A stretch of DNA of 38,110 nt, from IMG/VR virus record IMGVR_UViG_3300033571_005621, positions 1 to 38,110 of that record. One strand, written 5' to 3'. The position numbers were made by a program, and so were the translations under genes. Source of the DNA: a virus. Of this stretch, positions 1-38,110 are shown in pieces. Numbering within the stretch: the first letter of the stretch is position 1; every line of letters starts with the position of its first letter. Below the pieces are notes generated by a model. The model saw nothing but the letters and a program-made list of their open reading frames with translations. It ran no database searches and was not told where the DNA came from.

Positions 1-133
1 GAGAGACATCACTGTAAACCGTGAGTACAAGCCAAAGAAGGACACCATTGAGTACACCGTATTCGTACGTTTCGGTATTCAGTGGGAGGAAGAGGACGCC
101 GTAGCATTTGCTGACGCAGCTGCTGACAGCTAA
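1..133 (+). CDS. C-terminal end of probable major capsid protein (partial)
   Basis: The window opens inside a gene. Reading from base 2, the last 43 codons end in FGIQWEEEDAVAFADAAADS and a TAA stop at 131-133. The fragment is too short to show a fold. The call rests on context: it directly precedes a terminator and a run of connector and neck genes, the normal place of an HK97-type major capsid gene. Its two arginine codons are both CGT, as in the major tail gene and unlike most other genes here, which suggests strong expression. The fragment also looks like a beta strand rich C-terminus ending in an acidic tail, which fits a capsid or decoration protein. A decoration protein is the main alternative. 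Confidence 0.6.
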   Translation, partial: RDITVNREYKPKKDTIEYTVFVRFGIQWEEEDAVAFADAAADS

Positions 134-151
134 ACCTTAAAATCCTTTAAC

Positions 152-190
152 TAGGGGGCAGGGGCATTTTGCTCCTGCCCCTATCTTATT
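152..190 (+). terminator. Rho-independent terminator behind the capsid gene
   Basis: A G-rich arm (152-165) pairs with a C-rich arm (171-183) across a short AT loop, with one bulged G and one G-U pair, followed by a T-rich tail (TCTTATT). It lies 18 bases after the capsid stop codon and only 5 bases before the TG of the next promoter, so transcription of the capsid gene is likely ended here and restarted for the next operon. Confidence 0.75.
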
Positions 191-194
191 AATC

Positions 195-203
195 TGTTAT
201 AAT
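195..203 (+). promoter_or_regulatory. Extended -10 promoter (TGTTATAAT)
   Basis: The sequence TGT-TATAAT fits the extended -10 form TGnTATAAT. No TTGACA-like -35 box is seen at the right distance upstream, where the terminator hairpin sits. A leader of about 20 bases with a Shine-Dalgarno site (AAGGAGGA at 215-222) follows, leading to the TTG start at 227. Confidence 0.6.
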
Positions 204-226
204 TGTTTTATATTAAGGAGGATATT

Positions 227-700
227 TTGTCAGAAAATATCAATAACGAAAATGTTGAGCTAGAAAAAAATAGCGAAATTGAAAACGAAGAAGCATTTGT
301 CCTTGCAGTTGACGCAGACGATGCCAAAGCTGTAGAGGTTACTCCAGAGATTCCTGAGACATCGGTAGATGATTCAGATGACGATCTTCCAGACAACAAC
401 GTAATCTCTTCTCCAAAGAGGGAGCGTTCAAGTAAGCAGCCTTCAGCCACATCTGTTGGGGATAAGGTTATTTCATCTTCTGCTGCTGAGAGGCCTGCCA
501 AGGCACCTAAAAAGGTAGCAGAGGTCAAGGAAGAGAAGGTTGCTCTACACTCAACCAAGAATGTTACTTGGAATGGCGTAGGCAAGGTTTATCGTGGATA
601 CAACATCGTGTCAAAGGATGCTGCTGAAAAGTGGCTAACCAGATCGCACGTTAGACTTGCAACCCCAGAAGAGGTTGCGGGGGAGTTTAGCAACAACTAA
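227..700 (+). CDS. Acidic, partly disordered structural-region protein
   Basis: A 157-residue protein not assigned to a named family. The first half is very acidic and of low complexity (many E, D, N, S) and is probably disordered. The middle is rich in K, P and A. The last 50 or so residues look folded, with VTWNGVGKVYRGYNIVS followed by a segment ending in RLATPEEVAGEF. The start was chosen as TTG at 227 because a strong Shine-Dalgarno AAGGAGGA lies 4 to 5 bases upstream; an earlier in-frame TTG at 203 overlaps the -10 box and has no such site. It is the first gene after the capsid terminator and its stop overlaps the next start (TAATG). Position suggests a head-associated or head-tail joining role, but this is inference only. 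Confidence 0.7.
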   Translation: MSENINNENVELEKNSEIENEEAFVLAVDADDAKAVEVTPEIPETSVDDSDDDLPDNNVISSPKRERSSKQPSATSVGDKVISSSAAERPAKAPKKVAEVKEEKVALHSTKNVTWNGVGKVYRGYNIVSKDAAEKWLTRSHVRLATPEEVAGEFSNN

Positions 701-1584
701 TGGAAATTTTAAGAGTTCCACCATATGAGACAAATGCAGCTATTCTAGTTGAATCGCCAGCTACTGTCTATAACTATACTGTGACTGATATGGTGGATAA
801 CTCTGTTTCTATTGGCAATGCTATATCTGGAAACAATTCTAAGGTTTCCATTGCTTTACCGTCTAAGTATGATGGAACATACCTGATTAATATTAATGGT
901 GAAGATCATTTCTTTGAGGTAGTTAGGCCATACGTAGACCCAAACACTAAGGGAAAGACTGCTTCAGAAATAGCAGAATACTATAAAAATGAGGAACTCG
1001 CCAGGGCAATCATTGATTCTGTTGTAGAGGGTGGGTTCTATTACAGAAAAAAGATTCTACAGCTTACTGGTCTTGGCGCAGATTATCTTCCTATATGGGA
1101 TAGATCCCAAAAACTACTAAAGCTTACAGAGAATGGTCTGACTGTTTTTGACTCAGAGTCAGAAAGCACATCAGAAATTACCTACGGACTGTCAGAAGAT
1201 AAGACAGCTATTACAATTTTTTACTCTGATGAAATCAACAAGGCCGAAGCTGCTCCAAACGTTTTGCCAGCAACAAGGTCAGACCTACTAGATCTTGTTT
1301 ATGGATATCGTGGATTCCCAAAGGGGTATGACTACGTAGCAACAATTGAGGCTGGCTACAGGACTATACCGTCAGATGTCATTAGAGCAACAGAGATGCT
1401 AGTAGAAGATATCTCTTGCGGAAAACTTGAGTATTACAAGAGATACATAGCCGATTACAATACTGATCAATTTAAGATTAAATTTGACCAGTCTATCTTT
1501 AGCCCAAATGGTACAGGCAATATTTTGGTAGACAAGATCCTGTCAAAATACAGAAAAGATATCGACTTGATTGGGGTACTATGA
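700..1584 (+). CDS. Probable head-tail connector (adaptor) protein
   Basis: A 294-residue protein. The N-terminal 90 residues look like a small beta domain. The C-terminal third (DLVYGYRGFPKGYDYVATIE, then IRATEMLVEDISCGKLEYYKRYI and a stretch with DKILSKYRKDI) has the helix pattern of the HK97 gp6 / SPP1 gp15 adaptor group: a short all-helical unit that begins by P-x-x-I-x-x-A and ends in a helix before the C-terminus. In phages of this type the adaptor ring binds the portal and follows the capsid gene, which fits this position. Translation is coupled to the upstream gene through a TAATG overlap. The family call is from pattern and context and is not proven by a clear signature motif. Confidence 0.55.
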   Translation: MEILRVPPYETNAAILVESPATVYNYTVTDMVDNSVSIGNAISGNNSKVSIALPSKYDGTYLININGEDHFFEVVRPYVDPNTKGKTASEIAEYYKNEELARAIIDSVVEGGFYYRKKILQLTGLGADYLPIWDRSQKLLKLTENGLTVFDSESESTSEITYGLSEDKTAITIFYSDEINKAEAAPNVLPATRSDLLDLVYGYRGFPKGYDYVATIEAGYRTIPSDVIRATEMLVEDISCGKLEYYKRYIADYNTDQFKIKFDQSIFSPNGTGNILVDKILSKYRKDIDLIGVL

Positions 1585-1585
1585 T

Positions 1586-2032
1586 ATGGACTGCAATACC
1601 AATGACTACATGTTTCCAATGGCAGCAGACATCTATTATCCAATAGTTGAACAAGGTGCGCTAGGAAACGTAAAGAAAAACTGGATACTTGACAAGTCTG
1701 TCGCTATTAGCGTAAATCCTGCAGGCGCAGCTTTTAAAGAAGAAGTCGTTCCAAATGTCAATATTACTAAAGACAGCCTCCTTATTGGACGAATTAAAAA
1801 GGACATTCGGGTATCTTCTCGTAATGATAACAATGCAATAACGAATGTAATTATCACCAATATTAGAGATAGGGCTTGCAACGAAATATACCGTGAGACC
1901 TCAGGAATTAGAAATGGGAAGTCTACAATTTTTGAAATTGCGACACAAGAGCCTTTTGTAGGACCTTTTGGCGATATAGAGTACTACAAGATTATTTTGC
2001 GTAGATCTGAGAATCAGGCGGCTGATATTTAA
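1586..2032 (+). CDS. Probable head closure / neck protein
   Basis: A 148-residue protein, mostly beta strand by sequence, with no recognised motif. It begins DCNTNDYMFPMAADIYYPIV, and has a central run of alternating hydrophobic and polar residues. ATG 1586 was chosen: it lies one base after the previous stop (TGA 1582-1584), with GGGG at 1573-1576 as a possible ribosome site; an in-frame TTG at 1571 would overlap the upstream gene. Gene order (connector, this gene, tail-completion-like gene, tail-terminator-like gene, major tail gene) matches the neck block of HK97-type siphophages, where this slot is usually the stopper. The function is inferred from position. Confidence 0.5.
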   Translation: MDCNTNDYMFPMAADIYYPIVEQGALGNVKKNWILDKSVAISVNPAGAAFKEEVVPNVNITKDSLLIGRIKKDIRVSSRNDNNAITNVIITNIRDRACNEIYRETSGIRNGKSTIFEIATQEPFVGPFGDIEYYKIILRRSENQAADI

Positions 2033-2694
2033 TGCTTAGACTTACGATAGATGACAGGCAGTTTAATAGAGATATTAAAAATATAATTGAGTATAGCAAA
2101 GGGTTTTTTGAGGGAGTCAAGCAGGGTGTTCCAGACTTTCTAAGAGGACTTGGAGGTTCTATCCTAGACGACCTAAAGTCATACATAGACTCAAACGCAA
2201 GGGTATCACCACAGCTACTTCACCATGTATATGAATGGAACCAGACAGGATCTCCATCATCTAGACTATTTGATATTGACTATTCTGTATCTGTAAATGG
2301 AATATCTTTTAGCTCCTCGTTCAGACAGTCTCAATCAATCAAAGATGAATCTAGAGTTCCATTTTCGGATAAGGCAAGAATTATGGAGTATGGAATACCA
2401 GTAACTATTGTCCCAAAAAGAAAGGTTCTTGCATTTGAAGATAATGGGGAGCAGGTCTTTACGTCAAAGCCAGTAGTAGTAACAAATCCAGGAGGAGATG
2501 TTTCTGGAGAGTACGAAAGAGTTTTTAATTCATTCTTTAGAAGTTATTTTACTCAGTCATACCTACAGTCTGCTGGTATCCTTACATATCTAAATAATCC
2601 AACAACCTTTAAGACTGGAATGTCCAAAAAAGGCGGAAGGTCTAATGGGGTAGCTGTTGGTAGAAACTGGATTGCAAAGGCAGGAAGAATCTAA
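2032..2694 (+). CDS. Probable tail completion / neck protein (HK97 gp10-like)
   Basis: A 220-residue protein. The start overlaps the previous stop (TAATG). Features seen: an N-terminal alpha-helical part (about 1-65), a central beta part around residues 80-100 (YSVSVNGISFSSSFRQS), a segment MEYGIPVTIVPKRKVLAFED and a later KPVVVTNPGGDVSGEY before a helical stretch FNSFFRSYFTQSYLQ. A helix, then a short basic-hydrophobic strand pair, then a terminal helix is the usual plan of HK97 gp10-like proteins, which complete the head-tail interface. Position in the neck block supports this. No catalytic motif is seen. The basic C-terminus (KKGGRSNGVAVGRNWIAKAG) is notable. Confidence 0.5.
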   Translation: MLRLTIDDRQFNRDIKNIIEYSKGFFEGVKQGVPDFLRGLGGSILDDLKSYIDSNARVSPQLLHHVYEWNQTGSPSSRLFDIDYSVSVNGISFSSSFRQSQSIKDESRVPFSDKARIMEYGIPVTIVPKRKVLAFEDNGEQVFTSKPVVVTNPGGDVSGEYERVFNSFFRSYFTQSYLQSAGILTYLNNPTTFKTGMSKKGGRSNGVAVGRNWIAKAGRI

Positions 2695-3263
2695 TGGCTA
2701 TCACTTATCCACCAATCTTTATTAATGATTATCTTTCTGAAAAAATTCAAGAAGATGACAGATTTAGTTTTAATATGCCATTTTTCCCAGTAGCGCCATC
2801 AGATATTGATCAGCTTACAGAGTTCTTTCCAGAGGGAATGTATGCGGTATATGACAGAATGTTTAAAATGCGCAGAGGTCCATTCCCGCACATAAAAGAC
2901 GAACAGCTTTTGTATTACTTTTATAAAATGTCTGGAGATCCAGAAAGGCTTATAGAGACATCGCAATTGGTATCAGACCTACTAGACCGTGGAGATGAAT
3001 CTGCACAAGATCTAAACTCCTGGATTGCATCAAAGTTGTCTAATGGTATATATAGAAAAAGCAATGGGGATAACACCTTTAAAGACTTTTTGCCAGTATA
3101 CTTCCATGACATCAAGATATACCAGCTAGAGGAAACTAGGGATATTGTCGACTTTGGAACAGCAAGAACTTATGCTGGAAACAAGATCATTATTGACTAT
3201 AAGTACCACACAAAGGGCTACCCTGCCTCTGGAAATGGGTCTTACAACGAAACTGGCATCTAA
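2694..3263 (+). CDS. Neck-block protein, possible tail terminator
   Basis: A 189-residue protein starting at the ATG inside a TAATG overlap. It contains FFPEGMYAVYDRMFKMRRGP and later a helical segment with RLIETSQLVSDLLDRGDES, and a C-terminal beta part (DIVDFGTARTYAGNKIIIDY). It is the last gene before the major tail gene, where siphophages usually carry the tail terminator protein, and its mix of helices followed by a strand-rich C-terminus would be compatible. No diagnostic motif is visible, so the role is inferred from gene order. The next base block is only a 71-base spacer holding a promoter. Confidence 0.45.
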   Translation: MAITYPPIFINDYLSEKIQEDDRFSFNMPFFPVAPSDIDQLTEFFPEGMYAVYDRMFKMRRGPFPHIKDEQLLYYFYKMSGDPERLIETSQLVSDLLDRGDESAQDLNSWIASKLSNGIYRKSNGDNTFKDFLPVYFHDIKIYQLEETRDIVDFGTARTYAGNKIIIDYKYHTKGYPASGNGSYNETGI

Positions 3264-3271
3264 TAAAAGCC

Positions 3272-3280
3272 TGGTATAAT
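3272..3280 (+). promoter_or_regulatory. Extended -10 promoter of the major tail gene (TGGTATAAT)
   Basis: TGG-TATAAT lies 9 bases after the upstream stop codon. No convincing -35 box is present 17 bases upstream. About 48 bases of leader and a Shine-Dalgarno AGAGGTGA (3322-3329) separate it from the ATG at 3335. The transcript would end at the strong terminator at 4022-4060, giving a one-gene unit. Confidence 0.7.
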
Positions 3281-3334
3281 AAACTTGAGGAAACATCGCC
3301 CACTTATTCCATATAGAAAAAAGAGGTGAAAATT

Positions 3335-3997
3335 ATGGCATATACACGTGGTTCAAGTGCAGACATCATTGTTGGTGCAGCTGCTCTTTTTACATACGAA
3401 GCAGGTGTACTAACCGATGCAAACCTACCATCATACGTAGTAGACAAGTCATACCGTGACGAGCTCTCTGGTTACGTTGGTCAGGGCGAGGACAATGCAG
3501 AAAAAGCTGCAGAGTTCCGCAACGTTGGTTACACTATGAATGGTCTGGAAATTGTTTTCCAGCCAGACTTCGGTGAAGTTCAGGTAGACCAGGTTCTTGA
3601 CGTTGCTAAGCTTTACAAGCAGGGAATGCAGGTAAACCTAAACACCACATTTGCTGAGGCTACTCTTGAGAACCTTCTCTTTGCTCTCGCAGGCAAGGAT
3701 GACGATCTCACCACTGTTTCTGGAAACCCAACAATGAACCTGTCCGCAGGTGACATTGGAGAGTGTCCAGTTGAGCGTGGTCTAGTAGCAGTAGGTCCAG
3801 GTACAGGTGACTGTGCTCAGTCTGACCAGATTGAGCGTGTTTACGTAGCTTACCGTGCACTTTCTATTGAGAGTGTTACTGTAGGTGCAAAGCGTGACGA
3901 GGCAACTATGTTTGAAGTCTCTTTCCGCCTTCTTCCAAATGACAACGCATCATACGGAAAGATCGTAGACAGAACAATCCCAGCTACTCTTAGCTAA
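3335..3997 (+). CDS. Major tail tube protein
   Basis: A 220-residue protein that would polymerise into the tail tube. The sequence is a beta-rich structural protein with an N-terminus MAYTRGSSADIIVGAAALFT and a late segment SVTVGAKRDEATMFEVSFRLLP that fits the sandwich fold of siphophage tube proteins. It sits between the neck genes and the tail assembly chaperones, the standard slot. Eight of nine arginine codons are CGT or CGC, against mostly AGA/AGG in the tape measure gene, as expected for a protein made in many copies. The ATG at 3335 is preferred over an in-frame GTG at 3326, because that GTG is part of the ribosome site AGAGGTGA. Own promoter upstream and strong terminator downstream also point to high, separate expression. 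Confidence 0.8.
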   Translation: MAYTRGSSADIIVGAAALFTYEAGVLTDANLPSYVVDKSYRDELSGYVGQGEDNAEKAAEFRNVGYTMNGLEIVFQPDFGEVQVDQVLDVAKLYKQGMQVNLNTTFAEATLENLLFALAGKDDDLTTVSGNPTMNLSAGDIGECPVERGLVAVGPGTGDCAQSDQIERVYVAYRALSIESVTVGAKRDEATMFEVSFRLLPNDNASYGKIVDRTIPATLS

Positions 3998-4021
3998 TCA
4001 GTAAAAAAATAACTTAATACT

Positions 4022-4060
4022 AAGCTGCTCCAGTAAGATCTCTTGCTGGGGCAGCTTTTT
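4022..4060 (+). terminator. Strong Rho-independent terminator behind the major tail gene
   Basis: Arms at 4022-4038 and 4041-4057 pair over 17 positions (with a few G-U pairs) to give a long stem around AGCTGCYCCAG, followed by a run of six T from 4056. The T-run runs directly into the next promoter (TGGTATAAT at 4061-4069). The hairpin follows the tail tube gene by 24 bases. Confidence 0.9.
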
Positions 4061-4069
4061 TGGTATAAT
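4061..4069 (+). promoter_or_regulatory. Extended -10 promoter giving a leaderless transcript (TGGTATAAT)
   Basis: TGG-TATAAT starts where the terminator T-run ends. TATAAT (4064-4069) is followed by exactly 6 bases (CTATTA) and then ATG at 4076. A transcription start 7 bases after a -10 box would fall on the A of this ATG, so the mRNA should have no leader. No Shine-Dalgarno site is present. Confidence 0.7.
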
Positions 4070-4075
4070 CTATTA

Positions 4076-4768
4076 ATGCCAAATAAAGTCTATGAATCCT
4101 CAACAATAGTCCTTGTTGATAAAACTGAGGTATTTTTAACTCCTCTAAAGATTAAATATCTAAGAGAATTTATGCACACCTTTGAAACACTAGACTCAGC
4201 AAAAGAAGAAGACGAAACCATTGCTATTTTGTTGGATTGTGTTAGGATAGCAATGAAGCAATACTTTCCATCTATTAAGACTGTTGAAGATGTTGAGGAT
4301 AATCTAGACATTAAGACTTTATACAAGGTTTTAGAGGTTGCGGCAGGTATAAGGATAAACGAAGAATCGGCTGAGCCAGTAAAAGATCAGGCAAAGGAAA
4401 GCTCTCCAAAGTGGGCTGAGATGGATCTGGTCGCACTAGAGTCAGAGGTGTTTTTGCTGGGTATCTGGAAAGACTATGATGACCTAGAAACATCGCTATC
4501 TATGCCAGAACTAATAACTACCTTGAATGCAAAAAGAGAGCTAGACTACCGTGAAAAAAAGTTTTTGGCAGCAATGCAGGGGGTAGACCTTGATAAGCAA
4601 ACTGGAAAAGGCCAGGATAATGCGTGGGAAAAGATGAAGGCTAAAGTGTTTAGTAAAGGCAAGACATCTAATCCAAATGACATTATTGCTCTTCAGGGGC
4701 AAGCAGCACAAAAGGCTGGATTTGGTATTGGGGCAGGCCTTGGATACGAAGATTTAACCAAAAAATGA
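4076..4768 (+). CDS. Tail assembly chaperone, long form (G-T-like)
   Basis: A 230-residue protein with two parts. Residues about 6-92 are homologous to the whole next gene product (shared PLKI, LR-FM--F, CV-IAM-QY-P, LD--T-YK and A-GI). Residues about 110-195 (ALESEVFLLGIWKDYDDLET, SMPELITTLNAKRELDYREK, KFLAAMQGVDLD) resemble the T extension of siphophage chaperones. In lambda-like phages G and GT come from one gene by a -1 frameshift; here the fused form is a single continuous frame. The chaperone guides the tape measure and tail tube proteins during tail assembly. The ATG at 4076 is chosen because it lies 6 bases after a TATAAT, so translation is probably leaderless; an upstream TTG lies inside the terminator. 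The expected level is low. Confidence 0.75.
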   Translation: MPNKVYESSTIVLVDKTEVFLTPLKIKYLREFMHTFETLDSAKEEDETIAILLDCVRIAMKQYFPSIKTVEDVEDNLDIKTLYKVLEVAAGIRINEESAEPVKDQAKESSPKWAEMDLVALESEVFLLGIWKDYDDLETSLSMPELITTLNAKRELDYREKKFLAAMQGVDLDKQTGKGQDNAWEKMKAKVFSKGKTSNPNDIIALQGQAAQKAGFGIGAGLGYEDLTKK

Positions 4769-4778
4769 TAGCCCCGTG

Positions 4779-4787
4779 TGCTATAAT
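4779..4787 (+). promoter_or_regulatory. Extended -10 promoter of the short chaperone (TGCTATAAT)
   Basis: TGC-TATAAT begins 11 bases after the long-chaperone stop. It is followed by a 30-base leader with a near-perfect Shine-Dalgarno site AGGAGGA (4807-4813) and ATG 4818. No -35 box is evident. Confidence 0.65.
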
Positions 4788-4817
4788 AAAATAATCCAAA
4801 TAAACTAGGAGGAAGAA

Positions 4818-5144
4818 ATGACAGTAACCGTAAACGGAGAAAAAGTTATTAAGCTAATTAGCGGAGAAGAGATTTCTGTAAGACCACTAAAAATCTCACT
4901 ACTTCGTAGCTTTATGAAGAAATTTGCTGAAATTGCAAAGGTAGCAGATGATAATGATAAGTCAATGGACGTACTCATGGCATGTGTTCAAATTGCAATG
5001 CAGCAGTACAAGCCAGAACTTGCAGAAGATTTGGCAAAGCTAGAGGAAAGCTTGGACCTTCCAACAGTATACAAGATTGTAGAAGAGGCTTCTGGAATCA
5101 ATCTTGGAGATACTGCTTTGATGGGAGCCATTCCTACCAACTAG
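4818..5144 (+). CDS. Tail assembly chaperone, short form (G-like)
   Basis: A 108-residue protein that is a paralogue of the N-terminal half of the long chaperone upstream; the shared columns run from PLKI (near residue 26) to EEASGINLGD (near 93-98). It lacks the T-like C-terminal part. In the standard system the G form is made in great excess over the GT form, so this gene would be the abundant one: it has its own extended -10 promoter and a strong AGGAGGA site 4 bases upstream, whereas the long form has no visible ribosome site. No slippery heptamer leads into the tape measure gene, so no frameshift product is expected. It sits directly before the tape measure gene, the usual place. Confidence 0.75.
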   Translation: MTVTVNGEKVIKLISGEEISVRPLKISLLRSFMKKFAEIAKVADDNDKSMDVLMACVQIAMQQYKPELAEDLAKLEESLDLPTVYKIVEEASGINLGDTALMGAIPTN

Positions 5145-5166
5145 CCTATAGGAGTAAAAATAGGTA

Positions 5167-8100
5167 ATGGCTGATATAGAATCCAATATTAGATTTGGAG
5201 TAGACACTTCCGATGCTATCGCATCGATTAAGTTGCTCCAGGCACAAGTATCAGCCTTTCAAAAGCAGATGGCCTCGTCATCAGCTGCTAATGCAGAGTC
5301 TGCACGAAAGCTGAGGCGGGGCCTTGTTGATGATCTTAATGCAACAGGCCAATGGTCTGCATCAATCAGAACAATAAAGAGTTCATCTGATTCTTTTACA
5401 AATTCTCTAGAAAAAAACAAACTCTCCATGGGAGAGTACTTTAGGTATGCTGGCTCTCAGACTACAGCATTTAGAAATCTTTTTACAACAGAATTTAACA
5501 CAATTGAGAAAGTAGCAAGAGAGCGTGTTAAAGATTTACAGACTCAATACATAGGTCTTGGCCGTGATGCCAACGGCGCACTAAAATCAATTGCTGTAAG
5601 ACCTCTGAGACTAGACATGGAAAGTCTTGCAACTCAGACGGCAATGAATGCTCAAAGGCAGCAGATTTTTAACCAGTTGCTTAGACAGGGATCTACAAAT
5701 CTTCTAAACTTTGGTAAGAATACACAGTGGGCTGGTCGTCAGCTTATGGTCGGTTTTACGATTCCTCTTTCAATTTTTGGAACGATGGCTGGCAAAACCT
5801 TTATGCAGCTTGAAGAGCAGGCAATTAGGTTTAAGCGTGTTTATGGTGAACTCTTTACTCCGCCAGAAGAAGCCGATCAGATGCTCGAAACTCTTAAAGA
5901 GCTTGGTAAAGAGTTTACAAAGTATGGCGTTGCAGTAGAGAAAACTTTAGGTCTGGCAGCTGACGCTGCGGCAATGGGTAAAACTGGAACCGAGCTTTTA
6001 GATCAGGTAACAGAAGCAAACAGACTAGCAGTTCTTGGTAACGTAGAGCAGCAGCAGGCATTAGAAACTACCATCTCTATTACAAACGCCTTTGGAGTTG
6101 CAACAGAAGACCTTGCAAAAAAGATTGACTTCCTTAACGCAGTAGAAAACCAGACAGTTGTCAGCATTGAGGATATGACTATTGCTGTTCCAAAAGCTGG
6201 TCCAGTTGTTCAGCAGCTTGGTGGAGACGTAGAAGATCTTGCATTCTTCCTTACTGCTATGAAGGAAGGTGGAATTAATGCGTCTGAAGGAGCTAACGCC
6301 CTAAAGTCTGGTCTAGCCTCCTTGATTAACCCAACTGGTGCAGCAGCCAACATGCTGAAAGTTTTTGGAATTAATGTTCAGGAAATTGTTGACAGCTCCC
6401 GTGGTGATGTTCGAAAGCTAGTTGTTGACTTCGCCTCTGCGCTAGATACGCTAGATCCATCTCAAAGAGCTCAGGCTATTGAACAGCTATTTGGTAAGTT
6501 CCAGTTTTCACGTCTATCAACTTTGTTCCAAAACGTAATTCAAGAAGGAACTCAGGCTTCTCGTGTACTAGAGCTTGCAAATGCAACAACTCAAGAGCTT
6601 GCTCAACTATCTGAAAAAGAATTAAAGCGTGTAGAAGAGTCTACAACTTTTAGGTTTAGAAAAGCAATTGAAGAATTCCAGTTGGCAATTGCGCCAGTAG
6701 GAGAAGAGTTTTTAAAGCTAATTACTCCGATTATTGAGTTTGCAACTAAGATTATTGAAAAATTTAATTCTCTTAGCGATGGCGCAAAAGGATTTATAAC
6801 TGGACTAACCGTTCTGCTTGGAGCCGTTGGCCCTGTTGCAATTATGACATTCGGTCTTTTGGCTAACGGTGTTGCAAATATTATTAAGGGATTTACTTTT
6901 GTTAGAGAGCTTTTCTTAAGAACTGGAAAACAGTCAACAATCTTGGGAGAGCAGCTAGACTACATGACTGTTGAACAGCTTCAAGCAGCAGCGGTAGCAG
7001 CTTCTCTTGACCAGGTTCATCAAAAGTTAATTCAGACATTTAGCTCTGAGGCTGCTGCAGTGCAGAATTTGGGAAATGTTTACAAGCAGGCTTTTAACGA
7101 GCAGCAAAGGTTTGACACTGGAAGAAATATTGCACGAGCTGCAGGTCTAAGACTTAATTCTGGAATTGTTTCTGTTCCAGGTCCAAAGGGAGCAGGCGAT
7201 GTTGTTCCAGCAATGCTCTCTCCTGGCGAGGCAGTTATTCCAGCTGATGCAGCAAAGAAGTATGCTCCATTCATCCAGGGGATGATTGCTGGAAATATTC
7301 CAGGATTCGCCAAGGGAGTATTCCTAGGCATGCCAAAATCTGGCAAGGGGACTGGAAAAGACAGGGAAGCTGCTGATCAAATTTATTCAATGTTCCAAAA
7401 TAGCAGTTATGCAAATACTCCTCCAAGAAACTATGGACATCAGCTTGCAAAGACTACTGGGCACAGCTTCCCTATTTTTGGTTTGGGTGGAGTCTACATG
7501 TCTCCAGAAGGAAAGAAGGTTTTCGTAAAGCCAGTTCTTGATGAAAGGTCTGCAGTTGCAGAAATCAGGGCAACACAAATTGCTCGTCAGGCTCACGGAC
7601 TAAAAGCGCCTGAGCAAAAGATTGTTGTTATGCAAGATCCTACAGATCCAAAGAGACAAAGAAGATTCCTGGCCCTGGAGTCAGCGCTAGATTCCACTTT
7701 CGTAAACAACGATCCAATGGGAATATTTAATGAGGACCAGTACTTTAAGCAACTCGTTGCATCTTTGGTTCGAGTAGACAAAGACCTTTCAGCTTCTAAC
7801 GTATACAGAGATGTTGTAGCAGACGTCGGCCCAGCTGGAGTATTTTCTAGGGCATCTGGTGTAAGAGATTATGCAGACAGCTTGCCATCAATGGAACAGC
7901 AGGCAATGATTAACTTGCTTGGAATTAAGGGCGGGGCCAAGAAGGCATTTGCAGAATCTACAGTAGCTCTAATGGCAGGATTGACCCCACAGCAATATCA
8001 CCAAAGGATGATTTCTGAGATTCAACAAGTTCTGCCATTACTAAGGCAAACAGTGGCAGGCTTTAAGTTAACAGATCCAAGAGAAGTAAAAGTTTATTCT

Positions 8101-11100
8101 GACATGATTGGAAGGCTTGAGCAGGGGCTAACAGTAGACTGGTCTAAGTTCCATGCCATCCATTCTAATGTAAAGCCAACTAAGCCAAAGCAGACCATTC
8201 CTGGATATGCGGATGGAGTTGTTAGTGTTCCAGGGCCAAAGGGTGCGGGAGACATTGTGCCAGCAATGCTTTCTCCAGGCGAAGCCGTTATTCCAGCAGA
8301 CAAGTCAAAGAGATATGCTGGACTAATTCAGGCAATTATGGCTGACAAGATTCCAGGTTTTGAAAATGGACCAGGATTAATTCCAAAGGCCACTGAGCAA
8401 ATCAATAGCGTCATATCAAAGCTAACAGTTTCTGATAGATCCTTTGCTGCGCTTTCTAGAGTCCTAGATAATTACCAAGAGGTTCTTACAACAGTTGCTG
8501 AAAGAATGCTGGCTAGTGGTCAAAAGATAAGCCAGGCATCTATTAGAAGAAATGAAGATATTTTACGTGTTGCAAAAATGGCGGCAACGACATCTGCTGG
8601 CGGAGCAGCAGGAGGCGGTTCTGCATCATCTATTAGTGGAGTAAACCTGGCTCACGGAGCGCCAATGGTAAAGCTATCCCAAGAAATTGCAAGAGCCATC
8701 GGTCAAGAGCTAATTGCGGCAGGTATCACAAATAGAGTTTCAAACAGGCTAGCAGGCGCAGAGTCAGATGTAAATGCCTATGGAAACTTGGTCTTCCCAA
8801 TGCCTAGGTCGTTTAATGCTGGCGACATGACTGGAGCAGAGGCCTCTAGCTTTGTTAGGCAAGATCCTAGCATGTTTACAAGTGTTATTGCTGACATGTA
8901 TCAAATTGATAGAAATGATCCTAACTTAATGCAGTTTGCAGAAACCGTTGCAAGTGGGCTTGAGTCTGCGGGATCCCGTGCAATAGTCGACTCAGAGTTT
9001 TATGAAATTGTTGCCAACGGAATCGAGCAAATGGCAACTTCGGCTGCAAGAGATGCAATGATTGATGCTAGAAATACTCTTGCAACTATCGCAGATGACG
9101 ACAGAAGAGAGCCATTCTATTATGGAAGAGGAATGTCTGCAACTACCGAGCCATTTGTTCCAGGTGCAACATCTGTAGCCGCAACATCTGCAACATTACA
9201 AACTGGCAAGAGATCTTATGTAGAATTTAGAAAAGGTGCAGCTGGTCAGGAGTTAATGTCGCAGGCAAACCTAGTCGCAGATCAGTTTGTAGTAGAGCTT
9301 GTTAAGTCTCTTTCAAAGAGAATTAGCTCTGGAGAAATATCTGAAGAAGCCGCAGACTCTGTTTTCAGGGCAGTTATGACTGGTTTGGACGCAAACTCTC
9401 CATCTGGAGAATACAAAAAGATATCTGAGTCTGTATCTCAGGGCGTAAAGGCTGGGGCTGATGACGCCAAGCTTGCTGGTCAATTAATCGGAGAAACCGT
9501 TGCCGATTCTGCAGCAAGCACTACTAGAAGAGGGCCAAGAAGAGCGTCTACTAATCCAGAAACAGTTGCATGGCTAGCACAGCAACAGAGCCAGGCAGCA
9601 GCAATAGACACAGCCACTAATAAGAGAGCGCCAAGAAGAGTAACCGTCCCTGGAACGAAAGAGCTAAGAGAGGCTGAGCAGGCACAGCAAAGACAAACAC
9701 AGGCTACGCAAAATATGACAAGGGCTACCGAAGAAGGCTCAGATAATCTTATGAAGATGAATTCCGTTATTATGAATGGAACATTTGCAATTAGCTCTCT
9801 TTCTGGAGTCCTATCTCTATTTGGAGGTCAGTTTGCAGAACTTAACCAGCAAATATTTGGACTAAGCACTGCTCTTTTTGCTCTTATGCAAATAACACAA
9901 GTTTTAACACAGGCAAAAATTGCAGAACTACTTCAAACAAGACTGGGGGCTGCATTTATTGCGGTAAGAGCAGCTAGGGCATTCGGAACTGGTGCCATAG
10001 CAGCCAAGGGCCTTGCTGGAGGACTTAGCAGAGCTGTTTTGTGGCTTGGAAAATTCCTTGGTCCAGTTGGAGTTGCAACAACTGTCATTGGTGGCTTAGT
10101 TGCTGTTCTCCTGGCTGTAAACGAAGCAGAAGAAAAGAAAAAGAAAGCTCTTGTAGGACTTACAAAGACTACTAATTTGGCAGAAGAACAGCTACAAATG
10201 TTAGCTGATGAGTTTAGCGTTTCAAGAAAAAAGATTGATTTTGCTACTGCAGCAACTCCTTCTGAACAGGATAGCGTAGGAATTACACCACAAGACCTAG
10301 CTCAAAATCAAGAATTCTTAAATAAGTTTGACACACAGCTTGCTGGAATTAGAAGTGCAGCAGCAGAGTCTGTAAGTGTTGCACTAGAGGGATTGGCACT
10401 ACAGCTAGAGGGAGAGGGATTTGCTCCAGAGGCAATAAAGACTATTACTGAGGCACTTGTGGAAGCAGCAGGAAGAACAGATGTTAAGCTTGACTTCTTT
10501 AAGATTACTGCAACTGGAGAGATTGAGCTGGATGTAGATGTAAGAAAGTCTGCAGAACTTCTTATTGAAAATTATCGATCAGCGTTCCAGCAAAGCCAGC
10601 AAAGCTCTGGAGCTCTTGGAGAACAGCTTGGAAATACCACTGGTCAAGGTTTCTGGCCAACCTTCTGGTCAGCTTTTGGAACTGCCCAGGTAGGCGGAGG
10701 GCAGGCAATCAACTTAAGTGCTGCACTTGATATTGATAGAGAAACTGGAAAACTAAGGGCTAGAACAGAAGAGCTAAACTCCATAGCTAAGATTAAGCTA
10801 GAAGAACTTTCTGCATACTTTGTGTCAGCATTTACCAATATTAGATCAGAACTGCTTTCTGGATCGATGAGCATTGAGGATTACCATCTACAACTTTCTA
10901 CTCTTTTTAGCAGCCTAGCATCTTTGGGAGATGAAGCAATTATTCCTCTTATCCCTCAGCTAGCAGAGTCAATGGATATTAAAGAAGAAGTAGATGCTTT
11001 TGTGTCTGACTATGACAAGGTTTTAAAAATTAAGTCTGCGGTAGCAAACGTTCCTATATCTGATGACGACATCAAGGTACTAAATAAGGGTGGAAAAGAA

Positions 11101-13398
11101 GCTGAAGTAGTCAGAAAGAGAATTAATAAGCAAATTCTAGATTCTGCCAACAATCTAAAAAAGGTGGTCGCTGAGCAAAAAGAATCAGCCGTAATAGATG
11201 AAAATATTGGTACTGCCAATGCCCAACTAAATGATAGGGTTATTGCGCTACAAAACCAGTCAGCAGCCTACAAGATCTTGACCGATCTTGGATATGACGC
11301 TGCTACAGCTTTTGATTTAGCTGGAGACTCTGGTCTTGCTGCAGGTATTAAGGCTGCTTATGGTGCAGGCGTTGCATCTACTGAGTGGAAAGACATGAAG
11401 GCTTTGATCGACCAGGTGATAAGCCTGGAAAAGGCTGCTCCAAAGTCAATTGGTACTGGGCAAAAGAGTAAGTATGATCAAACCATAGAATCTCTAAAAG
11501 AGCAAAGAGATGAAATTAAGAATAACTCTATAGCTGTTTCTAGATTGACTAAGAATGGCTTTGACTTAGCAACAGCAATGAGAGCAGCAGAAGACCCTAT
11601 TACGGCAGCCGCTATTGCGACTACCAAAGTCGGCACCCAAAAATGGGAAAGATTAATTAAAGCAATTCAGACCACACAAGCTCTATTGTCTAAAAAAGAA
11701 ATTCAAGAACTTCTTCGTGGTGGCAAGATTGAGAAAGCCGATAAACAGGCACAGGTAACTGTGTCAACAGCCCTTAGTCGACTAGGATGGACTGCAGAGC
11801 AAATAGACAAAACTCTTTCAGACCAAGAATTTACCAATACTCTTGCAAAAGATTTAGGTGACGGAGTTATAGACTCTCAGCAATTACTAAACAGACTTAC
11901 TCAGATAAAGGAGCTTGAGAGTCTAGATATCCAGCTTAACATGACGACAAAAGAAGGAGCTGCCGAAGAGTTCCAAAAGAAGTATGACAAGGTTGTTGGA
12001 TATCTTGAGGCACAAAAGCAAACCATCGAGGTAGACTTCCAGATAAGAACTCTTTCTGATAACAGAATCATTCGTGAAGCCGAAGCTACCATTGCAGCAC
12101 TTCAGTTTAAGATTGATGATTTTGAGGCAGAGCTAACTGGCATAGAGGATCAAGAAACAAAAATTAATGAAACCTACGATTCAAGGAAGAAGGCTCTTGA
12201 TCAAATCTCTAAGGCGAATGAGCAAATTCAAAGACAGCAAAAGGCCCAGCTATCTGTTGCCGATGCCCTTAGCCAAGGAGATATTGCAGCTGCAGCTAGA
12301 GCAGCCCAAGAGTTACGAGCACAAAAGACTCAGGAAGGTTTGCAAAAGCAGGGAGAGTTCCTGGACAGATCGAGAGAGATGTCTCTTGATAAGATTAGAT
12401 CTGCAAATGGAAGAACTCGAAAGCAAATTGAAAAAGAAATTAAAGACCTCAAGGACCAGGTTTTTGCTGTTGAGGAAAAGACTCTGGAGCCAGCAAGAGA
12501 ACGAATTCGGCTTGCCACATTGGAAAAGGAAAGAAGCCAGGATTCCCTAAACTCTCAAATTCTAAATTGGGAAAAGTTAGCCGCAAGGGTTAATGAGGCA
12601 AAGCTAAAGCTAACCCCAGAAGAAATGGCTGCAATGGAATACCAGGCGGGATTGATAGCAGATCTTCTAGAAAACTGGAATAAGATTGAAGATAAAACTG
12701 CTACTCTTACAATTATTAAAAAGACTTTGGGTGAAGAGGATTCTACAGAAACCACTACAAAGAATGACGGCAAGAAAGATGGTACTGGTAAAAATGATGA
12801 CGGGACCACTCCAAAAGCAGTTGTAACTCCAATGCCAGTTGCCCAGGCTGCAGAAGTGTTAAACGCAAAGACGGCATTAAATAATGCAAAGGCTGGCGCT
12901 GATGCGGCAAAGGCAAGTGCAACTCTCGCTAAGGCAGCTGGGGTTGACATTAAAAAGACTACTGCCGACACAGCAGAAAGAAAGATTGTAAATGCAGTAG
13001 CGTCTGCATCGAAGGCTGTTGCTGGAAGAACTGCTGATTCAATTGAAAGGGCTGTAAATGCGGCCAAGCCCCAGACACAAGTAATTAATCCAAGGCTAAT
13101 GAAGTCCTCTGGCGGAATGATTAAGAAGTATGCTGCTGGAGGCTTTGCTATGGGAACAGATATTATCCCAGCTATGCTAACTCCTGGAGAGTTTGTGGTT
13201 AGAAGGCATGCTGTCCAGAATTTTGGAGTAGATAGGCTAAAGGCCATAAATAGTGGAAAATATGGCGGCGATTCAGTGTATAATTATTCGGTAAGCGTAA
13301 ACGTAAAGTCGGACGCAAATCCAGACCAGATTGCAAAGGCAGTAATGACCCAGATTAGACAGATTGATTCTCAAAGAATTAGGAGCACCAAACTATAA
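5167..13398 (+). CDS. Tape measure protein with inserted kinase-like segment
   Basis: At 2743 residues this is the largest gene and would set tail length; at about 0.15 nm per residue the tail could reach roughly 400 nm. Seen in order: N-terminal coiled-coil part; conserved tape-measure core (about 190-500, including QLEEQAIRFKRVYGELF and GDVEDLAFFLTAMKEGGINA); hydrophobic segments near 541-575 and 1615-1650 that could enter membrane; two PGPKGAGD-PAMLSPGEAVIP motifs (669-718, 1020-1069); a kinase-like segment between them (about 765-1000); a further globular part near 1159-1300; Gln/Glu-rich coiled coils (2300-2500); and a C-terminal GTDIIPAMLTPGEFVV motif near 2663. Lytic transglycosylase or peptidase motifs were not recognised. 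The ATG follows TAGGAG (5149-5154) by about 12 bases. The next gene starts in its stop (TAATG). Confidence 0.9.
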   Translation: MADIESNIRFGVDTSDAIASIKLLQAQVSAFQKQMASSSAANAESARKLRRGLVDDLNATGQWSASIRTIKSSSDSFTNSLEKNKLSMGEYFRYAGSQTTAFRNLFTTEFNTIEKVARERVKDLQTQYIGLGRDANGALKSIAVRPLRLDMESLATQTAMNAQRQQIFNQLLRQGSTNLLNFGKNTQWAGRQLMVGFTIPLSIFGTMAGKTFMQLEEQAIRFKRVYGELFTPPEEADQMLETLKELGKEFTKYGVAVEKTLGLAADAAAMGKTGTELLDQVTEANRLAVLGNVEQQQALETTISITNAFGVATEDLAKKIDFLNAVENQTVVSIEDMTIAVPKAGPVVQQLGGDVEDLAFFLTAMKEGGINASEGANALKSGLASLINPTGAAANMLKVFGINVQEIVDSSRGDVRKLVVDFASALDTLDPSQRAQAIEQLFGKFQFSRLSTLFQNVIQEGTQASRVLELANATTQELAQLSEKELKRVEESTTFRFRKAIEEFQLAIAPVGEEFLKLITPIIEFATKIIEKFNSLSDGAKGFITGLTVLLGAVGPVAIMTFGLLANGVANIIKGFTFVRELFLRTGKQSTILGEQLDYMTVEQLQAAAVAASLDQVHQKLIQTFSSEAAAVQNLGNVYKQAFNEQQRFDTGRNIARAAGLRLNSGIVSVPGPKGAGDVVPAMLSPGEAVIPADAAKKYAPFIQGMIAGNIPGFAKGVFLGMPKSGKGTGKDREAADQIYSMFQNSSYANTPPRNYGHQLAKTTGHSFPIFGLGGVYMSPEGKKVFVKPVLDERSAVAEIRATQIARQAHGLKAPEQKIVVMQDPTDPKRQRRFLALESALDSTFVNNDPMGIFNEDQYFKQLVASLVRVDKDLSASNVYRDVVADVGPAGVFSRASGVRDYADSLPSMEQQAMINLLGIKGGAKKAFAESTVALMAGLTPQQYHQRMISEIQQVLPLLRQTVAGFKLTDPREVKVYSDMIGRLEQGLTVDWSKFHAIHSNVKPTKPKQTIPGYADGVVSVPGPKGAGDIVPAMLSPGEAVIPADKSKRYAGLIQAIMADKIPGFENGPGLIPKATEQINSVISKLTVSDRSFAALSRVLDNYQEVLTTVAERMLASGQKISQASIRRNEDILRVAKMAATTSAGGAAGGGSASSISGVNLAHGAPMVKLSQEIARAIGQELIAAGITNRVSNRLAGAESDVNAYGNLVFPMPRSFNAGDMTGAEASSFVRQDPSMFTSVIADMYQIDRNDPNLMQFAETVASGLESAGSRAIVDSEFYEIVANGIEQMATSAARDAMIDARNTLATIADDDRREPFYYGRGMSATTEPFVPGATSVAATSATLQTGKRSYVEFRKGAAGQELMSQANLVADQFVVELVKSLSKRISSGEISEEAADSVFRAVMTGLDANSPSGEYKKISESVSQGVKAGADDAKLAGQLIGETVADSAASTTRRGPRRASTNPETVAWLAQQQSQAAAIDTATNKRAPRRVTVPGTKELREAEQAQQRQTQATQNMTRATEEGSDNLMKMNSVIMNGTFAISSLSGVLSLFGGQFAELNQQIFGLSTALFALMQITQVLTQAKIAELLQTRLGAAFIAVRAARAFGTGAIAAKGLAGGLSRAVLWLGKFLGPVGVATTVIGGLVAVLLAVNEAEEKKKKALVGLTKTTNLAEEQLQMLADEFSVSRKKIDFATAATPSEQDSVGITPQDLAQNQEFLNKFDTQLAGIRSAAAESVSVALEGLALQLEGEGFAPEAIKTITEALVEAAGRTDVKLDFFKITATGEIELDVDVRKSAELLIENYRSAFQQSQQSSGALGEQLGNTTGQGFWPTFWSAFGTAQVGGGQAINLSAALDIDRETGKLRARTEELNSIAKIKLEELSAYFVSAFTNIRSELLSGSMSIEDYHLQLSTLFSSLASLGDEAIIPLIPQLAESMDIKEEVDAFVSDYDKVLKIKSAVANVPISDDDIKVLNKGGKEAEVVRKRINKQILDSANNLKKVVAEQKESAVIDENIGTANAQLNDRVIALQNQSAAYKILTDLGYDAATAFDLAGDSGLAAGIKAAYGAGVASTEWKDMKALIDQVISLEKAAPKSIGTGQKSKYDQTIESLKEQRDEIKNNSIAVSRLTKNGFDLATAMRAAEDPITAAAIATTKVGTQKWERLIKAIQTTQALLSKKEIQELLRGGKIEKADKQAQVTVSTALSRLGWTAEQIDKTLSDQEFTNTLAKDLGDGVIDSQQLLNRLTQIKELESLDIQLNMTTKEGAAEEFQKKYDKVVGYLEAQKQTIEVDFQIRTLSDNRIIREAEATIAALQFKIDDFEAELTGIEDQETKINETYDSRKKALDQISKANEQIQRQQKAQLSVADALSQGDIAAAARAAQELRAQKTQEGLQKQGEFLDRSREMSLDKIRSANGRTRKQIEKEIKDLKDQVFAVEEKTLEPARERIRLATLEKERSQDSLNSQILNWEKLAARVNEAKLKLTPEEMAAMEYQAGLIADLLENWNKIEDKTATLTIIKKTLGEEDSTETTTKNDGKKDGTGKNDDGTTPKAVVTPMPVAQAAEVLNAKTALNNAKAGADAAKASATLAKAAGVDIKKTTADTAERKIVNAVASASKAVAGRTADSIERAVNAAKPQTQVINPRLMKSSGGMIKKYAAGGFAMGTDIIPAMLTPGEFVVRRHAVQNFGVDRLKAINSGKYGGDSVYNYSVSVNVKSDANPDQIAKAVMTQIRQIDSQRIRSTKL
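7171..7320 (+). repeat. Tape measure PAMLSPGE motif, copy 1 (residues 669-718)
   Basis: Encodes SVPGPKGAGD, then VPAMLSPGEAVIPAD, ending in a helix with IPGFAKG. The same unit recurs at 8224-8373 with clear similarity in both protein and DNA. Such motifs with PAML(S/T)PGE are common near the ends of tape measure proteins. Confidence 0.85.
7459..8166 (+). other. Kinase-like segment inside the tape measure gene (about residues 765-1000)
   Basis: The protein here carries the residue pattern of small protein/small-molecule kinases: a Gly-rich turn (FGLGGVYMSPEG), then FVK with K788, a helix Glu E799 (VAEIRA), a linker-like ALESALD, and a catalytic-type loop D873-x4-N878 (DLSASN) followed after 7 residues by D886-V-G888 (ADVGPAG). 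The Asp-to-Asn spacing equals that of D-x-x-x-x-N in kinases, and the order K, E, D, N, D is right. No His-Arg-Asp motif is present. The segment is flanked by the two PAMLSPGE copies, as though a cassette had been inserted. This call is by eye and needs a profile or structure test. Confidence 0.45.
8224..8373 (+). repeat. Tape measure PAMLSPGE motif, copy 2 (residues 1020-1069)
   Basis: Second copy of the SVPGPKGAGD / PAMLSPGEAVIPAD unit with the same following helix and a shared IPGF. It differs from copy 1 mainly at synonymous sites and in the helix, so the duplication is old. Together the copies bracket the kinase-like segment. Confidence 0.85.
13111..13269 (+). repeat. C-terminal diverged PAMLTPGE motif of the tape measure (residues 2649-2701)
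   Basis: Encodes GGMIKKYAAGGFAMGTDIIP followed by AMLTPGEFVVRRHAVQNFG. It is a distant third copy of the motif and lies close to the C-terminus, its common place in tape measure proteins. It supports the overall assignment. Confidence 0.8.
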
Positions 13399-14066
13399 TG
13401 GCTACTAATGGATACCTGTCAAACCGTAAGGCAAACAATAGACCTCAGGGGATGCTATGGTCAGAAAACCCTGGAAGACTTGATAATGGATTTTATGTTC
13501 CAGATGGCCTAGAAGTTGGACAAAATCTGGAGGGAATATCTAACACAGAATTAGTTGATCAGTTCTTAATCCTATCAGACGATAATCGTGAACCGCTAAA
13601 CTTTAGCATTAATAGAATTGAAAAAAGAGAAAGAACTATTAATGGAAGAATGAGATCTTATCACATAGCAGACAAACTATCTCTTTCTACGTCCTGGAAT
13701 GTTCTGCCATCAAGAGGGTTTTTCTATAAGCCAAACTTTGAGCAAGATGGAACCTCTGAGTATACTGGCCTATTTGGAAAGCCAGGATCACAACAGGATA
13801 TACAGTTCACCTCTGATGGCGGAGCAGGTGGCGTCGAAATGCTAAAGTGGTATCAAGATCACACAGGGCCATTCTGGGTATTTCTTGCATATGACAGATA
13901 CGACAATTTTGACAATGGAACAGATTCTCAAGAAAAGTATTTTAAGCTACAGCAATACAATCAGGTTATTGAAATGTACATAACAGACTTTTCCTACACA
14001 GTTGAAAAAAGAGGCGGTTCTAACCACGACTTATGGAATATTTCTGTAACTTTAGAGGAAGTTTAG
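13398..14066 (+). CDS. Distal tail (Dit-like) minor tail protein
   Basis: A 222-residue protein following the tape measure gene by a TAATG overlap, in the position of the distal tail protein of siphophages, the adaptor between tube and tip. The sequence is aromatic and beta-rich (SLSTSWNVLPSRGFFYKPNF, GPFWVFLAYDRYDNFDN, then IEMYITDFSYTVEKRG) and ends in an acidic strand (ISVTLEEV). That ending strand is typical of tail proteins that build the hexameric ring. No enzymatic motif is seen. The assignment is from order and composition; it could instead be another hub-associated protein. Confidence 0.5.
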   Translation: MATNGYLSNRKANNRPQGMLWSENPGRLDNGFYVPDGLEVGQNLEGISNTELVDQFLILSDDNREPLNFSINRIEKRERTINGRMRSYHIADKLSLSTSWNVLPSRGFFYKPNFEQDGTSEYTGLFGKPGSQQDIQFTSDGGAGGVEMLKWYQDHTGPFWVFLAYDRYDNFDNGTDSQEKYFKLQQYNQVIEMYITDFSYTVEKRGGSNHDLWNISVTLEEV

Positions 14067-14067
14067 A

Positions 14068-17000
14068 ATGTTTCAAAGTCAAAGACTAAAGCAGATACTA
14101 GAAACATCGTCATCAATTAAGAGCCAGGGCATCGTTGTTGCAGAGTGGAACATGAATGTTTCTGATAATATTTCTACAATTGGAAACTATCGCTATAGAC
14201 CACTACTGCCAATTACAGAAAAATACTCCCAGGTTCCAATGAACTATGACCCAGATGATTTCGGGTCTTTTTATAAAGGGGCTACTGACGCCGATGCGGT
14301 TGTCGACGGTGGTATTAATGACGAAACAGACCAGCCAATGCTTTTTACTTCAAAAAAGGATAAGGAAAGACTTCTATATTCTTTAGAAGACTGTCTGGGA
14401 AGGTTTCGTCCAAGATCTGGAATTAATAAGCTGAGGTTTGAGCAGGGAACATCATTCTTGCATCACAGCAACCAGGATGTCTTTAAAAGACCAAGATACT
14501 ACATGGCAGATAGGTCTGACAAATTTAAGTACTGGACATCCTACAGAACAGAATCTGGTGTTGAACGTGGAATTGCCAATTCACTATCTTCTGGACAGTT
14601 TTTTATTGATGACGCTTCACCATTTGTTGTTTATAAGCAAGCGGTACCAGCAAACAGAATTGTTGTAAAAATGCAAACTCATGTGGGCAACATAGACCTA
14701 GGCCCATTTGTCGGAGAGTCTGGAGCATTTTCGGATCCATTCTTTGGAGATGAAAACAGGGCAGTTCCAAAAAACTGGAAGATTCAGTATTTAAATAGAA
14801 ATACATGGATGGATGCAGTCTCATTTAATGGGAATGAAAAAAGAAAAAATGGAGAAAACGTTATTGGCCCAGACGGCTATGTTGAGTTAGAGTATGGTCT
14901 AATTACCCCAGACGAATATTCTCAGGGCTTCCGCATGATTGGGCAGATATCCTCTACTGTTGCTTTGCCGAATTCTGCTATACCAAACACGGCATATTTA
15001 CTAAAGACCAACAACGCAGACAGCGGGACAGTTTATGTCTTTGACAAAGTTTCTAATGACTGGATATCTTTTCCTGCTCGATACGGATGGTTTTTAAAAG
15101 ATGATAGTAACGAGTCAATCGGATACAACTTTGCAAAAGATCTAACACTATCCTCTGATGTCCTTTCTGAAAATGACCAGGTTAATACAGAATTTATGTT
15201 TGTCCGTGGGCTACGTATTGTGGTCGAGACCATGAACAGGCAAGACGCCTCATTTGATTTAATAGAGATGTCTCCAAGGCTTGCGGTAGATCTTTCTGAT
15301 AAGGTAACAGGAATAGACGTTAAGAAGAGCGCATCGGATCTAGGAGTGTCTGGTCTCCCAGTAGGACAGCTTCTAGCTGGTGTTGGCTCTGTTGAGCTTT
15401 TTGACGATGATCTGTCCTTTAGTCCATATAACCCAAAAAGCGTTATTGCAGATTATGTAAATCAAAATATTCAAATAAAGATTTATGATGCAATCTTTTC
15501 GGATTCTGGAGAAATTTTTTATGTTCCAATAAAAACAATGTACTCAGAAGGATTTCCAGAGATTAGCAATGACAATCGTAAAGTGCAGTTATCTCTTAGA
15601 GACCTATTCTTTTATTTTGAATCACTATCGGCACCAGAGTTGCTAATTCAAAATGCATCACTTTCCTATGCCGTTTCCTTGTTGCTAGACTCAGTTGGAT
15701 TTAGTAATTATGTTTATCTTAGAAATGAAACCGAATCAGAAGAAATAATACCGTTCTTCTTTATTCCGCCAGACCTTTCTGTGGCCGAAGTCTTAGAGGC
15801 ACTAGCGGTTGCAACACAGTCTGCTATGTTTTTTGACGAATACAATAACTTCATCGTAATGAGTAAAAACTATATTTTGCCATCAGAAGAGGAAAGACAA
15901 ACCGACATGGTTTTGCTAGGGGCAATTGATTCAAAAAGAGAAGGGGCCTATAGCAATAAGCTTAGAAATCCAGCTAAGCTTTCCGATATTATTGAAATTT
16001 CTTCTCAAGAAAACCAGGTATATAATGACGGAACAATCAACTATACTTCTAGATACATACAAAGAAGCTACGGTTCTATCGAACAAGCCTCAAAGCTAGA
16101 CAAAGATAAGCTATGGGTATACAAGCCATCCTTGCTATGGGAAGTAACAGCACCAGAAAAACTAAAGTCTATCAACGAAGAGACTGGGACTCAGGAAGCT
16201 TACGGATTAGCTGCAATTCCTCTAAACTCTGACTTATCTAGCGAGCTACCCAGGGTAGTCAATAATCAAGTAATCAACAATATTATTGATCTAGGGGAGG
16301 CTATCTATTGGCTACCAAGATACTCTGGCTATTTTTACTCTGGCGGAGAAATCATAAGATACGATGCAGTTGAATATAGCGTTTCATCTTTTTCTAACCA
16401 GCTTGGCCAGGACTTGGTAGGCGGAAACGTCTGGATTTCTAGTAACCGAGAATATCAAAATTATTTTTCTAAGCTATCCTTTAGTGGAAAAATGTATCCA
16501 ACTGGAAGGGTTAGGATTTACTCAGAGCCAAACACTCAAATTGTAAATGGCGAAACTATTCTGTCTCCTGGAGCTGTCGCTAAGCACGGTCGTGGACAAT
16601 TCGGTACATTGCCCACTAGTCATTCAGCTGGCCTAAATGAGTACTGGACAAGCAACTCCAGTATCCGTGGTTGTGAGATGCAGTCTCAGTATTTGTTCAG
16701 GGACTTGGCTGTTCCAGAAACAGAGCAGGGACCAGCAGGTATAAGTAACGAGTTTGCAACAAAAGCATCAAGAACAAGTTTGATTAAAAACTTTGAGTCA
16801 CTTGTTTTTCAGAATGAGCGTGGATCGTATGATTTATCTCAAAACGTACAGGCCTCAGCCCTTGTTTTTAATGGGCCACAGTTTGAAGCAGACAAGACTC
16901 CAATTAACTTTATTTCTTATATATATAAAAATCTTGTGCAAAATCAGGAAGTTCAAACGCCATTTAAGTACTTTGGAACTAGGATGAGGATAGTGGGCAA

Positions 17001-18399
17001 AATTGAAAATAACAAAGACAATCCGCAAAGCGCCTCAGGCTCAATGAACTATTATACGGTAAAGCCAAACGGTCCAGAGTTTAGTGGACTCATTGACGGC
17101 GGTTCTGGTGGTCTGGGTATTTTGATTAATCAGAATAATAATAATGGATATTTCTTAGAGGTTATTGGACTATCTCAGTCAAATCTTGAGGACTATGTAG
17201 AAACCGATAAAGTTGCAAATATTATTTTTTACAAAATAGAAAAAGAGAAGACCTCAAATAAGGCAATTCCCATTAAGCTTTGGAGTGGTCTTGCCCCGAT
17301 AAGCGTTGACTCTGGAACTTTTGATTCACAACAGCAGGTGGTAGCGGAAGACTTTTCCCCAGTGATAGACCTGGCAGTAGAATATGAGCAGCTATCTGGA
17401 TCTAGGAAAAGATTCTATCTTTACATGAATAATACGCAGATTGCTACTGTTGTTGATGACAAGGCCTTGCCAGCCTACAATAACATGGCTGTGTTTGTGC
17501 GTGGTAATTCCCACTGTCTATTTGAAAATCTGTACGCATTAGCAAACAACTATTCTCTGGGTTCTGGAGTCCAGACCGATACAATCGCAAACTCCGTACT
17601 TGTTGATGAGAATATTTCTGCAAATGATGCGCTTAGAAAGTATGCAATCTCTGCTATTGTTCAGTCTTCTTATCTGTCTGGAATTAGTTCGGGCTCTGCA
17701 CCAAGATACAACATTTTCTTTGAAGAGTTCGGTGCAATTATGAGAGAGGCAGCATATTTCAATATTAGATATGACAAGGCCTATCCAGCGCTTTATTCAA
17801 AAATATCTCCAACAATAAATAAGAACAAGGCCTATACCGTATCTGGATATTTCCCAGGATCGTATGGGGCAGAGTTCTTGGTGTTTAATACTGCAGATTC
17901 TTTTATTCGTTTAGACGAGGGCAGCGGAAACTATCTAAGAATACAGGGAATAACTTTTACTCAAAGCTCTGAATCATCTTTGACGGTCGATCAATTTTTT
18001 GCAAAGAATAGCGACCTGTCTTTGGCGGACTATCAAGAAGACACTGATGTCTCTTCTATCTATAGAGTCAAAAATGCTTACAAAGATATTAAGTTAAACA
18101 GAATGACATATGGCAAAAAAGACTTCTCAATATCTTCTCCATACATTCAAACGCAGGATGCGGCTAACGGCCTAATGGGCTGGCTTACTTCTAAGATAAT
18201 GAAACCAAGAAGATCTCTGGGTGTTAGAATATTTAATAATCCAACTATTCAGCTAGGTGACGTTGTCGTTGTCGATCACGTTGATGCAAATGGAGATAGG
18301 AATGTGTCCACAACAGCTAAAAGATTTGTAGTATACTACATAGAATATACAAGAGGTCTTGATGGCCCTTCAATGACAGTTTATTTGAGCGAGGTATAA
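14068..18399 (+). CDS. Large tail hub / tip protein with lectin-like insert
   Basis: A 1443-residue protein starting at ATG 14068, one base after the preceding stop. The first 450 residues look like tip/receptor domains (beta-rich, WNMNVSDNISTIGNYRYRPL). The middle (about 460-620) carries the hub-type part: IQIKIYDAIF, VQLSLRDLFFYFE and VAEVLEALAVATQSAMFFDE. Residues about 960-1165 resemble a concanavalin-like lectin sandwich (SGGLGILINQNNNNGYFLEV and later KRFYLYMNNTQIATVVDDKA). The end (LGVRIFNNPTIQLGDVVVVD, VYYIEYTRG, MTVYLSEV) matches the C-terminal pattern of gp27/Tal-like baseplate hubs. It is probably the central tip protein that also recognises cell-surface glycans. The domain calls are by pattern and are not confirmed. 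Confidence 0.6.
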   Translation: MFQSQRLKQILETSSSIKSQGIVVAEWNMNVSDNISTIGNYRYRPLLPITEKYSQVPMNYDPDDFGSFYKGATDADAVVDGGINDETDQPMLFTSKKDKERLLYSLEDCLGRFRPRSGINKLRFEQGTSFLHHSNQDVFKRPRYYMADRSDKFKYWTSYRTESGVERGIANSLSSGQFFIDDASPFVVYKQAVPANRIVVKMQTHVGNIDLGPFVGESGAFSDPFFGDENRAVPKNWKIQYLNRNTWMDAVSFNGNEKRKNGENVIGPDGYVELEYGLITPDEYSQGFRMIGQISSTVALPNSAIPNTAYLLKTNNADSGTVYVFDKVSNDWISFPARYGWFLKDDSNESIGYNFAKDLTLSSDVLSENDQVNTEFMFVRGLRIVVETMNRQDASFDLIEMSPRLAVDLSDKVTGIDVKKSASDLGVSGLPVGQLLAGVGSVELFDDDLSFSPYNPKSVIADYVNQNIQIKIYDAIFSDSGEIFYVPIKTMYSEGFPEISNDNRKVQLSLRDLFFYFESLSAPELLIQNASLSYAVSLLLDSVGFSNYVYLRNETESEEIIPFFFIPPDLSVAEVLEALAVATQSAMFFDEYNNFIVMSKNYILPSEEERQTDMVLLGAIDSKREGAYSNKLRNPAKLSDIIEISSQENQVYNDGTINYTSRYIQRSYGSIEQASKLDKDKLWVYKPSLLWEVTAPEKLKSINEETGTQEAYGLAAIPLNSDLSSELPRVVNNQVINNIIDLGEAIYWLPRYSGYFYSGGEIIRYDAVEYSVSSFSNQLGQDLVGGNVWISSNREYQNYFSKLSFSGKMYPTGRVRIYSEPNTQIVNGETILSPGAVAKHGRGQFGTLPTSHSAGLNEYWTSNSSIRGCEMQSQYLFRDLAVPETEQGPAGISNEFATKASRTSLIKNFESLVFQNERGSYDLSQNVQASALVFNGPQFEADKTPINFISYIYKNLVQNQEVQTPFKYFGTRMRIVGKIENNKDNPQSASGSMNYYTVKPNGPEFSGLIDGGSGGLGILINQNNNNGYFLEVIGLSQSNLEDYVETDKVANIIFYKIEKEKTSNKAIPIKLWSGLAPISVDSGTFDSQQQVVAEDFSPVIDLAVEYEQLSGSRKRFYLYMNNTQIATVVDDKALPAYNNMAVFVRGNSHCLFENLYALANNYSLGSGVQTDTIANSVLVDENISANDALRKYAISAIVQSSYLSGISSGSAPRYNIFFEEFGAIMREAAYFNIRYDKAYPALYSKISPTINKNKAYTVSGYFPGSYGAEFLVFNTADSFIRLDEGSGNYLRIQGITFTQSSESSLTVDQFFAKNSDLSLADYQEDTDVSSIYRVKNAYKDIKLNRMTYGKKDFSISSPYIQTQDAANGLMGWLTSKIMKPRRSLGVRIFNNPTIQLGDVVVVDHVDANGDRNVSTTAKRFVVYYIEYTRGLDGPSMTVYLSEV

Positions 18400-18400
18400 A

Positions 18401-18913
18401 ATGGTAAATGCAATCCCACCTATTGGCACTCAGCTTTCTGCACAATCTTCTGATAATGTAGGAAGAACCAGGGCAATAAAAATCGCAGATCCAGACATTG
18501 TCTTGATAGACCAAGACCAGCTCCCAGTTGAGCTTTTGGCAAAAATGATCTTTGAAGACATTGGTGGCCAACAACTCCTGGCCATATCTAGGCATGACAT
18601 TGTTAATGGTCAGCAGGTATCCTATAGACCAATATCAAACATTCCGCAGATAGCTATTGCGTATAATCCTGGAAATATCATTTCTATTCAAGACCCTAAC
18701 AAGGACATCTTTGGTAAATTCTTTATAGACTTGGCAAAAAGAATCCCATCTTTTAGGCAAGTGCTAAAAGGCGGTATCGTTTCCTTTGATCAAAATAAAG
18801 AAAATATAGAAATTCTTGTTCAAAATGCGGCAACTGGGGAAGAGGTAGAGGTGCAAGTTTTGTCTTCTGGAAGCGTCTTTAATGATACAATATATGAAGA
18901 GAGTGTGTCATGA
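18401..18913 (+). CDS. Tail-region protein of unknown function
   Basis: A 170-residue protein whose start follows the hub stop after 1 base. Seen: a beta-rich C-terminal half (FDQNKENIEILVQNAATGEE, then VEVQVLSSGSVFND) and an N-terminal part starting MVNAIPPIGTQLSAQSSDNV. It is tied to the next gene by an ATGA overlap. It is likely a small baseplate or fibre-attachment component, given its place between the hub and fibre-like genes. No family motif is seen. Confidence 0.45.
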   Translation: MVNAIPPIGTQLSAQSSDNVGRTRAIKIADPDIVLIDQDQLPVELLAKMIFEDIGGQQLLAISRHDIVNGQQVSYRPISNIPQIAIAYNPGNIISIQDPNKDIFGKFFIDLAKRIPSFRQVLKGGIVSFDQNKENIEILVQNAATGEEVEVQVLSSGSVFNDTIYEESVS

Positions 18914-20073
18914 TTACTAATATTGGTAAAAATCTATTGTCCAAATATCTTATTGGACAGGCTCCGTCATATGCATCCTACATAGCCCTAGGCTGCGGCA
19001 AAAAACCTCTTGGCGCAAACGATACGCTAGACGCATTGGATGCGGTCTCTAAAACAAAACTTGACTTTGAGATGTTCCGTATCCCAATTATTTCTCGTGG
19101 CTACATTAACGACAGCGGCAGCTCAAAAATTATTTTTACTGGAGAGCTTCCTACCACAGAAAGATACGAGATAACCGAAATTGGAATATTTTCTGCAAAG
19201 AATAATCCTATTGCTGGATCGCTAGATAGCAAGATGTTATACTCTTTTTCAAGGTCTGAAAATTGGCAATACCACACTGGCTCTAGCGTATCTCCAATTG
19301 TTGCAAAAATAGAACCGTTAGATTCAGAAGATGACCCAAATGTTATTCTTGCAACAGAAAAGGTTTTTCAGACAAACGCTAATAACCTAACGTTGCTTTC
19401 GGAAGATAGAGTCGCAAGATACGAGTCGACAAGATTCCTAAACAACTCAATTTTTATTCGTGGAGACGTTGGAAATCTTTCTAAAACTGGAAACGCCAGT
19501 ATCGTTATTGGCCCTGGCACTGAGCACATTCATCTTAATGGGGCTGCTCCAAACTTTAACAGAAGCTCTCCAAATGATGAGCTTACAATAGCATTTTCTA
19601 TTGCAAATAAAACTGGAGGAGTAGATGTATTAACTCCAGATAGAGTTTTGCTAATGGTTGAATTTGCCTCATCAGACATCATCGGTGGCCAAAGTTCAGG
19701 AAGACAGTTTGCAAGACTTGAGGTAGACGTTCAGAACGGACTAACAGGTGATGGCCAAGACTTTTCAACTAACAGATATGTTGTTGTAACTAAAAGACTA
19801 AAAGAGCTAGTCACAAGCCAAAACTTTGACTGGTCATCTGTACAGGTAGTAACAATAACGGCTTCTGTAATTCTTGACGATGAGCCATCAGAAGAATTTT
19901 ATGTTTGCCTGGACGGTATAAGGTTTGAAAACGTTACAAGCATTAGCCCAGTATACGGACTATCTGGCTATTCAGTTGTAAAGACAAAAGACGCATTGCC
20001 AATCGTAAAGTCTGCAAACACCTCCAATCTGGTAGAGTTTAGGTTCTCTGTAGATCTTGACTTGGAGGAATAG
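18910..20073 (+). CDS. Tail fibre / baseplate-like protein
   Basis: A 387-residue protein starting in the ATGA overlap. The N-terminal part has the phage fibre/baseplate pattern: MITNIGKNLLSKYLIGQAPS, YIALGCGKKPLG, then IIFTGELPTTERYEITEIGI with an FSA end, resembling proteins where a short beta unit with E-I-G-I/L-F follows. The middle and end are beta-rich and contain a GPGTEHIHLNG turn and a domain with FYVCLDGIRFENVTS that could be a carbohydrate-binding sandwich. The exact role is inferred from being downstream of the hub; receptor binding is possible. Confidence 0.5.
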   Translation: MITNIGKNLLSKYLIGQAPSYASYIALGCGKKPLGANDTLDALDAVSKTKLDFEMFRIPIISRGYINDSGSSKIIFTGELPTTERYEITEIGIFSAKNNPIAGSLDSKMLYSFSRSENWQYHTGSSVSPIVAKIEPLDSEDDPNVILATEKVFQTNANNLTLLSEDRVARYESTRFLNNSIFIRGDVGNLSKTGNASIVIGPGTEHIHLNGAAPNFNRSSPNDELTIAFSIANKTGGVDVLTPDRVLLMVEFASSDIIGGQSSGRQFARLEVDVQNGLTGDGQDFSTNRYVVVTKRLKELVTSQNFDWSSVQVVTITASVILDDEPSEEFYVCLDGIRFENVTSISPVYGLSGYSVVKTKDALPIVKSANTSNLVEFRFSVDLDLEE

Positions 20074-20076
20074 CGG

Positions 20077-20802
20077 ATGGCTGTTAATGAGAACTATCCA
20101 CTAAGTGCAGCCGTAATCCGTGAAGAGTCTGAAAAGCTTTTTTCTAGGATTAAAAAAGTAATTATTCCAAAAAGCATGCTTAAAGAAATAGATGGCGAAA
20201 CAAATAGCTACTTGGTAAGATACAGACTTATCTCAGAAGACAAAAACAGATCATCCCACTGGTCCCCAATTTTTTATGTAGAGTTTCCACAGTTTGTTAT
20301 TTCTAGAGGAAAGACCGAAGAGCTTGGAGACATTGTGGGCCTTTCTTGGGAAGACCCAACTAATAGACCGCAGTATGACATATTTGTTAAATATAACTTT
20401 GATGACGATTATAGATTCTTGGGAATATCAACCGAAAAGGCTTTTAGCGTATTTCGAGAAACAAATACGTCAAGTATTTCTAGCGTTTCCTTGAGCAATA
20501 ATGTTGCTCAGATTAGCACAAGAACTCCCCACAAGCTTATCTCTAGCGACTCAGTAACGATTGCAGGCTTGACTGGATCTGTCTCTTTTATTAACGGTAG
20601 CTACTCTAACGTAACTATTGTAAATGATTACACATTTTCTGTCCCCAAGGTTGGCTCAAACACGACTGCTCAAATACCACCTGGGGTTGCGGTTATGACC
20701 GCTCCATCTAGGTCGCTAACGGTAAAAATTCAGGTTTCTGCAACTATAAAAAAGATATATGATAATCTTGTTATATATGAAAGTGACGAAGTTTCGTTCT
20801 AG
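20077..20802 (+). CDS. Tail fibre-type protein with fibronectin-like and pH-L motifs
   Basis: A 241-residue protein with GGAGG about 10 bases before ATG 20077. The first 135 residues contain NSYLVRYRLISEDKNRSSHW and SWEDPTNRPQYDIFV, the alternation typical of fibronectin type III modules. Residues about 140-205 (NNVAQISTRTPHKLISSDSV, TIAGLTGSVSFINGSYSNVT) look like a recurrent phage structural module with a T-x-x-P-H-x-L core. This module occurs in tail fibre and baseplate proteins. The function here is probably structural or host contact. The gene ends 4 bases before the next promoter. Confidence 0.5.
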   Translation: MAVNENYPLSAAVIREESEKLFSRIKKVIIPKSMLKEIDGETNSYLVRYRLISEDKNRSSHWSPIFYVEFPQFVISRGKTEELGDIVGLSWEDPTNRPQYDIFVKYNFDDDYRFLGISTEKAFSVFRETNTSSISSVSLSNNVAQISTRTPHKLISSDSVTIAGLTGSVSFINGSYSNVTIVNDYTFSVPKVGSNTTAQIPPGVAVMTAPSRSLTVKIQVSATIKKIYDNLVIYESDEVSF

Positions 20803-20806
20803 TCTT

Positions 20807-20815
20807 TGGTATAAT
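20807..20815 (+). promoter_or_regulatory. Extended -10 promoter (TGGTATAAT)
   Basis: TGG-TATAAT starts 4 bases after the preceding stop. A 24-base leader with AAGGAGA (about 20826-20832) leads to ATG 20840. No -35 box is seen in the coding region upstream. Confidence 0.7.
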
Positions 20816-20839
20816 AGAAGAAAACAAGGAGAATAAAAT

Positions 20840-21286
20840 ATGGCAAGAATTCCAGTACCAGATCGTGGCCAGCCCATCGATGTCTCGTACATTAGCCAAA
20901 TAGTAACAGCCATTAATGAGCTGTCGTCAAAGGTGTCGTCTGCCACATTTAGATATGCATCCGTAGACACCCCAATAAGTAAAGAAGTTTTAGCAGTGTC
21001 AGACCTCAAGGTTGTGGCTGGAGAGAGGCAGGTTTATTCTGCGGTTACTTCCTTTACCCCAGATACCTCTGAGTCCTTTTCCTACTCTTTCGGATCTGAC
21101 GAATACAAGTATCCACCAATTGTAACCGTAACTCCAGTAATTTTTGACGGTACTGCCGTTAATCAGGAAGTGTCAGTTTTGATTACTAGCGTAACAAGGT
21201 CATCCGTATCTGGAGTCGTAAATTTTAACACATCTGGAAGCGTTGCCCTTAAGCTAAACATTATTGCTATTGGGGTTCCATCATAA
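20840..21286 (+). CDS. Small tail-associated protein, H-type lectin-like C-terminus
   Basis: A 148-residue protein with its own promoter and a good ribosome site, so it is likely made at a higher level than neighbours. The N-terminal part has short helices around VSYISQIVTAINELSSKV, and the C-terminal 80 residues are beta-rich: ESFSYSFGSDEYKYPPIVTV, a strand with TPVIFDGTAVNQEVSVL, and an ending KLNIIAIGVPS. This resembles small trimeric phage proteins and H-type lectin sheets that end fibres. The function is thus probably fibre tip or glycan binding, an inference. It closes the tail block. Confidence 0.45.
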   Translation: MARIPVPDRGQPIDVSYISQIVTAINELSSKVSSATFRYASVDTPISKEVLAVSDLKVVAGERQVYSAVTSFTPDTSESFSYSFGSDEYKYPPIVTVTPVIFDGTAVNQEVSVLITSVTRSSVSGVVNFNTSGSVALKLNIIAIGVPS

Positions 21287-21287
21287 G

Positions 21288-21830
21288 ATGGCAAATGGCC
21301 AAGGGTATCGCAGTCTAGAAGAATACAACTCTGCTCCAACAGTACCTGGCAGCAAAAAGGTGTGGTTTCTTAATGGGGACCTTGTAAGAGTTCATCATCT
21401 AAATAGATCAAATGGAATTATGTCTGTTTACAATATAGTAAAAGACAGGATAGAAAGTTGTTTAATTAGTGATTTTAAAAAAAATAGAGAAAGAGCCTAT
21501 ACTGTAGGAGAGACCGCAGACCTGGTTAATAGGCACAAAAAGTATATGCCCTCATTAATGAAGCGAGGCGTAATACCATTTCCAACTGGCTCTCAGAAGG
21601 GCGGAGCTCGTGGCTGGCAGGTCAGGAGCTATTATTCTGAGTCTCAGATTAGGGAAATAAGGGAAATCCTGGCCAGCTATCACCAGGGAAGGCCTAGAAA
21701 AGATAAATTAATTACAAATGATATTACTCCATCAAGCCAGGAGTTGACAAGGCGGATGGGCGATGGTATACTGACTTATACAAAAACAGAAGATGGAAGA
21801 TTCATCCCAGTATGGGGAGAGTCTATTTAG
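21288..21830 (+). CDS. MerR/AlpA-like DNA-binding protein
   Basis: A 180-residue protein. ATG 21288 is chosen because it lies one base after the upstream stop (TAA 21284-21286); in-frame starts further up would overlap the structural gene. Residues about 70-125 read AYTVGETADLVNRHKKYMPS LMKRGVIPF then RSYYSESQIREIREILASYH, a winged-helix MerR/AlpA-like pattern with a sequence-reading helix and an arginine/tyrosine wing. It lies at the junction between the tail genes and the replication genes. A regulatory role over neighbouring promoters is therefore likely but not shown. A 14-base palindrome lies right after it and could be a site. Confidence 0.6.
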   Translation: MANGQGYRSLEEYNSAPTVPGSKKVWFLNGDLVRVHHLNRSNGIMSVYNIVKDRIESCLISDFKKNRERAYTVGETADLVNRHKKYMPSLMKRGVIPFPTGSQKGGARGWQVRSYYSESQIREIREILASYHQGRPRKDKLITNDITPSSQELTRRMGDGILTYTKTEDGRFIPVWGESI

Positions 21831-21844
21831 TTCCTTGAAAGGAA
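21831..21844 (+). promoter_or_regulatory. Perfect 14-base inverted repeat overlapping the ribosome site of the next gene
   Basis: TTCCTT-GA-AAGGAA forms 6-base arms with a 2-base centre right after the regulator stop. The right arm is the Shine-Dalgarno-like AAGGAA of the gene at 21852. It could be a protein-binding operator or a structure that hides the ribosome site. Short repeats of this size can arise by chance. Confidence 0.35.
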
Positions 21845-21851
21845 TTCGGGT

Positions 21852-22061
21852 ATGGAAAACGAGTCAACTAGGGTTACGGTATCTCTTGGATACACCCTTA
21901 ATTTAGGCAACTTTCAGTCGCTAAGGATCGACCTTGGCATAGAAGACGCCAGGAGAGACAAAGAAAGCGTAAACGATGCTTTTGAAAGAGTCTACTCTTT
22001 CGTAGAGAATAAACTAGCAGAGAAAGTACGAGAGGCTTCCTCAGAGCTAGAGGGAAAGTAA
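21852..22061 (+). CDS. Small conserved-looking phage protein, unknown
   Basis: A 69-residue protein with TVSLGYTLNLGNFQSLRID followed by a helical acidic part (GIEDARRDKESVNDAF and FVENKLAEKVREASSELEG). A short strand pair followed by a long helix fits a small oligomer. It belongs to the replication operon by its placement: it precedes the helicase region and is spaced 21 bases from the regulator. No function is recognised. Similar short proteins with an LG-N-x-S-x-R motif are known to me from related phages, but the role is unclear. Confidence 0.6.
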   Translation: MENESTRVTVSLGYTLNLGNFQSLRIDLGIEDARRDKESVNDAFERVYSFVENKLAEKVREASSELEGK

Positions 22062-22370
22062 ATGGCTGATCGCAAAGACAGAATGGCTTTGCTGAGCAGG
22101 TACCAGAAACTTTATACCGAAAAGTACGGACAAAAGCAATCCATAAACATCAATGTTGAGCAATGGGCAGCAGATGCTCTGATAGAGTCCTATACTCTTT
22201 CATCTTGCTATGACTTACTCAAATACTATTTTGATGTTAGCCAGTCCCCGAATTGGAAGTATTTTGCAAACTATGCAGACAAGATTATAGAATCACAAGA
22301 GCAGTATTCACAAGACTTAAAGGAAAGAGCAGAGAGGCGAAAGCAGGCAAGGACATGGTTAAATGGCTAA
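22062..22370 (+). CDS. Short helical protein, possible helicase loader
   Basis: A 102-residue helical protein starting directly at the preceding stop (TAAATG). It has an aromatic and basic make-up (RYQKLYTEKYGQK, LIESYTLSSCYDLLKYYFD, WKYFANYADKIIE) and a charged C-terminus (KERAERRKQARTW). It overlaps the helicase start by 8 bases, and small helical proteins directly upstream of DnaB-type helicase genes in phages are often loaders or adaptors. There is no ATPase motif, so it is not a DnaC-type loader. The role is inferred from position only. Confidence 0.5.
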   Translation: MADRKDRMALLSRYQKLYTEKYGQKQSININVEQWAADALIESYTLSSCYDLLKYYFDVSQSPNWKYFANYADKIIESQEQYSQDLKERAERRKQARTWLNG

Positions 22371-23583
22371 TGTAGAAGACAAGGTTATATCAGCGGTATT
22401 AAAGGACAAGCAAATCCATGTCTTGCTTCAGGCAAACGCAGACTCTATTCTGCAAACCCACAACGACATCTGGCAGTTTATTAGAAACTATTTTGAGCAA
22501 AACTCTGTAGTTCCGCCAGTGGATATTGTGGTTGAAAAGTTTCGTGACTTTTCTCCAGTAGAGAGTGTCGGTGCAACAAAGCACCACCTTGAAGAGTTGC
22601 AGTCAGAATATTTAACGACTAGCCTAAAGAATATTTTGATGGGTGCTGCCAGCGATGTCCAGGGCGGCAAGGGTGTTGAGGTTCTTGAAAAACTAATTTC
22701 GAAGACATCAGAGCTCAAGAAGAACACGGCGGCTATTCGTGACATCGATGTCACAGATCTGGAGTCTGCTGTTGCTTATTACGAAAATGTAAAACGACAG
22801 CAAGCCCTTGGCATGGTGGGGATTAAGACTGGGCTTCCAGGATTTGACAACTACTTGCCAGCTGGAATTATGCCAGGTCAACTAGGAGTGTTCTTGGCAT
22901 ACCCAGGCATTGGTAAGTCTTGGATGGCACTTTATCTTGCAGTTCAGGCCTGGAAGCAGGGCAAGTCTCCGATGATTGTTAGCCTAGAAATGTCAGAAAC
23001 AGAAGTCAGAAACAGAACATTCACAATCATGGGTGAAGGCCTCTGGTCGCACAGAAAGCTAAGCTCTGGCGTAATTGAAATCGAAGATCTTAAAAGATGG
23101 CATAAGCAAAACCTTGAGGGCAAGCCAGAGTTTCACATCATATCAAATGATAGCGGTGGAGAAATTAATCCATCCGTCTTACGTGGAAAGATCGACCAGT
23201 ATAAGCCAGACTTCGTAATCGTAGACTATCTACAGCTTATGAGTCCAAACCAGAAGTCTGATAATGAAACAGTTAGAATGAAGAATCTTTCAAGAGAGCT
23301 AAAGTTAATGGCGATTGCTGAAGAGGTTCCCATTCTCGCAATTTCATCTGCAACACCAGATGACGTTACAAAGCTAGACACTGTACCAACTCTAGGGCAG
23401 ACCGCCTGGTCTCGTCAGATTGCCTATGATGCTGACTGGGTATTGGCGCTAGGTCGTGGGGCAAATAGCGACATTATAGAGTGCGTTTTTAGAAAAAACC
23501 GAAACGGATTCATGGGAGAGTTCTTAGTGCAGGCAGACTTTGATAAAGGATACTATAGATACAAGGATTATGAAGATAGCTAG
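22363..23583 (+). CDS. Replicative DnaB-like DNA helicase
   Basis: A 406-residue RecA-fold helicase that would unwind DNA ahead of the fork. Visible motifs: Walker A AYPGIGKS (179-186, K185), the SLEM motif with Glu at 209 (VSLEMSETEVRNR), Walker B VIVDYLQL (D288), and an arginine-rich end region with FVLVQADFDKGYYRYKD-like residues. At 406 residues it is shorter than bacterial DnaB (around 460), with a reduced N-terminal region (about 150 residues). The Gln-rich loop ILAISSATPDD precedes the final motifs. ATG 22363 overlaps the previous stop. A new promoter starts directly after its TAG. It would cooperate with the primase and polymerase in this operon. Confidence 0.88.
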   Translation: MANVEDKVISAVLKDKQIHVLLQANADSILQTHNDIWQFIRNYFEQNSVVPPVDIVVEKFRDFSPVESVGATKHHLEELQSEYLTTSLKNILMGAASDVQGGKGVEVLEKLISKTSELKKNTAAIRDIDVTDLESAVAYYENVKRQQALGMVGIKTGLPGFDNYLPAGIMPGQLGVFLAYPGIGKSWMALYLAVQAWKQGKSPMIVSLEMSETEVRNRTFTIMGEGLWSHRKLSSGVIEIEDLKRWHKQNLEGKPEFHIISNDSGGEINPSVLRGKIDQYKPDFVIVDYLQLMSPNQKSDNETVRMKNLSRELKLMAIAEEVPILAISSATPDDVTKLDTVPTLGQTAWSRQIAYDADWVLALGRGANSDIIECVFRKNRNGFMGEFLVQADFDKGYYRYKDYEDS

Positions 23584-23589
23584 TATAAT
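23584..23589 (+). promoter_or_regulatory. -10 box of a leaderless gene (TATAAT)
   Basis: TATAAT starts immediately after the helicase stop codon. Exactly 6 bases (GTATTT) separate it from ATG 23596, so the transcript should begin at or within 1 base of the start codon. The upstream TG is replaced by TA (TAGTATAAT), a weaker match than the other sites. No Shine-Dalgarno site precedes the gene. Confidence 0.6.
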
Positions 23590-23595
23590 GTATTT

Positions 23596-23922
23596 ATGGA
23601 AACTATGCACCACAAGCCAATCAAGAAGTTTGGCATTAATGGGCTAATTAATGATGACTCGTCTATCATTAGGCTTAGGTCTGAGTACAGGAGGCTGCTT
23701 GACTCTGAAATGAGGATTGCAGGGTATGTCCCAAGGCTTGACTTAAGTGAGGACTTTACGATAGAATTTAATCAGAAAAAAGAATACTTTGAATTTACAT
23801 TATCAATATATGCAGTTTACGTTGGAAAGAAAAAGAGCGAATGGATACTAGGAATAGACGAAACACGAGTGATATCTATGACGAAGAGCAAATCAGACGT
23901 GTTCTTACGGGAAGTGGCGTAG
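23596..23922 (+). CDS. Leaderless small protein of unknown function
   Basis: A 108-residue protein with a region SEYRRLLDSEMRIAGYVPRL and a beta part (FTIEFNQKKEYFEFTLSIYA, then a VYVGKKKSEWILGID strand). The pattern of a helix, then a G-Y-V-P turn and two strands, is seen in small phage proteins, but I recognise no function. The ATG lies 6 bases after TATAAT with no ribosome site, so expression is probably leaderless. The 3' end overlaps the primase reading frame by 82 bases. Its location inside the replication block suggests a link to replication or nucleotide metabolism, not more. Confidence 0.55.
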   Translation: METMHHKPIKKFGINGLINDDSSIIRLRSEYRRLLDSEMRIAGYVPRLDLSEDFTIEFNQKKEYFEFTLSIYAVYVGKKKSEWILGIDETRVISMTKSKSDVFLREVA

Positions 23923-24785
23923 ACGTCTATTCGGATCTTGGCTCAGATTACATGATATTCTGCCCATTCCACAATAATGTAAGAACCCCAGCTGCCGAAG
24001 TCAATAAAGAAACTGGAATCTTCTTTTGCTTTTCCTGTCAAAAAACAGCAAGCCTAAACGAGCTAACCATGCATACTTCTGGAAGAAGTTATTTTGAGGC
24101 AGAAAGATTTATAAAGTCAAAAGCTGCAGAGGCAAACATTGATGACCAGATTGTCAAGAAGCTCAAAAAGCAAGAAGACTATGTTCCATTTGATGAGCTA
24201 CTAATTAAAAGACTGAACATCGCAGCTATGGATAGCCAAAGGGCTATAGACTATTACACTTACAGAAAGATTGAAAAAAGATCTATTGAGAAGTTTCAGC
24301 TTGGGTACTCTGAAAAGCAGGATATGATCACTATACCAGTACACGCCCCAGATGGTCTGCCACTTGGTTTTGTAGGCAGATCTATTGAGGGGAAGACCTT
24401 TAAAAATACTCCAGGCCTACCAAAGTCAAAGACCCTGTTCAACATTCACAGGGTTAGGACTGAAGATAGAGTTTATGTCGTTGAGTCATCGTTTGATGCA
24501 ATTAGGCTGGACCAGGTTGGAATGCCAGCCGTGGCAACCCTTGGTGCGAATGTCTCAAACTTTCAAGTAGATTTGTTACAAAAATACTTCAATAACATAT
24601 TTGTTATTGCTGATAATGATGAAGCTGGCGAAAGCATGTCGAAGCGAATACAAGATAAATCGTCTTTGCCAGTTTCTATTATTAAATTAAATAAACAATA
24701 TAAAGATATTGGTGATATGCCAGATAGTGAAATAAAAAACTTAGATATTTCATTTGACAGCACAATTGCCAACATGCTAAAATAA
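23841..24785 (+). CDS. DnaG-type primase (zinc and TOPRIM domains)
   Basis: A 314-residue primase that would make RNA primers for the fork. The N-terminal zinc motif is C41-PF-H44 and C63-FS-C66. The TOPRIM core has the acidic residues E215 (VVESSFDA), D258 and D260 (FVIADNDEAGE), with the usual Gly-rich GFVGRSIEG before it. The protein is shorter than bacterial DnaG (about 580) because it lacks the C-terminal helicase-binding domain, as in many phage primases. The start ATG 23841 lies within the previous gene, giving an 82-base overlap, larger than any other here. A start at ATG 23952 would cut into the N-terminus but keep the zinc motif. Confidence 0.85.
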   Translation: MDTRNRRNTSDIYDEEQIRRVLTGSGVDVYSDLGSDYMIFCPFHNNVRTPAAEVNKETGIFFCFSCQKTASLNELTMHTSGRSYFEAERFIKSKAAEANIDDQIVKKLKKQEDYVPFDELLIKRLNIAAMDSQRAIDYYTYRKIEKRSIEKFQLGYSEKQDMITIPVHAPDGLPLGFVGRSIEGKTFKNTPGLPKSKTLFNIHRVRTEDRVYVVESSFDAIRLDQVGMPAVATLGANVSNFQVDLLQKYFNNIFVIADNDEAGESMSKRIQDKSSLPVSIIKLNKQYKDIGDMPDSEIKNLDISFDSTIANMLK

Positions 24786-24812
24786 TAACCCAAACAGATA
24801 TAGGAGATAAAT

Positions 24813-25475
24813 ATGAGCGTAGTAAAGGGACTTAAGAATATCAATGCCCTGCTCGACAAGCCGAAATGTGATGAGAATACACCAAAGGTTCGCTGGCTAA
24901 AGCTAGCAGACGGTCAGTCTGTTAAGATTCGGTTTATCGAAGAACTAGACGAAGAGTCTGCAAACTATTCACAAGATAGAGGACTAGCTCTTGTTGTTAA
25001 AGAGCACACCAATCCAAAGGACTACCGTCGTCGTGCTGTAGACACCATGGACACCGAAGGCCGTGACTGGGCTGAAGAGATGCACCGCAAGGACATGAAG
25101 GCTGGATGGCGTGGCCGTCTAAGATTCTACTGCAACGTACTAGTAGATGAGGGCGATGCTAACGTAGAGCCTTATGTAGCTATTTGGTCGATGGGTGTAA
25201 GCAAGCAGTCATCTTTCAACACAATTCGTGAGTATGCTTTGGAAACTGGAAGCATCTCAAATCTAACATGGAAGCTAAAGAGAAACGGTCAGGGCACCGA
25301 GACGAGCTATACACTTATTCCTTCTGTTCCTGACAAGGAGCCTTATGACTGGAGTAACGTTAAGCCGTTCCCGCTTGAGTCAGCTCTAAACAAGATTCCA
25401 TATGCAGAACAGGAAGCGTTCTACCTGGGCTTTGACAGCCCGTCTGTTACTTCTTCTACCAACGTTGACTGGTAA
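24813..25475 (+). CDS. gp32-like single-stranded DNA-binding protein (candidate)
   Basis: A 220-residue protein with AGGAGA 7 bases before the ATG. It contains VRWLKLADGQSVKIRFIEEL, DYRRRAVDTMDTEGRDW, WRGRLRFYCNVLVDEGDANV and YTLIPSVPDKEP, an OB-fold-like order of basic and aromatic strands that resembles phage T4 gp32-type SSBs of actinophages. No zinc motif is present. 10 of 13 arginine codons are CGN, which predicts an abundant protein, as expected for an SSB. It ends NVDW. It is followed 8 bases later by the DNA polymerase. A role coating unwound DNA is the best inference. Confidence 0.65.
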   Translation: MSVVKGLKNINALLDKPKCDENTPKVRWLKLADGQSVKIRFIEELDEESANYSQDRGLALVVKEHTNPKDYRRRAVDTMDTEGRDWAEEMHRKDMKAGWRGRLRFYCNVLVDEGDANVEPYVAIWSMGVSKQSSFNTIREYALETGSISNLTWKLKRNGQGTETSYTLIPSVPDKEPYDWSNVKPFPLESALNKIPYAEQEAFYLGFDSPSVTSSTNVDW

Positions 25476-25483
25476 GAAGTAGT

Positions 25484-28400
25484 ATGTCTTATATTGGATT
25501 GCATGTTCACACGCACTACAGCCTTTTTGATGGCATCGCAACGCCTCAAGAGTATGTAGATCGTGCGCACGAGCTTGGTATGTCATCGATAGCGATTACC
25601 GATCACGGCTCGCTATCGGGACACCGAGAACTTTATCGTGCTGCAAAAGAAAAGGGCATCAAGCCAATATTGGGGATTGAAGGCTACATCACAGAAAACA
25701 GATTTGACACTAGAGACAACGATTCAAGAACTGGACCGCTAGATCTAGTCTATAATCACATAATCATTCTGGCCAAGAACCAGATTGGACTAGAAAACCT
25801 TAACAAGCTAAACGAAATAGCCTGGACTGAAGGGTTTTTTAAAAAGCCAAGAATTGATTACAAGGTGCTAGAAAAGTACTCAGAGGGACTAATAGTCCTT
25901 TCTGGGTGCCTTTCTGGCGCACTGGCTAAAGCCGTAGAGTCTGATGAATATGCCGAAGCTAAAAGACTGGTTGAGTGGCACCAGAACGTTTTCGGTGATG
26001 ACTTTTATATTGAGGTTATGCCACACAACTCACCAAAGATAAATCAGGAACTTTTGGGATTTGCAGACAAGTATGGAATTAAGGCTGTTGTTACCCCAGA
26101 CTGCCATCACTCACACACAGATCAAAAAGACATTCAAGAACTTAAGTTAATTCTGAACACTTACTCAAACAAAGTACAGAAAGATTCAACTTACGAAAAG
26201 TCTAAAAAAATAGACAGCCTTATGGATCGACTGGACTACCTCTACGGTGCTGACAGACAGATGTCTTTTAATAAATTTGATATTCACCTATTGTCTGACG
26301 AAGAGATTAGGTCTGCTATGAAAAAGCAGGGTATTGATAGAGAAGACATTTACCTGAACACTATTGAGATTGCAAACAAAGTAGAAGACTATAAGATTAA
26401 AGATGGCCTTAATCTTCTACCAGTTCAGTATCAAAATCCAGACGAAGAGCTAGAAAAGATAGCACTAGAAGGACTTAAGGCTAGAGGAGTTGATTCGGAA
26501 GAATACCTAGCCAGACTGGAAGAAGAGCTTACCGTAATCAAACAGAAAAACTTTGCACCGTACTTTCTTGTGGTAAGAAATATGATTAGCTGGGCAAAAA
26601 AAGAGGGAATCCTTGTAGGACCTGGAAGAGGATCTTCAGCTGGTTCTCTTCTTTGCTATGCTTTGCAGATTACGGACATAGATCCAATCAAGCATGGATT
26701 GCTGTTCTTTAGATTTATTAATCCAGAAAGAAATGACTTTCCTGATATCGATACGGATATTCAGGATACTAGACGAGAAGAAGTAAAAGAGTATCTTGTT
26801 AAGCAGTATAGGCACGTTGCATCTATTGCAACATTCTTGCAGTTTAAAGACAAGGGCGTTGTAAGAGATATTGCTAGAGTTTTGCACATCCCACTTGCTG
26901 ACGTAAACAAAGTCTTGAAAGTGGTAGATACCTGGGACGACTATTGCACCTCAAAGCAATCGGCATGGTTTAGAGAAAAGTATCCAGAAATTGAGAAGTA
27001 TGGAGAAAAACTACGTGGTCGCATTAGAGGAACAGGAATTCACGCAGCTGGCGTCGTTACAAGTAAGACACCGATATTCCGACACGCTCCAATGGAAACA
27101 AGAACCTCGCCTGGAAGCAAGGAAAGAATTCCAGTTGTGGCAGTTGACATGGAAGAGGCAGAAAGAATTGGGCTTATTAAGATTGATGCCCTAGGACTAA
27201 AGACTCTCAGCGTTCTACACGACATTCTTGAAACAATCAAAGAGAGACACTCGAAGGATATTGATCTTTTGTCAATTAATATGGAGGACCCAAAGGTTTA
27301 CGAGATGCTCTCTTCTGGCCATACTCGTGGAGTCTTTCAGTGTGAAGCTACGCCATACACAAACCTGCTAGTTAAAATGGGTGTAAAGAGTTTTGCTGAG
27401 TTAGCAGCTTCCAACGCCTTGGTTCGTCCAGGTGCGATGAATACAATCGGTAAGGACTATATTCTAAGAAAGCATGGTAAGCAAAAGCTAGATTATAAGC
27501 ACACAAAGATGAAAGAATTCACTGCCGACACCTATGGCTGTGTGCTTTATCAAGAGCAGGTTATGCAAGCCTGTGTTGAGCTTGGCGGAATGACCATGGC
27601 AGAGGCTGACAAGGTTCGTAAAATCATTGGTAAAAAGAAGGATGCAAAAGAGTTTGATATTTTCAAGGACAAGTTCGTAGCTGGCGCATCTAGATATCTT
27701 AGCCCAAACATCGCCTTAGATCTTTGGCACGACTTTGAGGCTCACGCAGGGTACTCATTTAACAAGTCACACGCTGTAGCATACTCAACTTTGTCATATT
27801 GGACTGCCTGGTTGAAGTATTACTATCCACTAGAGTTTATGTATTCTCTTCTTAAGAATGAAAAAGACAAGGATGCCAGAACTGATTACTTGATTGAGGC
27901 AAAGAGAATGGGAATTCCTATTAGGCTACCTCACGTTAATGACTCTGACTCTGACTTTAAAATTGAGGGCAAGGGAATCAGGTTCGGATTAACCAGTATT
28001 AAGTTTATTTCTGATAATGCTGCAAAGGTAATTCTTAAAAACAGAACGTTCTCTTCTTTTGAGCACTTAAAGCAAGTGTTCTCTCAAAAAGGCAATGGGG
28101 TTACTAGTCGCCAGCTTGAAGCTCTAAGGCTGGTTGGCGCTGCAACATTTCCTGATAATCCAAGAAACGATGATGAGATCAGGGCAAATCTTTACGACTA
28201 TTTAAACCTACCAGAGTTTAACATTACTGTTCCAGCCCACTACTATGCCTTTATATCAGAGGCAGAGGACTACGAAGAAAAGGGTGCTTTTATTTTGATG
28301 GGAATGGTAAAAAACATTAAGCGTGGTAAGGGCTGGTCCAGGGTAGAAATCTTAGATAAGACTGGCCTTGTTGGTGTTTTTGATGTTGAACAAACTTCTA

Positions 28401-28765
28401 TTGAGGCTGGAAAGACCTACATCCTACTAGCTAGCGATAATCGTGTAATGTCAGCAATCCCAATTGAAAATGCAAAGGATACAGAAAATCCTTTGATTAA
28501 ATTTTTAAACTACAAAACTTTGCCGTACTCCGATTCTGAAATGTACGTTGTTGCGTTTAAGCCTAGAGAAACTAAGGCTGGCAAAAAGATGGCCTATCTA
28601 ACTTTGGCCGATAGCTCAAGAGCTCTACACTCTGTTGTAGTCTTCCCAACTGCCTTTCCAAAAGCATACATGAAGATCAAAGAGGGTAACTATTACAAAT
28701 TTTCACTTGAAAAAACTAAAGATGGAACACTTATGATGGAGGATATAATTGACAACAATAGATGA
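25484..28765 (+). CDS. DNA polymerase III alpha subunit (DnaE-type)
   Basis: A 1093-residue replicative polymerase. The N-terminal PHP domain keeps its metal-binding pattern (HVHTHYSLFDG, ITDHGSL, GIEGYI, LVYNHIII, SGC, DCHHSH), so it could be an active proofreading site as in some bacterial DnaE. The palm carries FPDIDTDI (D421, D423), GPGRGSSAGSLLCYALQITD upstream, and a third Asp D568 in KIDALGLKTL. Fingers and thumb hallmarks (AGYSFNKSHAVAYSTL and WTAWLKYYYPLEFM) follow. A C-terminal OB-like part ends at residue 1093. A separate DEDDy exonuclease lies downstream. Its end overlaps the RecA-like gene by 17 bases. Confidence 0.93.
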   Translation: MSYIGLHVHTHYSLFDGIATPQEYVDRAHELGMSSIAITDHGSLSGHRELYRAAKEKGIKPILGIEGYITENRFDTRDNDSRTGPLDLVYNHIIILAKNQIGLENLNKLNEIAWTEGFFKKPRIDYKVLEKYSEGLIVLSGCLSGALAKAVESDEYAEAKRLVEWHQNVFGDDFYIEVMPHNSPKINQELLGFADKYGIKAVVTPDCHHSHTDQKDIQELKLILNTYSNKVQKDSTYEKSKKIDSLMDRLDYLYGADRQMSFNKFDIHLLSDEEIRSAMKKQGIDREDIYLNTIEIANKVEDYKIKDGLNLLPVQYQNPDEELEKIALEGLKARGVDSEEYLARLEEELTVIKQKNFAPYFLVVRNMISWAKKEGILVGPGRGSSAGSLLCYALQITDIDPIKHGLLFFRFINPERNDFPDIDTDIQDTRREEVKEYLVKQYRHVASIATFLQFKDKGVVRDIARVLHIPLADVNKVLKVVDTWDDYCTSKQSAWFREKYPEIEKYGEKLRGRIRGTGIHAAGVVTSKTPIFRHAPMETRTSPGSKERIPVVAVDMEEAERIGLIKIDALGLKTLSVLHDILETIKERHSKDIDLLSINMEDPKVYEMLSSGHTRGVFQCEATPYTNLLVKMGVKSFAELAASNALVRPGAMNTIGKDYILRKHGKQKLDYKHTKMKEFTADTYGCVLYQEQVMQACVELGGMTMAEADKVRKIIGKKKDAKEFDIFKDKFVAGASRYLSPNIALDLWHDFEAHAGYSFNKSHAVAYSTLSYWTAWLKYYYPLEFMYSLLKNEKDKDARTDYLIEAKRMGIPIRLPHVNDSDSDFKIEGKGIRFGLTSIKFISDNAAKVILKNRTFSSFEHLKQVFSQKGNGVTSRQLEALRLVGAATFPDNPRNDDEIRANLYDYLNLPEFNITVPAHYYAFISEAEDYEEKGAFILMGMVKNIKRGKGWSRVEILDKTGLVGVFDVEQTSIEAGKTYILLASDNRVMSAIPIENAKDTENPLIKFLNYKTLPYSDSEMYVVAFKPRETKAGKKMAYLTLADSSRALHSVVVFPTAFPKAYMKIKEGNYYKFSLEKTKDGTLMMEDIIDNNR

Positions 28766-29762
28766 GGCACTATCAATGCTTGACCCAAAGATAAGAAAAA
28801 GACTTGGGCCAGCAACAGATATTCAAATCGAAATGCAGCCAACGCCAAGCGTCGGTCTTAATAAAGCTCTAGGTGGAGGTTTCCCCTATGGTAGGCAGGT
28901 AATGCTGTGGGGTAGCAAGTCTAGTGCGAAGTCTTCTCTATGCCTTCAGACAATTGGACTAGCTCAAAAAAGCGGCAAGCTATGCGCATGGATAGATGCT
29001 GAAATGTCCTATGACGAGAAGTGGGCAGAAAGATTGGGTGTTGATACCTCTCAGCTAATATACTCTGAGGCAAGAAGTATCAATGACATGGTTGATGTCA
29101 CTGTGGCTCTCCTAGGTGCAGGAGTTGATCTAATTGTAATCGATAGCATAAGTTCATTGCTACCAGCAGTCTACTTTGAGAAAGACTCTGAAGAGCTAAA
29201 AAGTTTAGAGAATGTTAAGCAGATTGGTGCAGAAGCTCAAGACCTAAAGCATGCATGGAAGATGATAAACTGGGCAAACAATCGAGAGAAGGCTTCTCTT
29301 GTAATTGCAATTTCTCAGTCTAGGAATAACATTGGAGCAATGTATACACAGGCAGTGCCTACTGGTGGCCAGGCTTCACAGTTCTTCTCATCGACTATCG
29401 TTAAGCTTTTCTCTTCGCCATCAGACTCTCAGGCCATTAAGGGAAAGCTTCGTGTAGGAGATAAACTCATAGAGCAAAAAATTGGAAGACGTGTTCGCTG
29501 GGAAGTACAGTATGCAAAAACTTCTGCTCCAGGAGACAGCGGTGAGTACGATTTTTATTTCAAGGGAGACCTGACTGGAATTGATTCTGTGGCAGATCTT
29601 GTAGACACAGCAGAGCTAAACGGACTTGTTGAAAGAGGTGGAGCCTGGTACAAGCTTCCAGATGACACTAAAGTTCAAGGTCGTGATGCCTTTATTGAGT
29701 ATGTTAAAGAAAATAAAAAATACCAAGACAGCTTAGTGGAAAAACTAAATGGGAAAATATAA
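28749..29762 (+). CDS. RecA/UvsX-type recombinase
   Basis: A 337-residue strand-exchange ATPase. The N-terminal helix precedes a core with a Walker A GSKSSAKS (55-62, K61), a WIDAEMSYDE segment (E85), Walker B LIVIDS (D132) and the L2 loop QAVPTGGQASQFFSST. The Gly normally before Lys in Walker A is Ala (A60), a change also tolerated in T4 UvsX (Phe). It starts at TTG 28749, 6 bases after a GGAGG ribosome site in the polymerase end; its start overlaps that gene. It would drive recombination-dependent replication and repair, with the nucleases downstream. Confidence 0.88.
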   Translation: MTTIDEALSMLDPKIRKRLGPATDIQIEMQPTPSVGLNKALGGGFPYGRQVMLWGSKSSAKSSLCLQTIGLAQKSGKLCAWIDAEMSYDEKWAERLGVDTSQLIYSEARSINDMVDVTVALLGAGVDLIVIDSISSLLPAVYFEKDSEELKSLENVKQIGAEAQDLKHAWKMINWANNREKASLVIAISQSRNNIGAMYTQAVPTGGQASQFFSSTIVKLFSSPSDSQAIKGKLRVGDKLIEQKIGRRVRWEVQYAKTSAPGDSGEYDFYFKGDLTGIDSVADLVDTAELNGLVERGGAWYKLPDDTKVQGRDAFIEYVKENKKYQDSLVEKLNGKI

Positions 29763-29928
29763 CGTTTACGGCGGCGTCTTTAAGTGTCAGGTTTGTCATG
29801 CGACGGTTAGTAGCCTGAGACACTATGTGGAGGACAAGGAATTGACATGGATGTGTTCAGAAAAACATGTAAGTCGTGTTAATTTAGACATGAAGAAAAA
29901 TAGAAAAAAGAAAAAGAACAATGAGTGA
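29749..29928 (+). CDS. 59-residue zinc-ribbon protein
   Basis: A short gene that lies in what would otherwise be a gap. ATG 29749 lies within the 3' end of the recA-like gene, and the stop TGA (29926-29928) overlaps the next start. It has C13-x2-C16, C36 and H40 (FKCQVCHATVSSLRHYVEDK and WMCSEKHVSRV), followed by a very basic tail with KKNRKKKKNN. This fits a small nucleic-acid-binding zinc knuckle. There is no strong ribosome site (translational coupling to RecA is possible). Function unknown. Confidence 0.65.
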   Translation: MGKYNVYGGVFKCQVCHATVSSLRHYVEDKELTWMCSEKHVSRVNLDMKKNRKKKKNNE

Positions 29929-30202
29929 AAGATCTGAATCTAAAAGAATCGGTGCGACTAAGCATAAGAACTCTGGAAGAAATACTAAAAAGGGCGACGC
30001 TACCTGGAAAAGGTTTACTGTCGACTTTAAAGAGTATCCGAAAAGCTTTAGTGTTAATCAGTCAAACTGGGCAAAGGCAACCACAGATGCGCTTAAGAAT
30101 GGAAACGATCCAGCAATTTTTGTAGTACTTGGAGAAAATAATAAAAAAACAAGGCTGGCAGTAATAGAACTATCAGTCTTAGAAGAGCTATTAGGAGAAT
30201 AA
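29921..30202 (+). CDS. Small PD-(D/E)XK-type nuclease, resolvase-like
   Basis: A 93-residue protein. Residues 9-40 contain RIGATKHKNSGRNTKKGDAT and FTVDFKEY, with D26 and D35-x-K37 as the likely catalytic triad of the PD-(D/E)XK fold, followed by KSFSVNQSNWAKATTDAL, a helix with WAK. The GD-x8-D-x-K spacing and a following strand resemble compact Holliday-junction resolvases of phages. It starts in the previous stop region (ATGAGTGA). It might resolve branched DNA with the RuvC-like protein encoded further on. Confidence 0.6.
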   Translation: MSERSESKRIGATKHKNSGRNTKKGDATWKRFTVDFKEYPKSFSVNQSNWAKATTDALKNGNDPAIFVVLGENNKKTRLAVIELSVLEELLGE

Positions 30203-30206
30203 AAAA

Positions 30207-30815
30207 ATGAAAACGCTATTTCTAGATATTGAGACAACGCCACTGCAAGTCTATACTTGGGGTTTGTTCGATCAAAACATTAGCATCGACCAAATAATCA
30301 AGAGCACAGAGATGCTTTGCTTTGGAGCTCGATGGCTTGGAGAGAAAAAAGTTATGTTTAGGTCTGTGCACCATGACGGAAAGACTGCCATGCTAGAGGA
30401 TCTTCACAAGCTTATGGACGAGGCCGATGTCCTTGTTGGCTGGAACTCAGCAGGGTTTGACCACAAGCACATTAATCGTGAGTTCTTGGAAAACGGAATG
30501 GCTCCGCCTTCTACCGTAAAGGACCTAGACCTTATGACAGTGACCAAGGCAAACTTTCTGTTCCCTTCTAACAAGCTAGACTATGTTGCTCAGAAGTTAG
30601 AGGTTGGGGCAAAGGTAAAGCATTCTGGATTTAGCCTGTGGTTAAGATGCATGGATGGCGACAAGAAGGCCTGGAAAGAGATGAAAGAGTATCAAATTCA
30701 AGATGTAAACTTGCTAGTAGATCTGTATGACATTTTGCTACCGTGGCTAGTTCCAAACGGCAGGGTAACTAGCAAGGAAAAGCAGGCTATTCAAGAAGCC
30801 GACGGCGTGGTATAA
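30207..30815 (+). CDS. DEDDy-type 3'-5' exonuclease (DnaQ-like fold)
   Basis: A 202-residue RNase-H-fold exonuclease. Motif I is LFLDIET (D7, E9), motif II includes GWNSAGFDHKHIN (D85), motif III EYQIQDVNLL has Y162 and D166, the Tyr form of the DEDD group. Such enzymes proofread for a DNA polymerase or trim DNA ends. The DnaE protein here has its own intact PHP domain, so two exonucleolytic sites could coexist. It has AGGAGA 9 bases upstream of ATG 30207. Its stop TAA lies inside the -10 box of the next gene's promoter. Confidence 0.75.
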   Translation: MKTLFLDIETTPLQVYTWGLFDQNISIDQIIKSTEMLCFGARWLGEKKVMFRSVHHDGKTAMLEDLHKLMDEADVLVGWNSAGFDHKHINREFLENGMAPPSTVKDLDLMTVTKANFLFPSNKLDYVAQKLEVGAKVKHSGFSLWLRCMDGDKKAWKEMKEYQIQDVNLLVDLYDILLPWLVPNGRVTSKEKQAIQEADGVV

Positions 30816-30816
30816 T
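30808..30816 (+). promoter_or_regulatory. Extended -10 promoter giving a leaderless transcript (TGGTATAAT)
   Basis: TGG-TATAAT overlaps the stop codon of the exonuclease gene: TAA 30813-30815 is part of the box. Exactly 6 bases (ATTTTT) separate TATAAT from ATG 30823, the same spacing as at 4064 and 23584. No Shine-Dalgarno site is present. Confidence 0.7.
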
Positions 30817-30822
30817 ATTTTT

Positions 30823-31137
30823 ATGGAACAAGCTATAAAAGAAAAAACTACAATTGAGATGGTAAACGGTCTTTCTGAGATTGCAGATTTTATGAATGAC
30901 GAGGACCTAACTCAGGCCCTGGTAACTATCGCAAAGCTAATTATTAAACCAGACATTCCTATGAATGTTGCAACTATAGAAATCGTAAGGTTGCAAGCAA
31001 TTGCTGCCAAGATGGCTTTTAAAGCAACATGGATGGTTAATGTCGAAAAGGGAAACAGGGAGAAGAAAAACATTTACTTTACTGCACATGACGCAATCAC
31101 CGATTTAGTCTCTGCACTAAAGTATATTGTTAAGTAA
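30823..31137 (+). CDS. Leaderless small helical protein, unknown
   Basis: A 104-residue mostly helical protein with MVNGLSEIADFMNDEDLTQA, PDIPMNVATIEIVRLQAIAA and a C-terminal helix (HDAITDLVSALKYIV). It is a short protein upstream of a Cas4-like nuclease gene, and similar helical proteins pair with such genes in related phages in my memory, but no function is known to me. The promoter and 6-base spacing indicate leaderless translation. No metal-binding or catalytic residues are visible. Confidence 0.6.
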   Translation: MEQAIKEKTTIEMVNGLSEIADFMNDEDLTQALVTIAKLIIKPDIPMNVATIEIVRLQAIAAKMAFKATWMVNVEKGNREKKNIYFTAHDAITDLVSALKYIVK

Positions 31138-31142
31138 TTATT

Positions 31143-31943
31143 ATGGCAAAGAATCTATTGCAGCAGGTCATGCTTAAAACAGAAGACAAGCTAAAGAAAT
31201 CATTTCTAGACTCCCAGGACCTTATCGATAAGATAAACAGCGGGTATGTCGTTAAGCGTGAGTCTAAGTTTCAAAAAAAGAACTCCTTTGCACCTAGCAC
31301 TATTGCATACTCTCATGGAGAATGTCCTAGATACTGGTACCTAGCATTTGAGGGAGCTGTGTTTGAAGATAACACAGATCCTTATGGCGGTGCCAATATG
31401 ACTTCTGGAACAAAGTCTCATGAAAGAATTCAGCAGGCGATGGAAGACGCTGGCATCCTAAAAGATTCTGAATTTAAAGTAACCTATAATGACCCACCGA
31501 TTTTTGGATTTGGTGACGTTATTCTAGATTGGGCTGGAGAAGACCTACTAGGCGAAATTAAAACTATGCCGAACGAGGGCTTTGAGTACAGAAAGGCATC
31601 TGGCAAACCAAAGGTTGGCCACTTGGTGCAGCTTCTGATTTATATGAAGATTCTAAATAAGACAAAAGCTGTCTTGATTTATGAAAACAAAAACAATCAC
31701 GAATTGCTAATCATCCCAGTGGAGATTAGTGATTACTTTATCAGGTGGGTAAACCAGGCATTTGATTGGATGAGAGAAGTTCGAAAGGCATGGGAGAGCA
31801 AAACCCTGCCTACGAAGAACTATAGATCTAACTCAAAAATTTGCAAAACCTGTCCATTACGGGCAACTTGCGATTCGGCTGGCGAAGGACTTATAAAAAT
31901 TAAGTCCTTGGAGCCGATAGATGAAGCACTGTCAATGGTGTGA
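31143..31943 (+). CDS. Cas4-like PD-(D/E)XK exonuclease with Fe-S cluster
   Basis: A 266-residue RecB-family nuclease of the kind that resects or trims DNA ends. It has C61 (GECPRYWY) and a C-terminal cluster C234-C237-C243 (ICKTCPLRATC) that could bind a 4Fe-4S cluster. The catalytic residues are H93 (TKSHERI), D125 (FGDVILD), E138-x-K140 (GEIKTM) and Q163 (HLVQLLIY). This matches the Cas4/AddB layout. No CRISPR array or other Cas gene is near, so it is a phage recombination nuclease and not adaptation machinery. The start follows the upstream stop by 5 bases; no strong ribosome site is seen. The C-terminus overlaps the next gene by 23 bases. Confidence 0.82.
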   Translation: MAKNLLQQVMLKTEDKLKKSFLDSQDLIDKINSGYVVKRESKFQKKNSFAPSTIAYSHGECPRYWYLAFEGAVFEDNTDPYGGANMTSGTKSHERIQQAMEDAGILKDSEFKVTYNDPPIFGFGDVILDWAGEDLLGEIKTMPNEGFEYRKASGKPKVGHLVQLLIYMKILNKTKAVLIYENKNNHELLIIPVEISDYFIRWVNQAFDWMREVRKAWESKTLPTKNYRSNSKICKTCPLRATCDSAGEGLIKIKSLEPIDEALSMV

Positions 31944-32202
31944 TACCGCCTTTACTGCAGCAGTATCTTATCAGATTTATTGTGGCCCAGAGTGTAGAGA
32001 GCAAGCTACAAAAGAAAAGATTGCTGAGCGATATGCTTTATTGCGTATTAAAAAAAGAAGAAACAAAGACAGGCGTTGTCGTCAATGTACCAACAAGTTA
32101 TCGTCTTACAACGAAGGGCCTCTATGCTCGTCTTGTGTGATTAACTTTAAGGATGTCAACGAAGCCCTCAAGGCTTTGAAGGATCTGTCTGATGAATCTT
32201 AA
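31921..32202 (+). CDS. Two-zinc-ribbon small protein
   Basis: A 93-residue protein with two Cys4 clusters: C4-x2-C7 with C21-x3-C25, and C53-x2-C56 with C69-x2-C72. A basic helix (EKIAERYALLRIKKRRNKDR) links the two clusters. That is the layout of a small nucleic-acid-binding or adaptor protein, possibly joined to the Cas4-like or RuvC-like nucleases that flank it. GGAG lies 8 bases before the ATG. It overlaps both neighbours. Function unknown. Confidence 0.65.
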   Translation: MKHCQWCDTAFTAAVSYQIYCGPECREQATKEKIAERYALLRIKKRRNKDRRCRQCTNKLSSYNEGPLCSSCVINFKDVNEALKALKDLSDES

Positions 32203-32764
32203 TAAGTTAATTAATGTTCCAAAAACAGTTTGTGCAATTGATGCAAGTACAAACAATTTTGCTTTTGCTATTTTTACAGACGGAGAGCTCGTTAGCTTTA
32301 ATAAGCTACCATTTCTAGGAGCAACTCTTTATGAAAAGCTGGGGTATGCTGCAGAAAAGAGTGGTGATGCAATTAAGTCATCAAAGATTGACGCTGTAGT
32401 AATAGAGCATACTGTTTTTATGAATAGCCCAAAGACAATGTCAGAGCTTGCTACGGTTCAAGGAGCAATTTTAGGATCAGCCTATCTAGCTGGCATTCGT
32501 GACTTCAGGTCTGTAGGACCAATCACCTGGCAATCGTTTATTGGAAATGGAAGGTTGACAGACCAGGCGAAGAAAGATATAATTAATGAACATCCTGGCA
32601 AAAGTAAGTCGTGGTATAAGGCAAAGGAAAGAGACATTAGAAAAGAGAAAACTATTAATTTTGTTAATAGGTATTATCAAACAAATGTCTCTGATCACGA
32701 CATAGCTGATGCGATAGGCATAGGGCACTATGCAATAAACAATTGGGAGAAGCTACTAAAGTGA
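32192..32764 (+). CDS. RuvC-like Holliday junction resolvase
   Basis: A 190-residue RNase-H-fold protein. The acidic residues are in order: D17 (CAIDASTNN), E72 (VVIEHTVF), and D168, D170 and D173 in the C-terminal motif SDHDIADAIGIG. The ITWQSFIGNGRL segment fits the central strand region. Length and motif order match phage RuvC-type resolvases. It would cleave branched intermediates before packaging, with the terminase following 1 kb later. ATG 32192 overlaps the preceding stop, with AAGGAT about 8 bases upstream. Confidence 0.8.
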   Translation: MNLNKLINVPKTVCAIDASTNNFAFAIFTDGELVSFNKLPFLGATLYEKLGYAAEKSGDAIKSSKIDAVVIEHTVFMNSPKTMSELATVQGAILGSAYLAGIRDFRSVGPITWQSFIGNGRLTDQAKKDIINEHPGKSKSWYKAKERDIRKEKTINFVNRYYQTNVSDHDIADAIGIGHYAINNWEKLLK

Positions 32765-32925
32765 GTACTGGAAATACAAAACTTTATACCAACAAGGCAT
32801 GGCTAACTAAGAGGTATACCTTTGACAAAAAGTCGCCCTTAGAGATTGCCAAGGAATGTGGCACAAGCCAAGAGACAATTTACGTATACCTAGCTAAGTT
32901 TGATTTAAGAAAGTCTAAGAGATGA
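32761..32925 (+). CDS. Short helix-turn-helix protein
   Basis: A 54-residue protein from GTG 32761, which overlaps the RuvC-like stop (GTGA), with GGGAG 10 bases upstream. It contains KSPLEIAKECGTSQETIYVY and a following LAKFDLRKSKR, the classic helix-turn-helix of homeodomain-like DNA-binding proteins. Both the short N-terminus and the last basic residues fit a DNA-binding protein. It could be a small regulator or a DNA-binding subunit. The stop TGA overlaps the next start (ATGAG). Confidence 0.6.
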   Translation: MSTGNTKLYTNKAWLTKRYTFDKKSPLEIAKECGTSQETIYVYLAKFDLRKSKR

Positions 32926-33107
32926 GATACTTGAAGCACTTTGCGAAAGTTGCTAGGTGGACTGTTATTCGTGCTTTTTGTAAGCATCTCGACAAAGGTA
33001 TTGCCTCTTGCCCATTTACTAGACTAACATATACGACTTGCCGCAATTGCGGTAAAAGACTGGACGTAAGGCCAACAAATGAAAACACAAACTCAACAGG
33101 ACATTGA
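32922..33107 (+). CDS. Small Cys-containing protein, unknown
   Basis: A 61-residue protein with FCKH (C20, H22), C30 and C40-x2-C43 (TYTTCRNCGKRLDV), suggesting a small zinc-binding unit. The start is the ATG inside ATGAG at the previous stop. Short C-x2-C-G proteins of this kind are common in phage operons, but no function is recognised. A long reverse reading frame overlaps it and was judged a shadow, because this frame is in the operon direction and coupled. Confidence 0.5.
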   Translation: MRYLKHFAKVARWTVIRAFCKHLDKGIASCPFTRLTYTTCRNCGKRLDVRPTNENTNSTGH

Positions 33108-33345
33108 AAGAATCTCCAAACAGATTTCAGATCTTTTAATTGCAAAGAATAAATCTTATGGCGATTCTGCACTAAACCCAGCTAGGATTTTCTCTAAATC
33201 CGATGCCATCGAACAGCTATTGGTCAGAATTGATGACAAGCTTTCCAGAATTAAGAACGGAGAGGATTGGCCAGGAGATAACGACATCGACGATCTTTTA
33301 GGATATCTAATCCTTCTTAAGATTGCTAAGGAACGTCATGGCTAA
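33079..33345 (+). CDS. Phage nucleotide-metabolism-associated protein, Nmad1/MazG-like (candidate)
   Basis: An 88-residue helical protein with KNKSYGDSALNPARIFSKSD, LVRIDDKLSRIKNGEDWPGD and DDLLGYLILLKI. This is the pattern of the Nmad1/DUF1599-type phage proteins: YGDS followed by a DDK motif and a D-D-L-x-G-Y-L end. The fold is all-helical, comparable to MazG-like NTP pyrophosphohydrolases, but it lacks the full set of acidic residues I could check. AAGG lies before the ATG; the ATG overlaps the previous gene by 29 bases. Function not proven. Confidence 0.55.
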   Translation: MKTQTQQDIERISKQISDLLIAKNKSYGDSALNPARIFSKSDAIEQLLVRIDDKLSRIKNGEDWPGDNDIDDLLGYLILLKIAKERHG

Positions 33346-33622
33346 ACGCTCTAGGCCAGTTATCCAGCCATCACACTTTGAGACGGTACCTGGGCTAAAG
33401 CTTGATAAGTTTGAGCTCAGTGCTGGTGATATAATTAAAGTACACGGTGAACGTGGGGCAAAGTTTAAGCTTATCGGTGTAACAACGAATAAGCTAACTG
33501 GGTCTCAATGGGTGGACTGCTTTGAGATAATCAATGGGGTGTCATCTGTCTTTAGGTCTTTTAGCCAGGATAGAATAAAGCGTATCCCAAATAGCGGTAG
33601 GAGGAAAAAGAATGTCATTTGA
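33338..33622 (+). CDS. Conserved-looking phage protein upstream of the terminase genes
   Basis: A 94-residue protein. ATG 33338 lies 8 bases before the previous stop and follows AAGGA; an in-frame TTG at 33323 lies upstream without a better ribosome site. Seen: DIIKVHGERGAKFKLIGVTT then WVDCFEIINGVSSVFRSFSQ and DRIKRIPNSGRRKKN. These strands and a basic C-terminal tail fit a small beta-rich DNA- or RNA-binding protein. It is the last gene before the terminase pair and overlaps it by 11 bases. No function assigned. Confidence 0.5.
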   Translation: MAKRSRPVIQPSHFETVPGLKLDKFELSAGDIIKVHGERGAKFKLIGVTTNKLTGSQWVDCFEIINGVSSVFRSFSQDRIKRIPNSGRRKKNVI

Positions 33623-34148
33623 AGAATTAACTGTTGAGCATCTAGATGAAGTAAACAAGGTAGTAGAAAAGTACCTAGCTGGAAATGAGCCAACACAAAT
33701 TTCTAAAGAGCTTAACCTACCACGACAAAAAGTAATGAGCCATATTAACGAGTGGCGATCGATGGCTGCAGATAATGCTGCAATCCGTGCTCGTGCAAAA
33801 GAGGCTCTTGTAGGTGCAGACGCTCACTATAACAAGCTAATTCAAAAGGCTTATGAGGTAATTGATGAGGCCACAACAACAGCAAATCTTCCATCAAAAA
33901 CTGCAGGTATTAAGCTTGTCCTAGATATTGAATCAAAAAGGATTGACATGCTTCAAAAGGCAGGCCTTTTGGAAAACAAAGAGCTTGCAGAAGAGATGAT
34001 AGAGATTGAAAGAAAACAGGAAGTGCTTGTTGCAATTCTAAAAGATATTGCTGCAGAGCATCCAGAAGTACGTGATGAAATCATGAAGAGGCTATCAACA
34101 GTTTCTAAAGAAAGAGAAGTAATCACAGTGGTGCGAAACGATGTTTGA
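33612..34148 (+). CDS. Terminase small subunit (candidate)
   Basis: A 178-residue protein just upstream of and overlapping the terminase large subunit by 8 bases, with a good ribosome site (AGGAGGA, 33598-33605). The N-terminal part contains a helix-turn-helix-like segment (EPTQISKELNLPRQKVMSHI) and a long helical part (KLIQKAYEVIDEATTT, DIESKRIDMLQKAGLLENKE) follows, consistent with DNA binding plus oligomerisation. It would recognise phage DNA and bring it to the large subunit. The call is by position and helix-turn-helix pattern; no diagnostic motif is present. Confidence 0.65.
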   Translation: MSFEELTVEHLDEVNKVVEKYLAGNEPTQISKELNLPRQKVMSHINEWRSMAADNAAIRARAKEALVGADAHYNKLIQKAYEVIDEATTTANLPSKTAGIKLVLDIESKRIDMLQKAGLLENKELAEEMIEIERKQEVLVAILKDIAAEHPEVRDEIMKRLSTVSKEREVITVVRNDV

Positions 34149-35916
34149 TGATTTTTTAGAAGCCTTAAAGTCTGATAGCTTTGCAGAACGACCAGTTGAC
34201 GCTAAGACATTTGTTGAAGGCGAAGACTTTCTAAATCAGCCTCCACTGTCACCAACCCAATATGACATTGTAGAGGCGATGAGTCAGGTCTACAGACTAG
34301 AAGATTTAATTGACTTAATGGGAGAAGAAGATGGAAGAAGATACTACAAAAAGTACACCAAGAACGAAGTTATTCTCCAGCTTGGAAAAGGCTCAGGAAA
34401 AGACTTTACGTCAACAGTTGCTTGTGCATATATTGTTTACAAGCTTCTTTGTCTTAAAGATCCTGCACGGTATTTTGGTAAGCCTAGTGGTGATGCCATT
34501 GATATCATTAACGTTGCGATCAACGCACAACAGGCGAAGAATGTATTCTTTAAAGGCTTTAAGACAAAGATTGAGAAATCTGCCTGGTTTGCGGGAAAGT
34601 ATTATGCAAAAGCAGAATCCATTGAGTTTGATAAATCCATTACAGTATACTCAGGCCACTCAGAGAGAGAGTCACATGAGGGTCTTAATCTTATTCTTGC
34701 AGTACTTGACGAGATCTCTGGATTTGCTACTGAAATTGGAACTGGCAATGATCAGGGTAAAACAGCGGATAACATCTATAAGGCCTTTCGTGCATCCGTA
34801 GATTCCCGTTTCCCAGATCTTGGAAAGGTAGCCCTACTATCTTTCCCTAGATATCCTGGAGACTTTATCTCTGCTAGATACGATGCAGTTATTGCAGAAA
34901 AAGATGTTGTAACAAAAACCCACACCTTTGTTTTAAATCCAGACCTGCCCTCAGATTCGGAGGGAAACTCCTTAACAATTGAATGGGATGAAGACCATAT
35001 CACAACATACAAGTACCCCAATGTCTTTGCACTAAAAAGACCTACTTGGGAGGTAAACCCAACTCGTCAAATTGATGATTTTAAGCTAGCGTTTTTTACT
35101 GACATGGGTGACGCAATGCAAAGGTTTGCATGCATCCCAACATTCTCTTCCGATCGATTCTTTAAGCAGGTAGATAAGGTGAGGGCCTCTATGAATATTA
35201 GAAATCCGCTAGACCAGATTAGAAGATTTAACGATACTTTTGTTCCAGACCCAGATAAGGTTTACTATGTTCACGCAGACCTTGCACAAAAGCATGACAA
35301 GTGTGCTGTGGCAATTGCTCACGTAGACAAGTGGGTAAACATTCAGGTAATCAAAGACTATCACCAGATAGCTCCAGTTGTTGTAGTTGACGCAGTCGCC
35401 TGGTGGGAACCGAAGGTGGAAGGGCCAGTAAATCTTTCTGAAGTAAAGCAATGGATTCAAAACCTAAGAAGGATCGGCTTTAATATCGGAATGGTTTCGT
35501 TTGACAGGTGGCAGTCCTTTGATATTCAAAATGAATTAAAATCAATTGGCATGAGAACTGACACGGTATCTGTAGGTAAAAAGCACTATGAAGATATGGC
35601 AATGCTAGTATATGAAGAAAGACTTGTAATGCCAATGATTGATCTTCTTTTTGAAGAGCTTATTGAGCTTAAGATTATGAATAATAATAAGGTGGACCAT
35701 CCACGTAAAAAATCAAAAGACTTGGCAGACGCCGTTTGTGGTGCTATATTTGGAGCGATTTCTCACACTCCAAGAAATATGAATGAAGAAATTGAGATTC
35801 ATACCTTCAAAGAACGTCCAAAAGACAGTGTTGACAAGGACAGGTCTAACGTGATACAATATAAGCCTTCTGATAAAGATCTGGAAGATTATTTGAGTCA
35901 GTTTGACTTAATATAG
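34141..35916 (+). CDS. Terminase large subunit (TerL)
   Basis: A 591-residue DNA packaging motor with an N-terminal ATPase and C-terminal nuclease. The P-loop is LGKGSGKD (81-88; K87), in which Asp replaces the usual Ser/Thr after Lys. Walker B is VLDE (D190, E191), in LILAVLDEISGF. The RNase-H-fold nuclease has D380 (VHADLAQKHD), D455 (MVSFDRWQSF) and D527/D530 (KSKDLADAVCGA). Length is near that of other TerL proteins. The end of the gene holds the TTGACA/TACAAT promoter for the next gene. It is separated by more than 34 kb from the capsid gene, and the portal gene is not seen. Confidence 0.9.
   Translation: MFDDFLEALKSDSFAERPVDAKTFVEGEDFLNQPPLSPTQYDIVEAMSQVYRLEDLIDLMGEEDGRRYYKKYTKNEVILQLGKGSGKDFTSTVACAYIVYKLLCLKDPARYFGKPSGDAIDIINVAINAQQAKNVFFKGFKTKIEKSAWFAGKYYAKAESIEFDKSITVYSGHSERESHEGLNLILAVLDEISGFATEIGTGNDQGKTADNIYKAFRASVDSRFPDLGKVALLSFPRYPGDFISARYDAVIAEKDVVTKTHTFVLNPDLPSDSEGNSLTIEWDEDHITTYKYPNVFALKRPTWEVNPTRQIDDFKLAFFTDMGDAMQRFACIPTFSSDRFFKQVDKVRASMNIRNPLDQIRRFNDTFVPDPDKVYYVHADLAQKHDKCAVAIAHVDKWVNIQVIKDYHQIAPVVVVDAVAWWEPKVEGPVNLSEVKQWIQNLRRIGFNIGMVSFDRWQSFDIQNELKSIGMRTDTVSVGKKHYEDMAMLVYEERLVMPMIDLLFEELIELKIMNNNKVDHPRKKSKDLADAVCGAIFGAISHTPRNMNEEIEIHTFKERPKDSVDKDRSNVIQYKPSDKDLEDYLSQFDLI
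35831..35860 (+). promoter_or_regulatory. Consensus-like sigma70 promoter inside the terL end
   Basis: TTGACA (35831-35836), 18 bases of spacer, then TACAAT (35855-35860) preceded by TGA. This is the only site here with an exact -35 box, and one base off a consensus -10. It lies in coding sequence of terL (VDKDRSNVIQ) and reads toward the secreted protein gene at 35935, with the SD AAGGAGA at 35919-35925. It is thus likely to give strong and separate expression of that gene. Confidence 0.7.
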
Positions 35917-35934
35917 ATAAGGAGAAAAACACAT

Positions 35935-36861
35935 ATGACTTCACTAAAGAAGCCATTTCTTGCTATTGCTTCTGCAGTAGCCCTAGTAGCTACAGCCTTC
36001 CTGGCTGTTCCTGCTAACGCAGCAACCACAGCTCTTACTGTTGGTGGTTCTGCTCCTGCTACAGTCGGTACTTCCTCTGCAACTGCAATTGCTCTCCCAG
36101 TACCTGCTGACAATAGCGTAGACTCTGCAGATGTTTTGCGCATCGCTTTGTCGAATCTAGTGGCTGGAAGCAACGTTGTAGTTTCTGCAACAAACGCCAG
36201 AGTCGTTACCACAATTACATCAGGTTCTGCAACAGTAAGAGCAGATGCTGGAACAGCTTCAGCAACTATTCCTACTGGCACTGGAACTACTGCAGACATT
36301 TATGTCTACACCACAACAACACTAACTGGTTCTGTAGCAGTTACTGCAAACAATGCAACTACTACATACTTTGTTAAGGGTAATGCTGGTGCTGCATATA
36401 ATCTAGCAGTTGTTGCTCCAGTTGTTGCAAATCTTGGTGCTGCAGTTGAGCTTACTGCTACTGTAACTGACGTATTTGGGAATGCTGTAACAAATGCAAC
36501 AATTGCATCTACAGTTATTCGTGGTACTGTCGGTTCATTCTCATATGATGCAACTGACAAGCGTTATGAGGCAACTCTAACTGCTCCTGCAACTGCAGGG
36601 AATACTGTAATTGCAAATACAATTACCGCTTCTCCTGTTGTAGGTCTTGCAAGACCAGTAACTGAGGTTATTTCTACAATCTCTGTTGCAGATCTTTCTG
36701 GACAGGTAGCAACACTTAGTGCACAGGTTGCAACGCTAACTGCTCAGTTGGCTGAAGCTCAGGCTAAGGCTGTTGAGAATCGCAAGGCACACAATAAGCT
36801 TGCTAGAGAGTGGAACAAAAAGTTCCCACGTGCAAAGGTAAAGCTTATTAGCTCAAAGTAA
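35935..36861 (+). CDS. Secreted Ig-like/surface-type protein
   Basis: A 308-residue exported protein. A Sec signal peptide spans about 1-29: KKP, hydrophobic LAIASAVALVATAFLAV, and cleavage after ANA (residues 27-29). The mature part is rich in T, A, V and forms beta strands, with a module including DVFGNAVTNATIASTVIRGT that resembles bacterial Ig-like/invasin-type domains. Residues about 260-290 form a coiled coil (LSGQVATLSAQVATLTAQLA) and the end is basic (KLAREWNKKFPRAKVKLISS). It looks like a host surface protein. AAGGAGA 9 bases upstream and its own promoter and terminator make it a separate unit. It may alter the infected cell's surface (for example blocking superinfection) or be a virion decoration; neither is shown. 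Confidence 0.7.
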   Translation: MTSLKKPFLAIASAVALVATAFLAVPANAATTALTVGGSAPATVGTSSATAIALPVPADNSVDSADVLRIALSNLVAGSNVVVSATNARVVTTITSGSATVRADAGTASATIPTGTGTTADIYVYTTTTLTGSVAVTANNATTTYFVKGNAGAAYNLAVVAPVVANLGAAVELTATVTDVFGNAVTNATIASTVIRGTVGSFSYDATDKRYEATLTAPATAGNTVIANTITASPVVGLARPVTEVISTISVADLSGQVATLSAQVATLTAQLAEAQAKAVENRKAHNKLAREWNKKFPRAKVKLISSK

Positions 36862-36874
36862 TTTGATAATTGCT

Positions 36875-36912
36875 GAGGGGGAGTGGTGGCGATACCCTCC
36901 CCCTTACTTTAT
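36875..36912 (+). terminator. Terminator behind the secreted protein gene
   Basis: G-rich arm GAGGGGGAG (36875-36883) pairs with CTCCCCCTT (36897-36905), with three further inner pairs, followed by a short T-containing tail (ACTTTATCTT). It starts 14 bases after the stop codon. The T-run is weak, so some read-through into nrdI is possible. Confidence 0.7.
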
Positions 36913-36928
36913 CTTAAGTAAATAAAGT
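36904..36928 (+). promoter_or_regulatory. Nested inverted repeats before nrdI, possible operator
   Basis: Two dyads overlap: TTACTT (36904-36909) with AAGTAA (36916-36921), and ACTTTAT (36906-36912) with ATAAAGT (36922-36928), around a central CTTAAG. They lie between the terminator and the ribosome site GGGAG (36938-36942), over or beside the likely nrdI promoter (weak -10 candidate TTTATAAA near 36929). This would suit a repressor such as one controlling ribonucleotide reductase, but the sequence does not match an NrdR box well. Confidence 0.35.
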
Positions 36929-36951
36929 TTTATAAAAGGGAGTTAGAATAG

Positions 36952-37353
36952 ATGTCCATCAATATTGTATACTTTTCTAATTACTCTGGAAACACTAAAA
37001 GATTGGTGGAAAGATTAAATGGAACCGCTACACGCATTCCTATTGATTGGGATCCTAGGGACCCTATCGTTGTTCGTGACGAGTATGTACTTTTTGTTCC
37101 TACTTACGGTGGAGGTAGTGAAAAATCTGCGATCCCACGACAGGTTCGATATTTTTTAAATATTGAACAAAACAGAAACCTTCTACGTGGAGTAGTTGGA
37201 ACTGGTAATACAAATTTTGGAGAGCATTTCTGCAAAGCGGCAGATATAATCTCAAGAAAAACTGGTGTACCCATCATTGCTAGGGTAGAGATATTCGGCA
37301 CTGATGACGATATTGATAAAATAAATAAGAGGTTGGAGATACTGTATGGATAA
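36952..37353 (+). CDS. nrdI: NrdI flavodoxin-like RNR activator
   Basis: A 133-residue flavodoxin-like protein that supplies an oxidant to the NrdF manganese centre of class Ib ribonucleotide reductase. It begins with [19 protein letters not shown], the FMN phosphate loop (SNYSGNT), has the [20 protein letters not shown] segment at the flavin, and ends with [20 protein letters not shown] and a FGTDDDI strand. Length is standard. The ATG has GGGAG 9 bases upstream. It overlaps nrdE by 8 bases, the usual nrdI-nrdE-nrdF order; nrdF and a thioredoxin-like NrdH are not in the window. Confidence 0.92.
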
Positions 37354-38110
37354 TTATAATTATCATGAGCTAAATGCTATGCTCAATCTATATGATGCAA
37401 ATGGCAAGATTCAATTTGAAAAAGACAAGGAAGCTGCAAAGTCCTACTTCCTTGACCACGTAAACCAAAACACAGTATTTTTCCATAGCCTGGAGGAAAA
37501 ACTAGACTACCTGGTGGAGAACGAGTACTACGAGAAGGATATTCTTGACAGGTATAGCCCAGAAGACATTAAAGATCTATTTAAGCACACCTACTCCTAC
37601 AAGTTTAGGTTTCCCACATTTGTTGGAGCGTATAAGTTCTACACACAATACGCACTAAAGACCTTCGATGGCACTCGCTACCTAGAAAGATTCGAAGACC
37701 GTGTAGTTATGAATGCCCTTATGTTGGCACAGGGCAAGGTTGACCTGGCAAAAGATATCATAGATGAAATTATTTCTGGCCGCTTCCAGCCAGCCACTCC
37801 AACTTTTCTAAATTCTGGAAAAAAGCAGCGTGGAGAGTTTGTTTCCTGCTTCCTACTTCGTGTAGAGGATAACATGGAATCAATTGCTAGAGCAATCTCT
37901 TCTTCCCTACAGCTTTCAAAAAGAGGTGGAGGTGTGGGCCTAAGCCTTACAAATCTCCGTGAGCTTGGGGCACCAATTAAAAAAATAAAAAACCAATCAT
38001 CTGGAATCATCCCAGTTATGAAGATGCTTGAAGATGCATTCTCCTACGCCAACCAGCTAGGTGCTCGTCAGGGTGCAGGAGCTGTTTACCTAAACGCTCA
38101 CCACCCAGAC
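37346..38110 (+). CDS. nrdE: NrdE class Ib ribonucleotide reductase large subunit (partial)
   Basis: The gene starts at ATG 37346 in the nrdI end (GGAG 7-8 bases upstream) and runs past the window edge (255 codons seen). It has N-terminal [20 protein letters not shown], the [14 protein letters not shown] segment, the active-site Cys C168 in [14 protein letters not shown], and [19 protein letters not shown]. These are hallmarks of the NrdE catalytic subunit, which reduces ribonucleotides to deoxyribonucleotides. The nrdE N-terminal region has no ATP cone, typical of class Ib. It supports dNTP supply for phage replication. The C-terminal part and the rest of the operon lie beyond base 38110. 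Confidence 0.95.

Follow-up and report, generated by a model that had tools for sequence, protein, structure and literature searches.

The window analysed here, a stretch of 38,110 nucleotides of viral DNA, holds two genes with a common N-terminal domain between the genes for the major tail protein and the tape measure protein, the position of tail assembly chaperone (TAC) genes; the parts of this locus given below lie on the plus strand. The major tail protein gene (3326 to 3997; phrog_2175, E=5.8e-31) belongs to an Ig-domain family and lies where the major tail protein is annotated in Stanwilliamsviridae. The tape measure gene (5167 to 13398; phrog_10030, E=6.7e-99; PhageMin_Tail, E=9.4e-28) encodes 2743 residues behind a Shine-Dalgarno (SD) sequence, AGGAG, at 5150-5154. 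Between them, the long gene (4076 to 4768) encodes a putative long chaperone of 230 residues (GT, or TAC-NC), assigned by its open reading frame, its homology and the architecture of its relatives, and the short gene (4818 to 5144) encodes a putative short chaperone of 108 residues (G, or TAC-N), assigned by its open reading frame, its BLASTP match to the long gene and its homologues. The long gene carries a G domain (4076 to 4369; phrog_10504, E=2.7e-20), paralogous to the short gene, and a T domain (4412 to 4768; phrog_10474, E=3e-15) that begins at about residue 113 of the protein. G is joined to T in one continuous frame, without a programmed frameshift. A TTG at 4043 is a formal alternative start of this frame; relatives align from the ATG at 4076. 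As read from the sequence, the two products have G in common and the longer one also carries T.

The long gene lies right behind a predicted intrinsic terminator, a hairpin followed by a T run (4022 to 4057; MFE -27.5 kcal/mol, z -8.6). A predicted extended -10 element, TGGTATAAT, occupies 4061 to 4069 and the ATG follows six bases later with no SD, a leaderless-type start. The same element, TGGTATAAT, is found upstream of the major tail protein gene (3272 to 3280). The short gene has a predicted extended -10 element of its own, TGCTATAAT (4779 to 4787), a leader of about 25 nt and the SD sequence AGGAGGA (4807 to 4813). No terminator is predicted between the long and short genes, and the tape measure gene is probably co-transcribed with the short gene. 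The preliminary description had given the long gene no ribosome site, a terminator just upstream and a leaderless message, and the short gene its own promoter and AGGAGGA site; these features are found again, the leaderless start and both promoters as predictions.

By BLASTP, residues 10-98 of the short protein align with residues 10-96 of the long one at 38% identity (E=2e-18), a shared G domain of about 90 residues. The motifs on which paralogy had been proposed (PLKI, LR-FM, CV-IAM-QY, LD--T-YK and A-GI) are all present at matching spacing, and the coordinates and lengths first given for a continuous G-T fusion of 230 residues and a separate G-only paralogue of 108 residues are correct. Are these proteins tail assembly chaperones? 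Neither gives a Pfam match above the cut-off, and the PHROG families that they match, 10504 for G and 10474 for T, have no assigned function. A tblastn search recovers 121 to 132 phage records with the same proteins, nearly all of them Streptomyces phages of the Stanwilliamsviridae together with a few Rhodococcus phages, and the homologous genes at the TAC position in these records are often annotated as tail assembly chaperones. The chaperone identity proposed earlier is upheld by homology to annotated TACs of Streptomyces and Rhodococcus phages, both proteins having matches among phage TACs. For the long protein, fold matches of the predicted model among viral proteins include several TACs. 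The PDB fold search with this model gave no match at E <0.001, candidates from a PDB profile search were dismissed as chance matches (E 0.4-0.9), and the HK97 TAC gp13 (2ob9) reached Z 4.1 against the model, tied with unrelated chains. From homology we infer a chaperone function for both proteins. By the same measure the locus is a TAC locus, and its reading frames place it outside the TAC pairs made by frameshift.

In most long-tailed phages, a -1 ribosome slip on one gene is the usual route to the long chaperone. The isolates recovered by tblastn follow this design: each record has one place only for G, and in the records that were opened a single G gene is followed by T in the -1 frame. Gilson, Emma1919, Bmoc, Jay2Jay, Trina and Francesca share the gene order, with one G, T in the -1 frame and an annotated TAC; in Emma1919, Sham and Francesca the TAC is annotated as a joined product. 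In some other records (L083, L086, L087, L090, L091 and similar ones) the annotation gives T as a gene of its own or as hypothetical although it overlaps G in the -1 frame, and these are probably records in which the frameshift was left unannotated.

To place the locus among its relatives, about 300 loci were gathered by searches with G, with T, with an alignment of T and with the T of a frameshifting phage, and were sorted by HMM profile classification; the counts include overlapping records. In 264 loci a fused G-T gene is followed downstream by a second G. In 26 loci G and T are split in -1 frames and no second G was found, one of these loci ending at the end of its contig. The remaining loci are incomplete at contig ends or, in one case (L062), broken; the broken long gene of this single record was set aside as a probable assembly error. 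Among the roughly 300 loci, no fused locus with its downstream region present is without a second G, no split locus has one, and no locus mixes both designs. The fused loci comprise 173 distinct sequences, and dereplication at 90% identity of T leaves 104 fused and 18 split loci. With 173 distinct loci of this layout, the arrangement in the window is not due to chance. The strict exclusivity of the two designs suggests that the two genes together stand in for G and GT. The long gene's T domain can be aligned with the T reading frames that Streptomyces and Rhodococcus phages have in the -1 frame, and 13 columns are invariant across the T domains of all three groups.

The split loci have a recognizable slippery site at the start of the G/T overlap: CCCAAAT or CCCAAAC, CCCGGAA in the Boydwoodruffvirinae, and GGGAAAA in the Rhodococcus phages. 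Such a site is seen in nearly all of the 26 split relatives; the automatic scan accepted X_XXY_YYZ repeats only, CCCGGAA was identified by reading the sequence itself, and no site was assigned in Daubenski (L096), where the overlap opens further upstream. It could be argued that the long gene of the fused loci still makes both products, by a hidden frameshift or an early stop, and that the short copy is superfluous or serves another use. Sixteen of the 165 fused long genes do carry an in-frame slippery heptamer at one position near the junction, but the 30 heptamers found there in all are scattered and mostly runs of A, a heptamer stands near the end of only 8 of 166 short genes, and among these long and short genes there is no conserved slippery site. 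Synonymous-site constraint is likewise absent, the profile being flat across both genes including the junction, so that no hidden overlapping signal is seen. On the unconserved slippery sites and the flat profile, a hidden frameshift in the long gene was rejected. Furthermore, the short gene is present in every fused locus long enough to show it and is the most constrained part of the pair: dN/dS is 0.056 for the short G, 0.072 for T and 0.086 for the G part of the long gene, which evolves faster. By these ratios both genes are under purifying selection. That the long gene alone supplies both products is therefore highly improbable.

In the G tree, the short G (28 rows; support 99/98), the long G (28 rows; 84/54) and the split G (13 rows; 100/99) each occupy one side of a branch, and long and short G together are separated from split G at 100/99; the support for monophyly of the long G is modest. 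This topology fits a single duplication ancestral to the fused clade, after which the copies would have evolved separately, without conversion between them. In the T tree the fused and split lineages need two changes, one also being possible, and L097 and L296 are the split loci that lie closest to the fused clade. The preliminary description had proposed that the pair arose by gene duplication instead of frameshift, and the exclusivity across about 300 loci, a G tree that fits one duplication and the loss of the slippery site all speak for it. As judged from these comparisons, it is well supported that two genes took over from the frameshift.

The two copies of G could also serve different partners, such as different regions of a very long tape measure or different steps of assembly, their ratio not being the point. 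Long and short G fall into clades of their own, no conversion between them is seen, and the long G is the faster-evolving of the two. Tape measures, too, are of 2387-3144 residues in 13 fused records, and of 2743 here, versus about 1770-2380 residues in the split ones. This difference between the clades goes back, however, to no more than one or two events, and in Gordonia phages whose tape measure genes are close to 10 kb long, TAC genes likewise precede the tape measure (PMC4982279). Nor does a division of labour sit easily with the strict exclusivity toward the frameshift arrangement, which suggests joint replacement of G and GT. We consider different partners unlikely as the main reason for the pair. 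In all fused records examined, the tape measure is longer than in all split ones (L307-L320). Longer tape measures were weighed as the driver of the switch and, since the lengths separate clades but reflect one or two events, were left as a lead.

The opposite start types predicted in the window are kept across nearly the whole clade. Among the 173 distinct loci, a -10 element (at least 5 of 6 bases) lies 4-9 nt before the ATG, without an SD, in 96.5% of long and 0% of short genes, compared with 3.1% of 775 other ATG reading frames, mechanically defined controls whose start sites are less certain. An SD is present before 0% of long genes, 98.8% of short genes and 49% of the other reading frames, and an upstream hairpin with an MFE below -12 kcal/mol before 99.4%, 2.3% and 20%, respectively. 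The short gene has a TG-extended -10 in 171 of 173 relatives and an SD-like motif in 171 of 173. In the split relatives, a terminator, an extended -10, a leader and an SD precede the single G, the SD motif being absent in two Rhodococcus phages. Since these signals are of the same type, the short gene keeps the ancestral type of start and the long gene has a new one. Elsewhere in the window, the genes at 23596 and 30823 have TATAAT 6-7 nt before the ATG and no SD, and leaderless-type starts may be used at further genes of this phage. At 195-203, TGTTATAAT overlaps the TTG taken as the start of the reading frame 203-700, behind a terminator-like hairpin (154-182); the true start of this frame probably lies further downstream. 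In the Rhodococcus phage Francesca (L092, 1974-2001), the annotated GTG start of the TAC falls inside a terminator-like hairpin and the ATG at 2001 looks better.

Taken together, we consider it likely that a frameshifting ancestor underwent duplication of G and that GT and G now come from two genes with separate start signals. The ancestor would have made G and GT from one gene by a -1 ribosomal frameshift. Upon duplication in the ancestor of the clade, the upstream copy would have been joined in frame to T, yielding GT directly, and the downstream copy would have come to make G only, the slippery site being lost from both. The terminator would shield GT from the tail protein message, and GT would start a message of its own, presumably leaderless, that would run on through G and the tape measure gene, no terminator being predicted before G. 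The second promoter would add a message for G and the tape measure, so that G would be on both messages. The amounts, with G expected to be plentiful and GT scarce, would then be set by the separate start signals, leaderless-type on the one hand and extended -10, leader and SD on the other. In lambda there are about 30 G for each GT; G covers the tape measure, and GT brings in the tail tube protein (PMC5009743). The preliminary description had suggested, as a conjecture, that promoter and ribosome-site strength could set a large excess of G. An excess of G over GT set by promoters is what we would expect here as well: given that G lies on both messages, the G message should exceed the GT message whatever the strengths of the two promoters. 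Leaderless reporters are comparable to SD reporters in M. tuberculosis, higher in M. smegmatis and ten times lower in E. coli (PMC8485053), and another study gives a mixed picture (PMC7148126); between the two studies, leaderless reporters in mycobacteria span the range from less to more active than those with an SD. A leaderless start is thus no dependable sign of weak translation in Actinobacteria, and G may be in excess more through the number and strength of promoters than through the ribosome site.

The -10 elements could instead serve to time late expression, in which case protein stability after translation would be the main determinant of the ratio. Extended -10 elements do stand at other genes, 10 being found in the window versus 3 expected, and so are not unique to the pair. 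A shared timing signal, however, would not need the opposite start types that are kept in nearly all 173 relatives, and we regard timing as quite unlikely to explain the signals. Returning to two genes with separate start signals, we tentatively propose, with somewhat less than even confidence, that the clade exchanged an ancient frameshift for transcriptional control of the ratio, through a leaderless GT message and an internal promoter with a strong ribosome site for G, which would leave the ratio freely tunable, perhaps for longer tails.

The members of this large clade come from metagenomes. Of 15 related viral records, 11 have genes for WhiB, and the host of this long-tailed phage is for this reason probably actinobacterial. 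A scan of a genome collection found one relative, L097 (CAINGU010000031.1), and no host could be named from proviruses. L097 is binned as a cyanobacterium, its tail genes are actinophage-like and the WhiB match of the assembly lies on contig 31; the contig is probably from an actinophage and misbinned. The G/GT frameshift is among the most conserved recoding events of phages. The fused clade and its sisters (L097, L296 and the Stanwilliamsviridae) offer a natural before-and-after of its replacement, covering duplication and fusion, the disappearance of the slippery site and the fixation of opposite starts. The clade thereby makes it testable whether the G:GT ratio alone matters or whether the origin of both proteins from a single message matters as well.

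The principle of a TAC made by two genes is already known. Some T4-like phages are reported to have a short TAC gene together with a fused long one in place of a frameshift (Vladimirov, Gautam and Davidson 2022, as described in PMC10885494), and the locus studied here likewise has a short-form gene and a fused long-form gene in the absence of a frameshift. Compared with that description, the present relatives are actinophages of the siphophage type, the two genes are adjacent and have paired start signals, and frameshifting sisters are known. Some Microbacterium phages of cluster EA have no evident frameshift (PMC7302621); compared by description, that report, unlike the present case, describes no G paralogue inside a fused gene. 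The likeness to lambda gpG/gpGT lies in the gene position before the tape measure, the N-terminal G of both products and a T in the long one only, but in lambda GT arises by -1 frameshifting within a single gene (about 30:1, PMC5009743), whereas here there are two genes and no conserved slippery site. In the trees, the nearest kin found for G and T are frameshifting actinophages. The Stanwilliamsviridae (Gilson, Comrade, Jay2Jay, Bmoc, Karimac, Coruscant) share homologous G and T at roughly 27-45% identity, the gene order, and the terminator, extended -10 and SD before G, but their G gene is single, and T follows CCCAAAT or CCCGGAA in the -1 frame. Within the open-access literature searched, a siphophage-like clade with a two-gene TAC, its mutual exclusivity with frameshifting sisters and its pair of opposite start signals appear to be new.
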